From positions 34,489-98,488 of the IMG/VR virus record IMGVR_UViG_3300036820_000007: a DNA stretch of 64,000 nt. One strand, 5' to 3'. Below, one piece after another: positions 1 through 64,000 of the stretch. This DNA is from a virus. The position numbers were made by a program, and so were the translations under genes. The first letter of the stretch is position 1. Every line of letters starts with the position of its first letter. Below the pieces are notes generated by a model that saw only the letters and a program-made list of their open reading frames with translations, did no database searches and had not been told where the DNA came from.

Positions 1-278
1 GCCGGGATCATACTGTCGGTACGGCTGCGCTCTGGAGAGATGAAGCTGGCGACATTCAGGCCGACGTCATGGTGTTCCTGGACAGCGATCCGCTCTTGCG
101 TAAAGGGATGCAAGGCCGGAGGTTGTGGCCCTACTTCGCGCTAAGCATCGGCCAGACGGTTGTCAGCAAGGACGACGCGCACCCGATGGGCGTCATCAGC
201 TCCGGCGTGGTACGTGAACTGGCGCTCGTCACCCGCAACTCTGACCCTGACCTGCCGCCGTACGAGATCGTCCAGTAG
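1..278 (+). CDS. 3' end of a phage gene, product unknown (partial)
   Basis: The frame is open from the left edge to a TAG stop at 276-278, so only the last 92 or so codons are visible. An internal ATG at 69 is possible but the frame upstream of it also reads like protein. The tail contains VVRELALVTRNSDPD, which loosely recalls the C-terminal strand of HK97-type prohead proteases, but a separate and longer protease gene follows at 671, so that resemblance is not enough for a call. Its position just before the protease would suit a portal-associated or head morphogenesis protein. Function not assigned. Confidence 0.55.
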   Translation, partial: RDHTVGTAALWRDEAGDIQADVMVFLDSDPLLRKGMQGRRLWPYFALSIGQTVVSKDDAHPMGVISSGVVRELALVTRNSDPDLPPYEIVQ

Positions 279-370
279 GGCCCGAGTTACCCTGCTCCGG
301 CGTGTCATCCCAGGTTGGGGTGACAACGCCCGTATGTGACGTGTACCCTAGGCGTCAGTCGAAGGAGTAT

Positions 371-420
371 GCCCCGAGTTCGGCGTCACGCCAAGTCAGG
401 GGCCTTTTTCATGCCCGGGG
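371..420 (+). terminator. Hairpin plus T-tract, copy 1 of a repeated intergenic element
   Basis: GCCCC (371-375) can pair with GGGGC (399-403) around an inner GGCG-tca-CGCC hairpin, followed by TTTTT and then CATGCCCGG. The same order (GC hairpin, T-tract, C A/T TGCCC) recurs before other structural genes, so this is one member of a family rather than an isolated terminator. Confidence 0.5.
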
Positions 421-594
421 CCAGCGGCAGGGACTCCCGATTCTCCACCCTGCATACCGGGGCCGCCGGTGTTGCCCCCGGCGCGGGTTCTCGCGAACGC
501 CCGGCGTCCTGAATTTGTGGATCGTATCTATTAGACGACGCTGGCCAGCCTGGAGCCTAGCGCAGCCCGTTCCCCCGCGGGCAGGCTAACCCGT

Positions 595-625
595 TCGCAC
601 ACTCGCACACTCGCACATTCGCACG
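595..625 (-). repeat. Four 8-bp-period direct repeats (iteron-like), left array
   Basis: Read on the minus strand the array is GTGCGAAT, GTGCGAGT, GTGCGAGT, GTGCGA in perfect 8-bp register. A second array with the same consensus (RTGCGANY) lies beside parA at 56111-56150. Iterons of this kind are typical of partition (parS) or origin sites. It may instead be a simple repeat in a leader. Confidence 0.6.
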
Positions 626-650
626 CCCGCCTCCCGGCCGGGCGTTTTTT
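624..650 (+). terminator. Hairpin plus T6, copy 2 of the repeated element
   Basis: CGCCCG (624-629) pairs with CGGGCG (639-644), followed by TTTTTT (645-650) and CTTTGCCGGGG. It sits about 20 nt before the GTG of the protease gene, so it could act as a leaky terminator or RNA-processing site in front of it. Confidence 0.6.
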
Positions 651-670
651 CTTTGCCGGGGGGAGCAATC

Positions 671-3646
671 GTGGCGCACACCACTGCCGATGCCCTGACG
701 TACGTCTCGTTTCCTATCGAGAAATTCGAGGAGGACGACGAGGGCAACCTGATCGTCGTCGGCAAGGCGACGGACGGCAGCGTCGACAGCGACCGCCAGA
801 TCGTCGACCCGGGCTGGAGCGCGAAGGCTCTGGGGGACTGGCACGACACGGGTGGCAACGTGCGTGTGATGCACAATCCGGGCCTCTACCCGGCCGGCCG
901 CAGCCTGAAGGTGGAGACCTCGGCGGACGGCCACACGGTGAAGGCCCTCGTCGTCGAGGACACGGCGAAGAAGCTGGTCAAGAACCGCGTCCTGCGCGCC
1001 TACTCGGTCGGCATCGCCGAGCCCGTGATCGAGCGCGACATGACCGGCAAGGCGGTCGGTGGCCGCATCACAGGTGGCCGCATCGTCGAATTGTCCCTAG
1101 TTGACCGACCTGCCAACAAAAATTGCGGTTTGACCCTCGCCAAGGCAGAAGGCCATGACGCGGCCTGGTCATACGGCGACCTGGACGCCCTGCTCGAGAA
1201 GGCTGAGAAGGCCGAGGAGCAGCCCGGCGAGGCAGCCCACGACCCGGCCGATCCGAACGCGCCCAGCGACGGCGAGGAAGTCGACCAGTCGGACGTGGTC
1301 AAGGCCGACGGCGGCGGCGACTCGGGTGGCGAGGGCGGCGGCAGCGAAGGTGCACAGGGAGACTCCGCGTCAGCCGACCAGGCCGACGGCGACGGCGACG
1401 ATGATGGCGGCGAGGCCGTGAAGATGGCCGGCGACGCTTACCGGGCCGCGCGCAAGGAGTGGCTTGGCCGCGAGCCGGGCACCAAGGGGATCACCGGCGG
1501 CACGGAGTACTTGGCCAAGCGCGCTGACTGGCACCGGTGGAACGCCGAAGGCGAAGCGGAAGGCCTGGACGGCACCCGCGAAGGCGCTGAGCGCTGGCTG
1601 GCGAAGCAGGCGGCAGAAGCTCCCGCCGCAGACGCAGACAAGCGCGACTTCTCGGCCTCCGAGCGCCGGTCCGCTGCCAGCAGCGGGGCCGCTATGAGCG
1701 ACGGCAGCTTCCCGATCAAGACGAAGGAAGACCTCAAAAACGCGATCCATCTGGCCGGCCACGCCAAGGACCCGGGCAAGGCCCGCGCACACATCAAGGC
1801 CCGCGCGGCCGCGATCGGCGCCTCGGACATGATCCCGGACTCGTGGAAGATCGACACCGCTGAGATCCCGGCTGACGTCACGCTGGCCAAGCTCGAGAGC
1901 GACGGCGAGGTGAGCACGGAGATCGCCAAGGCCATGCTCGGTGACGAGCAGTACGGCGTGCTCACCAAGGCGGACTCCACCGCAGCGGCGCCAGGGAAGA
2001 CGAAGTGCGGCACCTGCAGCGGCAGCGGCTCGATCAAAGACGGCAACGTGACCTGCCCGGACTGCAAGGGCAAGGGCAAGATGAAGCCGAAGAAGGCAGC
2101 CAAGGCCGCGGCCCTCGCGGCCGTTGCTGAGATGGTGGCCAAGTCGGTCACCGCCGGGCTGATCTCCGAGAAGGCCGCCCAGGACATCCTGCACCAGGTG
2201 CAGCCCGAAGGCGGATTCCTGCACCAGTCCGGCAAGCGCCCCCTTCCCGCCGACGTGGCTGCGGTAGCGCACCACCGCGAGCCGGACGGCTCCAGCGGCG
2301 TCGAGCAGTTCGAGCACGACTCGGGCCTGCCCACCCAGGCCGACGCGGTCGCCGACAAGGTCCCGTCCTCGGTAGATGCCCTGCAGATGAAGTCTGACGC
2401 CCCTTACGCGGTGGCGCGGATGCACGACGCGTTCTGTGCCGCCTGGAGCGGTGACGCCGTGCTCGGCGAGTACCCGTCCCTGAAGAGCGCCGCCGATGCC
2501 GCGGACCCGGCGTGGTTCACCGCGCAGGCCCAGAAGGCAGTCGATGCTGGCTATGCCAGTGATGCGATAGAGCTGCTCACGCTGGCCAAGGAAGCCGCCG
2601 CGGTGAAGTCGGCGGATGCTGCAGTCATCGCTGACGGGCGCGCGGAACTGCACAAGGCGTTCTCCGACATGTACCCGTCGGAGCGGATCCGGCCGGGCGA
2701 CCCTCGCAAGCCAGGCTCGTTCCAGCGGCCCTACCTGTCCGCCGGTCACGCCACTGAGCACGCAGGCGGCAGCACGAACGTCCCGCCGTCCACGGACACG
2801 CCCGCGCCGGACCAGTTCCACCGCGGCTACCTCAGCGAAGGCCACGCGGACCCATCCCCGGCCGACAACGGGCCGAACAACCGGGCCGCGCCGACGACCG
2901 GGTCCGCCAGGACCTACTACACGACCTCGGCCAAGGAGCAGGCGCGCGTCGCGATGCAGGCCATGCACGACCACATCGCGGCCAGCCACCCCGAACTCTG
3001 CCCGATGGCCCCGTCCAAGAGCGTCATGCCGCCGGACCTGGGCGCGCGCAACGTGCCGCAGCCGAAGGCCCCGATGGCCATGGGCGGCGTCGCCGGAGTG
3101 GGCAAGGCCGCGGATGCCTCGGCGAACGGCGCGCTGGAGACCCAGAACGAGCAGGCCTTCGGCCAGGCTAAGCCGCCGAAGAACCGCAAGAAGAAGAAGC
3201 TCTCCAAGGGCGAGTTCTTCAGCTACGCACAGCGGCACGGCCTCACCGTCGTGCCCGCCAGCGAAGGCCCGGTTCCGGTGCCGCAGCCAGCTCCCGACCC
3301 GGTGGCCGTCAAGGCCCTGGTCGCCGAGCAGCTGACCCCGCTCACCGAGCACTACGAGAAGCAGATTTCCGAGCTCCGCCTCCAGGTGGACAAGCTCGGG
3401 GCACAGCCCGATCCGGCCATGGCCCCCGTGCGCGGCCCGATGGCACGGCCCGGTGCGACCGGCGCAGCTCCCGTGGAGAAGCGCAGCCTGGTCGATGAAG
3501 CACGCGAGCGCGCCGACCACATGGCGGCCGCAGAGCGGCGCGACTTCATGGCGTATGTGGAAATGCAGAGCCGCTCACCTGACCCGAAAGTCCGCGAGAA
3601 GGCAATGGCCATCATCGAGAAGATGGACGCCACCGTTCCCGCCTGA
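671..3646 (+). CDS. Prohead protease fused to a very long scaffold-like region
   Basis: The N-terminal ~155 residues look like an XkdF/HK97-type prohead serine protease: a VMHNPG histidine (His68) and an ELSLVDRPAN serine motif (Ser142) in the expected order. This enzyme cleaves scaffold and capsid protein during head maturation. The other ~830 residues are far longer than usual. They include an acidic Gly/Asp-rich stretch (~200-260), a segment like the phage DUF6582 family (~345-395), a DnaJ-like zinc finger with CxxCxGxG spacing (~446-470), repeats around RPYLSAGHA/RGYLSEGHA (~690-730) and a Pro/Glu-rich helical end. The long part may be scaffold, by analogy with protease-scaffold fusions. 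GTG 671 is chosen because GGGGGGAG precedes it; a TTG at 653 has no better site. The capsid gene follows. Confidence 0.85.
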   Translation: MAHTTADALTYVSFPIEKFEEDDEGNLIVVGKATDGSVDSDRQIVDPGWSAKALGDWHDTGGNVRVMHNPGLYPAGRSLKVETSADGHTVKALVVEDTAKKLVKNRVLRAYSVGIAEPVIERDMTGKAVGGRITGGRIVELSLVDRPANKNCGLTLAKAEGHDAAWSYGDLDALLEKAEKAEEQPGEAAHDPADPNAPSDGEEVDQSDVVKADGGGDSGGEGGGSEGAQGDSASADQADGDGDDDGGEAVKMAGDAYRAARKEWLGREPGTKGITGGTEYLAKRADWHRWNAEGEAEGLDGTREGAERWLAKQAAEAPAADADKRDFSASERRSAASSGAAMSDGSFPIKTKEDLKNAIHLAGHAKDPGKARAHIKARAAAIGASDMIPDSWKIDTAEIPADVTLAKLESDGEVSTEIAKAMLGDEQYGVLTKADSTAAAPGKTKCGTCSGSGSIKDGNVTCPDCKGKGKMKPKKAAKAAALAAVAEMVAKSVTAGLISEKAAQDILHQVQPEGGFLHQSGKRPLPADVAAVAHHREPDGSSGVEQFEHDSGLPTQADAVADKVPSSVDALQMKSDAPYAVARMHDAFCAAWSGDAVLGEYPSLKSAADAADPAWFTAQAQKAVDAGYASDAIELLTLAKEAAAVKSADAAVIADGRAELHKAFSDMYPSERIRPGDPRKPGSFQRPYLSAGHATEHAGGSTNVPPSTDTPAPDQFHRGYLSEGHADPSPADNGPNNRAAPTTGSARTYYTTSAKEQARVAMQAMHDHIAASHPELCPMAPSKSVMPPDLGARNVPQPKAPMAMGGVAGVGKAADASANGALETQNEQAFGQAKPPKNRKKKKLSKGEFFSYAQRHGLTVVPASEGPVPVPQPAPDPVAVKALVAEQLTPLTEHYEKQISELRLQVDKLGAQPDPAMAPVRGPMARPGATGAAPVEKRSLVDEARERADHMAAAERRDFMAYVEMQSRSPDPKVREKAMAIIEKMDATVPA

Positions 3647-3666
3647 TTCCAAGCGCACGTATTCGA

Positions 3667-3687
3667 GGCCCCGCGCAGGGGCCTTTT
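3667..3687 (+). terminator. Hairpin plus T4 before the capsid gene, copy 3 of the repeated element
   Basis: GGCCCC (3667-3672) and GGGGCC (3678-3683) form a 6-bp stem with a 5-nt loop, then TTTT and GCATGCCAGGGAG. It separates the protease from the major capsid gene and leads directly into the capsid ribosome binding site. Confidence 0.6.
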
Positions 3688-3707
3688 GCATGCCAGGGAG
3701 CATGTTT

Positions 3708-5603
3708 ATGAACGACGCAAGTAACGCGGCCGGCACTGCGGTGCTGCCGTACGGGTCTGCCGCCTCGGCAGCCCTTGAGCGCGCGGGCTCCGACGACCGC
3801 TGGTATGCGGACGCCGACTCGAACGCGTACCGCTCTCCGGACCTGATGCTGAGCGACAAGATGCCGACGCTCGTCAAGGGCGCAGGCTATGCGCGGGTCG
3901 GCGGCAACATGCCGCTGTCCGACGACGAGCAGATCTTCCGCCGGTCGATGAAAGCCGAGCACGCTTTCCGCAAGGCAATTAAGCGGGGCATCGAGGAGCC
4001 AGCCGAGGTCGTCAAGGGCATGAGTCCTGACTTCGCCGGCCAGTTCGGCGCTTTCATGAACGCCTCGCCGCAGAATCAGGCTCTCCAGAACCTGGTTGGC
4101 CAGCTGAACAACCAGCTGTCCGATGCTCTCGGCAAGTCGATCACGCTGACGTCGCCGCTCAACACGGGCTTCGTCCCGTTTGACCTGGTTGCGCCCAGTT
4201 CCCTTATCTATCCGGTATATAGCCCGATTCGCAACAAATTGCCCCGTGTGCCTGGGCAGGGCGTGAACCGGCAGCGCAAGGTGATCACCGGCGTCAGCGG
4301 TTCACAGACCGGCCCGTCGGGCGGCAAGTTCGTCCGCCTGGCGATCCCTGAGCTCGTGCAGTCCGGCGGTTCGGTCAGCGGCGCCAGCGGTTCAGTCAAC
4401 TGGCCGCTGAACCTGCCGGGGACCGGCGCACAGGACAGCGTCGACCTGACGATTCCTTACAGGTTCTGGGGACTTTCCGAAAACCTGTCCTGGCTTGCGC
4501 AGTTCGCCGGCCAAGGGTTCGAAGACATTTCCGCACTGGCGAATCTCTTGCTGCTCCAGGAGTTCATGCTCAACGAGGAAGCGGCCCACCTGGGCGCCAC
4601 CTCGCTGGCCCTGTCGGCTCCCGGCGCGCCGACGCTGACCGCCCGTGCGGCCAACTCGGGCGAAGCGGCCATTACGGGTCCAACCAGCGGAAATAATGTA
4701 TATGTGGAGGTAGTGGCCAATACCTTCTTCGGGGGTACGGCTGCCGGCTCTTCGCAGAGCACCGTCTGGACCACCGGCCAGGTCGTCGACGTACAGATCG
4801 CTCCCGTCGCGGGCGCTCTGTACTACTCGCTCTACATCACCTACGGTGCCTCCGCGGGCACCTACTACCTGCAGGCCACCAACATCGGCGGCCTGTACTT
4901 CACGCTCCAGGGCGCCCTGGTGTCCACGGGCACGGCCGCTCCGTCCTCGGACACCGGCTCGTACTCGGCGAATGACCAGGAAGGCCTGATCGCCGTCCTG
5001 TCCGGCCACTCGGCCACCGGCGGATCCAAGGTGTACCCGGCGAACTGGCAGGCTGGCTACTTCAACCAGTCAGTGGGAGACACGCTCCGTACTTCGGTGC
5101 TGAACAACGCGCTCCAGAACCTCTGGGACGGGACGGGCAACACCTACGGGGCTTACCGCGCGGACCCCGCGGAGATCATCGCCGAAGGTGGCGATGTCAT
5201 GCGCCTGAGCAACGACATCGTCCAGCAGGGCACCGCGACCAACTACCAGCTGTTCGTCCAGCAGTCCGAGGTTCCGGGCGTCAGGCTCGGTGCTGCGGTC
5301 TCCGAGTTCCAGAACCCGATCACACGCAGCGTCGTGAGGGTCGTGGTTCACCCCTGGCTGCCGCAGGGCAACGTCCTGCTGATGTCCTACACGATGCCGT
5401 TCGCATGGTCCAACGTGTCGAACGTGGTCGAGTTTGTGGCGGTTCAGGACTATTTGTCCATTTCGTGGCCGGTGATAGATGCCTCGTTTAGGTACTCTAT
5501 GTTCCTTTTCGGGGCACTTGTTGTAAACGCACCTTTCTACTGCGGACTCCTACAAGGTATCCAAAAGTCGGACAGGTCGGGCACAACGGGCACCTGGTCC
5601 TAG
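3708..5603 (+). CDS. Major capsid protein (HK97-like) with Ig/Fn3-like insertion
   Basis: A 631-residue protein that directly follows the protease, the normal place for the major capsid protein. It forms the icosahedral shell. The first ~100 residues are charged and could be a cleaved delta-like region. The C-terminal part (VVHPWLPQGNVLLMSYTMPF onward) fits the end of a capsid fold. Between about residues 303 and 422 there is a beta-rich, Ser/Thr/Gly-rich segment beginning PGAPTLTARAANSG that looks like an inserted fibronectin/Ig-like domain, which would project from the capsid surface. Its length, well above the ~300-400 of simple HK97 capsids, agrees. ATG 3708 is preferred because AGGGAG (3695-3700) is 7 nt upstream; ATGs at 3690 and 3702 are too close to or before that site. 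Confidence 0.88.
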   Translation: MNDASNAAGTAVLPYGSAASAALERAGSDDRWYADADSNAYRSPDLMLSDKMPTLVKGAGYARVGGNMPLSDDEQIFRRSMKAEHAFRKAIKRGIEEPAEVVKGMSPDFAGQFGAFMNASPQNQALQNLVGQLNNQLSDALGKSITLTSPLNTGFVPFDLVAPSSLIYPVYSPIRNKLPRVPGQGVNRQRKVITGVSGSQTGPSGGKFVRLAIPELVQSGGSVSGASGSVNWPLNLPGTGAQDSVDLTIPYRFWGLSENLSWLAQFAGQGFEDISALANLLLLQEFMLNEEAAHLGATSLALSAPGAPTLTARAANSGEAAITGPTSGNNVYVEVVANTFFGGTAAGSSQSTVWTTGQVVDVQIAPVAGALYYSLYITYGASAGTYYLQATNIGGLYFTLQGALVSTGTAAPSSDTGSYSANDQEGLIAVLSGHSATGGSKVYPANWQAGYFNQSVGDTLRTSVLNNALQNLWDGTGNTYGAYRADPAEIIAEGGDVMRLSNDIVQQGTATNYQLFVQQSEVPGVRLGAAVSEFQNPITRSVVRVVVHPWLPQGNVLLMSYTMPFAWSNVSNVVEFVAVQDYLSISWPVIDASFRYSMFLFGALVVNAPFYCGLLQGIQKSDRSGTTGTWS

Positions 5604-5611
5604 TCAGTCAG

Positions 5612-5652
5612 AAAACCCCAGGGCCCGGGAAGCGTGTTCCCGGGCCCTGGGG
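5612..5652 (-). terminator. Perfect 16-bp hairpin terminator between capsid and antisense gene
   Basis: Arms 5616-5631 and 5637-5652 are perfect complements with a 5-nt loop. The T-tract (TTTT) is on the minus-strand side at 5612-5615, so it best terminates the leftward gene 5677-5913. The stem could also slow rightward transcription after the capsid gene. Confidence 0.8.
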
Positions 5653-5676
5653 CCTGACTCTGGCCGGCTAGGACTA

Positions 5677-5913
5677 TCAGCCGGATTCGGGCTTGCGGTA
5701 GAAGCCGTAGTCGTCAGCTACCGGGCCATCCAGGACGTAGCCCTGGTCATGCAAGCTCTGCAGGAAGTCCGCGAAGTCGCGGGCCTTCTGCGCCGCCTCA
5801 GCGAGCGTCGCGGCCCCGTCGATGGTCCACTTCGCCCGGACGGTCTCAGTGCCGTCCCCGGCCTCGTCCGCGTCATCCTCAAGATCCGCAACCTCTGGCC
5901 TGATACCGCTCAC
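5677..5913 (-). CDS. Small antisense protein inside the head operon, function unknown
   Basis: 78 residues, acidic at the N-terminus (EVADLEDDADEAGDGTE), then a helical AATLAEAAQKARDFADFLQSL segment and an aromatic tail (DDYGFYRKPESG). GTG 5913 has an AGGAG site 9 nt upstream, and a strong hairpin with TTTT lies just after the stop. This makes a self-contained leftward gene within rightward structural genes. The middle could be an amphipathic or swapped-helix domain. No family recognised. Confidence 0.65.
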   Translation of the reverse strand: MSGIRPEVADLEDDADEAGDGTETVRAKWTIDGAATLAEAAQKARDFADFLQSLHDQGYVLDGPVADDYGFYRKPESG

Positions 5914-6017
5914 TGCCGATCTCCTCTCGGTTGGGTCGTGCTTCCCAAGCCTGCCAGAAGCCACTGACAACGCGCCGGGGCGACACCGCGCGGCCTTGAA
6001 ATAAAGGAGCACCGAAC

Positions 6018-6359
6018 ATGACGTTCCCGACGCCGCCGGGTGACCAGATCCTGGCATCGCCGACGATCTTCGCCTACCCGCCGCAGATGCCCGGCGTGAA
6101 CACTTCGACGTTCCCTGCGGTCACTGCGCCGACTTTCCCGGCCACGACTGTCGCCGTGTCCAACACGACAGGCGTGGACGTGGTGGCCTATGTCACCAAC
6201 GGCGCTGGCGCGATGACCGCCATCAAGGTCAGCGGTACGAACACGGGGCTGGGAGCCGCTGCCTCCACCGGTTTCGCCACGGTGTACATCCCGGCCGGCG
6301 CGACGTTCTCCTGCACCTACGGGTCAGGGACGCCGACCTGGGTGTGGGTCGCGGTCTGA
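6018..6359 (+). CDS. Small beta-rich virion protein, probable head decoration
   Basis: 113 residues rich in Thr, Val, Gly and Pro with alternating hydrophobics and almost no charge (e.g. VAVSNTTGVDVVAYVTNGAG), as in small trimeric decoration or fibre-head proteins. ATG 6018 follows AAAGGAGCACCGAAC. The position straight after the capsid gene, and a similar protein 3 nt downstream, support a surface or decoration role. This is an inference from composition and place. Confidence 0.7.
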   Translation: MTFPTPPGDQILASPTIFAYPPQMPGVNTSTFPAVTAPTFPATTVAVSNTTGVDVVAYVTNGAGAMTAIKVSGTNTGLGAAASTGFATVYIPAGATFSCTYGSGTPTWVWVAV

Positions 6360-6362
6360 CCC

Positions 6363-6653
6363 GTGGCCGGGTCCCAGCAGTTCAGCGTCACCTCCGCCAC
6401 GGCTGTTCCGGTTGCGTCAGCGCCGGGCAGCGGCGTGCCGCAGGCAACCATCCCCGGTCCCGTTGGCTGGTTTTACCTGGCCAACAGCAGTTCCGGTGCC
6501 ATCTACATCGGCGGGGCGAACGTGAGCAGCAGCAACGGCGCCCTGGTCGCGGCCAGCGGCACGTTCAGCGGATTCCTGTTCTCCGGCGACACCATCTACG
6601 CGATCGCCTCGTCGACGACCAGCACAGTGTCTGTGCTCCAGACGGGAGCGTGA
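6363..6653 (+). CDS. Small beta-rich virion protein, second decoration candidate
   Basis: 96 residues from GTG 6363, 3 nt after the previous stop. The composition is like its neighbour: GWFYLANSSSGAIYIGGANVSSSNG, a pattern seen in beta-sandwich decoration proteins and hub domains. Tight spacing implies translation coupled with the preceding gene. No enzyme motif is visible. Confidence 0.7.
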   Translation: MAGSQQFSVTSATAVPVASAPGSGVPQATIPGPVGWFYLANSSSGAIYIGGANVSSSNGALVAASGTFSGFLFSGDTIYAIASSTTSTVSVLQTGA

Positions 6654-6656
6654 CCG

Positions 6657-6932
6657 ATGACCCAAGTGCGCCTTCCCGACGGCTGCGGCGGCCTGAAGCT
6701 CGAGGACGGCACGAAGTACAAGGCCCCGAAGCGCGGCGGCGTCGTCGATGTCGAGCCTGCACACGCCCGTGCGATCACGAAGCAGTACGGGTCGCTGGGG
6801 ATCATGACCGGCGGCATGACCTTCCGCATCGGCACCAAGCGCGGCCGCGTTTGCGCGCCGTGCGGCCGGACGTGGAACGCCTGGAACGACTTTTGCCCGC
6901 GCTGTAGTGCGGAAACCGAAGAGGAGCAGTAG
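6657..6932 (+). CDS. Zinc-ribbon protein in head region
   Basis: 91 residues. The C-terminus has CAPC...CPRC (two CxxC knuckles ~14 residues apart), a probable rubredoxin-like zinc ribbon. The N-terminal half (VRLPDGCGGLKLEDGTKYKA) resembles small phage head-region proteins that often precede the connector genes. ATG 6657 overlaps the previous gene's GTGACC context, and the next gene begins directly after the stop. Exact role unknown. Confidence 0.7.
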   Translation: MTQVRLPDGCGGLKLEDGTKYKAPKRGGVVDVEPAHARAITKQYGSLGIMTGGMTFRIGTKRGRVCAPCGRTWNAWNDFCPRCSAETEEEQ

Positions 6933-7433
6933 ATGACCGGAGCCATCGCGTATGCGATGAGTGATTACGCCCCGTCGCATGACGGCCAGGTAGGCCCGGG
7001 CTCGGTGTCCCTGCCGGCGCATGCTGGCGGGTGCGGCAAGATGCACACCGCGCAGCTGGACGAGGACGGCCACCCCTACGTCGAGTGCGAGCAGTGCGCG
7101 CCAGTGTTCATCGCCAAGCACGCCTCGTTCGCTGGTACCCCAGGTGGTGTGCCGCTGACGCCGGACGAGCTGGGGGAGCGCGAGCTCGCCGAGCGGGACG
7201 CCAAGGCCACCGAGCGCGTGATCCTGCGGTCGGTCACCGATCACCTGGTCGGGGAGATCACCGCGGGCAAGCAGGCAAAGAAGGCGCCGACGCTGATGGA
7301 GCAGATCGGCGCGCTGTCCGCGGCCGACCGGGCCGAGCTGGCGAAGATGCTGGCCGGGGAGCCCGCGGAAGAGTCCGAAGAGCCGAAGGCCGAGGCAAAG
7401 CGCGGTCCCGGCCGGCCCCGTACCGCCCGCTGA
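6933..7433 (+). CDS. Head-region protein with Cys pair and Lys/Glu-rich tail, unknown
   Basis: 166 residues. It has CGKMH...CEQC in the first third, a helical middle (ERVILRSVTDHLVGEI) and a C-terminal tail rich in Ala/Glu/Lys/Arg ending GRPRTAR, like an AT-hook-type basic tail. It begins immediately after the zinc-ribbon gene. A nucleic-acid or capsid-interior role is conceivable but not shown. Confidence 0.65.
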   Translation: MTGAIAYAMSDYAPSHDGQVGPGSVSLPAHAGGCGKMHTAQLDEDGHPYVECEQCAPVFIAKHASFAGTPGGVPLTPDELGERELAERDAKATERVILRSVTDHLVGEITAGKQAKKAPTLMEQIGALSAADRAELAKMLAGEPAEESEEPKAEAKRGPGRPRTAR

Positions 7434-7464
7434 CCGCATCGCAGTACCGGCGCGGGGGTGAGCG

Positions 7465-8415
7465 GTGCCTGAGCTTAACCCTGCCGGTATTCCGGCGAAG
7501 TCCGGTACGCCCTATGTGACCCCAGAAGTGCTGAAGTCGGCCCCTACGGGGATTTTGTGGGACTCCCTGGCGACGCTGGAGCGGCCGGACCCGCAGAAGC
7601 TGTTCGCCGAGATGCTGAACCTGTGCGCGCGGGCGACAGCGCAGGTCGACGGCTACTGCAACCAGCCACTGCGGGCGACGATCGACACCGAGACCCTTTA
7701 CGGGCCCGGCGATTTCCGCTTCCAGATGCGCCCCAACGGCGTGGCCCGGCTGCTGCTGTCCCGCAGCCCGGTCACCTCGGTCATCTCCGGCCAGGTGTCC
7801 CCGGCCTACGCCTTCCCCGAGCAGTGGGTGTCCATCCCCGGCACCGGGTTCAAGGTGGAACGCCCGCTGATCGGGGTGTACGGCACCACCTCGCCGGGCG
7901 GTTCCGGCGACGGCGGCCAGTCGGTGCTGCTCGGACCCGGGTACGTCTCCTGGTGGGGCGGCCAGTCCGAGGTCCAGGTGACCTACATCAACGGCTGGCC
8001 ACATGCATCCCTGCAAGCCGCTGTGGCAGCCGGTGCTACGACGGTCAGTGTGGACGACTGCACTGGCTGGGGACCTCCCACCGGGATGACGTCAGGTGCC
8101 GCGGCCACGCTGTATGACCTGGGACGCCAGGAATCGTTTACGGTGACCGCCGCGAGTGCCGCGTCCGGTCCCGGGACCCTGACCCTGGCCTCGCCGCTGG
8201 CGTACCCGCATGAGGTGGGCGTGATTGCCACCACGCTGCCAGGCACGGTAATGCAGGCGTCCATTCTGTTCGCCACCGCGCTGGCTCTTGTCGGCGGAGC
8301 GACGGCGGTCACGCAGGAAGCGATTCCCGGCGTGGAGGCGACCGGCGGCAAGGCAGCCGAGAACTACGCCGCGGAAGCCGAGCTGCTGATCCACCCGTAT
8401 AAGAGAGTTATATAG
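7465..8415 (+). CDS. Head-tail connector (adaptor) protein
   Basis: 316 residues. The N-terminal helical region (LFAEMLNLCARATAQVDGYCNQPL) followed by a beta segment with LLLSRSPVTSV matches the general build of gp6/gp15-type adaptors that bind under the portal. A central insertion (~190-250, TTVSVDDCTGWGPPTG...) is a small beta domain often inserted into actinophage connectors. The end is helical again (AEAELLIHPYKRV). GTG 7465 is preceded by GGGGGTGAG. The position between capsid and stopper genes agrees. Confidence 0.75.
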   Translation: MPELNPAGIPAKSGTPYVTPEVLKSAPTGILWDSLATLERPDPQKLFAEMLNLCARATAQVDGYCNQPLRATIDTETLYGPGDFRFQMRPNGVARLLLSRSPVTSVISGQVSPAYAFPEQWVSIPGTGFKVERPLIGVYGTTSPGGSGDGGQSVLLGPGYVSWWGGQSEVQVTYINGWPHASLQAAVAAGATTVSVDDCTGWGPPTGMTSGAAATLYDLGRQESFTVTAASAASGPGTLTLASPLAYPHEVGVIATTLPGTVMQASILFATALALVGGATAVTQEAIPGVEATGGKAAENYAAEAELLIHPYKRVI

Positions 8416-8428
8416 CCGGGGGTGCCCG

Positions 8429-9349
8429 GTGAAGAAGCGGGGCATCGTCAATCCCGGTGGCACTGTAAAGGTTGCCACCAGCCACCACGTCGCTCACAAG
8501 AAGCCACGCAAGAAGATGATGCCGGCGAAGCAGTACGCCGAGTACATCAAGTACCTGAACAAGCACCACTGGACCAAGCATCAGCGCGCCGAGTTCGACA
8601 AGAAGAAGCGCGAGCGCCAGAAGAAAAAGCGCGCCGAGGAGCGGAAGCGGCGCGCGGTCCAGCTGGCCGGAGGCGATCTGGTGGCGAAAAGGCGCGGCAT
8701 CAGCACGGTCCGGATCGGGCCGCCGACCCCTCCGTATACCATGTCGCCCACGCAGTACGGCGGGTACCTGAAGCACCTGAATTCGGTCCAGTACACCCAC
8801 GCGCAGCGCGCTGCCTACAACAGGAAAAAGGACGCAGGCCAGCGCCCGCAGCCGACAAGGCGCACCGTGGCCCTGGCCGCACCGCCCCTCCCCGGCGACT
8901 GGATTCTCGGCGGCAACGACCGCTACTCCGACTGCGCTGCCGCAGCGGTGGCCAACAGCCTGCTTGCCTGCACAGGCTTGCGGGCCAGCGACGCGGACAT
9001 CCTGCGGCTGCACCTGGCCGCCGCCGGTGACCCGGATGCGGGCGCCAGCATCGCCGGGATCCTGCGCGCTATCGCGGACCTGGGGCTGGCCGATGCCGGG
9101 CCCGCGTCATGCGAGCTGCTGGACGAAGACGAGCCGCTGGCCGACGCCGGGCTGATTCTGGACCTGGACCTCTCCGAGGCGCAAATGCTCGAGGGTGCCT
9201 GGGACTGGGAGCCAGACCCGGACTGGGGAATGCACGCCGCCGTCCTCGCCGACGGCTGCGTCATCACCTGGGGTGGCGTGATCCCGGTTACCGCCGAGTT
9301 CCTGGAGTACCAGGTGGCCGCAGCGTGGCGGGTGACCTGGGAGGCCTGA
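8429..9349 (+). CDS. Cysteine-peptidase-like protein with duplicated basic N-terminal motif
   Basis: 306 residues. The N-terminus is strongly basic and has two copies of a ~31-residue unit (about 31-61, QYAEYIKYLNKHHWTKHQRA, and 105-135, QYGGYLKHLNSVQYTHAQRA). From ~155 there is a domain with NDRYSDCAAAAVANSL (Cys169) and WGMHAAVLADG (His269). This is the Cys-then-His order of papain/C39-like folds, though the final Asn/Asp is unclear (GVIPVTAEFL follows). It could process virion or host proteins or be a non-catalytic relative. GTG 8429. The next gene overlaps its stop by 1 nt, inside the connector cluster. Confidence 0.7.
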   Translation: MKKRGIVNPGGTVKVATSHHVAHKKPRKKMMPAKQYAEYIKYLNKHHWTKHQRAEFDKKKRERQKKKRAEERKRRAVQLAGGDLVAKRRGISTVRIGPPTPPYTMSPTQYGGYLKHLNSVQYTHAQRAAYNRKKDAGQRPQPTRRTVALAAPPLPGDWILGGNDRYSDCAAAAVANSLLACTGLRASDADILRLHLAAAGDPDAGASIAGILRAIADLGLADAGPASCELLDEDEPLADAGLILDLDLSEAQMLEGAWDWEPDPDWGMHAAVLADGCVITWGGVIPVTAEFLEYQVAAAWRVTWEA

Positions 9350-9696
9350 TGCTCCCTCTCGCCAACACCAAGGTCAGCATCCTGCGCGGCACCGGCAACG
9401 ATGCCTACGGCGACGAGATCGACACGATGACGCCGTTCGAGACGGACGTGCCCGCCTTGCTGACCGAAGAGGCGCAGACGGTTTTCGATCCCGCGACGCA
9501 GGAACCGCGGACCGTGCGCACGGCCATGTGCTATGTGCCCCCCTGGCTGGATGTTTTGAACACCGACCAGGTGTATGACCAGCTGACCGGTGACACCTTC
9601 ATGGTCATCGATATTGTCGCCCAGCCGTGGCTTGCGCCCGGCGGGTCACGGCTCACCACGCTCAAACTCCGCCGCGTATCTGCGGCCGCCCCGTAG
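9349..9696 (+). CDS. Head closure/stopper protein
   Basis: 115 residues. ATG 9349 overlaps the previous stop (TGATG). The pattern ANTKVSILRGTG...DEID...PALLTEEAQTVFDPATQEPRTVR...YDQLTGDTFMVID fits the small beta-barrel stopper proteins (SPP1 gp16 / HK97 gp7-like) that follow the adaptor and close the filled head. The assignment rests on size, order and motif style. Confidence 0.7.
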   Translation: MLPLANTKVSILRGTGNDAYGDEIDTMTPFETDVPALLTEEAQTVFDPATQEPRTVRTAMCYVPPWLDVLNTDQVYDQLTGDTFMVIDIVAQPWLAPGGSRLTTLKLRRVSAAAP

Positions 9697-9793
9697 CCGC
9701 AGAGGCCGGGTTCTCTTCCGCACCCACAGCGATTCCGCCCGCGCAGCCGTAGAGGCCGCGGGCTTTCTTCGCATGCCCGGGGTCAGGCTTTCG
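9695..9793 (+). repeat. Two tandem copies of the GC-hairpin/CATGCCCG-type element
   Basis: Segments 9695-9725 and 9745-9778 are related (AGCCGYAGAGGCCG.GG...). The second ends CTTTCTTCGCATGCCCGGGG like the intergenic element found before other structural genes. The gap lies between convergent genes, the stopper and the antisense gene 9794-10042. Confidence 0.45.
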
Positions 9794-10042
9794 TCAGTCG
9801 ATCGCGTCACAGCAATTCATCCACGAACAGGCTTCGCCACCGTCGAGCACGAGGCCGTCGCCGCCGGGCCGGACCTCGACGACGATACGGGCTTCGCCGT
9901 GGGCGAGGACCCGGTCGCCGGCCTTCGGGCGCTTGCGCCACTTCCGCGCGTCGTAGTACCAAGTGCGCGGGTACCGGATGACCCACACCAGGCGCCAGAA
10001 GCGGCGCTCCCAAGCCAGTGGGACGATCTTGTTCCTGTCCAT
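9794..10042 (-). CDS. Small antisense basic protein, function unknown
   Basis: 82 residues reading leftward within the rightward structural operon. The N-terminus is basic and aromatic (WERRFWRLVWVIRYPRTWYYDARKW). The C-terminal half (GDRVLAHGEARIVVEVRPGGDGLVLDGG then CSWMNCC) looks like a small SH3-like barrel with a Cys cluster, a type met as accessory genes in actinophages. ATG 10042 has only GGCGGAG immediately upstream, so the start is uncertain. No function assigned. Confidence 0.65.
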   Translation of the reverse strand: MDRNKIVPLAWERRFWRLVWVIRYPRTWYYDARKWRKRPKAGDRVLAHGEARIVVEVRPGGDGLVLDGGEACSWMNCCDAID

Positions 10043-10076
10043 CTCCGCCCTGAGCTTAGCCGCGTGGAGGTGCCCG

Positions 10077-10481
10077 GTGGCAGACGTCGTCATGGACCCG
10101 GACTTCCTCGCCAAGGTGGAGGCGGCCGGGCTGACGTTCATGGACGAGCGGCTGGGCCCGTCGATCGCCACCGATGCCCGTACCTACGCCCCGATCGGGG
10201 TCAGCACGCCGCCAACGCGCCGCGTTCCCCCGCACGAAGCCGGCGAGCTGAAGGCGAGCATCGAGCACCACATGAGCGGCACCGAACTGATCGTTGAGGC
10301 GCATGCCCCTTATGCCGCTTATGTCGAGCTTGGAACCTTCCCGCACGGAATCAGCGCCCAGGGTGACTGGAACCTGCACAACGCGGTGACCAACCAGTAC
10401 TTCGGGCGGCATGTGCACCACCCCGGTAACACCCCACGCCCGTACCTCCGGCCGGCGCTTTACCGGTACCGGACCGAATAG
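10077..10481 (+). CDS. HK97 gp10-like head-tail joining/minor tail protein
   Basis: 134 residues. FMDERLGPSIATDARTYAPIGVST..RRVPPHEAGELKASIEHHMSGTELIVEAHAPYAAYVELGT is the usual signature of the HK97-gp10/Minor-tail-Z family: helices, then a beta region ending in YAxYVExGT. These proteins sit at the head-tail joint. GTG 10077 has GTGGAGG 7-11 nt upstream. The C-terminus RPYLRPALYRY is also typical. Confidence 0.8.
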   Translation: MADVVMDPDFLAKVEAAGLTFMDERLGPSIATDARTYAPIGVSTPPTRRVPPHEAGELKASIEHHMSGTELIVEAHAPYAAYVELGTFPHGISAQGDWNLHNAVTNQYFGRHVHHPGNTPRPYLRPALYRYRTE

Positions 10482-10493
10482 AGGGATGCGCTC

Positions 10494-10856
10494 GTGATCA
10501 AGACTGCTGTAGCCGCTGACGACGGTGACGAAGAGGCTCGCCGCAAGGAGGTCCTCGGCCAGATCCGGGACCTGTTCGGTCAGCTTGGCGAAGCATCCCC
10601 GGAAGACGAGCTCCGCGGCGAAGTCGCCGCTCTTCGTGCCGAGATCAGGGCGCTGCGTGAGTCGCCAGGCGTCCACACTCATCACAACTGCTGCGGCTAC
10701 CACTGCTGCGGTTATGTGCACTACTACCCGTATAGCTACGCGCTGGGCACCACCACGTACAACCTGACCGGCGTGCCCACCGGGACTGGCAACTACTCGG
10801 TCAGCAACGCCGCCGCCGGCGGCTCGACAACCATGACCTACCAGATCGACGTCTGA
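10494..10856 (+). CDS. Coiled-coil protein with compact His/Cys knot, unknown
   Basis: 120 residues from GTG 10494. An N-terminal charged helix (EVLGQIRDLFGQLGE..EDELRGEVAALRAEIRALRE) is followed by HTHHNCCGYHCCGYVHYY, a dense possible metal-binding knot, and a beta-rich Thr/Asn tail. The gene order places it with tail-completion genes. The helix suggests an oligomer and the knot could bind iron or zinc like the tip of some short fibres. No family recognised. Confidence 0.65.
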   Translation: MIKTAVAADDGDEEARRKEVLGQIRDLFGQLGEASPEDELRGEVAALRAEIRALRESPGVHTHHNCCGYHCCGYVHYYPYSYALGTTTYNLTGVPTGTGNYSVSNAAAGGSTTMTYQIDV

Positions 10857-10886
10857 GCTGGGCGACGCTCGCGGGGAGGGGTCCTC

Positions 10887-11360
10887 GTGACCGTCGTCCT
10901 GCTGCCGACCAACGAACTCGTTGGCGTTTCCTGGTTGTCCTCGATCGTCGGCCTGGAAGTGGACGGGATCGCCACCCAGCTGCCCTCAGTGGAAGCCGGC
11001 TGGAAGAAGTACGGCTTCGTTACCGTCGCCGTGGTCGGCGGCAGCCCGGAGAACAACACCTCCATCCGGCGGCCGGTCTACCAGATCGACTGCTGGGCCA
11101 ATAACAAGAGCAGCGACAAGCCGCCGTGGTGGCGGGCCAACGTGCTCGCCGAGCAGATCCGGGCCGCGACATTCGACCGGCAGCATTCCCACCGGGGCTG
11201 CGCGATCGCCGCTGGCGGAGCGTCCTACCCCAACGTGATTGTCCTCGCGGCCACGATGATGACCGAGCCGCGGCGTGGTTACGGCGATCCAGCGGACTAC
11301 GCGCGCTATCAATTTGATCTTCAAATGTGGTGGACCCAGGTCCCCGAATATGACCCCTGA
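10887..11360 (+). CDS. Tail terminator/completion protein
   Basis: 157 residues, alpha/beta, with VSWLSSIVGLEVDGIATQLP near the start, RRPVYQIDCWA in the middle and a C-terminal Y.RYQFDLQMWW strand. This is the layout of gpU/gp17-like tail terminators, which cap the tail tube after assembly. GTG 10887 follows GGGGAGGGGTC. It is the last recognisable connector gene before the first fibre island. Confidence 0.65.
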   Translation: MTVVLLPTNELVGVSWLSSIVGLEVDGIATQLPSVEAGWKKYGFVTVAVVGGSPENNTSIRRPVYQIDCWANNKSSDKPPWWRANVLAEQIRAATFDRQHSHRGCAIAAGGASYPNVIVLAATMMTEPRRGYGDPADYARYQFDLQMWWTQVPEYDP

Positions 11361-11472
11361 CGGGCCGACCCGCCGGTAAGGGCGCGTGCCGGTTGCAACC
11401 CGGCTTAAAGGGTTTGACCAGCAGACAGGCCGGGTGGTCCCGCGCGCCGCCCGTTCACCGGGGAGGTGCTTC

Positions 11473-12630
11473 ATGGCACTTCCCGGTGACCTGAACACGG
11501 TCACGGTGACCGGGTCGTTCCTGGACGCCTCGGGTACGGCCCTGACCGGTAGCGTCACGTTCACGCCGGTCGCGGTCCTGGCGGCAGGGTCGCCTGCGGT
11601 GCCGGTGACGGTGACCGACTCGACCGGGCATGTGGTCATCGCCGCCGTGGGCGTGACCCGGCTGGTCGGGCCCATTCCGCCCGCTGTCGGCAGGGTGCCG
11701 CAGACGCCGCCGCTGACCTACCCGCCGTCGTGGCCGGCGCAGCCGCTGTCAGTGATCCTGGCGGCCACAGACAACGCTGACCTGTCCCCGCAGAACTGGG
11801 CCTACCAGGCGTCGGTGGTTATCGGCGATGCGCCCGTGGAAACCTTCACCACGCTGCTGCCGCACTCGCCGCCGACGATCGATTTCAGCGACCTGGTCCC
11901 GGCTACGCTGGCCGTGTCGCTGTCGGCGGCGCTGCCGATCACCGGCGGCGTCCTGTCCGGCACGCTCGAGCTCGGCGGCTCGCCACCGCTGCAGATCCCG
12001 GCCGGAGCCGCGGCGGGCGACGTCCTGGTCTCGGATGCTGACGGCAACGCGGCCTGGGACACGCTGAGCGCGGCTGGTCTTGCAACAACGACCGCGCTTG
12101 CGGCAGAGACATCGCGGGCCGAAGCGGCAGAGGCTCTTAAGGCCCCGCTGGCGTCTCCCGCGCTGACCGGGGTGCCGACCGCTCCGACCGCATCGGCGCT
12201 AACCGACAGCACGCAACTCGCCACAACCGCCTATGCGGACAGCGCGGTTGCCGTAGAAACCTCTCGGGCTGAGACCGCGGAAGCGCTCAAGGCCCCGCTG
12301 GCCAGCCCGGCGCTAACCGGGACTCCCACCGCGCCGACGAAGACCGCGCTGACGAATAACACCGACATCGCCACGACCGCGTACACCGACTCCGCCGTGG
12401 CCGTAGAGACCTCCCGGGCCGAGACTGCCGAGGCGCTGAAACTGCCCCTCGCGGGCGGCACGATGTCCGGCGCGATCGCCATGGGGTCCAGCAAGATCAC
12501 GGGGCTGGCGGATGGCAGCAACCCTCAGGACGCCGTGGCGTTCAGCCAGCTTCCCTCATCCGCCTCGCCGCTCCTGGTGAGCGAGGGCGGTACCGGGAGC
12601 AGCACCGGAATCGACGGCGGCAATGCCTAA
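11473..12630 (+). CDS. Tail fibre protein with shared N-terminal module and tandem repeats
   Basis: 385 residues. ATG 11473 has GGGAGG 7 nt upstream. Residues 1-~130 carry the module LPGDLNTVTVTGSFLDASG...GSVTFTP, found again in the proteins starting at 12640, 34851, 38126 and 39355. The middle holds about two and a half repeats of AETSRAEAAEALKAPLASPALTG..TAPT.SALTD.T.IATTAYADSAV, a common phage fibre shaft repeat forming trimeric coiled coil/beta structure. The end, GGTGSSTGIDGGNA, is shared with the next protein (GSIDGGNA). It probably attaches an adhesin to the virion. Confidence 0.8.
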   Translation: MALPGDLNTVTVTGSFLDASGTALTGSVTFTPVAVLAAGSPAVPVTVTDSTGHVVIAAVGVTRLVGPIPPAVGRVPQTPPLTYPPSWPAQPLSVILAATDNADLSPQNWAYQASVVIGDAPVETFTTLLPHSPPTIDFSDLVPATLAVSLSAALPITGGVLSGTLELGGSPPLQIPAGAAAGDVLVSDADGNAAWDTLSAAGLATTTALAAETSRAEAAEALKAPLASPALTGVPTAPTASALTDSTQLATTAYADSAVAVETSRAETAEALKAPLASPALTGTPTAPTKTALTNNTDIATTAYTDSAVAVETSRAETAEALKLPLAGGTMSGAIAMGSSKITGLADGSNPQDAVAFSQLPSSASPLLVSEGGTGSSTGIDGGNA

Positions 12631-12639
12631 GGCGGCGGC

Positions 12640-13005
12640 GTGACCTACAACTACGTGACTGTCACCGGGTCGTTCCCCGGCCAGACGGGCACCATCACGT
12701 TCACCCCGTCGTCGGCGGTCACTGACCTGACCGGCACGATCCCCGTTCTCGGCCCGGGCTCGTTCGCCTGCCCTCTCCCCGGTGGCTCGCTCACGTCCCC
12801 GCCTCTGCTGGCCACCGACAATCCGAGCCTGCTGCCCGCTGGGTGGACCTGGGAAGTCCGGGTTCAGCTGCAGGGCAGCACCCCCTACGGCTACCCGATC
12901 CTCGTCCCGTCCTCGCCCTCCTCGGCGAGCCTGATCACGCTGCCGGTTTCCCCGGGCACGGCGGTCACGGCGGAGACCGGCTCGATCGACGGGGGGAACG
13001 CCTGA
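12640..13005 (+). CDS. Short fibre N-module protein
   Basis: 121 residues from GTG 12640. It is essentially only the shared module (NYVTVTGSFPGQTGTITFTP...LPAGWTWEVRVQL) plus the SIDGGNA end seen in the upstream protein. The next gene starts immediately after its stop. It may be an adaptor that docks fibre proteins, or a stand-alone copy of the docking domain. The absence of shaft and tip is notable. Confidence 0.75.
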   Translation: MTYNYVTVTGSFPGQTGTITFTPSSAVTDLTGTIPVLGPGSFACPLPGGSLTSPPLLATDNPSLLPAGWTWEVRVQLQGSTPYGYPILVPSSPSSASLITLPVSPGTAVTAETGSIDGGNA

Positions 13006-15108
13006 ATGGCTGTCACGATTCAGGTCCGCCGGGATACGTCAGCCAACTGGGTGTCGGTCAACCCCGTCCTGCACCAGGGCGAGCCAGGCGTCGAAACCGA
13101 CACCGGCAGATTCAAGTACGGCGACGGATCGACTACCTGGACATCGCTCGGGTACGCGGCACAGCAGCTCACTCCCACCACGCAGGCCGCGACCTACACC
13201 GCCAGCCCAGGTGACTACGTCAAGGCGAACATCTCGTCAGCCTCCTGGACGATGAAGCTGCCGCAGGCCCCGCCGCCGAACACCATCGTCGGCGCCAAGG
13301 TCATCGCCAACGCTACCGGGAACGCGAATACCCTCACCGTCGCCTGCCAGGGCAGCGACGTCTTCGAGCAGTCCGGCGGCGGCACCTCGGTCACGATGTC
13401 GATTCCGCTGCAGGCTGCGGGCTGGCAGTACAACGGCGGGTACTGGACGCGCCTGTCCGATGACCTGCCGCTCGGCCAGCTGGACGGGCGCTACACCCGC
13501 GTCTATTCGCCCATGGCGTTCGGCGCGGCCGGGAACGGGACGACGGACGACACGAACGCGGCCAAGGCGGCGTTCACCGCCGCCACCAGCTCGGGCGGCG
13601 GCGGCACTGTCGATCTCGGCAATTACAACTTTCTGACCTCCTCGCCCATTGACCTCCAGTCGAACGTGATGGTCCGCGGGTCGGTGCCGCTCGCTGCGCC
13701 TGGCGTCAGCGCAGGGCAGCTCGGGGCGATCATCAACAACACCGGCGACATCTTCCAGATGCCGTCTGGCGCCGTGAGCCACGTCGTCTTCGGGAACTGC
13801 GCCCTGGTCGCCTCGGCCGGGCACGTCTTCAACGCCCAGGGTGTGGCATGTTCCAGCTGGAACATCACCAACGTCTACATCAGCCAGACCAGCAACTCCC
13901 ATGCGATCTGGTATCAGCCGAACTCGACAAACGTGGACAGCCAGGCGTACTCGAACATGCTGGTCGGCGACGGCTGCTACTTCCTGGCCATGGGCGGCAC
14001 TGCCACCATCCCGGCCTGGCAGGTAGTCACGCTGGACAACATCAACTCCAACACCTGGCGCCGCATGGTCGTCTCCATGGGGAACTCGGAAGCCGAGCCG
14101 TTCTTCTACCTGGAAAACATCGGCACCAACGGCAGCCAGCTGGCCTCCGACGACGTCTTCGAGGACATCACGGCCGAGGAGTGCCAGGGCGGCATCCTGC
14201 AGGCCCTGTCGGTTGACGCGATGACGCTGCGCAACGTCCAGGGCTGGGACGCCGCTTATTACAAGAGCCTCTTCATCATCGGCACGAGCACGACCGGCCT
14301 GCAGTCTTCCAACGGCATCGTGGCCATCAACTGCGGGCGCCGCGGCGGCACCCTGGAGGGCGCTTATGACTTCCAGGCGTCCTCGGACACGCTGAACCTG
14401 GTGCTGATCAACTGCATCCCGCAACTGGGCCAGGACGAGACCCCGAGCCTGTCGGTGCCGCAGTCCACGACCATCATTCCCGCGCAGGCATACACCCCGG
14501 CGGCCTACGAGAACTCGGCCGCCGGGGGCACCAGCGGCACGACGGTGACGACGAGCAACTCGGGGAGCGCTTCCGGCAAGGCATGGAGCGCCGTCGGCGG
14601 GACGGTCACGTTCGACAACAGCGAGATCCTGGCCGCTGGCTCGTCCACCCTGGCCTACAAGCTCGTCGGCTCGGCATCGACGGCCTACCTTGAGTGGTCG
14701 GTGCCCAACACCGTCTTCCCTGCGCCAGTCCAGTACTCGCGGGTGTACTTCTACCTGTCCGGCACCGGCTTCAGCTGCGACCTCCTGACTGGCCCTGGCC
14801 TTAACTACCGCGTGACGTACAGCTCGGGCGCCACCCTTTACGCGGACGCCGGAGGCTCCGCGTCCCTTGGCATCACCACCCTCGCGGCCACTACGTGGTA
14901 TCGGCTCGAGACCGCGGTCAACCAGGCAGCCGGGACGATCACGGCCCGGCTTTTCAACGTCAACGGTGTGCGGCTGGAGACCATGACCGCCACGGGCGGC
15001 ACGTACCTGTCCAACGCCACCGCGTACTACGGCTCACAGGACAATTTCACCGGCACCGTATGGCTGGCCTACCCGGCATGGTCCAACGCGGGCTGGATCG
15101 GGCCCTAG
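13006..15108 (+). CDS. Beta-helix tail spike/fibre protein (pectate-lyase-3-like)
   Basis: 700 residues. The N-terminal ~50 residues (VTIQVRRDTSANWVSVNPVLHQGEPG) resemble the virion-docking domain of the major tropism determinant type. Then comes a small beta module shared with the protein at 34851, then YSPMAFGAAGNGTTDDTNAAKAAF starting a right-handed beta-helix like pectate lyase 3. The C-terminal ~200 residues look like a concanavalin/LamG-like carbohydrate-binding domain (LAATTWYRLETAVNQAAGTITARLF). Likely role is host polysaccharide binding or depolymerisation. Its helix is homologous to that of the protein at 39355. Confidence 0.8.
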   Translation: MAVTIQVRRDTSANWVSVNPVLHQGEPGVETDTGRFKYGDGSTTWTSLGYAAQQLTPTTQAATYTASPGDYVKANISSASWTMKLPQAPPPNTIVGAKVIANATGNANTLTVACQGSDVFEQSGGGTSVTMSIPLQAAGWQYNGGYWTRLSDDLPLGQLDGRYTRVYSPMAFGAAGNGTTDDTNAAKAAFTAATSSGGGGTVDLGNYNFLTSSPIDLQSNVMVRGSVPLAAPGVSAGQLGAIINNTGDIFQMPSGAVSHVVFGNCALVASAGHVFNAQGVACSSWNITNVYISQTSNSHAIWYQPNSTNVDSQAYSNMLVGDGCYFLAMGGTATIPAWQVVTLDNINSNTWRRMVVSMGNSEAEPFFYLENIGTNGSQLASDDVFEDITAEECQGGILQALSVDAMTLRNVQGWDAAYYKSLFIIGTSTTGLQSSNGIVAINCGRRGGTLEGAYDFQASSDTLNLVLINCIPQLGQDETPSLSVPQSTTIIPAQAYTPAAYENSAAGGTSGTTVTTSNSGSASGKAWSAVGGTVTFDNSEILAAGSSTLAYKLVGSASTAYLEWSVPNTVFPAPVQYSRVYFYLSGTGFSCDLLTGPGLNYRVTYSSGATLYADAGGSASLGITTLAATTWYRLETAVNQAAGTITARLFNVNGVRLETMTATGGTYLSNATAYYGSQDNFTGTVWLAYPAWSNAGWIGP

Positions 15109-15117
15109 CGCCTGGCT

Positions 15118-15606
15118 GTGAGCAACCTCACGTCCGCGGGCGCAGCGGCCACCGGAACGCCGCACGCGGTGAACCAGGGCGGCACCATCCAGAACGCCAC
15201 CTCGGACCTGCGGGCTCCGGGCTGTCGAACGCCTACCTGGGGCTGTACAGCGTCGGGTCCACCTGCAGCCTGCTGGCGCAGTGCACCACCGACCAGAGCA
15301 CGAACATGACCACCGGGAGCGGCGGCGTCTACTCGGCCACCCTGAGTTCCTCCTGCGGGCTGGCTGCGAACACCCTGTACCGCGTCGGGCTGGTCCTCGG
15401 CACGGTGTCCACGACGTTCCCCACCTTCCAGTCGTTCGGCACCGCCTCGGGCGGCCTGTACACCCAACTGGTCCTCGGTTGCCGGGATCACCCAGGAGTA
15501 TTACGCCGGCGGGTACATCTCCGGGACGAACACGTCACTGCCGTCGTCGTTCTCGTCCAGCAGCATGTCGGCTTACCCCGGCTCCCCGGTGTTCGTGATC
15601 TCCTGA
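15118..15606 (+). pseudogene. Broken tail-fibre gene with two compensating frameshifts
   Basis: Good fibre-like sequence continues through three segments: frame of GTG 15118 to ~15210 (TSAGAAATGTPHAVNQ...), the next frame ~15216-15477 (SGLSNAYLGLYSVGSTCSLL, GLAANTLYRVGLVLG), then the first frame again 15478-15606 (VAGITQEYYAGGYISG ... SPVFVIS, TGA). The continuous gene needs two opposite one-base shifts. A 33-nt segment (15178-15210) is identical to 40777-40809 in the intact fibre gene. It may be a recombination relic or carry sequencing errors. The lost gene would be the C-terminal half of a fibre. Confidence 0.65.
15178..15210 (+). repeat. 33-nt exact repeat, copy A (copy B at 40777-40809)
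   Basis: Begins GGCGGCACCATCCAGAAC and ends TCGGACCTG. It is identical in both places and differs at both flanking bases. It encodes GGTIQNATSDL in each gene. It marks homology between the first and second fibre islands, 25.6 kb apart, right where the reading frame breaks in this copy. Confidence 0.85.
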
Positions 15607-15656
15607 CCAGCGTGAATCACCTGCCGTCATCAAAGAGCGCCCGTAGTATCCACGGC

Positions 15657-17195
15657 ATGACGCGCCAACCCGCTCTGCCCGTGCGCCCAGTTGCTGCCGC
15701 GGTACTCGCCGCTGCCGCTGCCGTCCTGCTCGCAGTTGCGCTGTCAGCCCCTCTGCCCGCTCAGGCTGCGGACTGGGGGGCGGTGGCGCTCGCGGCATGG
15801 TGCGGGGCGCTCCTGGCGGCATGCGCGGCGCTCAGCCACCGCAGCGGCGCCGGCCTGGCGCAGTGGAAACTTGGCTGCTGGTTCCTGCTGTGGTGCGCCC
15901 TGACGAGCGGCATTACGACCCTCACGCCGCTGACCGGGCTGGCGGCGCAGATCGGGCCGTCCAGCATCACCCGCGCCGAGTGGCTGACCGCCGTGGCAGC
16001 AGCAGCGATGGCGGCAGGCTACTGCGCCGTGCCCCGCCGGGGCGCCGTCGCGAAGGGTGGCCAGTTCATGCGGCGCATGGGTACCCGGCGCCCCGGCGTC
16101 ATCGCCGGCCCGCTGGCCCCGTGGCTGCTGTACGGTGCCGGGACCACGGCGAGGCTGGCTGCCGCCGTGCTGACCGGGCGCCTCGGTGACGCCGGCGACC
16201 CCGCCACGGCTGTCGTGTCCGCGGCCTGGTACCAGCAGGCCCTCGCCGACGCCGCTTACGCCTGCCCGCTCGCCGTCGCCGTCGCCGGGTTACGCGCGTT
16301 CCGCCAGCAGGCACCCGGCGCGAAGGCCGCACTCGCCGTCCTGCTCGCCGCCGAATGCGCGTTCTCCGCCGTGTCCGGCTCCAAGGGCGGCATCGTCACC
16401 GCCGCGGTGGCCGTAGCTATCTCCTATGCTTCAGCGGGCCGCAGGATGCCAGCGAGGCTCGTCCTTGGCGCAGTGGCGTTCTTCCTGGTCATCGTGATTC
16501 CGTTCACCGCCGCCTACCGTTCCGGGATCCATGGCGGCACGGCAGCCGCGGACGGGCAGCCTGCCGTGTCCCTCAGCCCGGCGCAGGCGGCCGCGCAGGC
16601 GCCCGCCATCGCCGGGAACGCACTCGCGGCAGCATCGCTGTCCACCCTCGGCGCGTCGGCAGGCTACCTCGGGCAGCGGCTCCAGGAGATCGACGCCCCC
16701 GCGATCGTCGTTCAGGAAACCCCGTCCCAGATCCCTTACACCAGCGCCGCCCAGCTGCCCGAAGCCCTCGCCGCCGACGTCATCCCCCGCGCCCTGTGGC
16801 CCGGCAAGCCCATCATCGACCCGGGGTACCAGTTCACCGTCGCCTACTACGGCGACGACCACCTCACCTACTCGGCGATCACGCCGCAGGCCGACCTGTG
16901 GCGCTACGGCGGCTGGGTTCCCGTCATCGCCGGCATGGCGCTGCTCGGATGGCTGATGCGCGTCCTGGACGACGTGCTCGACATCCGGCGTTATCCGCAG
17001 GCCGCACTGCTGGTGCTCCTGCTGTGGCCCATGCTGGCCGCACCGGAGGGGCCGTTCACTACCACACTGGCCGTACTGCCTGGCCTGGTGCTGACATGGC
17101 TCGTGGCCTGCGCCGCAGTGTTCCGCCGGGCACCCGTCTTCACGGCCCGCCTCGCAGGAGCAGCAGCCACAGAGAACCTGCAGCCCACGCCGTAA
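15657..17195 (+). CDS. Multi-pass membrane protein, O-antigen polymerase (Wzy)-like
   Basis: 512 residues with about 11-12 hydrophobic segments (e.g. AAVLAAAAAVLLAVALSA near the N-terminus; ARLVLGAVAFFLVIVIPFTAAY mid-protein; LVLLLWPMLAA and LAVLPGLVLTWLVACAAVF near the end). The long loop between the last membrane segments holds VIPRALWPGKP, close to the PR.LWP.KP signature of Wzy/oligosaccharide repeat-unit polymerases, and GSKGG precedes an earlier helix as in that family. Such enzymes join lipid-linked repeat units into surface polysaccharide at the outer face of the membrane. ATG 15657 is chosen, but the upstream site is weak. It lies after tail-fibre genes, so serotype conversion or superinfection exclusion is an inference. 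Confidence 0.75.
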   Translation: MTRQPALPVRPVAAAVLAAAAAVLLAVALSAPLPAQAADWGAVALAAWCGALLAACAALSHRSGAGLAQWKLGCWFLLWCALTSGITTLTPLTGLAAQIGPSSITRAEWLTAVAAAAMAAGYCAVPRRGAVAKGGQFMRRMGTRRPGVIAGPLAPWLLYGAGTTARLAAAVLTGRLGDAGDPATAVVSAAWYQQALADAAYACPLAVAVAGLRAFRQQAPGAKAALAVLLAAECAFSAVSGSKGGIVTAAVAVAISYASAGRRMPARLVLGAVAFFLVIVIPFTAAYRSGIHGGTAAADGQPAVSLSPAQAAAQAPAIAGNALAAASLSTLGASAGYLGQRLQEIDAPAIVVQETPSQIPYTSAAQLPEALAADVIPRALWPGKPIIDPGYQFTVAYYGDDHLTYSAITPQADLWRYGGWVPVIAGMALLGWLMRVLDDVLDIRRYPQAALLVLLLWPMLAAPEGPFTTTLAVLPGLVLTWLVACAAVFRRAPVFTARLAGAAATENLQPTP

Positions 17196-17485
17196 GGGCG
17201 CCCCAGAACAGCATCACCCACACGCATAAGCGGCTGCGGCCCTGACCCTCTAACCGCTCAGCCCACGCCACTGGCAGGCCTCCCTGTAAGCGCATGCCCG
17301 CTGACGCTACCGGTCACCACTCCGTCACGTCCGGTGACCACTGCAACACGGCCCCTCTGGAGAAAGACGCGAACCCTGGCGGGGCCCCTGGCTTCGTGGT
17401 CAGGTTCCCTGAGCGCGCCCTGTAGCAGCGTCCTTCCGGCCCGCCTCGCGCGGGCTTTTTTCTTGCCCCAGCCACAGGAGGTCGC
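17196..17485 (+). other. Gap between polymerase gene and tail genes
   Basis: No gene seen in 290 nt. It contains an inverted repeat GGTCACC (17312-17318) / GGTGACC (17333-17339), CGCATGCCCG at 17291-17300, and the hairpin/T6 element at 17439-17461. A promoter for the tail genes could lie here, but no clear -35/-10 pair was found. Confidence 0.5.
17439..17461 (+). terminator. Hairpin plus T6, copy of the repeated element before tail genes
   Basis: GCCCGC (17439-17444), 5-nt loop, GCGGGC (17450-17455), TTTTTT, then CTTGCCCC and an AGGAGG ribosome binding site for ATG 17486. Confidence 0.75.
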
Positions 17486-17749
17486 ATGCCCACGGTGCAC
17501 ACCGTCTTCGGTGACCAGGAAGTCCCCGAGGGCGAGGCGGCCGCGCTGAAAGCGCAGGGCCTGGCCCTTGATGCCGCACCCGCGTCCGAGCCACCGCCGG
17601 AGGACGTCGAGGTGCTCACCGTCTTCAGCGAGCTCCCCATGAAGATGCCAGCCGCTGAGGCGAAGGCCCTCGACGCCCAGGGACTCCTCGTGCACGACGA
17701 CCCGCCAGCCAAGTCACGCCGGGACGCCGGCAAGAAGGAGCAGGAGTAA
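17486..17749 (+). CDS. Small protein with internal duplication, tail region
   Basis: 87 residues made of two related halves: VHTVFGDQEVPEGEAAALKAQGLAL and VLTVFSELPMKMPAAEAKALDAQGLLV, then a basic tail KSRRDAGKKEQE. ATG 17486 is preceded by CAGGAGGTCGC. The repeated unit (strand, then EA..LKAQGL helix) resembles a small alpha/beta binding module. It abuts the next gene, so it belongs to the tail operon. Function unknown. Confidence 0.7.
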   Translation: MPTVHTVFGDQEVPEGEAAALKAQGLALDAAPASEPPPEDVEVLTVFSELPMKMPAAEAKALDAQGLLVHDDPPAKSRRDAGKKEQE

Positions 17750-18367
17750 ATGGCCGCCCAGACGCTGACCTCGACGACGCTGGCCACCGACGGGACGGGT
17801 ACCAACCTGACGGCCCTGCTGGCCGCTCCCACCGCCACGGCGGTGAGCTTCCAGAACACCCTGAACACCATCCTGGTCGTTTCCGCAGGTGCGGCGATCA
17901 CCACCACCGTCGCCTCTGGCTCCACCACCGGGGAGATCAGCACCATCGCGTCCTGGTCGTTCCCGTCGGCGGGCGTCCTGGACGTGGCCAGCAGTGCCAG
18001 CTTCCCGGCCTCAGGCACTGTGATCGTCACGACGTCCACCACTCCGGCCACGGTCACCTATACCGGGACGGGCTCGGGGACGCTGACCGGCTGCGCATAC
18101 GTCAGCGGCTCGGCCGCCGGGACCGTGACCACGACGACATCCACGGTCACCCTGGTGTCGGAAACGGTGACCGTGAACATCGAGGCCTTGATCGAGGGGC
18201 AGAGCGTGACGGCTTTCCCAGCGGTCACGCTCACCGCGTCAGATGTCTACACCTTCGGTCCGTTCCACTCCGTCCTGGATGCCCCCGGCGGGAACACCAT
18301 GCAGGTCTCCTTGTCGTCGATCTCGAACGTCACGCTCGGGCTGATCACCATCCCCGGTGTCTATTAA
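17750..18367 (+). CDS. Virion protein, paralogue of next gene with inserted beta domain
   Basis: 205 residues. The ends match the 119-residue protein at 18437 closely (TLATDGTGTNLTALLAAPTA at the start; TVNIEALIEGQSV and FGPFHSVLDAPGGNTMQV at the end). The difference is an extra ~85 residues (about 45-130, VLDVASSASFPASGTVIV...TVTYTGTGSGTLTGC) of the Ser/Thr-rich beta type common as an inserted domain in actinophage tail proteins. Probably a tail-tube-associated or collar protein. ATG 17750 directly follows the previous stop. Confidence 0.75.
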   Translation: MAAQTLTSTTLATDGTGTNLTALLAAPTATAVSFQNTLNTILVVSAGAAITTTVASGSTTGEISTIASWSFPSAGVLDVASSASFPASGTVIVTTSTTPATVTYTGTGSGTLTGCAYVSGSAAGTVTTTTSTVTLVSETVTVNIEALIEGQSVTAFPAVTLTASDVYTFGPFHSVLDAPGGNTMQVSLSSISNVTLGLITIPGVY

Positions 18368-18386
18368 CCCGGCTCATTTCGCACTG

Positions 18387-18407
18387 GCCCGTAAAGCGGG
18401 CTTTTTT
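18387..18407 (+). terminator. Hairpin plus T6 between the two paralogues
   Basis: GCCCG (18387-18391), TAAAG loop, CGGGC (18397-18401), TTTTTT, CTTGCCCGG, then GAAGGAG before ATG 18437. Confidence 0.75.
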
Positions 18408-18436
18408 CTTGCCCGGACCACGAAGGAGCTGGCCCC

Positions 18437-18796
18437 ATGACCGCTGCCCAGACGCTGACCGCTACGGCGCTCGCGACCGATGGCACTGGCACCAACCTCA
18501 CCGCCCTGCTCTCGGCCCCGACGAGCACGACGCTGAGCTTCCAGAACACTTTGAACACGGTGCTGCTGGTCCAGCCGGCCGCCTCGGCGGAGACGGTAAC
18601 GGTGAACATCGAGGCCCTGATCGAGGGTCAGTCGGTGTCGAGCTTTCCGGCCGAGACGCTGACCAGCACGGACCTGTACAGCTTCGGCCCGTTCCACTCG
18701 GTGCTCGACGCCCCCGGCGGCAACACGATGCAGGTCACGCTGTCGACGACCACGAACATCACCGTCGGCCTGGTCACGATTCCCGGCGTCTACTAA
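18437..18796 (+). CDS. Virion protein, short paralogue
   Basis: 119 residues. It lacks the inserted domain of its upstream neighbour but is otherwise collinear with it and clearly homologous. Each copy has its own hairpin/T6 element and its own strong ribosome binding site, so both are meant to be made in quantity. The place just before the tail tube gene suggests tail or neck structure. No named family recognised. Confidence 0.75.
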   Translation: MTAAQTLTATALATDGTGTNLTALLSAPTSTTLSFQNTLNTVLLVQPAASAETVTVNIEALIEGQSVSSFPAETLTSTDLYSFGPFHSVLDAPGGNTMQVTLSTTTNITVGLVTIPGVY

Positions 18797-18811
18797 ACCC
18801 CTTTGGCCTTG

Positions 18812-18832
18812 GCCCGCGCTGCGGGCTTTTTT
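18812..18832 (+). terminator. Hairpin plus T6 before the major tail protein gene
   Basis: GCCCGC (18812-18817), GCT loop, GCGGGC (18821-18826), TTTTTT, CATGCCCG, then TAGGAG before ATG 18862. Confidence 0.75.
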
Positions 18833-18861
18833 CATGCCCGTAAACGGACATTAGATAGGAG

Positions 18862-19452
18862 ATGGTTAAAATCGCCATCACTCCCTTCAATATATGCCAA
18901 GGCCCCGCAACCCTCTATTGGGGCGCATTTGGGACAACTGAGCCACTGGACTCGGCTGTCACCTCAACGCCCGGCGCGGGATGGACTGACGTCGGCGGCA
19001 CCGCGGACGACACGCCCGTGGTGCTCGAGGTGGACCTGACCTACACGGACCAGGCTGTGGACCAGCTGGTCGACCCGGTGGGCGGCCGCCTCACCAAGCG
19101 CATGGTTCAGATCACTGCGTCCATGGAAGAGGCGACGCTCAACAACCTGACGGTGGCCACCAACCAGCTGACGTCGCAGACCACTCAGGCGACCTATTCG
19201 ACGCTGGATCCGCTGACCACGTCGTCCGCCACGCAGCCGTCGTATACGGCCTTCATCATCGACGGCTGGGCGCCCACGCTGAACACGGGCGCGGCGGCCA
19301 AGCGGCGCATCATCGTGCGCAAGTGCCTGACCTCCAGCAAGATCGCGCTGTCGTACGAAAAGAGCAAGCCTGTCCTTTTTGCGACAACTTGGACCGCCTA
19401 TTATGTTTCGGCCAGTATACCACTGTATCACATAATTGACGCCACTGCGTAG
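18862..19452 (+). CDS. Major tail (tube) protein
   Basis: 196 residues. ITPFNICQGPATLYWGAFGTTEP...WTDVGGTADDTPVVLEVDLTYTDQAVDQLVDPVGGRLTKRMVQITASMEEATLNNL is the recognisable pattern of siphovirus tail tube proteins: small barrel, TDQA.. loop, MEEATL helix. It lies directly before the assembly chaperones and tape measure. It polymerises around the tape measure to form the tube. Start ATG 18862, TAGGAG 5 nt upstream. The 3' end (19370-19450) has more A/T-rich codons than its neighbours. Confidence 0.85.
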   Translation: MVKIAITPFNICQGPATLYWGAFGTTEPLDSAVTSTPGAGWTDVGGTADDTPVVLEVDLTYTDQAVDQLVDPVGGRLTKRMVQITASMEEATLNNLTVATNQLTSQTTQATYSTLDPLTTSSATQPSYTAFIIDGWAPTLNTGAAAKRRIIVRKCLTSSKIALSYEKSKPVLFATTWTAYYVSASIPLYHIIDATA

Positions 19453-19593
19453 GTATGTCCGTTTTTGACATCCACGCTTCTCTTCCTGCTCTATCCACCG
19501 CCTGCCGCAGCCTACGCCGCTGCGGCAGGCGTTCTGCTTACCGCCGTTCTCGCCGAGCTGCTTTCCGGGGCCTGGCGATCTGAGAGGAACCCC

Positions 19594-20007
19594 ATGACCG
19601 CCGAAGTGCGCGCTATGCCGCGCCCCGGTCCAGAGGAAGAGCCGGCCGACGCGCCGCAGATCCTGCGGCTGAAGACCGCCCCGAAAGGGGCCAAGCGCAA
19701 GCGCGAGACCCTCTTCTACATCGACGACGTTGAGTACAGCGTCGAAGTCCACCCCTCGCCGGCGCGATCGCTGAAGTACCTGAAGCTGATGCGCGACGAA
19801 GGCGCTGACATCGCCACCCAGTACATGCTCGAGAACTTGCTCGGCACCGAGGGCTACCAGGCGCTCATGGAGTACGAGGACCTGACCGACGAGCAGTTCG
19901 AGCAGGTGGTCACCGCCGCCAGCAAGATCATGCTGGGATCGTTCGAAGGCCCAAAAGAGCAGCAGAAGAGGCCGCAGCGCCGGTCGCGTGGGTCCTCTCG
20001 TACCTAG
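19594..20007 (+). CDS. Tail assembly chaperone (gpG-like)
   Basis: 137 residues. Acidic/Pro start, then RETLFYIDDVEYSVEVHPSPARSLKYLKLMRDEGADIATQYMLENLLGTEGYQALMEYEDLTDEQFEQVV, which is the actinophage gpG-type chaperone. It coats the tape measure during tail assembly. ATG 19594 has GAGAGGAAC upstream. Ribosomes are expected to slip at CCCAAAA (19950-19956) to make a longer form with the following frame. The in-frame product ends in a basic QRRSRGSSRT tail. Confidence 0.85.
   Translation: MTAEVRAMPRPGPEEEPADAPQILRLKTAPKGAKRKRETLFYIDDVEYSVEVHPSPARSLKYLKLMRDEGADIATQYMLENLLGTEGYQALMEYEDLTDEQFEQVVTAASKIMLGSFEGPKEQQKRPQRRSRGSSRT
19950..19956 (+). other. -1 programmed frameshift site CCCAAAA
   Basis: C CCA AAA in the reading frame of the chaperone gene fits X XXY YYZ. 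A -1 slip re-pairs CCC/AAA and enters the downstream frame, which is open to 20372. Its place near the end of gpG, just before the tape measure, is the classical one. Confidence 0.85.
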
Positions 20008-20372
20008 ACGACGTCTGCTCAGACCTGAGCGTCTTCCACGGCATCCGTGACGCAGGCGAAGAACTCGACGGGCCCACCTTTTTTGCCCTGGCCATCCGGC
20101 TGCCCGCCTATCAGGGGGCCATGGCCGCCCGGCTGGCGAACGAAATCGCCGAAGAAGAGCAGGCAAGCCCATCCGTGCGCGCGGCCGTGCCGAGGTCTTC
20201 GCCGGGCGCGCCCAGCGGCAGCGGGGGAGACGCGGCCGCCCGGTTCCGGGCCCAGGCGAGCGCGCCCATCGCCACTGCGGCAGAACTCGCGTCCATGTCC
20301 GCGCCGGTGGGCAGTATGCCGGCCCTCGGGGACGTAGTTCAGGTGAAGGCGCCCGGGGCCGGCTCCCCGTAA
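19956..20372 (+). CDS. Tail assembly chaperone frameshift extension (gpGT-like)
   Basis: After slippage the frame continues EEAAAPVAWVLSYLDDVCSDLSVFHGIRDAGEELDGPTFFALAIRLPAYQGAMAARL and then a Pro/Ala/Ser-rich end, giving a total of about 259 residues when fused to the first 121 codons of gpG. The YLDDVCSDLSVFH..RD pattern is typical of the T part. There is no usable ribosome binding site for independent initiation at ATG 20121, which supports frameshifting. Confidence 0.82.
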   Translation, partial: RAAEEAAAPVAWVLSYLDDVCSDLSVFHGIRDAGEELDGPTFFALAIRLPAYQGAMAARLANEIAEEEQASPSVRAAVPRSSPGAPSGSGGDAAARFRAQASAPIATAAELASMSAPVGSMPALGDVVQVKAPGAGSP

Positions 20373-20378
20373 GAGGGG

Positions 20379-23300
20379 GTGCTTGCGATCCCGGACGGAT
20401 TTCGCATCGCTAGCGCGTACGTAGATGTCAGCCTTAATCAGGACGAACTGCTGCGCCAGCTCGGCGAAGTCGAAGCCGAACTCGACGACCTGACGGCAAC
20501 GGTCAAGTTCGACATCGACCAGAGCAGCCTGGCGGACGCGATCGAGAAAGCCAAGCAGGAGTTTGCGTCCCAGGCTGCCGGGATGCCTGTCGGGTTCGAC
20601 ATCTCCGCGGCGAGTGTCGCCAAGGCCATCGAGGACGCGAAGGAACTCTTCAGGGCCGCGGGCGTGGCCATGCCGGTCACATTCAATGTGATGCAGCGCA
20701 GCATGGGCGCTGCAGTTTCTGCGGCAAAGGCGTACTTCAGGGCGAACCCGGCGATTATGCCGGTCACATTCAGCGTGACGCAGCGCAGCATGCAAGCTGC
20801 CCGCTCTGCCGCGAATGCGTACTTCAGGGCGAACCCAGTGTCGGTTCCGCTGACGTTCGATGTCAGCCTCGCCAGCCTGGCGAGGGCCACCTTCGGGATA
20901 TCCCGGTTCGTCAACGGGCTCTCGGTTCTCACCGGAAGGGCCTACGACGCCACCGGCGCCCTGGTGGTGCTGGACGCAGAACTGGATCGCAAGCAGGCCG
21001 CGCTTGCGGGGACCGCTTTCGACGCGGGCGCCCTCGGTGCCGTTATCGCCGCCCTGAAGGTCAGAACGGACGGCGCTACCGCAGCAGCCGCGCGCGGCGC
21101 GCGCGGCTGGACCATCTGGGGCCAGAACGCGGCCACTGTCATCCACTGGATCATCAGCGGATCGGCCGAACTGCTGGCGGTTCTGGTCCCGGCCACGGTC
21201 GCCGCTGGGGCGTGGGCATTCGCCTGGGTTCAGGGTGCGACCAACGTTTACCAGCACCTGAATGCCCTGTTTACCGCTACCGAAGCGCTTGGCCAGGCGT
21301 CTGGGCAGACGTATGGCGAAATGCTGGGCCTCAAAGGCGTCTGGCAGCAGATTCAGAACGAGGCTAACCCGGACGTCTACCAGGCGCTCGGGGGTGCCCT
21401 GAACGTCATTAAAGAGCAGTTTGGCGGTCTTGCTGAGACGGGCCTGCAGGTCGGCCAGGTATTCGACACGTTCATGGCCAAGCTGGTCTACGACTTCTCG
21501 GCCGCAGGGGGCGCTGGCCAGACCACGGACAAGATCCTGCAGAACATGATTCCTGACCTTACCCGGGTCGGGCAAGTGTTCGGGAACCTAGGGCATTTCA
21601 TTGCCTCCGCCGCCTCCCAGATGCCCGGGCTGGCCGAACTCCTCTTGCGCATCCTGGCGGATGGCATCGGTCTCGCATCGGCCCTTGCGCAACTGGCGGC
21701 CAGGTTCCAGGTCGCCGGCATTTCGATCCTCACCTTGGTCATGGGCCTGGAGGAATTCAACCGCTGGGGCTCCCTTATCGTGACCGTGCTGGGCAAGATG
21801 GGCCTCGCCACTGCCGAGCTCAGCGGCGGAACGGGCAGCTACTTCCTTGTCGGCGACCGGTTCCTCGGCATTCTCAAAAACATTTACGGCATCGTGCCAA
21901 ACCTGGCATTCGGGATCGCCAGCTTGGCCAGCAGAATCCCCTTGTTTGGTGCCGCAGTCGTGGGTGCCACGGATGACGTTGAGGCCGCAAGGGCCGCATT
22001 CATTGGCTGGATCGACGACCTGAGCGCTCTGCAGACGCTCGGGATTCTCGTGGTCGCCGTCGGCCTGGGCATCCTGATCGACAAGTGGGTTACGGCCACT
22101 TCGGCCGCTCAGAACTTCACGGCCGCGATCAACAAGCAGGTCGAGGCAGCCCGGGGGCTGAACACCCTCCCCGCCCTCGGTAATGCCCTGGACGATCTTA
22201 CCCAGAGGCTGAATCAGTCGCAGCATTCTGTCGCGGCGCTCCAGGCGTCGATGCCAGCGCTGGCGTCATCGACCACCAGGGCCGGGGTGGCTGCATACGG
22301 TTACCGGGCCGGGCTGGCAGCACAGGCCAGTGGCCTGGACACGGCCAGGGCGGCAAGCCAAACCTACCTGAAGTCGCTGGACCAGCAGGCCCAGAACGTG
22401 GGGCTCGCCACGCACAACGCCCAGATGCTGGCGAACACCTATCACATCTCGGTGCCAGCGGCGATGGCCCTGGCGGGTGCGGCGAACGTGTCGCTGGTCG
22501 GCCAGCTGAAGACCCAGAGCGGTGCATGGACTGCTGCGGGAGAGCAGATCCGCGACTACGTCACCGGCCTGGGTGCGATGGGCACCGCGTCCGGGATGGT
22601 CGGTAACGACATGCTGGCCCTGGCGATCCAGGAGGGCGAGCAGGGGACAAAGGTTGAGCAGCTCAACCAGGCCTGGGACTCGTTCATGCAGAACCTGACC
22701 GGCGGCACCTCGGACCTTGGCTCCTTTATCCAGGCCATGGGCAATCTGACCAATATCACCAACACCACGAAGTTCACCCTTTCGCAGTCGACCGAGGGAA
22801 TGTCGCTGTCGGTATCACAGTTCGCCAAGGCGCTGACCGGCACCAGCCAGACGTCCGCCCAGGCATGGCAGAACTTCGACCAAGTCCTCGGGTCGACGAT
22901 GCCGCAGCTTACGGACTGGTTCCGCATTGCCCAGGCGGAAGGGGCCGCTACCGGACCCCAGGTTTCCAAGTCCGTCCTGGACATGGCCGCGTCCCTGGTG
23001 AAGTACGCGGCCGACAGTAAGCCCGCGCAGGCTGAACTTCTCGGATTCGTCAATGCCGCTGGCATGAACATCCAGACCTTCCCTCAGCTGGAGAAGGCCA
23101 TCAAAGCCACGGGTGCCAGTACCGGGAATCTGTCGAAGAATGTCGATCAGGCCACGATCAAGATGGGCGACATGGCGCAGATCGCCCAGAATCTTGGCGA
23201 CGTTATGAACTCGCAGGTTACCAGTTCGATTTCCAATGCCTCGCTGAAAGCTTCTGGGTACTACAACGATGTAAAGAATCTGACCGAAGCCCTGCACGAC

Positions 23301-24620
23301 AACGGCACGGTCGGCGGCCACGATGCTGCGTACTGGGCGAACCAGACTGCCATTGCTTATCAGAATGCGCAGACTATCGCAGATGAGGCGACCGGCTCGA
23401 TCGGCAGGAACTCGGCCGCGATGCAGCACAATGCTGCCGTCACCGCCGCCAGCCAGTCGATTCGCGAAAAGCTCGCTGACGACCTGGAGAAAGTCAAGAC
23501 CAATTCGCAGGGCGCAGAAAGCCTTCTGGAGGCCTACACCCGCGCCGTGCTGCTGAACGGCTCCAACACTGACGCCACGAAGAGCCAGCGGGCGCAGCTG
23601 ATCAAGGACCTTGAGCAGACAGGGCTGACCGCCAAGCAGGCCACGGCGCTGGTCAACAACCTGACCAGCTCCATCAAGCACCTCCCGCCATCCGGCGCCT
23701 GGGAACTGCTGATGACCGGCAAGGGTACCTACACGATCGCCCAGGCGGCTCAGGCCTACACCCATCCCTCGGGCTATCAGGGCACCGGGCCGCCCGTGCC
23801 AAACGCCAAGGGCGGCATGATCGCCGGGCCGGGTGGCCCGACCGACGACAAGGTGCCCGCATGGCTGTCCGCGGGGGAGTACGTCGTCCGGGCGGCCAGC
23901 GTCGACAAGTACGGCAAGGAGCTCTTCGACGCGCTGAACACCGGCCACTATGCCGCCGGCGGCCTGGTCGAGCAGGGCACCAACGTGCTGACCGGCCAGT
24001 ACATCAGCACGATGCAGGGCGCGATGAAGACGACGGTCCAGAACGCGCTGGTAGGCGCCATGCTGGCGGCTCTGCACTCATCCGAGAAAGCCGCGGCATC
24101 GAGCGGCGGCGGGGGGTACGCCGGGCCGGGTGGCGGCAGCGCGTCCGCCAACGAGGCCCTGGCGCGATCGCTGTTCCCGTTCGGGTCCTCCCAGTGGCAG
24201 GACTTCGTCAACATTGCGATGCGCGAGTCCGGTTTCAGCAATACGGCCATGAACCCTTCGGGTGCCTACGGGATCGCGCAGGCGCTGCCGTCGAGCAAGT
24301 ACCCGCTGGCCGGCCGCCCGCCGAGCGAGGGAGGCTCGTCCAACCCGACCGCTCAGATCACCTGGATGTTCGATTATATCCGTGGTCGGTATGGTACGCC
24401 CGCAAATGCGTGGGCTCACGAGCAAAGTGCCGGATGGTACGATAAGGGCGGTTTGCTCATGCCCGGCGTCACCACGGCGGTGAACACGACGGGGCGGCCG
24501 GAGACGGTGCTGCCGAACAGCGGCGGCATCAACGTCAACTTTTACGGCACGCAATTCCCCGGGCCCGAGCAGATCCAGGCTTTCACCATGGCCCTCACAA
24601 GCGCTATTGCTCACGCCTGA
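20379..24620 (+). CDS. Tape measure protein with C-terminal lytic domain
   Basis: 1413 residues, which sets tail length. GTG 20379 follows AAGAGGGGG. Near the N-terminus (~95-170) there are three repeats of PVTF.V.QRSM.AA..AA.AYFRANP. Hydrophobic stretches lie at ~261-285 and ~550-570, and a long Ala/Gln-rich helical region follows, as expected. From ~1257 to ~1355 there is an SLT/goose-type lysozyme-like domain: FVNIAMRESGFSNTAMNPSGAYGIAQ with a probable catalytic Glu in MRESGF, then TWMFDYIRGRYGTPANAWAH. It would open peptidoglycan during DNA entry. The end, GGINVNFYGTQFPGPEQIQAF, is common in tape measures. Confidence 0.92.
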   Translation: MLAIPDGFRIASAYVDVSLNQDELLRQLGEVEAELDDLTATVKFDIDQSSLADAIEKAKQEFASQAAGMPVGFDISAASVAKAIEDAKELFRAAGVAMPVTFNVMQRSMGAAVSAAKAYFRANPAIMPVTFSVTQRSMQAARSAANAYFRANPVSVPLTFDVSLASLARATFGISRFVNGLSVLTGRAYDATGALVVLDAELDRKQAALAGTAFDAGALGAVIAALKVRTDGATAAAARGARGWTIWGQNAATVIHWIISGSAELLAVLVPATVAAGAWAFAWVQGATNVYQHLNALFTATEALGQASGQTYGEMLGLKGVWQQIQNEANPDVYQALGGALNVIKEQFGGLAETGLQVGQVFDTFMAKLVYDFSAAGGAGQTTDKILQNMIPDLTRVGQVFGNLGHFIASAASQMPGLAELLLRILADGIGLASALAQLAARFQVAGISILTLVMGLEEFNRWGSLIVTVLGKMGLATAELSGGTGSYFLVGDRFLGILKNIYGIVPNLAFGIASLASRIPLFGAAVVGATDDVEAARAAFIGWIDDLSALQTLGILVVAVGLGILIDKWVTATSAAQNFTAAINKQVEAARGLNTLPALGNALDDLTQRLNQSQHSVAALQASMPALASSTTRAGVAAYGYRAGLAAQASGLDTARAASQTYLKSLDQQAQNVGLATHNAQMLANTYHISVPAAMALAGAANVSLVGQLKTQSGAWTAAGEQIRDYVTGLGAMGTASGMVGNDMLALAIQEGEQGTKVEQLNQAWDSFMQNLTGGTSDLGSFIQAMGNLTNITNTTKFTLSQSTEGMSLSVSQFAKALTGTSQTSAQAWQNFDQVLGSTMPQLTDWFRIAQAEGAATGPQVSKSVLDMAASLVKYAADSKPAQAELLGFVNAAGMNIQTFPQLEKAIKATGASTGNLSKNVDQATIKMGDMAQIAQNLGDVMNSQVTSSISNASLKASGYYNDVKNLTEALHDNGTVGGHDAAYWANQTAIAYQNAQTIADEATGSIGRNSAAMQHNAAVTAASQSIREKLADDLEKVKTNSQGAESLLEAYTRAVLLNGSNTDATKSQRAQLIKDLEQTGLTAKQATALVNNLTSSIKHLPPSGAWELLMTGKGTYTIAQAAQAYTHPSGYQGTGPPVPNAKGGMIAGPGGPTDDKVPAWLSAGEYVVRAASVDKYGKELFDALNTGHYAAGGLVEQGTNVLTGQYISTMQGAMKTTVQNALVGAMLAALHSSEKAAASSGGGGYAGPGGGSASANEALARSLFPFGSSQWQDFVNIAMRESGFSNTAMNPSGAYGIAQALPSSKYPLAGRPPSEGGSSNPTAQITWMFDYIRGRYGTPANAWAHEQSAGWYDKGGLLMPGVTTAVNTTGRPETVLPNSGGINVNFYGTQFPGPEQIQAFTMALTSAIAHA

Positions 24621-24640
24621 GCGGTCCCAGGAGGCGCTGA

Positions 24641-25909
24641 GTGTCGACGCCGCTGCCACCTTCGCCGCCGACCCCGGCAACACCCGGCGAGGACTACGTC
24701 CTGGATTTCAGCTTCGCTGATTACCAGACGGGCAGCGCGGTCGACCCGAGTCAGGTCGAGCTCGACATCACTTACGGCGAGGCGGTCGGCCTCACCACGG
24801 ACGTGACCGGGCCGTTCACCTGGACGGGCGCTACCGCGGCGGCACCAGGGACGCTGTGGCGTACCGGGGTGGGCCAGTACTCGTTCTGGTGGGCCATCCC
24901 GGCCAGCGCGCTGCCAGGCGTCTACGTCGCCAACTGGACCAGCACCTACGGCCCGGCCGGCGACACATTCCTGGCCTTCGAGAACTTCCCGGTCATCGGC
25001 GGCGCCCCGTTCGTCACCCCACCGCCGGGCGACGTCGGGTTCTGGACCGGAAGCCTCACCTACTCGCCAAGCTGGGCCACCTCGCCGATCGTCATCCCGT
25101 TCGGGTCGGTCGACGCCAACGGCATCTGCTGGCAGTGGCAGTCCATCCAGGGCTGGGACTCGCCGCCGACCGCTGGGCAGGGCGTCATTCAGCGCTCGGC
25201 CGACCAGGGCGGCTGGGCGGCCCCGCAATTTTACGGCCCCAGGATCATCACGCTGACGATCATGGCCAGCGCGCCCACCCAGGCAATGCGCGACTACGCG
25301 CGGGCTCTGCTGCAGCAGGCAGTCCCGGTCAATGATCTGGCCGTCCTGCTGTTCAATGAGCCCATACCAAAGGTGGCATACGTCCGCCGCAACGCCACGG
25401 CGTCGGTGACCGAGTCCTGCCCGACCCTGACCGACGTGATCTTCACCATCCCCATGGTCGCGCCGGATCCGCGCAAATACGCCGTGCCTGCGCAGTCGGC
25501 GGGCCTGGTCATCGGGCCGCCGCCGGCGGGCAACCTGGCGCTGCCGTTCTCGCTGCCGGTGTCGTTCCCCGGCAACATCCCGCCGTCGGCGACGTCGATC
25601 ACCGCCTACAACACCGGGACGTTTGAGACCCGGCCGAATCTGGCGATCGGCGGCCCGATTACCAGTCCGGCCGTCGTCAACGCGAACACCGCGGAGACGG
25701 TCAGCTTCACCGGCCTGACGCTCGGCCCCACCGACCAGCTCGTCCTGGACATGGACAACCGGCAGCCTCTATTGAACGGCACGTTCTACCCGGCGGACGT
25801 TTCGTCCGCTTGGTGGGTATTGGAGCCGGGTGCAACCCAGATATACCTAAATGGGATCACCACCGGGGGAGCTAGCTTGACCGTTTCGTACAATCCCGCC
25901 TACATCTAG
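24641..25909 (+). CDS. Distal tail protein (Dit-like)
   Basis: 422 residues from GTG 24641 (AGGAGGCGCTGA upstream). The first ~125 residues are an Ig-like beta domain (YVLDFSFADYQTGSAVDPSQVELDI). The rest has the Dit pattern: WQSIQGWDSPP...QGGWAAPQFYGPRIITLTIMASAP with a C-terminal galectin-like domain (VNANTAETVSFTGLTLGPTDQLVLDMDNRQ). It joins the tube to the baseplate hub. The position immediately after the tape measure supports the call. Confidence 0.82.
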   Translation: MSTPLPPSPPTPATPGEDYVLDFSFADYQTGSAVDPSQVELDITYGEAVGLTTDVTGPFTWTGATAAAPGTLWRTGVGQYSFWWAIPASALPGVYVANWTSTYGPAGDTFLAFENFPVIGGAPFVTPPPGDVGFWTGSLTYSPSWATSPIVIPFGSVDANGICWQWQSIQGWDSPPTAGQGVIQRSADQGGWAAPQFYGPRIITLTIMASAPTQAMRDYARALLQQAVPVNDLAVLLFNEPIPKVAYVRRNATASVTESCPTLTDVIFTIPMVAPDPRKYAVPAQSAGLVIGPPPAGNLALPFSLPVSFPGNIPPSATSITAYNTGTFETRPNLAIGGPITSPAVVNANTAETVSFTGLTLGPTDQLVLDMDNRQPLLNGTFYPADVSSAWWVLEPGATQIYLNGITTGGASLTVSYNPAYI

Positions 25910-25917
25910 GAGGGATT

Positions 25918-26991
25918 GTGGCGACAAGCGCGAATTGTGGTATTCCGCTATGGGTTGATGACCCCACGATGGACGCCTCGGCGCCATTTCGCAACTACGA
26001 AATCGGGACAAAGGTATATAACGGCGGCACGACGTCGGCCAACCAGATTCCCGGCGGAGTTTTCCCCGGCATGGGCGCCATGGCCGTCAACGCCGCTGGC
26101 GGCATGAATGTCTCTGTTAATGCGGGTTATTGCTGCTGCCCGAACTCAAGCTCGGCCCTCCAGGGCGCCTATGTGTTCGGCTTGATGAATGCCCAGACAT
26201 TCGCCCTGAACACCGCCAGCGCCACGTTCCCGCGGATCGACACCATCGTCGCCAACGTGGCTGACCTGGGCACCGACGCCTCTGCGGCCTACGTCCAGGT
26301 AGTCACCGGCGCCCCGGCTGCCGCGCCCACGCCTCCCGCGTCCCCTGCCAACTCGATCACGCTGGCGCAGATCCTCGTCGGCGCCGGGGTCACCAGCGTC
26401 ACGGCCGCGAACGTGACCGACGCGCGCAGCTATGTGGTCGCTCCCGGCGGCATTCTGCCCATCCCCAATGAGGCTGCCGCCCCCGCAGTGCCGGCCACGC
26501 AATTTCTTTACAACATCGCCACCAATCAGCTGGTCACCGGCAGCGGGACCGCGGGCTCAGTGGTCCTGCCGTCGATCCTGCCCTGGGCACCGCAGGTCGC
26601 CGTCGGCACCGCCAACGTCTTCGCCGCATCGGCGGGTGCCTCAACCGGCGTCTTGTCAGCGTCGGTGACCACCGCCGGCGAAGACATCGAGATGTACATC
26701 AAGTGGACTGGTATCGAGGGGTCCGCCCAGTACATCGCAATGAACGTGACGGTCGACAGCGCGCTGGCCGGAAGCCTGGACGTGGTCTCACTGGGGACCA
26801 CCTCGTACGCGACCGCGGGCGGGTCGGCCCACTTCTACACCTCATCGGCGCAGGGCAACACGCCTGTCGCGGGCACCCACACGATCGCCTGGAAGTTCCA
26901 GGCCGGGGGCACGGGCACCTCCGTGCACGACGGGATCATCGCCACGTCCACGTCGCCGTCGATCCTGCGGATCGCACCAGTCACCACCTGA
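25918..26991 (+). CDS. Minor tail/baseplate fibre protein
   Basis: 357 residues from GTG 25918, AGGAGG upstream. The first ~170 residues (MAVNAAGGMNVSVNAGYCCCPNSS..GAYVFGLMNAQTF..TFPRIDTIVANV..SITLAQILVGAG..VTDARSYV) are homologous to the same part of the next protein, a docking head common in actinophage minor tail proteins. The C-terminal ~140 residues form a beta-sandwich that resembles the end of the next protein (HTIAWKFQAG / HTIEFTSSFG). Likely a receptor-binding protein. Confidence 0.78.
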   Translation: MATSANCGIPLWVDDPTMDASAPFRNYEIGTKVYNGGTTSANQIPGGVFPGMGAMAVNAAGGMNVSVNAGYCCCPNSSSALQGAYVFGLMNAQTFALNTASATFPRIDTIVANVADLGTDASAAYVQVVTGAPAAAPTPPASPANSITLAQILVGAGVTSVTAANVTDARSYVVAPGGILPIPNEAAAPAVPATQFLYNIATNQLVTGSGTAGSVVLPSILPWAPQVAVGTANVFAASAGASTGVLSASVTTAGEDIEMYIKWTGIEGSAQYIAMNVTVDSALAGSLDVVSLGTTSYATAGGSAHFYTSSAQGNTPVAGTHTIAWKFQAGGTGTSVHDGIIATSTSPSILRIAPVTT

Positions 26992-27027
26992 CATCTTCCT
27001 GAACTCGCGAGGGGCGGTGCGCCCTTC

Positions 27028-29379
27028 GTGTCCTACCCCGTGCCGGGCTATCCGCTTTACGTCGACGGCGCCTACTACACCGCCGCGCAGTGGCGCGAGC
27101 TCGACGGCGGCACTTCGGTGCAGGACGCGGGCTCCCCGTCCTCGGTGTTCCCGGCCAGCGGCGTCTACCCGGACTCCGGCACCGCCATGCAGGTGCTGCC
27201 CGGCGGCGGCATGACCGCAACCGTCAACGCGGGCTACTGCTCGATCGCCTCCTCGGCCGGGGTGGGCGCGTACCGGTTTGGCCTGATGCAGCAGGCCACG
27301 CTGACCGTGGCAGCCAACTCGACCGGGTCGACCCGGCTGGATTATGTGATCGCCGGGGTCAGCGACGACGGGTCCGGGTCCACGTCTGCCGTCGAGTACC
27401 TGGCCGGCACCACCTCACCCCCCGCTCAGCCCGCCAACTCGCTGCTGCTCGCCGAGATCTCGGTCCCCAACGGCGCCTCCTCGGTCACCTCCGGGGACAT
27501 CACCGACCTGCGGACGTTCGTGGCCGCGCCCGGGTGCATCGTGCCGGTCATCTCCGCGGCGGACGCGCCGTCGGGCCCGACGGGCCAGCTGTACTACAAC
27601 GTCGCCAACGGGCAGCTTCTGTACTCGCCGGTGACTGACGTCGTGGAAGAGCTCACCGGAACCGGCAACTGGACCTGCCCCTCGTACGTGTCCGCAGTGG
27701 CCGCCCGGGCAATCGGCGGCGGCGGCGGGGGTACAGGGGTCGTCTCAGGCGCCGGCGGATCAGCCACGTTCACCGCCTCGTCCAGCTGGACCGCCCCTAC
27801 CGGGGTGAGCGCTGTCACGGTGGAATGCTGGGGCGCGGGCGGCTCGGGCGGAGGCAGCGAGCAATACTACTACGGCTCTGGCGCCGGTGGCGGCGGCGGC
27901 GGCGGCGGCTTCTCGGCCGGGACCGTGCCGGTCACCGCCGGGAGTTCTTACCAGGTCACCGTTGGTGTGGGCGGCAACTCAGCCAGCGGAACCGCTTCCG
28001 GTAACAACGGGGGCCCGTCTTCGTTTACCGGGGATGCGGGATCAGGCGGGGCACCCGCAACGATCACCGCAGGCGGCGGCCAGCGGGGGTTCTCGTCTTC
28101 GGCCGGCAACTCCGGAGAAGGCGGAGCTGGTGGCAGCGGGGACTGGACGGGCGGCACCGGCGGCCAGGGCGGAAGTTACGACGGCGGCGGCGGCGGGGGC
28201 GGCGCCGGGGACGGGTCGGATGGCGGCTCGGGCGGCCATCCAGCCGCAGGCGCCGGCGGCGCCGGCGGCGGCAGCGGCGGTGCTGGCGGCAATACCGGCG
28301 GCGAGTACGGCGGCAGCGAGGCAGGCGGCGCCAACGGCGGCTCGCCCGGGGGTGGCGGTGGCGGTGGCGGCACGCCGCAAATTCCCGACTCCGGTCCTTC
28401 CGCATCCGGCGACGGCGCCAGGGGCATGGTCATCTTGTCCTGGACCCCGTTCGGGTCCGGCGGGGGGGGCGGGGGCGGGGGCGAGGAAGCCTACGAGCCC
28501 GCGATGGCCGTCAGTTCCGGCCAGTCATATTCCTACTCGGTAGGAACAGGCGGCGGCGACAGCGCCGACGGGACGGCCACAACATTCACTGCCAGGACAG
28601 TGACCCTGGCTGCCAGCGGCGGCCAGGCCACCGATGAGCTGGCCACCGGAGGAGCCGGCGGTACCGGCAGTTCCAACACTCAGCATTTCGACGGCGGCGC
28701 CGCGGGCACTGGCTCCACGGGATCGGGCCAGGAAGGCTTCGGCGGCGGCGGCGGTGCTTCCGGGTCGACGACCGGCACCGGCGGTGCTGGAGGTAACGCA
28801 ACCGCTACTGCGGCGGGGGCCGGGGGAACGGCAGGACCTTACGGGGGCGCCGGGGGCACCGGTGGCGGCGGCAACGGCGCCAACGGGGCCGCGCCTGGCG
28901 GCGGCGGGGGAGGAAGCAGCGGGGAAAGCCTCGGCTACTCCGGCGGCACCGGCGGCGGCGGGTCGCTGACCCTCACTTACACGATCGCGCCGGGGGCCAT
29001 CCCGTACCAGCTGGCCAGCACCCGGTCCTGGTACCAGTACGAGCCCGCGGGCTCCCTGTCGTCGGTGAGCCTGTCCATGACCGCCGACGGGATCAGCGAC
29101 TACGAGATCAGCGTGTGGGCGGCCAACACTGGCCCCAAGGTGAGCGCCACCCACGGCCAGCTGCAGATCCTCGCCGACGGCAAGCAGCTCGACGCGATCA
29201 GCGCCCAGTCCTCGACGGGCGTAACCAAATCCGGGTACTGGAACGCAGGCTGGACGTTCTATACCTCCGGCGCGCAGGGCACCACCCTGTCCCAGGGTGC
29301 CCACACGATCGAATTCACTTCGTCGTTCGGCACCCTGGAAGGCCCGGCATACGTCCGCGTCACGCAGGTGCTCGCGTAG
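27028..29379 (+). CDS. Glycine-rich tail adhesin
   Basis: 783 residues. N-terminal docking head shared with the upstream protein (LPGGGMTATVNAGYCSIAS...FGLMQQATLTV), then two Gly-rich blocks (~230-470 and ~475-650). The first begins FTASSSWTAPTGVSAVTVECWGAGG, a motif repeated in the protein at 31659 (SLIVECWGAGG). Such polyglycine sandwiches form receptor-binding tips in some phages. The C-terminal ~130 residues are a compact beta domain. A G8 homopolymer at 28462-28469 lies in frame and is a possible slippage site. GTG 27028. Confidence 0.8.
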   Translation: MSYPVPGYPLYVDGAYYTAAQWRELDGGTSVQDAGSPSSVFPASGVYPDSGTAMQVLPGGGMTATVNAGYCSIASSAGVGAYRFGLMQQATLTVAANSTGSTRLDYVIAGVSDDGSGSTSAVEYLAGTTSPPAQPANSLLLAEISVPNGASSVTSGDITDLRTFVAAPGCIVPVISAADAPSGPTGQLYYNVANGQLLYSPVTDVVEELTGTGNWTCPSYVSAVAARAIGGGGGGTGVVSGAGGSATFTASSSWTAPTGVSAVTVECWGAGGSGGGSEQYYYGSGAGGGGGGGGFSAGTVPVTAGSSYQVTVGVGGNSASGTASGNNGGPSSFTGDAGSGGAPATITAGGGQRGFSSSAGNSGEGGAGGSGDWTGGTGGQGGSYDGGGGGGGAGDGSDGGSGGHPAAGAGGAGGGSGGAGGNTGGEYGGSEAGGANGGSPGGGGGGGGTPQIPDSGPSASGDGARGMVILSWTPFGSGGGGGGGGEEAYEPAMAVSSGQSYSYSVGTGGGDSADGTATTFTARTVTLAASGGQATDELATGGAGGTGSSNTQHFDGGAAGTGSTGSGQEGFGGGGGASGSTTGTGGAGGNATATAAGAGGTAGPYGGAGGTGGGGNGANGAAPGGGGGGSSGESLGYSGGTGGGGSLTLTYTIAPGAIPYQLASTRSWYQYEPAGSLSSVSLSMTADGISDYEISVWAANTGPKVSATHGQLQILADGKQLDAISAQSSTGVTKSGYWNAGWTFYTSGAQGTTLSQGAHTIEFTSSFGTLEGPAYVRVTQVLA
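28462..28469 (+). repeat. G8 homopolymer inside adhesin gene
   Basis: Eight consecutive G within a G/C tract (G8 C G5 C G5 C). One-base slippage would truncate or switch off the adhesin, while hexamer changes would add or remove two glycines. Confidence 0.7.
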
Positions 29380-30609
29380 ATGCCTCTCACTGCGGCCCAG
29401 CTGGCCGCGATCGGCGCCCCTCCGGCAAACCCCACGTCCGAATACAGATACATTGCAACTGATCTTTTGTCGGGCGCCATTCTCGGCGACTGGATCCCGA
29501 TGGACGGCACCTACGGGCTGTCCCTCGCCCGTCAGATCAACGGCACCGGCACGTTCACCGGCGCGCTGAGCCTCACCGCGGGCAATGCCCTCGAGCAGGT
29601 GGCGTGGCGCAACTCAATTGCCAACAGGCGCACCATGATATGGCTGCTGCTCGACGGCACCCCGGTCTGGAACGGCATCCTCTGGGACTGGCAGCCGCAG
29701 ACGATCCTCGACGGCACGATGCCTTTCTCGGCGTCGACGTTCGACTCCCTGTGCGCCTACCGGGTGATCCAGGACGACCTGACCTTCACCGGAATGGATG
29801 TTTTCGACATCTTCCGGTCCCTGGTCACCTATGCGCTGACCAAAGATGTCAGTACCCAGGCCGCCGGGCTGAACCTCGGCAATAACGAGTCCGGGGTCAG
29901 TGCCACGGTCACGTTCACCGGCTCAGACATGCAGCTGGTATCGGACGCGTGGCAGAACATGGTCGCCGAATTCGGGTTCGAGTACGCGTTCGCACCCGGC
30001 CTGGACGTCAACGGCAACCTGACCACGTACCTGAACCTGGGCTACCCGGAACTGGGCCTGACATTTCCCCAGTCAGGCCTGGCGTACGCCATGCCGGGCA
30101 ATCTGCTCGATTACCAGTGGACAGCGACCGGCAGCACGAGTTCCAACAAAGTGATCGCGACCGCAACCGACTCCACCGGCAGCGGCACCACCTGGACCTC
30201 CCAGTACCCGGCCGGATACGACCTGGTTGACCTGGCCGCCGGCAACCCCCTGCTCGAGCAGGCCGTGTCGGTGACCACCCTCTCGATCACCGACCAGGCA
30301 CAGATCGACGCCTATGCCACCGGTTACCTGCCCGCGGTGACCGGCACACAGCTCACGCCGACCTTGTGGCTGGGCAACGGGCAAGGGCCTGCGGTCAGCG
30401 ACATTGTGCTCGGATCCTGGTGCCAGCTGGCGCTCACGTCGCCACTGCACCCGGCCGGGCCGAATGGGCAGCCGGGATTCCAGGGACAGGCCCGGATCAC
30501 TGGATGGACCCTATACCCCCCAACTGACCAGCAAGCGGAATATACCTGGGTCCAGTGCTGGATACCGGTCCCTTACCTGCCAGATGGCACCTTTACCGGC
30601 ACCAGCTGA
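29380..30609 (+). CDS. Baseplate hub/tail protein (Tal or gp37-like)
   Basis: 409 residues, starting at the base after the previous stop. YRYIATDLLSGAILGDWIPMDGTYGLSLARQINGTGTFTGAL and ...WNGILWDWQPQTILDGTMPFSASTFDSLCAYRVIQDDLTFTGMDVFDIFRSLVTYALTK match the siphovirus ReqiPepy6 Gp37-like/hub style common in actinophages: beta domain, then helical, then the VVATATDSTGSG-type barrel. It likely forms the tail tip hub. No peptidase motif seen. Confidence 0.75.
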   Translation: MPLTAAQLAAIGAPPANPTSEYRYIATDLLSGAILGDWIPMDGTYGLSLARQINGTGTFTGALSLTAGNALEQVAWRNSIANRRTMIWLLLDGTPVWNGILWDWQPQTILDGTMPFSASTFDSLCAYRVIQDDLTFTGMDVFDIFRSLVTYALTKDVSTQAAGLNLGNNESGVSATVTFTGSDMQLVSDAWQNMVAEFGFEYAFAPGLDVNGNLTTYLNLGYPELGLTFPQSGLAYAMPGNLLDYQWTATGSTSSNKVIATATDSTGSGTTWTSQYPAGYDLVDLAAGNPLLEQAVSVTTLSITDQAQIDAYATGYLPAVTGTQLTPTLWLGNGQGPAVSDIVLGSWCQLALTSPLHPAGPNGQPGFQGQARITGWTLYPPTDQQAEYTWVQCWIPVPYLPDGTFTGTS

Positions 30610-30638
30610 CCGGCTGGCCGAGGGGGTGGAGTTCCAGC

Positions 30639-30875
30639 ATGTCCGCCATCCCCAAGCCGATTACCACGCGCATGCCGTATGCGATCAAGCAGACGATGCA
30701 CAAGAACGCCGTGCACGGTCAGCAGATCATCAACATCCAGACCCAGCTCGCAGCGCTGACCGCGGCGGTGTCGTCGTCCGGGTCCGTGAGTTCGGCCCCC
30801 TCCGCCTACACCGACGCCTGGGGCGCCGAAGTGGTCGCCGTCCTCAACGCCCTCATCAGCGCGCTGCAGCCCTGA
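30639..30875 (+). CDS. Small helical protein next to hub gene
   Basis: 78 residues. MSAIPKPITTRMPYAIKQTMHKNAVHGQQIINIQTQLAALTAAVSSS has a helix that could trimerise, followed by an Ala-rich end WGAEVVAVLNALISAL. ATG 30639 follows GGGGGTGGAGTTCC. It is perhaps a baseplate connector. No family recognised. Confidence 0.65.
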   Translation: MSAIPKPITTRMPYAIKQTMHKNAVHGQQIINIQTQLAALTAAVSSSGSVSSAPSAYTDAWGAEVVAVLNALISALQP

Positions 30876-30941
30876 TCTTCCGGTAACCCTTTCCGCTCAC
30901 CGGCCCGGCGCCCGGGCCTTCATTCCCGAAGGAGGCGCCGG

Positions 30942-31202
30942 GTGTTTTTGGTGACCTGCGACAACCCGGCCTGCAGAGGCCAGGGCTTCACCGAGAAGTC
31001 GGAGCCCGGCGATTTCGACGACGCGGTGCGGTGCACCACGGGCGCCGGGACGCCGAAAGGCAGCTCCGCGGGCCTGTGCTGCGTCGTGCACCGCTCCCAC
31101 GAGGCGCATGTCGAGCACGTCCGCAAGAGCGGCGACTCATCCTGCCGCCCGGTGACGATCATCGTCATCCCGGGCCACGTGCGCGTGAACGCGGGAGGCT
31201 GA
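30942..31202 (+). CDS. Cys/His-rich small protein
   Basis: 86 residues with CDNPACRGQGF near the start, then CTTG, CCVVHRSHEAHVEH and a later SCR; probably a zinc-binding fold. GTG 30942 is preceded by GAAGGAGGCGCCGG. The next gene follows after 1 nt. It lies within the tail-fibre operon, but the fold suggests binding or regulation rather than structure. Unknown function. Confidence 0.65.
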   Translation: MFLVTCDNPACRGQGFTEKSEPGDFDDAVRCTTGAGTPKGSSAGLCCVVHRSHEAHVEHVRKSGDSSCRPVTIIVIPGHVRVNAGG

Positions 31203-31203
31203 C

Positions 31204-31599
31204 GTGGCTGCCGTTGACCAGACTCGCGCCAATACGGTCCTGGGCGCGATGCTGGCCCAAAATGCATGTGAGGCGAGCAGCGGCATTCACACGCGGCTGA
31301 CGTCGACGGTCCCAACCGCCAGCACGGCGGGCACCGAACTCGCCGGTGGCGGCGGCTACACGACCGGGGGCACGGTCACCACCTGGAATGCCCCGTCGGC
31401 AGGCGCCACGAGCAACATCACCGTGCTGACCTGGACCAACTCCTCAGGCAGCACCTGGTCGATCGCGGGCCTCGAGCTGTGGGACGAGGCGGGTACGCCG
31501 CTGCGGTGGCTGTTCGGGACATTCGGGACAACTCTGTCCATAGCGAACACCAACACGCTCCAGGTGGCCGCGGCTGCCATCGAGATCACGCTCTCGTGA
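31204..31599 (+). CDS. Small minor tail protein
   Basis: 131 residues, mostly beta, with VTTWNAPSAGATSNITVLTWTNSSGSTWSIAGLELWDEAGTPLRWLFGTF, a pattern seen in short phage tail proteins downstream of hub genes. GTG 31204, one base after the previous stop. Uncharged, Thr/Ser/Gly-rich composition fits a virion surface protein. Confidence 0.7.
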   Translation: MAAVDQTRANTVLGAMLAQNACEASSGIHTRLTSTVPTASTAGTELAGGGGYTTGGTVTTWNAPSAGATSNITVLTWTNSSGSTWSIAGLELWDEAGTPLRWLFGTFGTTLSIANTNTLQVAAAAIEITLS

Positions 31600-31658
31600 T
31601 TTATCCCTGATAGTCCGGATTGACTCGCGCACCCGACCCCGCGCCGGGGGTGTGAGCG

Positions 31659-32963
31659 ATGCCGACCCAGACCTACACCACGTCCGGTACGCACACTTTC
31701 ACCGTCCCCGCCGGGGTCACGTCGCTGATCGTGGAATGCTGGGGCGCGGGCGGGGGTGGCGGCGGCGGCGGCCGGGGTGGTGGCCCGTACCCGAACAGCG
31801 GCGCGGGCGGGGGTGGCGGCGGCGAGTATGCGGCCGCGACCGTTGCGGTCACCGCCAGCGCGCCTTACACGGTCACGGTCGCCGGCGGGGGCGCGGGAGG
31901 CGGCGCGGGAGGCAGTCCCGGGCACAGCCCCGCGGCAACCACCTTCCCGGGCAATGACGTCACGGTCACCGCCAACTCCGGTGAGGGCGCCGACGGCGGC
32001 TTCGCCGGGAGCGGGGGCACGGGCAGCACCAACAGTACCCATTTTGATGGCGGCAATGGCGGTTCGGCTTCCTACTCCAATGGGGGCGCCGGGGGCGGTT
32101 CGTCAGCGGGCACCGGCGCGTCGGGCAACCCTGGCCAGACCGCCATTGGCGAGGCGGGCGGCGGCGGCGCGGCGCCATCTGGCGGCGGCGATGGCGGCGA
32201 TGGCGGCGAAACCGGCAGCGGTGGCGACTCCGGTACCGGGCCAGGCGGTGGCGGCGGGGGCGGGTACGGCACCAGCGTCGGCGACGCCGCCGGAGGCGCC
32301 GGGGCCACCGGGCAGGTCATCATCACCTGGAGCGTTGCCACCGTCACGGCCGGCCTGGCCGCAGCATTTACCCTGACCGCCAGCGCCACCACCGCGGGTA
32401 TCGCGGCGCTGAGCGCCACTGCGGCCATCAGTGCCTCGGCTTCGTCCGTCGTCCCGCAGCCAATAGCGGCACAGGTCACCGTGACCCCCACTGCCTCCAC
32501 GGGTTACGGCGCAACCCTGAGCACCTCTGCAACGCTGGAGCCCGCGCCCACCTTGATCTACGGCGCCTCCCTGCCGATGGCAACCACTTTCGCGGTGGCG
32601 ACTCCCGGCCCGCTCGCGGCTGCAGTGATCGCGGTTGCCGGGACGCTCGTCGCGTACCCGCCGCCCGTGCCTACGGCCAACGCGCTGCTCCCGGTCAGCG
32701 TCGTGCTGACGGTGGTGACGGATACCGGCGGCGCGGCCGTCCTGCCAGTTGCCGTGGTCCTGGATGCGCTGCCCGGCTCTTACGGCATTGCCAGCCTGGA
32801 TGCGCAAGCCGCTCTCACCTCAGCAGGCGGCAACGTGGCCACCACCGCTGCCCTGTTCGCGGAGACCGCCCTTGAGCCTGCGCTGACGCTGCTCACCGTC
32901 TACACCCTCGAAGTCTGGTCGACCCCGGACAAGGTCAAGCGTTCCGGCGCGATCATGCAGTAA
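31659..32963 (+). CDS. Glycine-rich tail adhesin, second copy
   Basis: 434 residues. It begins with TYTTSGTHTFTVPAGVTSLIVECWGAGGGGG, so the glycine-rich tip domain starts near residue 1 with no docking head, and runs to about residue 222 (GQVIITWS). The remaining ~200 residues are Ala/Thr/Val-rich repeats (ATVTAGLAAAFTLTASATTAGIAAL...) ending LEVWSTPDKVKRSGAIM. The missing N-terminal docking part distinguishes it from the copy at 27028. ATG 31659. Confidence 0.75.
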   Translation: MPTQTYTTSGTHTFTVPAGVTSLIVECWGAGGGGGGGGRGGGPYPNSGAGGGGGGEYAAATVAVTASAPYTVTVAGGGAGGGAGGSPGHSPAATTFPGNDVTVTANSGEGADGGFAGSGGTGSTNSTHFDGGNGGSASYSNGGAGGGSSAGTGASGNPGQTAIGEAGGGGAAPSGGGDGGDGGETGSGGDSGTGPGGGGGGGYGTSVGDAAGGAGATGQVIITWSVATVTAGLAAAFTLTASATTAGIAALSATAAISASASSVVPQPIAAQVTVTPTASTGYGATLSTSATLEPAPTLIYGASLPMATTFAVATPGPLAAAVIAVAGTLVAYPPPVPTANALLPVSVVLTVVTDTGGAAVLPVAVVLDALPGSYGIASLDAQAALTSAGGNVATTAALFAETALEPALTLLTVYTLEVWSTPDKVKRSGAIMQ

Positions 32964-32982
32964 CCAGCGGGGGTGAAATGCG

Positions 32983-34749
32983 GTGACTGCCTCCGGTTAC
33001 GGCGCAGATGATATGCTTCCTACCTCCGGGGGAACTATGTCCGGAAATCTCACCCTCGAAGGCACCCCGAACCCGCTGACCATCCCTGCGGGCGCCGCCA
33101 TTGGCGACGTCTGGACCTGCACCGACAGCGAGGGCGACGGCGAGTGGGCTCCGGCGGGCGTCAGCACCATCGACGGGGTGACCGTCTCCGGCACGCCATC
33201 GACCGGCCAGTCCATCACCGCAACCTCGCCGACGACGGCAAACTGGCAGACCCCTGCGGCCGGGGTCACCCTCGACTCGACCGCTTCCGACATCCAGCCG
33301 CTGGCCTCGTCAGCTTCAGCCGGCAGCGAGGGCAAGGCGGCCGACTCCGGGCACGTCCACCCGAACACGGGCCTGATCACGACCTCGACGACGCCGGGCG
33401 GCGTCCTCAGTGGCGGCACCTACCCGAACCCCACGGGCCTCGCCGCTTCCGGGGTCACCGCCGGGTCATACACCGCAGCGAACATCACCGTCGGCACTGA
33501 CGGGCGCGTTACCGCGGCGGCAAACGGCAGCGGGGGCCTGGGCGTCACCGTCAGCGGGACTCCGGTTGAAGGCCAGGCCCTCGTCGCAACGAGCAGCTCC
33601 GCGGCCATCTGGGAAGGCGTCTTCGGCACCAGGCCGGAGTTCTTCGGGACGATCAACGGCACCAGCGACGGCGCGATCATCAACGACGCCATCTCCGCGA
33701 TCAACTCGGGCAGCGCACCCGGGCCGCTGGTGCTCACTGGCGCCTACAATATCGAGCAGCCGATCGTGGTACAGCCCGGCGTGAACCTGTGGGGCACCGG
33801 CCAGGGCAACCGCCAGGTCACGCCGAACACGTTCACGGGCGCCTTCATTAGGCCTAACTCCTCGTTCTCCGGCTCTGCGCTGATCACGATTGGCAGCACC
33901 GCGTCGACCAGCGGCGAGGCGGCCGCCAATCCGTGCGGCGCCCTCTTGTTCGGGATCTGCCTGTCGGGGGTCACCTCGGGCGGCACGAGCGTGACAAGTA
34001 CGCCCGGGCTGCTGGTCACCGATACCGCGGACGTGCACCTGGCCCAGTGCTTCGTATCCAACTTTGACCGTTCCGGCGGCACCGGTTACGGGGTGTCGGT
34101 CTACTCGGGCACAGCCAATTACGGCTACGGCTTCCAGATGCAAAATTCGCAGGTCTCGAACTGCGCCTACGGCGTCTCCGTCAACGGCCTCGGCGCGACG
34201 GACGGCCGGATTTCCGGCAACCTGTTCCACTCGAATACATACCAGCTGACCATTGGCTCGAGTGCGGGCGGCGGCGGCATGCAGTGCACCAGTAACCACT
34301 ACAGCTACACCGCGGTCTCCACCAGCGGGGCATATCACCTCAGCCTGGGTTCCGCAGCGGGCGATGCGGTCATCAATGGCGAGTACTTCGACCAGATGGG
34401 CACGTCGCAGGTTCCTGTTCTGCTGTCCACCGCAAAGCTGGTGTTCTGCAATAACCACTTCCTGGCTTACGGTTCGTGCGCGGCCGCGAGCCTGGTCAAG
34501 CTCACCACGGCGTCCCAGGAAACGTCGTTCTGCAACAACCAGATGAACGGTAACGGATCGTCAGTGACATCTCTGCTGCAGTTCACCAACGGCAGCATCA
34601 CCACCACGCCAGCCGGCGGCGTGTGGGCGAACAACGTCTGCTACGGCGCCCCTGACGCCACGGCTGCGCTCATTGGCTCGGGTGGCGCCGCGATCAGTGC
34701 TACGAGCAGTTCATCTGTCTATGTCGCAGGCAACGTTGTCTCGTCGTGA
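32983..34749 (+). CDS. Beta-helix tail fibre
   Basis: 588 residues from GTG 32983. An N-terminal shaft with repeated VSGTP.TGQSITATS.T.ANWQTP and SGGTYPNPTGLA motifs (~1-210) is followed by a right-handed beta-helix (~220-560): GAYNIEQPIVVQPGVNLWGTG, NSQVSNCAYGVSVNGLGATDGRISGNLF. The beta-helix places it with polysaccharide-binding or -cleaving spikes, but no catalytic signature could be identified by eye. Confidence 0.75.
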   Translation: MTASGYGADDMLPTSGGTMSGNLTLEGTPNPLTIPAGAAIGDVWTCTDSEGDGEWAPAGVSTIDGVTVSGTPSTGQSITATSPTTANWQTPAAGVTLDSTASDIQPLASSASAGSEGKAADSGHVHPNTGLITTSTTPGGVLSGGTYPNPTGLAASGVTAGSYTAANITVGTDGRVTAAANGSGGLGVTVSGTPVEGQALVATSSSAAIWEGVFGTRPEFFGTINGTSDGAIINDAISAINSGSAPGPLVLTGAYNIEQPIVVQPGVNLWGTGQGNRQVTPNTFTGAFIRPNSSFSGSALITIGSTASTSGEAAANPCGALLFGICLSGVTSGGTSVTSTPGLLVTDTADVHLAQCFVSNFDRSGGTGYGVSVYSGTANYGYGFQMQNSQVSNCAYGVSVNGLGATDGRISGNLFHSNTYQLTIGSSAGGGGMQCTSNHYSYTAVSTSGAYHLSLGSAAGDAVINGEYFDQMGTSQVPVLLSTAKLVFCNNHFLAYGSCAAASLVKLTTASQETSFCNNQMNGNGSSVTSLLQFTNGSITTTPAGGVWANNVCYGAPDATAALIGSGGAAISATSSSSVYVAGNVVSS

Positions 34750-34850
34750 CGAATGCCCTGAGCGGTACCCGCTGTAGCTAGCTCGCATCGGCAACGCTGC
34801 CATCTTCATGTGTCGCGGTACGCCCATTCGCATGCCCAGGGGGGTGCCGC
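34750..34850 (+). other. Short gap with CATGCCC motif
   Basis: 101 nt between fibre genes with no gene. ATTCGCATGCCCAGGGGGGTG (34826-34846) repeats the tail of the intergenic element and provides the ribosome binding site for ATG 34851; no clear hairpin or T-tract precedes it. Confidence 0.4.
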
Positions 34851-37800
34851 ATGGGTCTGGAAAAAGTCACCCTAACTGGGACATATCTTGACGGCTCGGG
34901 ACAGCCGCTTTTCGGCACGGTCACGTTCGCGCCCTCGGTGCCGCTCACCGACATCACCGACTCCGAGATAGTCCTGCAGTCCCCGGTCACGGTGGCGGTC
35001 AACAGCGCCGGCCAGTTCAGTGTCGCCCTCTACGGCACCGACGACGCCGACCTGGCGCCCAGCGGATGGACGTGGCAGGTCACCGAGAGCATCGCCGGGC
35101 TGACGCCCTCCACGTGGAGCTTCTTCCTCGCCTACGCGGACGGCACCACCCAGGACATCTCCGCGCTGACACCTGTGGCCGAGGTTACCCCCGTATCGGC
35201 CTACCTGCCGGAATCCGGCGGCACGGTGAGCGGCCCGATCATCCTCGGCGGCTCGCCACCGCTGAAGCTGCCCACGGGCACCAGCGGGGACGTGCTGACC
35301 TCGGACTCGTCCGGGAACCTGACCCTGCAGGCCGCAGCAGCAGGCGCCCCGCTTGCGTCGCCAGCCTTCACTGGCATCCCGACAGCACCCACCGCATCGG
35401 CGCTGACTGACGACACTCAGATCGCCACGACGGCATATGCGGACAGCGCGGTGGGCGTCGAGAAGACCCGCGCCGAGACAGCGGAGGCGCTGCTGGCCGC
35501 GCTGGCCGGGGCCACCTTCAGCGGGGCCGTCACGATGCAGGACGGCCTGGACATCACCTCGGGCAGCCTCGACGTCGGCGCCTACTTCGCCTACAACGGC
35601 AGCCAGCTGACCCTGAACCTCGTCGACTCCTACGGCGGGCTGCACATCCTGGGCCGCTCCGGCGGCGAGGCGTCGATCGCCATCCAGCCCGACAATGTGG
35701 GCAACGGCGACGCCGGGCAGTGGGTGCTGTACACCAACGGCAGCGACCTGAACAGCCCGAACGACTTCGCCTGGTACTCGGCCCAGCTTGGCGCCGCGGT
35801 GTTCGTCCTGCAGAGCGCCACCGGGAACCTGGGCGTCGGGACCAACGACCCGACTTCCCGGCTGCACGTCGCCGGGACGTGCCATGTCACCGGAGCGGTC
35901 ACGTTCGACACGGCGCTCCCGATCTCTGGCGGCGGCACCGGGGCGGGGACGGGTGCGCCGGCTGCGCAGAACGACGTCTTCGCCGGCCCGGCCTCGGGCG
36001 GCTCCGGTGCACCCTCCTTCCGCAGCCTGGTCGCCGCGGATGTCCCGACGCTGAACCAGTCGACCACAGGGAACGCAGCAACAGCCACCGCGGCGGCAGG
36101 ACTGGAGAGCGCGACAACGACCGTTGTCGTGTCCGGGGCGACTGCTCCGGCCAGCGGCCAGGTGCTGACCGCCACTGGCGGCACGGCGGCCGACTGGGCC
36201 ACGCCCGCATCCGGGTTCGCGAACCCGATGACGACGCAGGGCGACATCATCTACGAGAACGGCACCCCAGCGGCTGCGCGGCTGGGGGGGCCGACCTCGG
36301 CGACGAAGCAGTACCTGCAGTCCACGGGCACTGGCTCGGCGCCGCAGAACCCGGCGTGGGGCACGATCGCGTCCGGCGACGTTCCTGCCCTCAACCAGTC
36401 CACGACTGGCACTGCCGCGAATCTGTCCGGTACCCCCGCGCTGCCGAGCGGGACCACCGCAACCACGCAGACCACGGGCGACAGCAGCACGAAGCTGGCA
36501 ACTGACGCGTTCGTCAGCACTGCAGTCGCAACCGAGACGACGCGGGCCGAAGCCGCAGAGGCGCTTCTCGCCCCGCTGGCCAGCCCGGCCCTTGCCGGCT
36601 CACCCACCGCGCCGACGAAGAGCGCCCTGACGAACAGCATCGACATAGCGACCACGGCCTACACGGACGCGGCTGTCTCCGTGGAGACCACCAGGGCCGA
36701 AGCTGCCGAGGCACTGAAGGCCGGGCTGCTCACCCCGACAGGCGTCAAGACCGGCGCTTACCCCGCGAACCCGGGCGACTTCGTCATCTGCAACGCGAGC
36801 ACCGCGTTCACGGTAACCCTTCCCACGGCACCGGCGAACCTGACCGTCGTCGGGCTCAAGATGGTTGCGCAGACGAGCGCCAACCAGATCGCGATCGCCT
36901 GCGGCGGCTCGGACGTGATCAACGTCTCCGGGACCACCTCCGGCACGCTGAAGCTGCTGAACCAGGGCGTCGTCTTCCAGTACCAGACAGGCTCGCCGGG
37001 CATCTGGTACGTGCTCGGCGACGATGTGCCCCTGTCGCAACTGGACTCGCGGTACCTGTCGGCGTCCAGCACCGTCACGGTCGCTGAGGGCGGCACCGGG
37101 GACTCCACGCTTACTGCCTACGCACCGCTGGCCGGGGGCACCACCAGCACGAGTGCGGTGCAATCGGCCAGCACCGGGATGAGCACCTCCGGCAACGTAC
37201 TGACCTCCACCGGGTCGTCCTCGCTGCCGACCTTCCAGGCGCTCCCGACGGCCAGCACGAGCGCCAAGGGCATCATCGAGATCGACGGGACCGCCGGGGA
37301 CATCCAGGCGGTCGGGACGCAGGCAGCCGGGTCCAACGGGCTCGCTGCGGACTCGGGCCACGTCCACGGGCTGGCGTTCTTCGCCCAGTACACCAGCAAT
37401 GCCACACCTACGCTGCCTGCCGGGACGTACGAGATCGCCTGCCTCGGCGGCGGTGCCGGCGGCGGCGGGGCAGGAGCGGCGACAGGGACCACCCTGCAGG
37501 TCGGCGGTGGTGGCGGCGGGTCCGGGGCCACCGTGCGGCTGATCGTGACCCTGGCGTCGTCAACCACGCTCACAGTCACGATCGGGAGCGGGGGCAGCGG
37601 CGGCAGCGGCGGAGCCACGGCAGGCGCTACAGGCGTCAGCGGCGGCTACGGAACTTCTACGACAGTGACCGGGACCGGGGTGAGCATCCTTGCCTGCGGC
37701 GGCTGCCCAGGGCGCCTGTCGGCAGGCAACTCGACGACCGCGGCGGACGGCGGGGCATGGGGGACGGGCCAGCTGGCCGCGCAGATCTCCACGACCCTTC

Positions 37801-38126
37801 CCGGCAACCCAGGGTCAGGCGGGATGAGCGGCGGCGGTTACGCCACCGGCCCGGTGGATCTGGCCGCCGGCGGCGGTGCCGGAGGTGGCGCGGCCACCAG
37901 CACCCTCGGCGGGGGCGGGGGGGCGGCAGGCACCTACAGCGCTGCGTTCACCCAGGTGGCTACCAGCGGCGCGTCCGGGACCGCGGCAGGCGTCCAGGGC
38001 GGCGCGGCGGCGGCCAACTCCGGCGGTGGCGGTGGCGGTGGCGGTGGCGGCGCTGCGGGGACTGGTGCGGGGGGCCAGGGCGGCGCTGGTGGTTCTGGGC
38101 TCGTGATTATCCGCCGGCTGGCCTGA
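34851..38126 (+). CDS. Large multi-module tail fibre with glycine-rich tip
   Basis: 1091 residues. Order: shared N-terminal module (LEKVTLTGTYLDGSGQPLFGTVTFAPS, ~1-120); shaft with AEALLAALAG / ASPALAGSPTAPTKSALTNSIDIATTAYTDAAVS repeats; a segment with SGSLDVGAYFAYNG...SRLHVAGTCHVTGAVTFD like phage fibre/peptidase S74-type strands (~240-360); a module homologous to residues ~60-160 of the spike at 13006 (NPGDFVICNASTAFTVTLPTAPANLTVVGLKM); and a glycine-rich tip (~840-1085) ending GLVIIRRLA. The mosaic build suggests domain exchange among fibres. Confidence 0.8.
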   Translation: MGLEKVTLTGTYLDGSGQPLFGTVTFAPSVPLTDITDSEIVLQSPVTVAVNSAGQFSVALYGTDDADLAPSGWTWQVTESIAGLTPSTWSFFLAYADGTTQDISALTPVAEVTPVSAYLPESGGTVSGPIILGGSPPLKLPTGTSGDVLTSDSSGNLTLQAAAAGAPLASPAFTGIPTAPTASALTDDTQIATTAYADSAVGVEKTRAETAEALLAALAGATFSGAVTMQDGLDITSGSLDVGAYFAYNGSQLTLNLVDSYGGLHILGRSGGEASIAIQPDNVGNGDAGQWVLYTNGSDLNSPNDFAWYSAQLGAAVFVLQSATGNLGVGTNDPTSRLHVAGTCHVTGAVTFDTALPISGGGTGAGTGAPAAQNDVFAGPASGGSGAPSFRSLVAADVPTLNQSTTGNAATATAAAGLESATTTVVVSGATAPASGQVLTATGGTAADWATPASGFANPMTTQGDIIYENGTPAAARLGGPTSATKQYLQSTGTGSAPQNPAWGTIASGDVPALNQSTTGTAANLSGTPALPSGTTATTQTTGDSSTKLATDAFVSTAVATETTRAEAAEALLAPLASPALAGSPTAPTKSALTNSIDIATTAYTDAAVSVETTRAEAAEALKAGLLTPTGVKTGAYPANPGDFVICNASTAFTVTLPTAPANLTVVGLKMVAQTSANQIAIACGGSDVINVSGTTSGTLKLLNQGVVFQYQTGSPGIWYVLGDDVPLSQLDSRYLSASSTVTVAEGGTGDSTLTAYAPLAGGTTSTSAVQSASTGMSTSGNVLTSTGSSSLPTFQALPTASTSAKGIIEIDGTAGDIQAVGTQAAGSNGLAADSGHVHGLAFFAQYTSNATPTLPAGTYEIACLGGGAGGGGAGAATGTTLQVGGGGGGSGATVRLIVTLASSTTLTVTIGSGGSGGSGGATAGATGVSGGYGTSTTVTGTGVSILACGGCPGRLSAGNSTTAADGGAWGTGQLAAQISTTLPGNPGSGGMSGGGYATGPVDLAAGGGAGGGAATSTLGGGGGAAGTYSAAFTQVATSGASGTAAGVQGGAAAANSGGGGGGGGGGAAGTGAGGQGGAGGSGLVIIRRLA

Positions 38127-38464
38127 TGCCACTTCCCGGCGGCCTGGACACGGTCGTGGTGACAGGCGCCTTCCTGGATCCGTCCGGCGCGCCGCTGGCC
38201 GGGAACATCACCTTCGCCCCGTCAGCCGTGGTCAGCGACTCCACGGGTCACGTGGTGCTCGACAGCCCCCGGTTCTACTGGCTGGCCGAAGGCTCCTTCG
38301 AAAGCGAGCCGCTGGTAGCCACCGACAACGACCTGTCGCCCAGCGGATGGCTGTATGCCCTCACGATCGCGGTGGAAAATACGCAGCCAGCCGTCTACGA
38401 GGTGGCCATCCCGCACGACCCGTCCCCGGTGGACATCTCGGTCCTTATTGCTGCTGCGGGGTAA
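38126..38464 (+). CDS. Short fibre N-module protein, second stand-alone copy
   Basis: 112 residues. ATG 38126 overlaps the previous stop (TGATG). It consists only of the shared module: LPGGLDTVVVTGAFLDPSGAPLAGNITFAPSAVVSDSTGHVVLDS...LSPSGWLYALTIAVENTQP. Like the protein at 12640 it has no shaft. The homing endonuclease relic lies convergently and overlaps its last 70 nt, so it may be the remaining N-terminus of a longer fibre cut off by that insertion. Confidence 0.75.
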   Translation: MPLPGGLDTVVVTGAFLDPSGAPLAGNITFAPSAVVSDSTGHVVLDSPRFYWLAEGSFESEPLVATDNDLSPSGWLYALTIAVENTQPAVYEVAIPHDPSPVDISVLIAAAG

Positions 38465-39241
38465 TCTGATGTCGCCTCAGGCCGCCCGACTCGCCGCCTC
38501 TTTGCGGCGGCGCCGCGTGGCGCGCACGTGCCGCCACAGAAGCGGACCGGCTGCGCGTGGCGAGACTGAAACCCGGTCCCGCATTCCGTGCACACCCAGG
38601 TCACATACTCGCGCTGCGCCCAGATTTGCTTGATCGACTCCGACGCGAATCGAGTCGCCTGGGCGCGCGCGGCGTATCGCTCCAGTTCCCGGTCAACCGG
38701 CACCTCAAGGCGCTTGGCCTCCTCGTATGCTCGCTCGTCGGAGAAATTAAGGTATGCGTATTCGCTATCCGCATCAATGGCAGCCAAGTCAACCGCGCGG
38801 GCCGCATCCACCTCGGACCTGAAGTAGCCAAGAAACGTTTCCGCGCCGCGGATGCGCCGCCGAGCGGCCCACTTGCGGTGACGCGAAACAAAGATGACGC
38901 CCCGATAGCAGGAAGACCCGACAACCGGCCGGGCGTTCGCTGCATTCTGGGCGTCCGTCACGTCGCGCAGGTTAGAACGCTGATTGTTGAGACCATTGTG
39001 GTCGATGTGGTCGGTCAGCGCGTATCCGGTTAGCAGGGTATTCATGCGCAGCGTCTTCCGCTTCCCAGTGCTAATGCGGATGGTCGTGACGGCATACGGC
39101 CCGTTCGCCCGGCGCCCTCGGGCCCCGGGGCTTCACTTCCCAGACGTTCCAGCGGTACCGCATGACGAGGTCGTAGTTAGCGTCGTCCACCAGCGCTACG
39201 CGACCCGCAGCCTTCTTCCCGTAAAGGGGCACGGTTTTCAC
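38395..39241 (-). pseudogene. HNH-AP2 homing endonuclease, frameshifted
   Basis: From GTG 39241 the frame gives KTVPLYGKKAAGRVALVDDANYDLV, the standard start of phage HNH homing enzymes, but it hits a stop near 39070. A one-base shift around 39105-39120 restores NGPYAVTTIRISTGKRKTLRMNTLLTGYALTDHIDHNGLNN (HNH core with DHID..G..NQR.NLR), then an AP2-like DNA-binding domain (SRHRKWAARRRIRGAETFLGYF) and a C-terminal zinc ribbon (CTECGTGF...CGGTC). The intact part runs 39045-38395. It lies between two fibre genes, opposite in direction, a usual invasion site. It may be inactive, or the shift may be a sequence error. Confidence 0.8.
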
Positions 39242-39354
39242 GTCGGTCTGCTCCAGTCAGATCGCCCGAGCCCCGGGCCGGACTACGAGTGCTCGCAACA
39301 CTCCCGGTCGCGGGGATTTTTCGCGCCTTTATTCTATCGCAACCAGGTGGTGAA

Positions 39355-42300
39355 ATGGCGCTCCCTGGTGACCTCGCCCAAGTGACGATCACTGGGACGT
39401 TCCTCGATCCCTCGGGGATGCCGCAACGCGGCTTTGTGTCATTCGCCGCGAATTGCGTGTTGACCGACGTGGCGGACTCGGTAGTAATTGCCGCGGTCGC
39501 GCGGACCTACGAACTGGTGAATGGCTCGTTCAGCGCCACTCTGGTCGGGACGGACGCTACCCAGATAGCCCCTGCGGGCTGGGCTTATGAAATTGTCATA
39601 GCGATCGTTGGGACGCCGCAGTACAGCTTCGCCGCCTTCGCGCCGTCCGCCGACTCCCCGCTGGACATCTCCGAGCTCGCACCCATCCAGCTGTCCGCCG
39701 AGATGACCTCCTACCTCCCTGCCTCCGGCGGCACGATGACCGGGCCGCTGTACGCGCAGACGCCCACGGAGCCGGGCGAAGTCGCAACCCTCGGCTATGT
39801 CCAGTCCGTCACCGCAGGCCTGTCGGCGAAAGCGCCGTGCCAGGAAGCGACCACAGCGGCCCTTCCAGCCAACACCTACAACGCCGGGGCGATGACGCTG
39901 ACCGCCAATTCGGTCGGCACGCTCATCGTCGACGGAACCGTGGCCAGTTCGAACGACCGGGTGCTGGTTCAAAACGAGGTCACTGCGGCGAACAACGGCA
40001 TCTACGTGCTCACCAGTGTGGGCGCATCCATGGAGCCGTACGTCCTGACCCGCTCGCCCGACATGGACTCCGGTGACGAAGTACCCGGCGCCTATGTGTT
40101 CGTCGAAAACGGCGCCGCCAATGCCGGGTCCGGATACATCGTTGCCGGGACCGGCCCGTACACGATCGGCACGACGGCGATCACCTGGGAAGAGTTCTCC
40201 ACTGTCGGCGAACTCGTCCCCGGCACCGGGCTGACCCTGACCGGTTCCACGCTGTCGCTGACCACGCCCGTCACGATCACCAGCGGCGGAACAGGGGCCG
40301 GGTCGGCGTCAGCCGCACTGGCGAACCTGGGCGGCGCTGCCGTCGCCGGGGATCTGGGCGGTGCGTCGGCATCGCCTACCGTGGCCAAGATCCAGGGGAC
40401 CGTCATCTCCACTCCGCCGACCGGCGGAAGCGCCACCACCGAGTACCTGCGCGGCGACGGCTCCTGGGATGTCCCGCCTGGCTCCGGGATTACGCTCGCC
40501 GGGGACCTTGGCGGCAGCGATTCCAGTCCTGAGGTCGTCAGCACCCACCTGGCGTCGCCGCTGCCCGCAGCGCAGGGTGGCGCTACCGCCTTCAGCCCCA
40601 TGAGCTATGGCGCGGTGGGCAACGGTGTCCACGACGACACCACGGCCGTGCAGGCTGCGTTCGCCACCGCCGCCACCACATACGGCGCTGTCGACCTCGG
40701 CACCTACACGTTCCTCACGTCCTCCCCGGTGACCGTCGCCTCGAACACCCTGGTCCGGGGGGCGTCGATCCTCGGCGGCGGCACCATCCAGAACGCCACC
40801 TCGGACCTGTTCACCGTCACCGGCTCGGTCTCCCACGTCACGTTCCGCGACTGCACGCTGATCTCCCAGACCGGCGGCGGCCACATCTGGAACGCCTCAT
40901 CCGCGCCGTCGATGAGCTTCTGGGAGATAACCGGCGTCCAGGCCATCCAGGACAACCCCGGCAAGGCCATCTGGTACCAGGCCGGCGGCCTGATGATCGA
41001 CTTCCTGGTCGGCGACCTCTGCTACTTCCAGTGCGCCCTCCTTGCCACGGTCTCACCGTGGACCGTCGGCTCCGGGAGCAACCTCGAGGTCAACCAGACC
41101 GCTTTCCGCCGCATGCGCGCATCTGCCCAAGGCGCCCCGGTGCCGTTCTTCTCCTTCGACCGGGGCTCGACGGCGGGGTGGAACGAAGAGGTCGTCTTCG
41201 ACCACATCACGTTCGAGGTCACCACGGGCGGCGCGATCGCGATGACCGCCGCCCAGGACGTGCAGATCAGCATGTGCGCCCTGTGGGACATCCCCGCGCC
41301 GCGCACCGACGCGGGGTGCTCCACGAACTCGACCACCACGGTCACTGACCCCTCGGCGGTCAGCGGGGACCAGTACAAAGCCATCGCCGGGCCGGGCATC
41401 CCGCCGGGCACGGTGATCACCGCGGTCTCCGGCACCAGCTGCACGATCTCCCAGGCCGCGACCGCCACCGCAAGCAGCGTGACGTTCACCGTGGGCGGCC
41501 CCGCCGCGAACCAGTACGCGTTCGCCCGGTCGTCCGCTACCTACGCCTGCTCCAACATCCAGGTCCGCGGCGGAAGGGCCAACGAGAACACCGCGTCGGC
41601 CGGAACCGGCTTCAGCGACTTCTACGCCGACTCCTACACCGAGTACGTGATCGTTGATTCTCTCGGCGGCGAGTTCACCCCGGTCATCACGTCCCCCGCG
41701 CAGCAGACCACCCTGCTCAATCACGTCGCCGGGGTCGCAGTGCCCACCCTCACCGCGCCGCTGCTGATCCCGGCCGGGCTGACCGGGGCGACCGCGCCGG
41801 TGCGGTGGGCCGGGGGCACCACCGGGGGCGCCCCCGTGTCAGGCGCATTCGACACCGGGGACTTCATCACCGACTCGGGCCTCGGCACCATATGGGTCTG
41901 CACCGCCGGAGGCACGCCGGGCCACTGGACATCGCCGAACATCTCATCGCCGCCCGCTCCGAATGTCCAGTGGTTCACCGCGCCCGGTTCGTACACGTGG
42001 AACATGCCCGGCGGCGCGCAGACCGTTGACGTAGTCCTGCTCGCAGGCGGCAGCGGCGGCGGTTCCGGTGCGATCGAGGTGTCCGGGAACGCCGGGGGCG
42101 GAGGCGGAGGGGCGGGCGGCGGCATCACCCAGCGCACCTTCCTGGCCTCTGACCTTCCCTCCGCTGTGACCGGGACGGCTGGCGCGGGCGGCGCGGGCGG
42201 GGCGGCGGTCAGCGGGGGGTCCGCGACACCGGGGAACGGCGGCTCGCTCGGCGCTCCCACCACGTTCGGCATCTACTGCTCCTCCAGCGAGGGCTCGGCG

Positions 42301-42780
42301 GGTTCCGGGGGCACGACATCCGGCGGCCTCGGCAGTACCGGCGGCCTCGGCAATGGCGCTGGCGGTGCGGGGGGCGGGGGCGGCGCGGCATCGGCTGGCA
42401 CGGGCGGCACCAACGGCGTCGCGGGGGGCGGGGGCGGGGGCGGGGGCGGGGGTGCCGATTCCTCCGCCGCATTCAACGGCGCCAGCGGGGGCTATTCCGA
42501 CACCGGCCACAACTCCAACCTCGGCACCGGCGGCACCGCCGGGGGCTCGCCCCCCACGGGTGGCGCGTCGCCGACGGTTACGGCTACCGCCGCAGGGGGG
42601 GCTGGCGGCGGGGGCGGGGCTACGGGTGCGTCTCCGTCAGCGCAGAACGGCGCAGGCGCCTATTACGGGGGGGGCGGGGGCGGGGGCGGGGGCACGTTCT
42701 GGGCATCGGGGACCGCGACCTCCGGTGCAGGTGGGACTGGAGGCGGAGGCTGGGCACTGATCATCACGCACTTCGCCTGA
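39355..42780 (+). CDS. Large tail fibre: N-module, beta-helix, glycine-rich tip
   Basis: 1141 residues. ATG 39355 follows AGGTGGTGAA. Residues ~1-120 carry the shared module (LPGDLAQVTITGTFLDPSGMPQRGFVSF). Next is a domain with ATTAALPANTYNAGAMTLTANSVGTL (~165-310) common in phage fibres, then a shaft, then a beta-helix (FSPMSYGAVGNGVHDDTTAVQAAF, ~415-780) homologous to the spike at 13006. The tip (~880-1141) is glycine-rich and ends GGGWALIITHFA. A 33-nt stretch is identical to the broken gene at 15118. The tip contains a GGGGGC hexamer run and a G8 tract (42667-42674). Confidence 0.82.
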   Translation: MALPGDLAQVTITGTFLDPSGMPQRGFVSFAANCVLTDVADSVVIAAVARTYELVNGSFSATLVGTDATQIAPAGWAYEIVIAIVGTPQYSFAAFAPSADSPLDISELAPIQLSAEMTSYLPASGGTMTGPLYAQTPTEPGEVATLGYVQSVTAGLSAKAPCQEATTAALPANTYNAGAMTLTANSVGTLIVDGTVASSNDRVLVQNEVTAANNGIYVLTSVGASMEPYVLTRSPDMDSGDEVPGAYVFVENGAANAGSGYIVAGTGPYTIGTTAITWEEFSTVGELVPGTGLTLTGSTLSLTTPVTITSGGTGAGSASAALANLGGAAVAGDLGGASASPTVAKIQGTVISTPPTGGSATTEYLRGDGSWDVPPGSGITLAGDLGGSDSSPEVVSTHLASPLPAAQGGATAFSPMSYGAVGNGVHDDTTAVQAAFATAATTYGAVDLGTYTFLTSSPVTVASNTLVRGASILGGGTIQNATSDLFTVTGSVSHVTFRDCTLISQTGGGHIWNASSAPSMSFWEITGVQAIQDNPGKAIWYQAGGLMIDFLVGDLCYFQCALLATVSPWTVGSGSNLEVNQTAFRRMRASAQGAPVPFFSFDRGSTAGWNEEVVFDHITFEVTTGGAIAMTAAQDVQISMCALWDIPAPRTDAGCSTNSTTTVTDPSAVSGDQYKAIAGPGIPPGTVITAVSGTSCTISQAATATASSVTFTVGGPAANQYAFARSSATYACSNIQVRGGRANENTASAGTGFSDFYADSYTEYVIVDSLGGEFTPVITSPAQQTTLLNHVAGVAVPTLTAPLLIPAGLTGATAPVRWAGGTTGGAPVSGAFDTGDFITDSGLGTIWVCTAGGTPGHWTSPNISSPPAPNVQWFTAPGSYTWNMPGGAQTVDVVLLAGGSGGGSGAIEVSGNAGGGGGGAGGGITQRTFLASDLPSAVTGTAGAGGAGGAAVSGGSATPGNGGSLGAPTTFGIYCSSSEGSAGSGGTTSGGLGSTGGLGNGAGGAGGGGGAASAGTGGTNGVAGGGGGGGGGGADSSAAFNGASGGYSDTGHNSNLGTGGTAGGSPPTGGASPTVTATAAGGAGGGGGATGASPSAQNGAGAYYGGGGGGGGGTFWASGTATSGAGGTGGGGWALIITHFA
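40777..40809 (+). repeat. 33-nt exact repeat, copy B
   Basis: Same sequence as 15178-15210, lying in the beta-helix coding part of the intact fibre gene. Confidence 0.85.
42667..42674 (+). repeat. G8 homopolymer inside fibre gene
   Basis: G8 followed by C G5 C G5 C G5 C. A similar hexamer run lies at about 42425-42453. Slippage here would alter only the last ~37 residues of the fibre tip. Confidence 0.7.
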
Positions 42781-42906
42781 GACACGCACACCTTCCGCGG
42801 CCTCGGGCCGTCTTGGGTCGCCGGTCAAGCTGGCCACAACATGACTGGCGGGCGCCTGGACGCCGCAGCGCCGCCGGGCCATCCCCGAGGAGGTGACGAG
42901 TTCGCG

Positions 42907-43629
42907 ATGAGATGGCGCGGCCACCGCCGCTGGCCCGTAGCGGCCGGGAAACTCGACTTGATCGTCATGAGCGCGGCGTTCGCCACCTTCGGTCTGTCGC
43001 TCATCTTCCAGTCGCACCGCTGGCACGCCAGGCCCGCCTACCATCTGCTGCTCCTGATCCTCCCCGCGCAAGCCTGGGGCGGCCTGTTCCTGCTGTCCGG
43101 CATCACCATGGCGGTGGCCGTCTGGCAGTACGCCCGCCGGTGGGCCGTCATCGCCTCGCTCACGCTCGCGTTCACCCTCGACGGCGGCTGGATGCTGGCT
43201 TTCGTGGTGCGCTACCTCACCTCGCCGAGCACCACGCCGGAGACGTGGGTGTCGTGGGCGGTGTTCGGCTTCCTCCTGCTCAAGGTAGCGATCAGCCTCG
43301 ACCGCAGCCTGTCCCCGATCCCGCCGCCAGGCGCGGAAGTCGCCGCCTTCCGCCAGGCCGTGGACGCCGCGCTGTCCGCCGCCGAGGACGACCAGACGGC
43401 GTCCGTTGCGCGCACCCTGGCTGCCGGGTGGGACCGTTACGGCGACGCCGTCAGCGCCGCCTGCACGGCATACGGTGACGCCCTGCGGGCCGCGGTGCCA
43501 GTAACGGATATGCCGCCTGGTGACCTGGCAGCCACAGCACTCGCCGAGGCGCGGCATGCGCTGATCAAGGCCGAGGAGGCGTTCGCGCGGTCTGTGGGGC
43601 AGCCGCCGCCGCGCCAGGGTCCGCAGTGA
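42907..43629 (+). CDS. Membrane protein with four predicted helices, unknown
   Basis: 240 residues. Hydrophobic segments at ~17-38 (LDLIVMSAAFATFGLSLIF), ~46-75, ~80-105 and ~115-132, then a cytoplasmic-looking helical tail (~140-240, AFRQAVDAALSAAEDDQTASVARTLAAGWDRYGDAV). It opens the block of membrane genes after the fibres, where holins are expected. It is larger than most holins. ATG 42907 lies 14-20 nt after GAGGAGG. Confidence 0.7.
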   Translation: MRWRGHRRWPVAAGKLDLIVMSAAFATFGLSLIFQSHRWHARPAYHLLLLILPAQAWGGLFLLSGITMAVAVWQYARRWAVIASLTLAFTLDGGWMLAFVVRYLTSPSTTPETWVSWAVFGFLLLKVAISLDRSLSPIPPPGAEVAAFRQAVDAALSAAEDDQTASVARTLAAGWDRYGDAVSAACTAYGDALRAAVPVTDMPPGDLAATALAEARHALIKAEEAFARSVGQPPPRQGPQ

Positions 43630-43979
43630 TCACCCTCGCCGCCGCCGAAACCACCTCCGGGCTCGGCGTCGGCCCCGCCGAGGTGGTCACCGGTGCCGCT
43701 CTCGCCCTGGCGGCGATCGTCTCAGCACTCACCCCGATCGTGATGGCCCGGCGCAGGGCGGTGAAAGAAGCGGTCAGCGACGCGGCGAAGCTGGCGGCGC
43801 GCTCCGGTGACCTGACGCTCGCCGGGTGGCAGGCACTCAACGGCGCCCTGCAGGAGGAAATCAAAAGGCTCCAGGGCACCACCGAGAAGATGCAGGCCCG
43901 CATCGACCTGCTCGAGGCCGAAGTCGATCAGCTGCGCCTCGCCATGCGCCAGCGGCAGGACAGCGGCGGCCATGCCTGA
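43626..43979 (+). CDS. Single-pass membrane protein with coiled coil (holin/accessory candidate)
   Basis: 117 residues. The N-terminal hydrophobic segment VVTGAALALAAIVSALTPIVMA (~20-41) is followed by a basic turn (RRRAVKE) and a coiled coil (NGALQEEIKRLQGTTEKMQARIDLLEAEVDQLRLAM). GTG 43626 overlaps the previous stop by 4 nt. Size and layout fit small phage membrane proteins that act with holins. Confidence 0.7.
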   Translation: MITLAAAETTSGLGVGPAEVVTGAALALAAIVSALTPIVMARRRAVKEAVSDAAKLAARSGDLTLAGWQALNGALQEEIKRLQGTTEKMQARIDLLEAEVDQLRLAMRQRQDSGGHA

Positions 43980-44304
43980 CCTGCTGCTGCTCTTCCTGCT
44001 GGTGTCCTGCCTGTCGATGGTCCTGCAGGTGCTCGCGTTCGTGCGCCTGGCGCTGCGCCGGGCCCGCACGCCGGACGAGGAGCTCGTCAGCGGCGGCTAC
44101 CTGCGCACGACGGCGTGCCGCGTGCTGGCGGCCACCGTCTACGTCGTCGTCGCCGCGGTCCAGCTCGCCGGGGACGGGACGCTGTCCGCGGAGGCCTTGG
44201 TCGTCTTCGCCTGTATTCAGCTACTTTGGTGGCTTAATTCCCTTATGGACATCCGGATACGGGGGCGTCTCGGCCAGCAGGGGAGGCCGTCGGATGGCCG
44301 GTGA
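43972..44304 (+). CDS. Small membrane protein, three hydrophobic segments (holin candidate)
   Basis: 110 residues. LLLLFLLVSCLSMVLQVLAFV at the N-terminus, then VLAATVYVVVAAVQLA and ALVVFACIQLLWWLNSLM. Basic ends are consistent with a small holin-like protein. ATG 43972 overlaps the previous gene by 8 nt. No holin family signature is clear. Confidence 0.68.
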   Translation: MPDLLLLFLLVSCLSMVLQVLAFVRLALRRARTPDEELVSGGYLRTTACRVLAATVYVVVAAVQLAGDGTLSAEALVVFACIQLLWWLNSLMDIRIRGRLGQQGRPSDGR

Positions 44305-44881
44305 AGGGCAGCAGCTGGCCGCCATCGCGGCCGTCACCGTGAAACTGGACCGGACCCTGGACGATCTCTTCGCGTCGGTCGCGGAACTGAAGGCAAACCT
44401 CGGACTCCCCGCGGAGGTGGCCGTGACCGAGCCTGGGCCAGATCCGCCCCAGGGTGCTCTCGAAGCCGTCCGCGACCTTCAGGGCGCCATCGAGGGCATG
44501 CGCGCAGACCTGCGGGCCGCCACCGCCCGGCTGGCCACCGCCGAGCAGACCGCGAAACGGCTCAAGCGCCTCGTCGCCGGGCTGGCGATCTCTCTCTGCC
44601 TGGACCTTCTCATCACCGCCGGCTTCGGCTGGAACACCGTCCGGGTCAACCAGGCCGAGGACACCAGCCACGCGGACCAGATCGCCGCATGTCAGCAGGG
44701 CAATACCGCCCGGCGCCAGGACGCCGCAGTGTGGGACATCTTCCTCGGCGACATCGCCCCGCCGAAGGCCCAGACCCCGAAGATCAAGGCCCTGCTCGCC
44801 GGGATCGACAAGCGCATCGCGATCAAGGACACCCCGAAAAACTGCGTCAAGGCGTACGGCACGAACGGCGGCGGCAAGTAG
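44294..44881 (+). CDS. Single-pass membrane protein with coiled-coil N-terminus
   Basis: 195 residues. The N-terminal ~95 residues are helical (AVTVKLDRTLDDLFASVAELKANLG; LQGAIEGMRADLRAATARLATAEQTAKRLK), then a membrane segment LVAGLAISLCLDLLITAGFGWNTV (~96-119), and an outer domain with a C...C pair (IAACQQGNTARR, PKNCVKAYG). Overlaps the previous gene by 11 nt. This topology is common in actinophage genes near the lysin. Function unknown. Confidence 0.7.
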   Translation: MAGEGQQLAAIAAVTVKLDRTLDDLFASVAELKANLGLPAEVAVTEPGPDPPQGALEAVRDLQGAIEGMRADLRAATARLATAEQTAKRLKRLVAGLAISLCLDLLITAGFGWNTVRVNQAEDTSHADQIAACQQGNTARRQDAAVWDIFLGDIAPPKAQTPKIKALLAGIDKRIAIKDTPKNCVKAYGTNGGGK

Positions 44882-44885
44882 CGGA

Positions 44886-45464
44886 GTGGCTGAGGACAAG
44901 ACGCCGCGCGCCATCCGCCTCGCCGCCGGGGCCGGCACCGCGATCCTCATGGCGTTCGCGGGCTCGCTCCTCGGTGCGGTGGGAACGATCACCGGGGCCG
45001 CGCTCGGGTCCGTCCTGGCCGGGCTGGCCACCGAGGCCCTGACCTCCGGCGGCACCAAATTGCACCACGCCGCCGGGGGCTGGGAACGGCGCAAGCTCAT
45101 CCTCGCGGCCGCCTCCGCCGTGGCAGTGTTCGCCGTCACCGCCGGGGTGATCACCGCCGTGGAGGCCGCAGCGGGAAAGCCCGCCGCGGCGATCGTGCAG
45201 GACCGGAAAGGGTCGGGGACCACGTTCGGCGGCGGCACCGTCGCCCCGGCCGCGCAGCCACAGCCCTCGCCATCCACGCAGCCGTCGCCGTCTCCATCGC
45301 AGACGACGGTGACGCCCTCGCCTTCTACGCTGTCGCCTTCGCCGTCCGCTTCCGCCAGTCCGTCGCCGACGCTGCCGCTGCCCGTGCCATCCATCACCAT
45401 CCCGGCCAGCCCGCCCCCATCGCCATCGCCGTCTGGCCAGCCGAGCACGGGAGGCACGCCTTGA
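44886..45464 (+). CDS. Membrane protein with Pro/Ser-rich external stalk
   Basis: 192 residues from GTG 44886. Hydrophobic segments at ~15-45 and ~72-92, then about 75 residues of Pro-Ser-Thr repeats (PSPSTQPSPSPSQTTVTPSP...) with almost no charge. A stalk like this could cross the peptidoglycan, as a spanin-like or cell-wall anchor would. No such function is shown. It is tightly packed between membrane and HNH-like genes. Confidence 0.68.
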   Translation: MAEDKTPRAIRLAAGAGTAILMAFAGSLLGAVGTITGAALGSVLAGLATEALTSGGTKLHHAAGGWERRKLILAAASAVAVFAVTAGVITAVEAAAGKPAAAIVQDRKGSGTTFGGGTVAPAAQPQPSPSTQPSPSPSQTTVTPSPSTLSPSPSASASPSPTLPLPVPSITIPASPPPSPSPSGQPSTGGTP

Positions 45465-45991
45465 GTCACCCCGGCGAGGTACCCGCACACGAGCAGCAAG
45501 CTGTGGACCCGGGCGCGCACTTCGAGCGGCGGACACTGCAGGAGCTGATGGCATACGGCCCGCACGGGCCGCGGGCCACGGATCCCCACTACAAAATCTT
45601 CACAGCTGCCAAACATCACCTGGTCCACGTGCTTGGAGTCGGGTGCTGGATCGGTGGCGCAAGCCTCGCCCAGATCCGCAGTGGCCTGCCAGAAGGTCAC
45701 CGCTGTGCGGGTGCGACGCAACTCGAGGCGCACCACGCCGTGGCCGAATTCGCCGGGCTGAGTGAGATCGACTGGCAGAAGGTCGCCAAGGACTTCCCGC
45801 AGGTCGGCATCCATTCCGACGAGGACTTTCTCCGGTTCGCCGAGAGCGAGGGCGGCCTGATGATCCTCTGCGATAGGCATCACAGATTCCCGGTGCAGGG
45901 AATTCACATGGTCACGTATCCAGCGTGGCTGCTTGACCGCTACGCGCAAAACGACTGGGAGTTCCTGCCCGGCAAGGCGCATTGCACGTGA
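45461..45991 (+). CDS. HNH-like protein of actinophage type
   Basis: 176 residues from TTG 45461 (TTGA overlap). C-terminal half: HRCAGATQLEAHHAVAEFAGLSEIDW...GGLMILCDRHHRFPVQGIHMVTYPAW, i.e. a C..EAHH / C.RHHR arrangement resembling a ββα-metal HNH fold. HNH proteins near lysis or packaging genes can nick DNA for packaging, but other proteins of this type have unknown roles. It is not a homing enzyme: no LAGLIDADG or AP2 domain. Confidence 0.65.
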   Translation: MSHPGEVPAHEQQAVDPGAHFERRTLQELMAYGPHGPRATDPHYKIFTAAKHHLVHVLGVGCWIGGASLAQIRSGLPEGHRCAGATQLEAHHAVAEFAGLSEIDWQKVAKDFPQVGIHSDEDFLRFAESEGGLMILCDRHHRFPVQGIHMVTYPAWLLDRYAQNDWEFLPGKAHCT

Positions 45992-46434
45992 TCAGCCAGC
46001 ACCCCGCAGTCCTCCACCCAGTGCGCCTGCGGCAAGAGCGCCACCGGCAGGGCATGGGGCGCGTGGCGAAAGCCAACGACTGGCTGGCCACCCACTTGGC
46101 CATAGTGTTCGGCATCGCCTGGACGATCTGGGTGTTTTTCATCGTCCCGATCGTTGCCTACTTCCTGCCGCTACCCCTCCAGAATCACATCTTCTTCTTC
46201 TCTTCTGGCTGGATTCAGCTATTCGCGCTGCCTTTGATGGTCTACGTCGGCAACAAGCTGCAAAGGTCCTCCGACGCCCAGTCCGACGTTATCCACCAGG
46301 CCCTGACGCATATAGCGACTGTCGAAGACCAGAACAATACGCTGCTGCAGCAGAACACCGACCTCACCCAGGCCGTGCACGGCCTGGTCATGCAGCTCGC
46401 CGGGAGAGAGGGCGGCAGTGGCACTGTTTCCTGA
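45988..46434 (+). CDS. Two-helix membrane protein with coiled-coil tail
   Basis: 148 residues from GTG 45988, overlapping the previous TGA. Membrane segments LAIVFGIAWTIWVFFIVPIVAYFL and IFFFSSGWIQLFALPLMVYV, then a helical tail (VIHQALTHIATVEDQNNTLLQQNTDLTQAVHGLV). This layout matches the small DUF1003/low-affinity iron permease-like class of actinophage membrane proteins near lysins. Holin candidate. Confidence 0.72.
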   Translation: MISQHPAVLHPVRLRQERHRQGMGRVAKANDWLATHLAIVFGIAWTIWVFFIVPIVAYFLPLPLQNHIFFFSSGWIQLFALPLMVYVGNKLQRSSDAQSDVIHQALTHIATVEDQNNTLLQQNTDLTQAVHGLVMQLAGREGGSGTVS

Positions 46435-46888
46435 CCGCATCCGCGCCGCGGACAACCGCGTCGCCGAAGGCGAGGCTGCGGTCACCATCGCCGACCGAGC
46501 TGCTCCGCGAGACGGCCTGTCCGCCGCCCGGGACGCGCGGGAGCTGATCGCGGCCCTCGGCCTGGAAGACGCCACCTGGATCTGGGACACCGCACGGGCG
46601 TCCCGGGTCATCCTCGAGCGAGCACGCCATGGCCGGGAGTTCAGCGCAAACGACGCGCGCATGTGGCTGCCGAATCGCGCCGCGCCGCACATCGCCGGTG
46701 CCTTCCAGTCGCTGATCCTCACCGGGCTGGCCGCCGTGGCCGACGGCGTGTGCGTCTCCACGTCACCGGGAGCACGAGGCAGCCTGATTCGCCGCTACAC
46801 CCTCACCTTGGCCGGCGAGCGTCTTGCTTCCGAGCTCGCCCCGATGCCGGGGGAGACGCTCCCGGCGGAACTGGAGAAGGCGTCTTGA
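46418..46888 (+). CDS. Winged-helix-like protein, unknown
   Basis: 156 residues from GTG 46418 (GGGAGAGAGGG upstream). GREFSANDARMWLPNRAAPHIAGAFQSLILTGLAAVADGVCVSTSPGARGSLIRRYTLT resembles the winged-helix proteins that actinophages encode: ND.R..LP...P..IG..F..L...GL, then a basic wing. It may bind DNA. It lies directly before the putative endolysin, which overlaps its stop. Confidence 0.6.
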   Translation: MALFPDRIRAADNRVAEGEAAVTIADRAAPRDGLSAARDARELIAALGLEDATWIWDTARASRVILERARHGREFSANDARMWLPNRAAPHIAGAFQSLILTGLAAVADGVCVSTSPGARGSLIRRYTLTLAGERLASELAPMPGETLPAELEKAS

Positions 46889-47376
46889 GCGAGTTCTATG
46901 ATTCGGCAAGGTGGGGCCTGATCCCCGCCAAGGCCGATGCGATGCTGTACTGGGACGGCAGGTACGCGGCCACCGCCGAAGACGCAAAGCGCTTCGGCAA
47001 GGTGCGGTGGATCACCGTACTGGGCGGCGAGGCCGCAGCCGCGAACGCCGGGGCCATCGACTACGAGAACGGCAACCTCGCCTACGAGGGCAGCCAGCTC
47101 CGGGCGTGGGCTGCAGCGCGCCAGGAGATGAACTGCCGGGCCCGGGTGTACTGCAACCGCTCCGACCTGCCTCGTGCCATTGCCGCCGTCGACGGCCTTT
47201 CCAGTGTCAGCTACTGGATCGCCACGCTTGACAACAGGAAATGGACTGCCGCCGATCTGATTGCCGACATCCTGGCCCTCGGGGTCACCCTGGCCGAGGG
47301 TGACCTGTGGGCTGTCCAGTACGCGGGCGGCATGACGGCGGAGTACGACACGTCGATGCTGTACGGGACCTGGTGA
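46885..47376 (+). CDS. GH25/DUF1906-like glycoside hydrolase domain, putative endolysin
   Basis: 163 residues from TTG 46885 (TTGA overlap). KADAMLYWDGRYAATAEDAKRF, RWITVLGG, IDYENGNLAYEGSQLRAWAAARQEMNCRARVYCNRSDLPRAI, YWIATLD and WAVQYAGGMTAEYDTSMLYG follow the strand order of the GH25-like TIM-barrel family (Rv2525c-type) used in some phage lysins: acidic residues at strand ends, YCN.S, QY....YD.. . No cell-wall-binding domain is fused. Best lysin candidate in the window, placed after the membrane genes. Confidence 0.68.
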   Translation: MSEFYDSARWGLIPAKADAMLYWDGRYAATAEDAKRFGKVRWITVLGGEAAAANAGAIDYENGNLAYEGSQLRAWAAARQEMNCRARVYCNRSDLPRAIAAVDGLSSVSYWIATLDNRKWTAADLIADILALGVTLAEGDLWAVQYAGGMTAEYDTSMLYGTW

Positions 47377-47401
47377 ACCTGAGCGCGATTACGCCGGGAA
47401 G

Positions 47402-47560
47402 TCAATCCCAGAGCGGGATCGTGTGCTCGTGCGCCAGGCAGATCCACATGTCCTGCTCGTGGTTGGTGTAGCGGAACATCAGCCACCGCTTCCGGCAGGA
47501 CGAGCACCGCGGGCGCTTCTTCACCGAGCCCAGCCATAAATGCCATTTGGCCACACCCAT
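47402..47560 (-). CDS. Small antisense zinc-ribbon protein
   Basis: 52 residues. WHLWLGSVKKRPRCSSCRKRWLMFRYTNHEQDMWICLAHEH has CSSC and a later C..H.H, a probable treble-clef or zinc ribbon. ATG 47560 follows AAAGGGCACGAG; an upstream ATG at 47587 is possible. It reads against the lysis genes and ends ~25 nt from the lysin stop. Confidence 0.55.
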   Translation of the reverse strand: MGVAKWHLWLGSVKKRPRCSSCRKRWLMFRYTNHEQDMWICLAHEHTIPLWD

Positions 47561-47589
47561 CTCGTGCCCTTTGCGGCGCGCATTCAACC

Positions 47590-48408
47590 ATGCCCGGAAG
47601 GGGTTCCTTGTCCACCACCCGCTACGGCCGCATCGCCGTTGCCGAGCCGCCGTCCTCGCTGGCGCGCACGCACTGGCATGCCGGCGGCGAGCTCAAAGTG
47701 GTCAGCCATCCGCCGACCATCCCGCCGCTGGATCAGCAGGACCTCGAGGCGCAAGGCATCGACACGGCCACCCTGATCCCCGGCGCCAGGAAAGTGGATG
47801 CGCTGGGCAGCTGCGTCGCCAACGCCACCACGGCCTGCCTGTCAGCGACGCTGCCCGAGGGCAGCCTCAGCGCGCTGGGGATCGGCAGCGGCGCCGTCGC
47901 TGACGAGGAATTCGCGATCCGGCTGTACCACAACCTGACCATGCTCACCGGGAACCCGTCCACGGAGTGGCCGCCCGACGACACGGGGTCATCCGGCCTC
48001 TTCGTATGCCAGTATCTCGAGTCGCACGACGTCATCTCCGGGCACAGGATCGCGCACGGGCCGGAGAGCATTCTGTCCCTGATGCAGCAGGGCCCGCTGA
48101 TCGCCGGGCAGCCCTTCCTGAACGCCTGGGAAGAGCCTGGCTCAGACCACTTCATCGACGGTGACGGCTCGCTGGAAACCCTCGCGCGCGACATCGCCGG
48201 GGGAGTGGCGGGCGGCCACGAGACCTGCCTGTACTCAATTGAAGACATCGGCTACGACGACTACGGCGCGGTGGACCTGTTCCGCACGGTGCTGCGCTTT
48301 CGGAATTCATGGGGCTCATCCTGGAATGACCGCGGGGATGGCTTGGTCCACCTGTCCGCGTTCGTGGCTCTCGGCAACTACTGCGACTTCAGGCTTCTGA
48401 TCGCCTGA
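47590..48408 (+). CDS. Papain-like (C1A) cysteine protease
   Basis: 272 residues. The three catalytic elements of C1A peptidases are present in order: ALGSCVANATTA (Cys75), GGHETCLYSIEDIGYDDYG (His210) and RFRNSWGSSWNDRGDG (Asn239 in the classic NSWG..W...G motif). No signal peptide is visible, so it acts inside the cell or enters with lysis or the virion. A better ribosome site (GGAAGGGG) precedes TTG 47608, which would shorten it by six residues. Its place after the lysin suggests host takeover, lysis or cargo; the substrate is unknown. Confidence 0.85.
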   Translation: MPGRGSLSTTRYGRIAVAEPPSSLARTHWHAGGELKVVSHPPTIPPLDQQDLEAQGIDTATLIPGARKVDALGSCVANATTACLSATLPEGSLSALGIGSGAVADEEFAIRLYHNLTMLTGNPSTEWPPDDTGSSGLFVCQYLESHDVISGHRIAHGPESILSLMQQGPLIAGQPFLNAWEEPGSDHFIDGDGSLETLARDIAGGVAGGHETCLYSIEDIGYDDYGAVDLFRTVLRFRNSWGSSWNDRGDGLVHLSAFVALGNYCDFRLLIA

Positions 48409-48433
48409 GCCCAGCAGGCGATAATCTGCAGCC

Positions 48434-48808
48434 ATGGCCTCAGGACAGGAAGCAGCCGACACCCGCTGGGGTCAGTACGTCAGCCAGCGGCTGGATAGCT
48501 TGCAGCGGGGCTTGGGCCGCGCGCAGTGGGAGGGCATATGGCCCTCGCCAGTCGCCGTCATCGCCGCCCGCAACGCCGCGCAGGAGACGTTCCCGCCTGA
48601 TGCGCCGACGCCGAGCGTCGTGCCGACCACGGACGGAGCGGTCGCGTTCATCTGGCACAAGGGCGGCTGGGACATCGAGGTTGAGGTCGACGGGGAAAGC
48701 TACGGCTACCTGTGGGCGCACAAGCGGGAGTCGGGCAGCGAGGTCAGCGGCGACCTCGAAATCAACAAGCCTTTTCTGTCGAAGCTCCTGAGCCAACTCG
48801 GCCGCTAG
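48434..48808 (+). CDS. Conserved-looking small soluble protein, unknown
   Basis: 124 residues. [13 protein letters not shown] and the helical middle ([54 protein letters not shown]) followed by [18 protein letters not shown]. The strand pattern [23 protein letters not shown] is typical of small alpha/beta proteins in actinobacterial genomes. It is also seen near toxin or restriction islands, but no family is assigned. Convergent with the next gene, overlapping by 4 nt. Confidence 0.65.
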
Positions 48809-49188
48809 CCTGGCGCACCGCCCGGCTGAGGCTTCAGAACTGGCCTTGGCCGCAGGCTCTCCCGGAGGCTGGCGACAAGGGCGGCGAGAAGTGCCCGGCC
48901 CTTGTAGCCGAACGCCCGGCCCGCACGCTTGCGGTCCTTCCGGCGCCACCACCATCGGGCCACCAGGGCGGCCGCGAAGCTCGCTCCAGAGCACGCGGCG
49001 TACAGCCACTGCCTGGTCATCAGGCCAAAAGCGGCATCGAATGCAGCGATACCCAGCCAGTCCGCAAAGAAGCGGTTGCGCAGCCAGTGCAGCAGGCAGC
49101 GATCGACGAGATGCCAGCCGTACGCACCAAGCGGCGGCGCGCTGAGTGGCAGCAGCGCGTTCTGCAGCAGGTCGCTCCATGTCACCAC
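48805..49188 (-). CDS. Antisense membrane-associated protein, unknown
   Basis: 127 residues. Hydrophobic or aromatic segments ([46 protein letters not shown]) and a strongly basic C-terminus ([20 protein letters not shown]). GTG at 49188 or 49185. It faces the rightward late genes, and its start is divergent from gene 49225. Confidence 0.6.
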
Positions 49189-49224
49189 TTGATTACCCAG
49201 CGTTACATGTCGCGAAGGAGAGGA

Positions 49225-49584
49225 ATGAAGCGTCTCCTATCTCTTGAACCGGTCTTGTCCGCCGGAGTAGTCCAGTCGGCGGTAGCCCTGGTCGTCGCGC
49301 TCGGCTTCAGCCTGACCGCTGGCCAGTCGGGCGCGATCGAAGCCGCCGCGGCCGCCCTCGGCGCCCTCATCATGGCCCTCTCGGTGCGGCCGTTCCAGGT
49401 TCCGGCGCTCACCGGAGCACTGACTGCGATCGGCACTCTGCTGGTCGCGTACGGGGTGCACGGCGTGACGCCAGGCCTGGTGTCGTCGTTCAACGCGGCG
49501 CTGGTTGCCATCCTGGCGATCGTGCTTCGCGGTCATGTAACCCCGGTGGCCGCGCTGCCGAAGACGGCTCCCGCCAGCATGTAG
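49225..49584 (+). CDS. Small membrane protein, holin-like candidate
   Basis: 119 residues with ATG 49225 after AAGGAGAGGA. Hydrophobic segments AGVVQSAVALVVALGFSLTA, AIEAAAAALGALIMAL and LTGALTAIGTLLVAYGVHGV, plus ALVAILAIVLRGHV at the end. The size and three or four helices fit a holin or anti-holin. It is separated from the lysin by other genes, so the role is uncertain. Confidence 0.65.
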   Translation: MKRLLSLEPVLSAGVVQSAVALVVALGFSLTAGQSGAIEAAAAALGALIMALSVRPFQVPALTGALTAIGTLLVAYGVHGVTPGLVSSFNAALVAILAIVLRGHVTPVAALPKTAPASM

Positions 49585-49635
49585 CACGCTCCCCTCCCGG
49601 CCTCGTTCGCATCGATTCCACTGGGAGGTACCCGC

Positions 49636-50232
49636 GTGCCCGAACCCTTCCCCGACTGGACCGAATCCGAGATCTCTTACCTGGCTGCCGACGCAGCCGA
49701 CCGCCGCACCGCCCTCGAGGCGGCGGCGGTTTTTTTGTCGTCCCAGCGGGATCACCCGCAGGGCCCCTTCGGCCGCGCTCGCTGTGCCGGAGTCCGCGAC
49801 TGGCTCAAGGCCGCAGACGAGGCCTATGGCTGGCTGCACCATCGCCACTCCCTGCAAGCCGTCGCGATCGGCCTGGTCGCGGCAAAACCCGATAAGGAAG
49901 GCACGAGGATGACCACCTCTCTGAACCTGCAGGACGACCAGGAGGACGTGTTCGCGCTCTCCGGCGTCGACGACAAGGGCGTCCAGGTGGGCGCACCCAC
50001 CGACACCTGGTCCTGGACGTCAGACGACACGGCCGGCGCGATCATCACGCTCGCCGTCTCGTCCGACACGACCACGTGCACAGTCTCGGCCGTCGCTCCA
50101 GGAACGGCCACCGTATCGGTGTCCGGGGCGAATACGGGACTCCAGGGCGCGGAGGCCGTGATCGTGACCGCCGGGCCGGCCGTGACGATCGACATCGTGC
50201 CCGGAGCGCCGTCGCAGGAGTCTGCGGTCTGA
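49636..50232 (+). CDS. Protein with C-terminal Ig-like (BIG2) domain
   Basis: 198 residues from GTG 49636 (GGGAGG 7 nt upstream). First ~85 residues: helical (DAADRRTALEAAAVFLSSQ, CAGVRDWLKAADEAYGWLHHR). The second half (MTTSLNLQDDQEDVFALSGVDDKG...CTVSAVAPGTATVSVSGA) is a bacterial Ig-like domain common in phage surface proteins. An internal ATG at 49909 with AAGGAAGG nearby could start it alone. A hairpin/T7 (CACCGCC..GGCGGCGGCGG TTTTTTT, 49704-49736) lies inside the frame, so it may really be two genes with a terminator between. Last gene before the strong terminator. Confidence 0.6.
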   Translation: MPEPFPDWTESEISYLAADAADRRTALEAAAVFLSSQRDHPQGPFGRARCAGVRDWLKAADEAYGWLHHRHSLQAVAIGLVAAKPDKEGTRMTTSLNLQDDQEDVFALSGVDDKGVQVGAPTDTWSWTSDDTAGAIITLAVSSDTTTCTVSAVAPGTATVSVSGANTGLQGAEAVIVTAGPAVTIDIVPGAPSQESAV

Positions 50233-50277
50233 TCCGCTCAGCGCCGTCTAGCCCGTAACCGGGTACCGGCCGGGCTG

Positions 50278-50322
50278 CACCCGCCCTCTGTCCCTGCTCA
50301 GGGACAGAGGGCGGGTGTTTTT
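50278..50322 (+). terminator. Strong intrinsic terminator ending the late region
   Basis: Perfect 19-bp stem: arms 50278-50296 and 50299-50317 (CACCCGCCCTCTGTCCCTG and its complement), then TTTTT. It stands between convergent gene sets, closing the rightward late operon. Confidence 0.9.
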
Positions 50323-50410
50323 GCTATGCCTGGATATGTGGCCACAGCTTCCCGGTGGGCCTCTCGCGCTTCCGTATCTTGCGACGAATATTGCTTACGG
50401 CACCCTCAGG

Positions 50411-50650
50411 TCAGATCAATCTGGCGATCCATATGACCATGCAGAGGAACAGCCCGCACGCGCCGAGCAGGCCAGAGACGAACGTCAGCCTGACCATCCG
50501 GTCCGGCCACGCTCCGGCCGACCACTTGTGCGTCACGTAGCGGATCCGCCTGAGCCAGGCGATCACCGGGAAGCACGTGGCGACGGCGGCAGCAGCAAAT
50601 GCTCCTCCGGCCAGCGCGAGCGCCAGCTCGGCCTGCCGCTCAAGCGACAT
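50411..50650 (-). CDS. Two-helix membrane protein
   Basis: 79 residues. ELALALAGGAFAAAAVATCFPVIAWL and LTFVSGLLGACGLFLCMVIWIARLI are probable membrane helices joined by a basic/aromatic loop. It is the last gene of a leftward chain of small genes that starts with the BldC homologue and overlaps its upstream neighbour by 11 nt. Function unknown. Confidence 0.65.
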   Translation of the reverse strand: MSLERQAELALALAGGAFAAAAVATCFPVIAWLRRIRYVTHKWSAGAWPDRMVRLTFVSGLLGACGLFLCMVIWIARLI

Positions 50651-50861
50651 GGACCGGGCATTCCTTCTTGCTGTAGTGGCAGCTGCAGCGGTTCCAGTGC
50701 CAGGTGTCGCCGCGGCGGATCATGCCCTCGCCCTTGTGATACCGGCACGGGATCACCGTTCTCTCGGGCACCTCTTCCCCGGCGTGGGCTTCCTGCCATT
50801 TGCGGACGCTCTCGATGCAGCAGCGCATCAGGCCGCCGATCTCGATCTTGTGCCCGGCCAT
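50640..50861 (-). CDS. Small Cys/His-rich protein
   Basis: 73 residues. MRCCIESVRKWQEAHAGEEVPERTVIPCRYHKGEG and WHWNRCSCHYSKKECPVHV contain a C..H..C.C...C pattern, probably metal binding. ATG 50861 overlaps the upstream stop (TAATG), so translation is coupled. No family recognised. Confidence 0.65.
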   Translation of the reverse strand: MAGHKIEIGGLMRCCIESVRKWQEAHAGEEVPERTVIPCRYHKGEGMIRRGDTWHWNRCSCHYSKKECPVHVA

Positions 50862-51091
50862 TAGCCCACCTGCGTGATCAGCTGGTTGAACACGAAGGCA
50901 CCTATCCACGCGAGCGTGCCCAGCATCACGACGATGAGCCCGAACACGACGAGGATGCCCCCGGCATAGCCGAGCTTCTGCGTGGCCGGCCTCTGCCTCT
51001 TCGGCTTCCCGGACGCGGCGCCGAGCTTCCTGGCATCGTCGAAGAAGCCGTCGAGGACGTCGTAAGGCTCTTCTTGCGGGGCGCTGGTCAC
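50861..51091 (-). CDS. Single-pass membrane protein
   Basis: 76 residues from GTG 51091 (GGAGGGATCATC upstream). An acidic N-terminus (APQEEPYDVLDGFFDDARKL) and basic middle (KPKRQRPATQK) are followed by one helix GGILVVFGLIVVMLGTLAWIGAFVF. GTGA overlap with the upstream gene. Confidence 0.65.
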   Translation of the reverse strand: MTSAPQEEPYDVLDGFFDDARKLGAASGKPKRQRPATQKLGYAGGILVVFGLIVVMLGTLAWIGAFVFNQLITQVG

Positions 51092-51360
51092 GATGATCCC
51101 TCCTGGATCAGATCTTCGCGTTCCGGGTACGCAGCCTGCTCGGCCAGCCTGCGCAATGTCCACACGCACTGGCCGAAGATGCCGCCAGAGAGGCCACCGG
51201 TGATCAGCACCAGGTGCTGCAGGTACGCCCAGGCGCCGAACTGGATCCAGGGGCACATGAAGGCGAGCGTCACGAACAAGGCGAAGGTCACCACGTAGCC
51301 GGCGGTGAGGCCGGCCATGAAAGCGCCGAAGGGGGTCATGGGAGACTGCTGGTGATTCAC
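51088..51360 (-). CDS. Membrane protein, two to three helices
   Basis: 90 residues from GTG 51360. FMAGLTAGYVVTFALFVTLAFM and AYLQHLVLITGGLSGGIFGQ are hydrophobic, followed by a polar tail RRLAEQAAYPEREDLIQEGSS. Overlaps both neighbours by 4 nt, so it is part of one translationally coupled unit. Confidence 0.65.
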   Translation of the reverse strand: MNHQQSPMTPFGAFMAGLTAGYVVTFALFVTLAFMCPWIQFGAWAYLQHLVLITGGLSGGIFGQCVWTLRRLAEQAAYPEREDLIQEGSS

Positions 51361-51659
51361 CGGTGGCTGCCGCGCCCTTTCCTGAAGACCGCCGCCGCAC
51401 GGCTGGCCGCGGGCCGCCCTGATCGCCGATGGCGGCCTGGGGTAGCCGGTGCCGCTGCTAACGGGCCTGATGCTGCCGGAACTGCGGCCTGCTGGCCGGC
51501 GATCGACGTCAGATGACCGAGCGTCGCCCGCTGGCGTTCCGTCAGCCCCGAAAGGGCCTCTTCTGCCCTGGTTGCCGCCATCTCAGCCACCTGGATCATT
51601 TTGCCGGGGTGTTCTTTTCTCAAAGCAGCGCCCTGGCCGGGCGGAGAATACTGCGCCAT
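51357..51659 (-). CDS. Basic Ala-rich soluble protein
   Basis: 100 residues. KMIQVAEMAATRAEEALSGLTERQRATLGHLTSIAGQQ is helical; the C-terminal half is Ala/Pro/Arg-rich and probably disordered. First cytosolic member after the two secreted genes. Function unknown; the poor-complexity end lowers confidence. Confidence 0.5.
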   Translation of the reverse strand: MAQYSPPGQGAALRKEHPGKMIQVAEMAATRAEEALSGLTERQRATLGHLTSIAGQQAAVPAASGPLAAAPATPGRHRRSGRPAASRAAAVFRKGRGSHR

Positions 51660-51699
51660 CTTCGGGGTGAACCCGGCCAGGGTGCTGCCGCTTCAGGGA

Positions 51700-52446
51700 T
51701 CAGGTGCAATGGGCCTGATCTGGTGCCAGGATATCGCCGTCGGCCTTTACGGCGCCGTCCTGGTTACTGGCCGCGTCTATCCACTGATAGGCGTCGTTCG
51801 GGCACGCCTTGTTGCTGCCGAAGTTCGCCGTGTAGGTCCACGACCAGTTGCCCAGGTCCGGGCCACCTGGATTCGCCACCGAGTTGAAGTGCGCCGACGG
51901 GCCGAAAAACTGCTCCACCCAGTTGGTGGTCGTCCCGCGTCCCGACGGGTCCTGGCCGTTGTTGTTAATCTTGGGCGGCGCTAGCGCCGGATTGGCGGTC
52001 TTCTGATCGGAGTAGAACGTGATGTCGGCGCTGCCACCGCTGAACGCCCCCTTCACGAACGCATGCAGCGTCTGGTCCTGCGCGCCGGGCGACTTCGAGT
52101 GCGAGAAGAACGTGGGATTGACGGTAAACGTCCCCTTGTCGGCGATCTTTCCGGTCCACTCGTAGCAGTAGCCCGTGGAACTCACCGGGCAATTCGACAG
52201 CGACACTGTGCCCACAAGCGTCACTGAGGCCGTGCGCGTGAAGTTGTCGTTCGCCCACGTCTGGTTCGGCTTGGGGCCAGGTGTGGCATTGTCGTGGTTC
52301 CCGCCGTCCGGGCGATTGCTCAGCACCGTGGATGCGCTGGCCGTCATTCCCGCAGGAGCCGACGGTGACGCGCTGGCGATAGCCGCGCCTCCGAGGGCGG
52401 CCGCAACCGCCAGGACCGGGACAGCGATCATGATCCGCTTAAGCAT
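51700..52446 (-). CDS. Secreted protein, unknown, lysogenic-conversion candidate
   Basis: 248 residues. Sec signal peptide MLKRIMIAVPVLAVAAALGGAAIASA, cleavage near ASA-SPSAPAG. The mature part is Thr/Ser/Asn-rich and beta-like (FTRTASVTLVGTVSLSNCPVSSTGYCYEWTGKIADKGTFTVNPTFFSHSKSPG; GNWSWTYTANFG) with two Cys pairs, as in actinomycete extracellular proteins. ATG 52446 is preceded by AAGAGAGGGATCGCA. It lies between a secreted protein and small membrane genes behind BldC. Not a virion protein by position. Confidence 0.75.
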   Translation of the reverse strand: MLKRIMIAVPVLAVAAALGGAAIASASPSAPAGMTASASTVLSNRPDGGNHDNATPGPKPNQTWANDNFTRTASVTLVGTVSLSNCPVSSTGYCYEWTGKIADKGTFTVNPTFFSHSKSPGAQDQTLHAFVKGAFSGGSADITFYSDQKTANPALAPPKINNNGQDPSGRGTTTNWVEQFFGPSAHFNSVANPGGPDLGNWSWTYTANFGSNKACPNDAYQWIDAASNQDGAVKADGDILAPDQAHCT

Positions 52447-52518
52447 TGCGATCCCTCTCTTCGGGTCCCGCTGTCCCCGCCGCGGGGACAGCGGCGGGGA
52501 CAGCGGGAACGCCGGGGC

Positions 52519-53238
52519 TCAGACCGTGTAGGGACCGGAGGTGATGCGGGCTTCCTGGGTGTCCTGGCCGCTTCCGCCGTTCAGGCTCACGGTCGACCAC
52601 CTGGGCGCCTGCCATGCCGTGGTGTTCTGCACCGACAGGACCAGCGGCGAGGAGAAGTTGTTGCTCGCCCCGCTGATCAGCCACTCGGATCCGGCCGTCG
52701 TCGAGCCGCCCGGCAGGGCGCTGGCCTCGATGATGACCGTGGCCGAGTCGACGCCGCACGGCTCGAGCCGTGCCTTCCACCCGGACGGCACCGAGGCGTC
52801 GTTGTCCCAGTCGCCGATGCACATTGACTCCGGGCCGCCGTCGTTCGGGTTGAACGCCAGCTGGAACGTGGTGTCGCCGCCCAGGCCGTCGGTGTCGAGC
52901 AGGTGGCACTGGTTGTTGGTGAACACTGAGCCGATCTGCGCCTGGCCGGAGCCGTTGCAGTACGTCGGGTCAATCGTGCCGACGGTGATCTCGGAGAAGT
53001 CCTCGGCGGACGAGGCGTTCGACCCCTGGTTGAGTGCGATCGTGTTGTTGGTCTTGGTCAGGCCCGAGTGGTCCTTGACCAGTTCGTGCTGGCCGGGCTG
53101 CAGGAAGTGGATGTCCACGCAGGAGGTGCTGCAGGCGTTCGTGGCCGCCCCGGCTGGTGCGGCAGCCACTCCAAACGCGAGGCCTAGAGCGCCGCCTGCG
53201 GCCGCGATTCCGGCCGCGATTCTTCCGAACTTGCGCAC
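52519..53238 (-). CDS. Secreted protein, unknown, lysogenic-conversion candidate
   Basis: 239 residues. Signal peptide VRKFGRIAAGIAAAGGALGLAFGVAAAPAGAA followed by TNACSTSCVDIHF. GTG 53238 has AAGGAG 7 nt upstream, which decides the start against an ATG further out. The mature protein is beta-rich with several Cys (NGSGQ, NNQCHLLDTDGLGGDTTFQLAFNPNDGG, MCIGDWDNDASVPSGWKARLEPCG), resembling secreted hypothetical proteins of actinomycetes of the ricin-like/trefoil style. That resemblance is weak. Confidence 0.75.
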   Translation of the reverse strand: MRKFGRIAAGIAAAGGALGLAFGVAAAPAGAATNACSTSCVDIHFLQPGQHELVKDHSGLTKTNNTIALNQGSNASSAEDFSEITVGTIDPTYCNGSGQAQIGSVFTNNQCHLLDTDGLGGDTTFQLAFNPNDGGPESMCIGDWDNDASVPSGWKARLEPCGVDSATVIIEASALPGGSTTAGSEWLISGASNNFSSPLVLSVQNTTAWQAPRWSTVSLNGGSGQDTQEARITSGPYTV

Positions 53239-53285
53239 TGAGTAACTCCTTCTGTAAGTAATAGCCTTGCTGTGCGTTGGCTGCT

Positions 53286-53507
53286 TCATGCGCACACGTC
53301 CTCAGCGCCGGGCCCTTCCTCCGAGCCGGTGAACAGTGCGCGCACTTCTATCTCGCGGTACCTGCGGTGCCCGCCCGGTGTGCGGACGAACGGAAGCTTG
53401 CCGATCTTGGCCCAGCGGGTGACGGTCCTCGGGTCGACGCGGAACAGGGCCGCTACCTCACCCGGGGTCATCATCTGGTCCTCGGGTGCTACGCCGCCGT
53501 GCCCCAT
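53286..53507 (-). CDS. BldC-family MerR-like DNA-binding regulator
   Basis: 73 residues. MMTPGEVAALFRVDPRTVTRWAKIGKLPFVRTPGGHRRYREIEVRALF is very close to the sequence I remember for Streptomyces BldC (TPAEVA.MFRVDPKTVTRWAKAGKL..IRT.GGHRRYRE.EVRALL). BldC binds DNA by cooperative assembly on direct repeats and delays entry into development. ATG 53507 has AGGGGG upstream. It heads a leftward run that includes two secreted proteins. Whether it controls phage genes or host development cannot be decided from sequence. Confidence 0.88.
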   Translation of the reverse strand: MGHGGVAPEDQMMTPGEVAALFRVDPRTVTRWAKIGKLPFVRTPGGHRRYREIEVRALFTGSEEGPGAEDVCA

Positions 53508-53600
53508 GTGTGGCCCCCTTCTGGTCACACTCAGTCACCGCCGGTGGTAACTGATCGCGAGCAACCTAGCACGGTGTGTAAGTATTGCAGGCCCAACTCC

Positions 53601-53640
53601 GTTATTTACGCAGGTAACGAGATTGTTACGGGTTTACGTG
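53601..53640 (-). promoter_or_regulatory. Repeat-rich putative operator upstream of the BldC-like gene
   Basis: Three related words in one strand, ATTTACG (53604-53610), TGTTACG (53624-53630) and GTTTACG (53632-53638), with an inverted pair GTAAC (53614-53618) / GTTAC (53625-53629). It is A/T-rich relative to the surroundings and lies ~95 nt before the start. Direct repeats suit BldC-type binding. No clear -35/-10 pair could be fixed. Confidence 0.4.
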
Positions 53641-53742
53641 AACACCCGCGACAGTTTGACGCCATGACGACGCAGCGGGTTTACAGGATCACGCTAAGCA
53701 AATCGGTCACGTACGGTAATGACCAGTTTTGCCCAATGCGGA

Positions 53743-54420
53743 CTAGCGCATACCTTGCCAGACGGCAACCAGGGCGGAGGCGCGCAGCAGCACCTCATCG
53801 TCAGGTGGCGGGGAGAGGTTTCTTGCCTCGTAGCAGAGGGTGCTCAGCCATCCCACCACTGAGCCCGTACCGAACTCCGGATCGCCCAGCACGTCCGCCA
53901 GCTCGCCGATTGTCCCGGCCAGTTCTTCAGGGAGACGGTCGGCAGCGCTCACGATATCCGCCGTCACCCGGTCAATCTCCGGACGGAAGGCCGCCACCCA
54001 CGACGGCTCGCGGTTCCGGGTCGGAGGGCGCCGCCGCCCCGCTCGCGCGTCCTTGCGGCGCTCAGGGCCAGCGCCGGCTTCGAGCCGTTGCGACATCTCC
54101 TTGGCTCCCGAGCGGCCGCGGAATCCCCAGATCACCGCGATCCGCTCCCAGGTGATCCCGCAGGCGCGCGCAACCTGGATCACGCCCAGGTCCTCGCGGT
54201 CGGCGATGGTCTTCAGTGCGCGCCGTATGAGCAGCGCATCTTCCGCGTCAGCCGCCAGGACGCTCGCCGGAACCTTGCGGTGGGTACGCACGTACCGGGC
54301 CACGCCAGCAGGATCATCGGGCAGCAGCTCGCTATCATCGCAGCGGGCGCGGCGAACGCGGATCCGGCCAGCAGCGGCTTCGCATACGCGCTCCGGCGGC
54401 TCATCTGCCACGACGTTCAT
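53743..54420 (-). CDS. HTH DNA-binding protein next to parAB
   Basis: 225 residues. DAEDALLIRRALKTIADREDLGVIQVARACGITWERIAVIWGFRGRSGAKEMSQRL is a helix-turn-helix of a kind frequent in Streptomyces plasmids and phages. The C-terminal part (RPEIDRVTADIVSAADRLPEELAGTIGELADVLGDPEFGTGSVVGWLSTL) is helical and may dimerise. The ATG lies inside an 18-bp inverted repeat (54402-54444), suggesting autoregulation. Partition or replication-control role is possible; no enzyme motif. Confidence 0.72.
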   Translation of the reverse strand: MNVVADEPPERVCEAAAGRIRVRRARCDDSELLPDDPAGVARYVRTHRKVPASVLAADAEDALLIRRALKTIADREDLGVIQVARACGITWERIAVIWGFRGRSGAKEMSQRLEAGAGPERRKDARAGRRRPPTRNREPSWVAAFRPEIDRVTADIVSAADRLPEELAGTIGELADVLGDPEFGTGSVVGWLSTLCYEARNLSPPPDDEVLLRASALVAVWQGMR

Positions 54421-54444
54421 GAAACGTGAACGTCGTGGCAGATG
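54402..54444 (-). promoter_or_regulatory. Perfect 18-bp inverted repeat over the HTH gene start
   Basis: Arms 54402-54419 and 54427-54444 are exact complements with a 7-nt loop. On the mRNA the AUG (54418-54420) falls at the loop/right-arm junction, so folding would hide the start. It could equally be an operator for a dimeric repressor. It lies between the two leftward genes. Confidence 0.8.
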
Positions 54445-54453
54445 TCAAGTGCG

Positions 54454-55101
54454 TCAGCCACCAGCCTGGTCCGCGTCGAGCTCATCGAGCACCCGGGCCA
54501 GTGCTTCGGCCTGCACTTCCCAGGCCCATATGCCGGGGATGAGCTTCAGCCGCTCGGAAAGCTGGTGCATCGCCAGGGCCACGTCCTCATGCAGCTGAGA
54601 CCCTGCCCTCGTGGGCTTGCGGCTCGCGTCGCCGCGGACGCGCCACGCCAGGGCCCATTGTGCCGCCTCGGGAGGTACCCACGCTGCCAGTTCCTCAGGG
54701 TCCTCCGGCGGGAACCAGTCTTCCAGCGGGGACTGCGGGATCCGTGCGAACGCCACGTTCAGGTAGTGCAGGAGGCCGAGCTGAAGGTCTCCGCTGGCGT
54801 CCCGGTCGCGGACAAGCCGGCGCACCAGCCGGGCCGACAGGGTGTCCGGCAGCTGGGTCGTGTACCGCACCCAGGCCTGGGGCTCGTGCCGTGACGAGTT
54901 CCGCGCAGCGATCACGGCCTCGCGTGCACTGACGCGGCTTCGCGATCGCCTGGAACGCGGCGGCTGGACCGGCCGCGCGAACTCCTTCGGCTCGATCGCA
55001 GCAGCGACAGGGCGCAGGGGAGTGCTTTCCGGCGCTTCGTCATCAGGCAGGGGCCTCGGCACGCCGATCAGCCCGCGGAACTTGTTATCTCGCGGCGGCA
55101 C
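54454..55101 (-). CDS. Probable ParB-like partner of ParA
   Basis: 215 residues from GTG 55101, overlapping the ParA stop by 17 nt, the usual parAB arrangement. Arg-rich middle (RSRRSRSRVSAREAVIAARNSS) followed by an all-helical C-terminal part (LSARLVRRLVRDRDASGDLQLGLLHYLNVAFARIP; EDVALAMHQLSERLKLIPGIWAWEVQAEALARVLDEL). It lacks an obvious ParB/Spo0J nuclease motif, so it could be a small centromere-binding protein of the type Ib-like or actinophage parB class. Call based mainly on position. Confidence 0.6.
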   Translation of the reverse strand: MPPRDNKFRGLIGVPRPLPDDEAPESTPLRPVAAAIEPKEFARPVQPPRSRRSRSRVSAREAVIAARNSSRHEPQAWVRYTTQLPDTLSARLVRRLVRDRDASGDLQLGLLHYLNVAFARIPQSPLEDWFPPEDPEELAAWVPPEAAQWALAWRVRGDASRKPTRAGSQLHEDVALAMHQLSERLKLIPGIWAWEVQAEALARVLDELDADQAGG

Positions 55102-55888
55102 GGTGCGCACCTCCCCGCCTGCGGTCGGCCTTCTCGGCAACTTCCGCAGCGAACGCCTTGTAGGCGTCGGCCAGATCCGGGTGCATGCCCTTGTCGCTGG
55201 CCACGATCCGGTCGGCCACGGCATCCTCCGCGCCTGCGCGCTGGGGGATCGCCGTTGCGAATGACGGGTAAGCGCTCTCATCGATCTCGGCGACCACGTC
55301 GCGCCCGATCCGGGTCCGCGCGTCGACCTTCGTCGCCAGCAGGCCCAGCAGCGTCGCCTCGATCACCTCGTCGTCGCGCTGTTCGTCGATCCAGCCGATG
55401 AACTTGGCCAGGGCCGACATGCTCCATACGGCCGCGCTGACCGGGATGATGATGTGCTCAGCCGCGACCAGGGCGCCGAGGGTGAGGTGTGACAGGTTGG
55501 GCCCGGTGTCGAAAAGGATGTAGTCAAACTCGCCGCGCACGGGCCGCAGGGCGCGCTCGATACGCTGCTCGCCTGCCGCAGAGACCACGAGCTCCTTGTC
55601 CAGCAGCGCCAGATCGAACCCGGCCGGCAGTACGCGCAGGCCGTCAACACGCGTCGGCCGGATCACATCGCGCACCGGGACGCGCTCGGCGATGATTGAG
55701 CGCAGGGTCCGGGTGATGTCAGCTTCGGGAATGAACATCTCACTGGCATTCGCCTGCGGGTCGCAGTCCACGAGAAGTACTGCGTAGCCCTGGCTGGCGA
55801 GGCACGCGGCCAAGTTGACGGCCGTGGTCGTCTTGCCCACGCCGCCCTTGAACATCGCTAGCGTGATTACGGTTGCCTGGGGGGACAT
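55085..55888 (-). CDS. parA: ParA partition ATPase
   Basis: 267 residues. Deviant Walker A KGGVGKTT (residues 14-21), A' LVDCDPQAN, Walker B YILFDTGP, and the ParA/Soj body (RGEFDYILFDTGPNLSHLTLGALVAAEHIIIPVSAA). It moves prophage-plasmid DNA by ATP-dependent gradients with a ParB and parS. ATG 55888 is preceded by CTGGGGGC; the frame is open 80 codons further but that stretch is not ParA-like. A short palindrome spans the start (55877-55896), and an iteron array lies ~225 nt upstream. Confidence 0.9.
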   Translation of the reverse strand: MSPQATVITLAMFKGGVGKTTTAVNLAACLASQGYAVLLVDCDPQANASEMFIPEADITRTLRSIIAERVPVRDVIRPTRVDGLRVLPAGFDLALLDKELVVSAAGEQRIERALRPVRGEFDYILFDTGPNLSHLTLGALVAAEHIIIPVSAAVWSMSALAKFIGWIDEQRDDEVIEATLLGLLATKVDARTRIGRDVVAEIDESAYPSFATAIPQRAGAEDAVADRIVASDKGMHPDLADAYKAFAAEVAEKADRRRGGAHRAAAR

Positions 55889-55896
55889 GCCCCCAG
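55877..55896 (-). promoter_or_regulatory. Inverted repeat over the parA start codon
   Basis: CTGGGGG (55877-55883) and CCCCCAG (55890-55896) flank a 6-nt loop that includes the start codon. A TACCAT -10-like hexamer (minus strand, 55897-55902) sits just upstream, so the transcript might be nearly leaderless. Typical place for ParA autoregulation, inferred only. Confidence 0.5.
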
Positions 55897-56213
55897 ATGG
55901 TAGACCGCCTTCGTGGCCCAGGGGAAGCACTGGCGCACGATTGCCTTCCCTTTTCTGCCCGGGCATGCCGCGCTTGCGCATCGCCTGTACTGGGCCACCG
56001 GCGGAAGAGTGCACGGCGGGCGCTGCGGGCGCTGCGGGGGAGTGGCTTCTACCTTCGGGCACGCGCGGTCGCCCTGGTGCTGTGCCGGTCACGTCCACTA
56101 GCCCCTTCACGTGCGCACGCCTCCACATGCGAACGTGCGACTATGCGAATGCAGTAAGCGCACACCCTGCCAAGCGCCGCGCATGTCACCCTGAGAGGGT
56201 AAGATGTAACGCT
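55889..56213. other. Divergent intergenic region parA / gene 56214
   Basis: 325 nt without a gene. It holds the iteron array (56111-56150), the parA start palindrome and a leaderless-type promoter for the rightward gene. This is the best candidate for a parS or origin region in the window. Confidence 0.5.
56111..56150 (+). repeat. 8-bp-period iteron array beside parA, right array
   Basis: In register from 56111: GTGCGCAC, (GCCTCCAC), ATGCGAAC, GTGCGACT, ATGCGAAT. Consensus RTGCGANY, the same as the minus-strand reading of the left array (595-625). Confidence 0.65.
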
Positions 56214-56223
56214 ATGCTTACCC
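56197..56223 (+). promoter_or_regulatory. Promoter/palindrome at start of gene 56214
   Basis: GGGTAAG (56197-56203) and CTTACCC (56217-56223) are inverted arms around a 13-nt loop containing the ATG. TAAGAT (56200-56205) is a -10-like hexamer 9 nt before the ATG, fitting leaderless transcription. No strong -35. Confidence 0.45.
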
Positions 56224-56423
56224 CTTTGGAAAGGGCGTTACGGCCCAGCCCAGTAGAAACTATCTACGAGAGGGCCGCCAGGCGGCTGGAGGAACGCTGC
56301 CCTCCCTGGAAGGTGCACTACGGCGTGAACGGCTACCTAGCCACCTGCGAAGGCGAGGAGCCCATCCGCGGGACCTGCGCCCAAGCGGTTGAGGCCCAGA
56401 TTGCGGCGAAACGGCGGCGGTAA
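56214..56423 (+). CDS. Small soluble protein, unknown
   Basis: 69 residues. ETIYERAARRLEERCPPWKVHYGVNGYLATCEGEEPIRGTCAQAVEAQIAAKRRR: helix, small sheet with two Cys, helix, basic end. Divergent from parA and separated from it by the iterons. No family recognised; plausible as an early regulatory protein. Confidence 0.6.
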   Translation: MLTPLERALRPSPVETIYERAARRLEERCPPWKVHYGVNGYLATCEGEEPIRGTCAQAVEAQIAAKRRR

Positions 56424-56432
56424 GTGGAAAGC

Positions 56433-56564
56433 ATGAGCGATGGCCGCGGCAGCAGCTCCTACAACGGCCCGGTCGGCCCCTGCGCGCCTAACGACTACAT
56501 GGGCGGCGAGCCGATGAACAGGCCCGACGACCACTGGATGGGCATCTGGCACGGGACGCTGTAG
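56433..56564 (+). CDS. Very small Gly/Pro-rich protein, unknown
   Basis: 43 residues (MSDGRGSSSYNGPVGPC...MGGEPMNRPDDHWMGIWHGTL) starting 9 nt after the previous stop, with GGAAAG upstream. The composition is not that of random antisense (several Asn, Tyr, Met, His, Trp). Short length keeps this tentative. Confidence 0.45.
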   Translation: MSDGRGSSSYNGPVGPCAPNDYMGGEPMNRPDDHWMGIWHGTL

Positions 56565-56590
56565 ACCTCTCGGGGCAGAGCTCCCTGATT

Positions 56591-56785
56591 TCAGGCGCTG
56601 CCGAACTCGCCGTCCCGCACACCGGCGGCGAATGCGAGCCACTCGTCTGCGGTGCACTGGAGCATGGGGCCTGCGGGATCCTTGCTGTCGCGCACGGCGA
56701 CCCCGCCACCCGGCAGGTTCGCAATCTCGACGCAGTTGCTGTTTGAGAAACTCCGGCTGCTCTTGACCCAGACCAAAGCTGGCAT
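56591..56785 (-). CDS. DUF397-family protein
   Basis: 64 residues. WVKSSRSFSNSNCVEIANLPGGGVAVRDSKDPAGPMLQCTADEWLAFAAGVRDGEF matches the DUF397 pattern (W.KSS.S....CVEVA.....V.VRDSK.P.GP.L.....W..F..GVRDGEF). In Streptomyces these small proteins pair with XRE-type regulators, as at whiJ and abaA loci; no XRE partner is next to it here. ATG 56785 has GAAAGG upstream. An actinobacterial hallmark. Confidence 0.85.
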   Translation of the reverse strand: MPALVWVKSSRSFSNSNCVEIANLPGGGVAVRDSKDPAGPMLQCTADEWLAFAAGVRDGEFGSA

Positions 56786-56963
56786 GGCTTGAAGTGGCCT
56801 TTCTTCAGGGGGGGCGTCGCCGGCCCGCAAGGCCGGACGACCCAAAGAATACCGGCCGTAACTGGCGCCGAGCAGATCGTGACACCCTATGAGTGCATTT
56901 GCCCGGGAGGCATCCCCGCATACGCTGGCACAGTTACCTTCTGTAGTCGTATGATTACGCTCC
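56786..56963. other. Gap between DUF397 gene and Cys-rich small gene
   Basis: 178 nt. No gene. TATGAT (56950-56955) lies 8 nt before ATG 56964 and would give a leaderless transcript; no matching -35 could be assigned with confidence. Confidence 0.4.
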
Positions 56964-57167
56964 ATGACGAACCTGCCCCCGGGACCAGGCTGCCTGTCCT
57001 GCGCCCTCGACGACGGCCCGTGCAACTGCGACCGGGATTGCGGGGCGCGTGTCTGCATGGGGGGAGTGCGTGTAGCCGGTGAGCCTGAGCATGGCGCCGG
57101 GCGGGGACGCTGGTGGCCACTGCGCCGGGAGCGCCCCAGGCACGCCAGGCCGCGGCGCGCCGCCTAG
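56964..57167 (+). CDS. Small Cys-rich protein, tentative
   Basis: 67 residues. LPPGPGCLSCALDDGPCNCDRDCGARVC has seven Cys within ~25 residues, likely metal binding; the second half is Arg-rich and low in information. Possibly leaderless (TATGAT at 56950-56955). It ends against the convergent gene 57164-57928, overlapping it by 4 nt. Could be spurious. Confidence 0.4.
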   Translation: MTNLPPGPGCLSCALDDGPCNCDRDCGARVCMGGVRVAGEPEHGAGRGRWWPLRRERPRHARPRRAA

Positions 57168-57928
57168 CCCCTCAGCGTCTGCGCCAGGCTCGTCCAGCCG
57201 CTAGTGCCGCCTCCGCCCCCGGCGCTGCCGCCTCCAGCAAAGACGGGCATGCCGCTGGTGTCGAACGTCACGTCCAGGGACTGCGGGCGGTAGTCGTGAC
57301 AAACGTTGGCCACCGCTTTGAAGCGGGCCACATCCGTCATGATCACCAGGGACTGGGCGAGGTAGGTCTCGGCCGGGACGAGCGAGCCGGGATGGGCGCA
57401 GTACGAGCGCACCGCCTCGCCGTTCTCGTCGAGTTCCAGCACGTTCCCACTCTGGCTGCCGTCGGCGATAATGCGCCACGGCGAGCCGTCACTGGCCGTC
57501 ACTGAGAACCAGCGGTACTCCTCATACGTCTTCCGCTGATCCTCGCTCATCCAGGCCAGGAGGCGCTGCGTGGCCAGTTCCAGCCGGATGGCCTTAGCGC
57601 GCTGGCGCTCCTCCTCGGCCTCCCTGGCCAGCCGCGCCTGCTCCTGCTGGCGGGCCGCCTCCTCGGGGGAGAGCTGGACCTGCAGCACAGCGCCCGTCGG
57701 CAGGTCCACCGCCCCGCGCAGAACAAACGGGGCACCTTCGGCGCGAACGACCGTCCAGTCCGCGCCGCCCGCCGCGCGAAAGGTGTACTGCTCATTGGCG
57801 GTGGCCAGAATGCAGAAGTCGCCATCGCCGGGGGTCGCGGTCATAGGGGCACCCAGGGTGACCGGGACCCCCGGCATCACATCAACCGGTCCCCACACCA
57901 AGTGGGAGTCGGCAACTCCGTCCGGCAA
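57164..57928 (-). CDS. Hypothetical protein with central coiled coil
   Basis: 254 residues. Beta-rich start (TFRAAGGADWTVVRAEGAPFVLRGAVDLPTGAVLQVQL), a highly charged helix (SPEEAARQQEQARLAREAEEERQRAKAIRLELATQRLLAWM), then FSVTASDGSPWRIIADG and YCAHPGSLVPAETYLAQSLVIMTDVARFKAVANVCHDY. The last block resembles a family common in Streptomyces phage genomes. The Gly-rich end is probably flexible. TTG 57928 is a weak start, 6 nt after the upstream gene. Confidence 0.65.
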   Translation of the reverse strand: MPDGVADSHLVWGPVDVMPGVPVTLGAPMTATPGDGDFCILATANEQYTFRAAGGADWTVVRAEGAPFVLRGAVDLPTGAVLQVQLSPEEAARQQEQARLAREAEEERQRAKAIRLELATQRLLAWMSEDQRKTYEEYRWFSVTASDGSPWRIIADGSQSGNVLELDENGEAVRSYCAHPGSLVPAETYLAQSLVIMTDVARFKAVANVCHDYRPQSLDVTFDTSGMPVFAGGGSAGGGGGTSGWTSLAQTLRG

Positions 57929-57934
57929 TGAAAC

Positions 57935-58177
57935 TCAGCCGCCCTGCAGCTGGTTCCACATGCGGATCCGGCCCGCCTCAGGGTCGAACGTGCGGATCGC
58001 CACGTCGTCCTGGTTGGCGGCCCCGCCCCTGGTCTCCGCCAGGGTCTGCGCGAACGCCTCGGCTGCGGCCTGCACCTGCAGGTCGTCGGCCTTGTTCCAG
58101 GTCAGGTCTTCCAGGCCCGGGCGCTCGAGCGTGCCGGTGTACTCGACGACGGTTGCCTCTTCTATTACGGCGGTCAC
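57935..58177 (-). CDS. Small acidic protein, unknown
   Basis: 80 residues. VVEYTGTLERPGLEDLTWNKADDLQVQAAAEAFAQTLAETRGGAANQDDVAIRTFDPEAGRIRMWNQL. Alternating strand and helix, no Cys. GTG 58177 with GAGGAGTTCAC upstream. Operonic with the next leftward gene. Confidence 0.65.
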   Translation of the reverse strand: MTAVIEEATVVEYTGTLERPGLEDLTWNKADDLQVQAAAEAFAQTLAETRGGAANQDDVAIRTFDPEAGRIRMWNQLQGG

Positions 58178-58306
58178 GTGAACTCCTCACGCCATTGGCA
58201 GCCCGCCCCTTCCGGCAGCCTGCCGTTACGTGTCACACACTAGCGGCCCGTAATCGACTCGTCGCGCTATGTGACCATACTGGCGACACTCCCTGATGAG
58301 GCCTCC

Positions 58307-58334
58307 TTGCTAACCTAGAGATTCGTGCTAAACT
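58307..58334 (+). promoter_or_regulatory. Promoter of the antitoxin-headed early operon
   Basis: TTGCTA (58307-58312), 16-nt spacer, TAAACT (58329-58334), 7 nt before ATG 58342. It points to leaderless or very short-leader transcription of the rightward block. Confidence 0.55.
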
Positions 58335-58341
58335 CAAGGTC

Positions 58342-58533
58342 ATGATTCCAGAAGAGACGGTCGCGGCCGACGATGTCCGGCGGCGCTTTCGCGAACTGCT
58401 CAACGAGGTCGAGCACCAGGGCGCCCATCTGACAGTGACTCGCTACGGGGAGACGGCTGCCGTCATCGTGCCCTACGACTGGTACCAGGAAGCCAGGGCA
58501 ATGACGAAGGGGGAGAGGGCCGTCAGTGAGTAA
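58342..58533 (+). CDS. Phd/YefM-type antitoxin, orphan
   Basis: 63 residues. EETVAADDVRRRFRELLNEVEHQGAHLTVTRYGETAAVIVPYDWYQEA is the complete N-terminal Phd/YefM fold (swapped DNA-binding dimer) with the G.TAAVIVP.DWY signature. The usual toxin (RelE or Doc type) is not downstream; the next gene is unrelated. It may regulate its own operon or neutralise a host toxin. Its promoter overlaps the start. Confidence 0.82.
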   Translation: MIPEETVAADDVRRRFRELLNEVEHQGAHLTVTRYGETAAVIVPYDWYQEARAMTKGERAVSE

Positions 58534-58840
58534 GCGCATCGGCCGCTGGGTCTACAACTCCACCAGCACCCGCTACGGCATCGCCGGGTGGCACTTGGAT
58601 GACTCGCCGGTGGTCATCGACTTCATGCCCGGCCGCGGCTGGGACGGCAAGGGCGAGTACCAGCTCTACAACTGGCCGGCCGGTACACCGTTCGGCCAGG
58701 AGCGGCCGGCCGTATTCGACCACGAGCCACTGGCCCGCTACCTGCGCGATGCCATGCAAGAGGTAGAGGAAGCATGGGACGAAGCGCATCCGCCGGACAT
58801 GGCCACGCTGAACGGGAGTGGCAGTGAGTCTCAAGATTGA
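58526..58840 (+). CDS. Small soluble protein, unknown
   Basis: 104 residues from GTG 58526, overlapping the antitoxin gene. GRWVYNSTSTRYGIAGWHLDDSPVVIDFMPGRGWDGKGEYQLYNWPAGTPF: aromatic beta region, then an acidic helix (DAMQEVEEAWDEAHPPD). It sits where a toxin would be in a TA pair but has no known toxin motif. Confidence 0.65.
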   Translation: MSKRIGRWVYNSTSTRYGIAGWHLDDSPVVIDFMPGRGWDGKGEYQLYNWPAGTPFGQERPAVFDHEPLARYLRDAMQEVEEAWDEAHPPDMATLNGSGSESQD

Positions 58841-59057
58841 ACCAGTAATCGACCCCTTCAGGTCGCGCCAAGTCCCCGATGTCGCCGGACGGTTCTCGAA
58901 GGAGCGCGACAGGCACCAGCGGGCCGCGGACCTTATGTGGCTCGGCGTCCTCGCCAGCCAGTTCACCCCGCACGAGATCAGGCTGCTGGACGACCTCGGA
59001 TTCCTGTCCCAGCATGACCGGGACCTGCTGGCGCAAGTGCGGAAGGCGGCGCGATGA
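58824..59057 (+). CDS. Small protein, unknown
   Basis: 77 residues from GTG 58824 (GGGAGTGGCA upstream; GTG 58818 also possible). DRHQRAADLMWLGVLASQFTPHEIRLLDDLGFLSQHDRDLLAQVRKAAR is all-helical. Overlaps the previous gene by 17 nt. Function unknown. Confidence 0.6.
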   Translation: MSLKIEPVIDPFRSRQVPDVAGRFSKERDRHQRAADLMWLGVLASQFTPHEIRLLDDLGFLSQHDRDLLAQVRKAAR

Positions 59058-59278
59058 GCAGTGGACCCAGGGACGTGCCGATCGACACCTCCCGCGCCAG
59101 AGCGGAGGCCGCCCGGAGGCCACGGCGCCGAGTCAGCGCGCCCATGCCCGCCAAGTATGAGCCGCTCGCCGTCTACAACGCCGAAGTCTCGCGCGGGATC
59201 GTCCACACGCCAGAGTACGACGCCGCGATGACCGCACTTCAGCGCGAGTTCAATGCGTGGTCCCGAGGAGACTCCTGA
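59054..59278 (+). CDS. Small basic protein, unknown
   Basis: 74 residues. Basic start (SRARAEAARRPRRRVSAPMPAKYEP) and helical end (YDAAMTALQREFNAWSRGDS). ATGA overlap with the previous gene; one of the four-nt-overlap chain of the early block. Confidence 0.6.
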   Translation: MSSGPRDVPIDTSRARAEAARRPRRRVSAPMPAKYEPLAVYNAEVSRGIVHTPEYDAAMTALQREFNAWSRGDS

Positions 59279-59547
59279 TGGCCGCCAGCGGCTTACCAGC
59301 TGATCCCGTGGAGACGGTCGACCGGCACGAGGAGGTCGCTCACCGGCGCGCCTTCTGGGCCGGCCTGGTGTGCAAGCTGCACCTGCAGAAGCGCTTCGGC
59401 GTGGCCGTGCGCCAGATCCCGGGCGCCTGCTGCTGGGGGATCTACATCGAGCCGTACAAGGACACTGCGATGGACGGCGAGGTCGTGGCGGAACTGCGCC
59501 AGCGTCTCCGCCAGATGGAGACCGGACAGAGAGGGGCGCCGTCGTGA
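59278..59547 (+). CDS. Small protein, unknown
   Basis: 89 residues. DRHEEVAHRRAFWAGLVCKLHLQKRFGVAVRQIPGACCWGIYIEPYKDTAMDGEVVAELRQRLRQM: helix-strand-helix. TGATG overlap with the previous gene; CC and another Cys may bind metal. No family. Confidence 0.6.
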   Translation: MAASGLPADPVETVDRHEEVAHRRAFWAGLVCKLHLQKRFGVAVRQIPGACCWGIYIEPYKDTAMDGEVVAELRQRLRQMETGQRGAPS

Positions 59548-59855
59548 GCGACATGATCCGTGTTTCCCGGGCGCTTTACCGCAATGCGCTTGCAGATGCT
59601 ATCGACTGGGAGGAGTCCTTCTGCGCCTCCCACGATCCTGACATTAACGGGGCGGTGGCCCACTGCAAGCCCGGGGCGCGCTGCGATGCCTACAAGACTG
59701 CCGCCAGGTTGCTCGCCAGCTACAGGCGCGCATACGCGGCAGCCGGCGGCCGGCCGGGCGTGCTTGAGTCTGCGCTCGCCGAAGCCCGGAGCGTGCCGAT
59801 CCAGGATCTCCCGATGAATGATCACTTCGTGCTACCCGACGACTCCCCCAGGTGA
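59544..59855 (+). CDS. Small helical protein, unknown
   Basis: 103 residues from GTG 59544. FCASHDPDINGAVAHCKPGARCDAYKTAARLLASYRRAYAAAGG has a C...H..C..C arrangement, possibly zinc-binding, then helix. Last of the early overlapping chain. The 80 nt after it hold no gene; they run into the convergent metalloprotease gene. Confidence 0.6.
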   Translation: MSDMIRVSRALYRNALADAIDWEESFCASHDPDINGAVAHCKPGARCDAYKTAARLLASYRRAYAAAGGRPGVLESALAEARSVPIQDLPMNDHFVLPDDSPR

Positions 59856-59935
59856 TTGTGATCTTGGAAATCGAGGGCTATCATGACTTGCGGGAATCTA
59901 AATTCCCTGCATTTGAGCATAAATCGATGATGAGT

Positions 59936-60544
59936 TCAGTACGCAGGGACAGGGATTGGCGCGTCCTCCAGGTAGTACGCGGAGGTACGCAGAGACTGCG
60001 GCCAGGTGGCCAGCTCGGCCCGGGTCAGTGCACCCGGCGCGGCCTGACGCACAACGATCGTCTTCGGTGCCGCCGGATCGGCTTCACGCTTTGGGTTGGG
60101 TACGCGCTGCGGGCGTACCGGCCGCGCGGCCACCTCATGGCCGACCAGCGCGGGGGAGAGGTCGGCAACCATCCGGCACCATGGCTCACCGTTGTGGGCC
60201 GGATCCTCGCCGCGGAACATCAGGGCCGCGTGAATCATTTCGTGCAGCAGAACGTCGGCAACCATTCGCGGGCCGCCGGGCAGCTTGCGCTTGGCCGCTG
60301 CGGCACGGGTGCCAGTGAAGATCTCAGGCGGCAGCGTGATGCGCGGAGCGGCCAGCCAGTCCTGCAGATCCCGCGTAAGGCCAATGCAGTTGCCGTAGGC
60401 CGTCAGCCCAATGATCACAGGCAACGGCGGGACGCTTCCGGCGAAATGCTCGCGGTTCAGCCGCGCGAACTCGTCGGCGGCAAAGGTTCCGGCGGCGCCC
60501 CACAGCAGCGCGGCGGCCTGGCGGTAGTCAGCGTACGTTCCCAT
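59936..60544 (-). CDS. SprT-like zinc metalloprotease
   Basis: 202 residues. VADVLLHEMIHAALMF gives HExxH (residues 101-105) with a third ligand candidate in PAHNGEPWCRMV, the SprT/Spartan pattern. Preceded by a LPVIIGL.AYGNCIGLTRDL strand pair as in that family. SprT-like proteins degrade DNA-bound proteins; in phages the role is unknown. The C-terminal ~60 residues are Pro/Arg-rich. ATG 60544 is uncertain (ATG 60562 possible). Divergent from the recombinase. Confidence 0.8.
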   Translation of the reverse strand: MGTYADYRQAAALLWGAAGTFAADEFARLNREHFAGSVPPLPVIIGLTAYGNCIGLTRDLQDWLAAPRITLPPEIFTGTRAAAAKRKLPGGPRMVADVLLHEMIHAALMFRGEDPAHNGEPWCRMVADLSPALVGHEVAARPVRPQRVPNPKREADPAAPKTIVVRQAAPGALTRAELATWPQSLRTSAYYLEDAPIPVPAY

Positions 60545-60604
60545 GGCCAAACTGTAACGCATAACTACGTGCAACAGGCCGTCGATGCTGTTACGATGAC
60601 TCGC

Positions 60605-60620
60605 GAGAAGAGAACTTCTC
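60605..60620. promoter_or_regulatory. Inverted repeat between SprT-like and recombinase genes
   Basis: GAGAAG (60605-60610) AGAA CTTCTC (60615-60620). It lies in the divergent promoter region, so it could be an operator or recombinase site. Short, hence tentative. Confidence 0.35.
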
Positions 60621-60653
60621 ACTAGTTGAAGCTCCAAAACGAGGGGAGACTGC

Positions 60654-61733
60654 ATGCTCAGCGAACCCGAGGGCGAACCGCTTACTGGCGTCGTCGTCAG
60701 CCTGAACAATAGGCCCAGCCGCACGATCGCCCATGACCTGCCGATCCCGGACGCGGCTCGCCCGGCTGACGTGAATCCCTACAGCGTCTACCTAGCCTCG
60801 CTCGCGAAGGGCAATTCGCGGCGAACGACGACCTACCGCCTAGACCAGGTCGCCTGCCTTGCGTGGGGCATTGAGTACAAACGGGGCAACTGCGGCAGCC
60901 GGGGCATCGGAGCCTTCTTTCCCTGGGAGGCGCTCCGGTTCCAGCACACGTCCGCGATCCAGGCCGAGATGATAAGCCAGGTCTGGAGCCCATCCCGCGC
61001 GAACGCCTGCCTCAGCGCCATGCGGAAGACGCTCCAGACCGCCTGGAAGCTCCAGCTCATATCAACCGACGACTACCAGCTAGCACGTGAAGTCAAAGAC
61101 GTCAAGGGCAGCCGTGTTCGCGCGGGTCGCAGCATCCATCCCGACGAGATGGCAGCCATGATGAAGGCGGCACTGGCCGATCCGGATGACCCAGCCGGAA
61201 TACGTGACGCCGCCCTCATCAGCCTGCTCTGGTCCACCGGGGCTCGCGAGGCCGAGGCCGCGGCGGGGGCAATCGAGCACTACGATGCAGGCCGCCGCAG
61301 GCTGAAACTTCTCGGGAAGGGCAACAAGGAGCGCTACGTCTACCTGCACACGAACGCCGCGCTGGCCCTAGAGCGATGGCTGGCTTTCCTCAACGCACGC
61401 AGCGGGCCCATCTTCAGGAAAATCGACAAGCACGGCCACATCTCGCCGAAGGCCGTAGCTTCCTGCAGCGTCTATTACATCGTCAACCGCCGACGCCTGC
61501 AGGCAGGACTGGCGCCACTCACCCCTCATGATTTCCGGCACACCTTCATCGGCGACATACTCGACGCCGGCGCTCACCTCCCCCAGGCTCAGGAACTCGC
61601 CGGGCACGAGAGCGTTAACACCACCGCCGCTTACGTGCGGCACGACGAAGGCGCCTTGCGAGATGCCGTCGACCGGCTGCCGATTCCGGACATCATGGCG
61701 CTTGCGGGCGCCGCGAAGGATGGCGCGGGATGA
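60654..61733 (+). CDS. Tyrosine recombinase (integrase or resolvase)
   Basis: 359 residues. SAM-like N-terminal core-binding domain (NPYSVYLASLAKGNSRRTTTYRLDQVACLAWG), then catalytic domain: Arg in WSTGAREAE (~197), Lys in LLGKGNKERYV, HxxR in TPHDFRHTF (~291-294), GHE and Tyr in TTAAYVRHD (~327). Could integrate the phage, or resolve multimers if it is plasmid-like. ATG 60654 is preceded by GAGGGGAGACTGC. No att site could be recognised; the next gene overlaps the stop (ATGA). Confidence 0.9.
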   Translation: MLSEPEGEPLTGVVVSLNNRPSRTIAHDLPIPDAARPADVNPYSVYLASLAKGNSRRTTTYRLDQVACLAWGIEYKRGNCGSRGIGAFFPWEALRFQHTSAIQAEMISQVWSPSRANACLSAMRKTLQTAWKLQLISTDDYQLAREVKDVKGSRVRAGRSIHPDEMAAMMKAALADPDDPAGIRDAALISLLWSTGAREAEAAAGAIEHYDAGRRRLKLLGKGNKERYVYLHTNAALALERWLAFLNARSGPIFRKIDKHGHISPKAVASCSVYYIVNRRRLQAGLAPLTPHDFRHTFIGDILDAGAHLPQAQELAGHESVNTTAAYVRHDEGALRDAVDRLPIPDIMALAGAAKDGAG

Positions 61734-61936
61734 GCGCCGGCGAACCGGCCGGTGAGGCGCTCGTCGACCAGCTTGACCTGGCCGTAGTCGGCTACATCCT
61801 CATCAAGGGTCCCCGGGCAGCGCAATTCGTGCGGGACGTGATTGCCGAGACCACTGACGCAGTGGTCGCCAAGTGGTTTAACGACGACGCCTGGAAAGTT
61901 TCCGAGTGGGCATTCAAGGGCGGCGCTGGCGTATGA
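61730..61936 (+). CDS. Small protein after recombinase, unknown
   Basis: 68 residues. EALVDQLDLAVVGYILIKGPRAAQFVRDVIAETTDAVVAKWFNDDAWKVSEWAFKG. Mixed helix, no recognised motif; ATGA overlap with recombinase and with the next gene, so co-expressed. It could be an excisionase-like helper but no winged helix is visible. Confidence 0.6.
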   Translation: MSAGEPAGEALVDQLDLAVVGYILIKGPRAAQFVRDVIAETTDAVVAKWFNDDAWKVSEWAFKGGAGV

Positions 61937-62229
61937 ACGACGGCTGCGACACCCCGAACTGCACCCAGCCTCACCCATCGCGCCCATACGCCTGCGGGGA
62001 GCGCTGCTCCACCCACGCACCCGGGACTCCGCCTGCAGGCCGGTACTGCGCCCCGCACCGGTGCTACTGCGGAGGGTGCCCCAGCTATACGGCGTACAGC
62101 TTGTACGCAGACAACCCTGAGCGCGTGGTTGGCGATGCGCGCGCCGTCGTTAGCGGAAAGCGACGGGCCTCGCCCGCTGAACTCCAGGTGGCCCGGACCA
62201 TACTCGCCGAGCACAGAAAGTCGGCTTAG
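61933..62229 (+). CDS. Cys/His-rich small protein
   Basis: 98 residues. CDTPNCTQPHPSRPYACGERCSTHAPGTPPAGRYCAPHRCYCGGC has at least ten Cys/His in the first half, likely two zinc knuckles; the rest is helical (SPAELQVARTILAEHRKSA). The end HRKSA and following leader are repeated after gene 62262. Confidence 0.65.
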   Translation: MNDGCDTPNCTQPHPSRPYACGERCSTHAPGTPPAGRYCAPHRCYCGGCPSYTAYSLYADNPERVVGDARAVVSGKRRASPAELQVARTILAEHRKSA

Positions 62230-62263
62230 CGTCTGAGCTACAGAAACGAGAGGAGACGGTAAT
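62212..62263 (+). repeat. Gene-end/leader repeat, copy A
   Basis: CACAGAAAGTCGGCTTAGCGTC...AACGAGAGGAGACGGTA-ATG. Related to 62631-62675 and, in its last 15 nt, to the recombinase leader (60636-60656). It contains the AGAGGAGA ribosome binding site. Confidence 0.65.
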
Positions 62264-62648
62264 GGCAACGCATGCCGAGGGGCAGTCCCCCGCGAACGGT
62301 AAGCGGAATATGAGCGGCAAGACCCGAGCCATACGGAATATGAGCGGCAAGACCCGAGCCATACTGGATGGCGAAGCGTCCCTGACAATGCTCAAGTCCC
62401 CGGTCCTGGAAGCGAGATATGAGGAGGCGGTTCGGGCGGCGAGCAGCCTGGTCGGCCTGGATCAATGCCTGACATGGTTGGACGAAGCCTGGCAGGCGTC
62501 GGCCCAGGTACCTCAGCTGATCAGTCAGGGCGAGATGCAGGAAGCCGAAGCGTCCGCAGAGAGGATGTTCCAGCTCGTGGAGGCAGCAATCTCGGCGTGT
62601 CCGCCGAGTGCCGAGTCGCGGCCACCCGGGCACAAGAAGTCGGCCTAG
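62262..62648 (+). CDS. Small protein with internal 10-residue duplication
   Basis: 128 residues. N-terminal RNMSGKTRAI occurs twice in direct succession from an exact 30-nt tandem repeat (62304-62363). The rest is helical (LEARYEEAVRAASSLVGLDQCLTWLDEAWQASAQVPQLI; EASAERMFQLVEAAI). ATG 62262 preceded by GAGAGGAGACGGTA. Ends HKKSA. Unknown function. Confidence 0.65.
   Translation: MATHAEGQSPANGKRNMSGKTRAIRNMSGKTRAILDGEASLTMLKSPVLEARYEEAVRAASSLVGLDQCLTWLDEAWQASAQVPQLISQGEMQEAEASAERMFQLVEAAISACPPSAESRPPGHKKSA
62304..62363 (+). repeat. Exact 30-bp tandem duplication
   Basis: Copies 62304-62333 and 62334-62363, unit beginning CGGAATATGAGCGGC. Identical copies suggest a recent duplication; length divisible by three keeps the frame. 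Confidence 0.9.
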
Positions 62649-62675
62649 CGTCGGATACGAGAGGGGACGGTTGTG
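62631..62675 (+). repeat. Gene-end/leader repeat, copy B
   Basis: CACAAGAAGTCGGCCTAGCGTCGG..ACGAGAGGGGACGGTT-GTG. Matches copy A at about 85% over the aligned parts by eye, with one short internal deletion. Confidence 0.6.
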
Positions 62676-62942
62676 GTAACGAACCAGACAAGGGACAGGC
62701 CCTCCCTGCCGCCATTCAGTGACGTGCCGGGGGCGTGCCCGAAGTGCGGCAAAACGGGAGTCACAGCTGCGTGGCATCGCTTTGGCGGCGAGCTAGGCAG
62801 CAATAAGGGATTCCCGTGCTACCACATCTTCCGGAAAGAGCACATGTGCAGAAGATGCCCCACCTGCGGGTACGGCTGGATGGAGGCGACCGCGGATGCG
62901 GCCGACGCGCAGGGTCAGCTTGCGGCGGCGCTCAATGCCTAA
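62673..62942 (+). CDS. Zinc-ribbon protein
   Basis: 89 residues from GTG 62673. GACPKCGKTG and CRRCPTCGYGWME give two CxxC knuckles ~36 residues apart, a typical zinc ribbon. It lies between repeat-led gene 62262 and the kinase. Its last 8 nt overlap the kinase start. Confidence 0.7.
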   Translation: MVTNQTRDRPSLPPFSDVPGACPKCGKTGVTAAWHRFGGELGSNKGFPCYHIFRKEHMCRRCPTCGYGWMEATADAADAQGQLAAALNA

Positions 62943-63534
62943 GCCCACGCTGACCGTGCTGATCGGCCCGTCCGGGTCCGGCAAGTCCACCTACGCAGCC
63001 GCACACTGGAAGCCCAGCCAGATCGTCAGCAGCGACCACCTCCGCGAGATGGTCAGCGACGACCCTTGGGACCAGCTGGCCACCACCGACGCGTTCGTGC
63101 TGCTGCACCAGATCGTCGAGATGCGGCTGCAGCGCGGCCTGGACACGGTCGTGGACGCAACCAGCTCCTATGCCGAGCACCGGGCCATCCTGGTGTCCAT
63201 CGCCAGGCAGGAACGTGCATTCGTGCGTGCCGTGGTCATGGCCACTCCGCTGCCTATGTGCCTTGACCGCAATGCGTGCAGGTCGCCGAACGTTCCTGAG
63301 AACGTGGTCGTGGCCCAATGGGAACGGATCGCGGCCGATCTGCGGACACTGGGCCGCGAAGGCTTCGGCGAGATCGAGTTCGCCGGAACCGGTTCAGCGA
63401 AGGCCGTCGAGATTGAGGCGCTGATTGAGGCGTCGTCTTTCGGTACGCCGGGAGCGCGCAAGCTTCGCGAGCGAGGGCGCCAGATGGCCGCCCGGAAAGC
63501 GGAATCGCCGGGCGGAAAGGGCGGCGGAAGGTGA
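62935..63534 (+). CDS. P-loop kinase (polynucleotide-kinase-like, AAA_33)
   Basis: 199 residues. Walker A GPSGSGKST (residues 11-19), QIVSSDHLREMVSDDPWDQLATTDAFVLLHQIVEMRLQRGLDTVVDATSSYAEHRAILVSIARQERAFVRAVVM and C-terminal ARGL-like helices follow the T4 Pnkp/Zeta-toxin-like kinase fold: SSD.LR., D.T, R.RN analogues. It could phosphorylate DNA/RNA ends or a nucleotide. No phosphatase domain. ATG 62935. Confidence 0.8.
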   Translation: MPKPTLTVLIGPSGSGKSTYAAAHWKPSQIVSSDHLREMVSDDPWDQLATTDAFVLLHQIVEMRLQRGLDTVVDATSSYAEHRAILVSIARQERAFVRAVVMATPLPMCLDRNACRSPNVPENVVVAQWERIAADLRTLGREGFGEIEFAGTGSAKAVEIEALIEASSFGTPGARKLRERGRQMAARKAESPGGKGGGR

Positions 63535-63890
63535 TAACCGTCAAGGTCTATGACGATGCCGGAACGTGCGTCAGCGTCCACGAGGCGCACGGCGGGGGCG
63601 AGGGTCCCCGGGCGGTGATCGATGCGCTGCAGCGCGCGCTAAGGGCCGAGGCAAAGGTGCTGCCGGTTGACCCAGGCGCCGGCGACCACCACCACGAGCA
63701 GCGCTCCGTGCTCGGCATGACCCTGGCTCAGGTCGCCGGGCTCATCATGACGGAGAAGATCCCTATCACCGCCGTGTTCGACGCGCTCCCTGGTGACATG
63801 CCGATGATCCCCGGCCCGAATGGGGAAGGCGACGGCGAGTGCATCATCGAGCCCGTGCTGAGCTGGACGGTGGCGCACGATGGCGAATGA
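63531..63890 (+). CDS. Small protein, unknown
   Basis: 119 residues from GTG 63531 (GTGA overlap with the kinase). VKVYDDAGTCVSVHEAHGGGEGPRAVIDALQRALRAEAKV; a HHHE patch; GMTLAQVAGLIMTEKIPITAVFDAL. Alpha/beta, no family recognised. The next gene overlaps its end by 11 nt. Confidence 0.62.
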   Translation: MITVKVYDDAGTCVSVHEAHGGGEGPRAVIDALQRALRAEAKVLPVDPGAGDHHHEQRSVLGMTLAQVAGLIMTEKIPITAVFDALPGDMPMIPGPNGEGDGECIIEPVLSWTVAHDGE

Positions 63891-64000
63891 GCAAAGGCGC
63901 CAGGTCATCAGCGATCTGGCAGTCGTGCTGCATCAGGCCGTACGCCGCGCCGGGTACCTGCCGATGGCAGCACGGCACGCCGCTATGCGGCTAGAGGAAG
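63880..64000 (+). CDS. Start of a further small gene (cut by window end)
   Basis: ATG 63880 opens a frame (ANEQRRQVISDLAVVLHQAVRRAGYLPMAARHAAMRLEE) that continues past the last base. Helical, basic. Overlaps the previous gene by 11 nt as in the rest of this chain. Confidence 0.55.
   Translation, partial: MANEQRRQVISDLAVVLHQAVRRAGYLPMAARHAAMRLEE

Follow-up and report, generated by a model that had tools for sequence, protein, structure and literature searches.

Two distant arrays of one 8-bp repeat and a candidate ParA partition module in a probable actinobacterial phage

Introduction

Does a parA operon on a phage genome, together with two short arrays of the same repeat lying about 55 kb apart, amount to a partition system that could keep the prophage as a plasmid? 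Phage-borne partition modules mark prophages that possibly persist in this state, and plasmid-state prophages are easily overlooked when counts cover integrated prophages only. The window analyzed here is a stretch of 64,000 nucleotides, bases 34489-98488 of the 98,488-bp IMG/VR virus record IMGVR_UViG_3300036820_000007. A preliminary description of this DNA had proposed a parABS system with two centromere-like sites, as known for some extrachromosomal actinobacteriophage prophages. The features that bear on that proposal are listed in Table 1; positions are those of the window unless the record is named.

Table 1. Positions of the partition genes, repeat arrays and neighboring features in the window
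Feature	Position	Strand	Remarks
Noncoding gap, 392 bp, holding the distal array	279-670		Between a reading frame ending at 278 and a gene starting at 671
Distal array	593-624	-	Four RTGCGANY units in 8-bp register
Terminator-like hairpin with T run	628-653	+	Directly after the distal array; 1 found compared to 0.7 expected in shuffles
Partner gene (putative ParB-like role), 215 aa	54454-55101	-	GTG start; 17-bp overlap with parA
parA, 267 aa, Walker-type partition ATPase	55085-55888	-	Pfam AAA_31, phrog_164, start agreement with relatives
Near unit, GTGCGCAC	56111-56118	+	Same register as the parA array; non-unit at 56119-56126 between
Array at parA	56127-56150	+	Three RTGCGANY units in 8-bp register; lies 239-262 bp ahead of the parA ATG
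Xer-like tyrosine recombinase, 359 aa, integrase or dimer resolvase	60654-61733	+	PF00589, phrog_1 and XerC matches

Virus Record and Likely Host

The terminase, portal, head, tape-measure and other late genes lie on the plus strand of the record, and parA belongs to a leftward block. With a G+C content of 67% and actinobacterial proteins as the nearest relatives of its ParA, the phage likely has an actinobacterial host. No close relatives of use, whether by nucleotide sequence or by the partner protein, were found among phages, plasmids and viral contigs. Relatives of the terminase were present among viral contigs at 50-58%; in these records, several of them fragmentary, no match to our ParA or to the head gene adjoining the distal array was found. 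An Rfam search over the window gave no match.

Two other features of the record were observed. The portal protein is fused to a NUDIX domain (L006:9265-12390, record 29265-32390) and resembles ParB over residues 936-1006 (phrog_1033). Long perfect inverted repeats with arms of 19 and 18 bp, at 50278-50317 and 52466-52508, sit where gene direction turns.

parA and Partner Gene

ParA was matched by Pfam AAA_31 (7.7e-44) and by the ParA-like family phrog_164 (2.1e-57), which identifies it as the Walker-type ATPase of a type I (ParA) partition system. The start was placed at the ATG at 55888 and not at 56128, because the starts of relatives are equivalent to 55888 and the longer open reading frame is thus an unsupported extension. 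Identity was 59% to a Pseudonocardia ParA (contig L015) and 56% to the ParA of a 104-kb viral contig, IMGVR_UViG_3300037466_003379 (L057 hereafter).

The partner gene is preceded by GGAGG, as read from the sequence. Its product had no match in Pfam, NCBIfam, the Protein Data Bank, phage records, plasmid records or viral contigs, and nothing in PHROGs except a 15-residue match with an E value of 0.047. ParB_N, the domain that marks HTH-ParB CTPase clamp systems, did not match either. Residues 1 to 30, however, resemble the N-terminal tails of the L057 partner (0 of 2000 shuffles) and the Pseudonocardia L015 partner (1 of 2000), which belong to the loci of the two closest ParAs. Beyond this tail there was no significant similarity to those 2 partners, and the protein is otherwise an orphan. 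The C-terminal halves of the relatives' partners, which hold a ribbon-helix-helix-like part, had no significant local similarity in ours, and profile comparison with the relatives' partners likewise found none. Structure models of the partner, alone and with 2 relatives, were of low confidence (pLDDT 43 and 47). A tandem ribbon-helix-helix reading made by eye was dropped, as shuffles gave it zero support.

In other type I partners, the N-terminal part of the protein stimulates ParA. The same has been described for the N-terminal part of the type I partner ParT (PMC12260392). A tail that is kept in an otherwise changed protein would fit a ParA adaptor, and by this analogy the conserved tail may be what contacts ParA. 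The locus would then be a case in which a putative ParA-contact tail is kept while the remainder of the partner differs.

Just after the partner gene, two 18-bp arms form a perfect inverted repeat around a 7-bp spacer (54402-54444), which covers the start codon of the gene at 53743-54420(-). The repeat folds much more stably than shuffled sequence (z -5.25); terminator, operator and recombination core site are all conceivable roles for it.

Repeat Arrays in the Record

Runs of RTGCGANY in 8-bp register had been reported upstream of parA and, on the minus strand, near 595-625, and both are there. The distal array reads GTGCGAAT GTGCGAGT GTGCGAGT GTGCGAAC and the parA array ATGCGAAC GTGCGACT ATGCGAAT; they point in opposite directions on the genome, approximately 55 kb apart. 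The parA array had been drawn from 56111 to 56150. Its 3 good units stand, whereas the first 16 bp hold one near unit followed by GCCTCCAC, which is no RTGCGANY unit, so the array is shorter than first described. Taken alone, the region upstream of parA has weak 8-bp periodicity (z 2.2), as expected of 3 units.

When the whole 98,488-bp record was scanned for 3 units with up to 2 mismatches, only the 2 arrays were found, and a reversed control pattern gave zero matches under the same conditions. Three-unit runs occurred in 0 of 300 records simulated with a second-order Markov model and two-unit runs in 14 of 300; since the pattern was picked after the sequence was seen, these chance figures are descriptive and do not constitute a corrected probability. 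Among 2.9 million viral contigs, five others held the three-unit pattern, 3 of them as longer simple tandem or G+C-rich repeat stretches and 2 as single three-unit matches.

Do the 2 arrays belong together? It may be that only the parA array is a centromere and that the distal one arose independently, by local tandem duplication of 8 bp, with the GTGCGA core shared by chance. The distal array is indeed a nearly perfect tandem (TCGCACAC repeated), as would come from slippage, and in related loci the second arrays stay near parAB. However, a matrix derived solely from the parA array gave the distal array a score of 26.9. None of 60 simulated 98-kb sequences exceeded 20.3, and elsewhere in the record, outside the 2 arrays, the best score was 12.1. 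The reverse test was weaker: a matrix from the distal array gave the parA array 26.6, compared to a simulated 95% point of 21.7, and the highest of the 60 simulated maxima (29.0) exceeded the score of the parA array. Further three-unit runs are absent from the record, which together with their absence from the simulations also speaks against a chance likeness. We regard an unrelated distal array as possible but doubtful.

Related Partition Loci

Arrays with an 8-bp period were found beside parA in the related loci, each with its own unit. L057 has approximately 17 units in 8-bp register directly upstream of parA, mostly YGTYGCNN and some reversed, with a second, short array just after parB; its 8-bp periodicity reached z 5.3 against block-shuffled sequence. 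In the L058 record, with a ParA of 42% identity, CTAG-type units lie upstream of parA and again approximately 1.5 kb after parB. The Pseudonocardia contig has an 8-bp array after parB, and three Mycobacterium plasmid loci (L041, L014 and L012) show periodicities of 8, 16 and 24 bp upstream of parA. Loci of this group thus appear as a rule to have an 8-bp-periodic array beside parA; ours conforms, although its array is the shortest. The comparison supports reading it as a candidate for the repeated centromere-like sites that lie near the operon of a type I (ParA) system.

L057 is itself a phage by its matches to portal, terminase, head and tape-measure genes, so the predicted module is found on another phage too. 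It shares with ours the ParA similarity, the N-terminal tail of the partner and the 8-bp array upstream of parA. In contrast, its array is far longer and its second array directly follows parB, with none remote; the terminases of the 2 phages have no detectable similarity. When L057 and the L015 contig were scanned, neither had a clear second array at a distance of tens of kb from its parAB; a stretch of mixed orientation in the latter (L129:7200) had a high score. The L057 record also encodes a separate ParB-like protein (phrog_6218, L125:15183-16976), far from its parAB.

Among known systems, the closest in plan is that of RedRock and other cluster A mycobacteriophages, which like ours have a phage-borne parA-parB, 8-bp direct-repeat arrays and more than one parS-type locus. 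The likeness to extrachromosomal actinobacteriophage prophages drawn in the preliminary description was apt, for RedRock carries two parS loci, each built of eight direct repeats of 8 bp (PMC7157519). In the RedRock sequence, which we read directly, eight-unit arrays with a CGAGTAGT-like unit lie on either side of parAB, whereas ours have 3 and 4 units with the second 55 kb off, and nothing comparable lies just downstream of our partner gene. The proteins differ as well in size as read from sequence: RedRock ParA has 185 aa and ParB, which has a marginal ribbon-helix-helix match, 89 aa, compared to 267 aa for our ParA and 215 aa for the orphan partner. RedRock relatives with repA have an additional parS locus of five repeats adjoining repA (PMC7157519), which is a precedent for extra sites, but near the replication region.

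Mycobacterial plasmids (pRAW and relatives, including the three loci above) resemble ours in a ParA of 42% identity, a small overlapping or adjacent partner and periodic repeats upstream of parA. They differ in having RTCACYNN-like units in long arrays and partners of approximately 120-145 aa, whose similarity to ours was undetectable by profile comparison.

The centromere sites of the prophage-plasmid N15 are scattered over its genome. Its Sop system resembles ours in having several separate sites; however, SopA and SopB are F-type, and the sites are built as inverted repeats instead of direct 8-bp arrays. The N15 half-sites read GTGCGACC (PMC7205306, Table 4), and the GTGCGA core that they have in common with our arrays was treated as coincidence.

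The partition module itself thus appears to be a relative of known (RedRock-like phage) modules, with the remote second array as the unusual part; that array and the diverged partner are what is distinctive here. It would extend the 8-bp-array type to a large phage with no close sequence kinship to the studied mycobacteriophages.

Roles of the Two Arrays

On balance, we think it probable that a temperate phage here carries a type I (ParA) partition module, with two arrays bound by the partner and extrachromosomal inheritance as the outcome. ParA would be the motor. The partner would be the adaptor, its N-terminal tail contacting ParA and its remainder predicted to recognize the 8-bp units. Upstream of parA, the array would act as the centromere and probably double as the operon's operator. 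The distal array is most likely a second binding site for the same adaptor, which would then load onto the prophage at two positions. Most simply, such a module would serve the stable inheritance of an extrachromosomal prophage.

Several findings argue for this reading: the ParA family, the presence of only two arrays at a level above chance, the arrays of relatives, and the tail common to 3 partners. Others argue against it. The parA array is short, with 3 units where RedRock has eight and the plasmid relatives far more; the partner is without a family match or a demonstrable DNA-binding fold; the relatives L057 and L015 are without a remote second array; and there is a tyrosine recombinase but no identified plasmid initiator. 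Of the earlier parABS proposal, ParA, the overlapping partner gene and the 8-bp array at parA are upheld by the related loci, while the role of the distal site is one that we infer. A second centromere is the best single guess for it, and the locus offers a testable case of a candidate partition site remote from its operon.

Ribbon-helix-helix partition proteins repress their own operons. Both arrays could accordingly be operators through which a transcription regulator, the partner or another protein, would control the parA and head operons, with no part in partition. The setting of the arrays is consistent with this: the distal array occupies part of the gap ahead of the head gene (671-3646) and adjoins the terminator-like hairpin, and the parA array lies within the likely parA promoter region. 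The hairpin itself is not exceptional in its folding (z -1.22). However, the parA array matches related partition loci in position and in 8-bp period, and operator and partition roles can coexist; we consider operators without partition unlikely. It would be more surprising still, and we give it little credence, if the distal array were a deliberate second loading site in the late gene cluster, by which the partition protein would both segregate the prophage and silence the head operon in the lysogen. If true, prophage inheritance would be linked to lysogeny.

Plasmid or Integrated Prophage

A partition module on a temperate phage somewhat favors a plasmid state, and a phage-plasmid lifestyle is plausible here. 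The ordinary alternative is an integrated prophage: the tyrosine recombinase would insert it into the host chromosome, and the ParA module would be either a relic or of use during lytic growth. The recombinase, whose gene is 4.8 kb from parA, was matched by PF00589 (2.9e-23) and by the phrog_1 integrase family (3.9e-32), so that it may serve phage integration. No plasmid initiator was identified, and no end or terminal repeats were found in the 98,488-bp record, leaving circularity unsupported. However, the best NCBIfam model for the protein was XerC (1.9e-33, below the cut-off of the model), and its many plasmid-borne relatives suggest that it may instead resolve plasmid dimers. In actinobacterial plasmid prophages, PF00589 and ParA/CbiA both rank among the most frequent domains (PMC10023795). 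The record also holds no tRNA and no recognizable host genes or host junction, and a search near the recombinase found no tRNA-like T-loop match and no candidate for a tRNA-type attachment site. An integrated prophage is a real possibility, although not the one we would expect.

PF00589 proteins are also encoded in the L057 and L058 records and are not close to our recombinase. Two more genes in this part of the window were noted. A small open reading frame at 58342-58533 looks, by eye, like a Phd/YefM-type antitoxin, and the gene at 62896-63534 encodes a kinase-like protein (AAA_33) that matches zeta toxin weakly.
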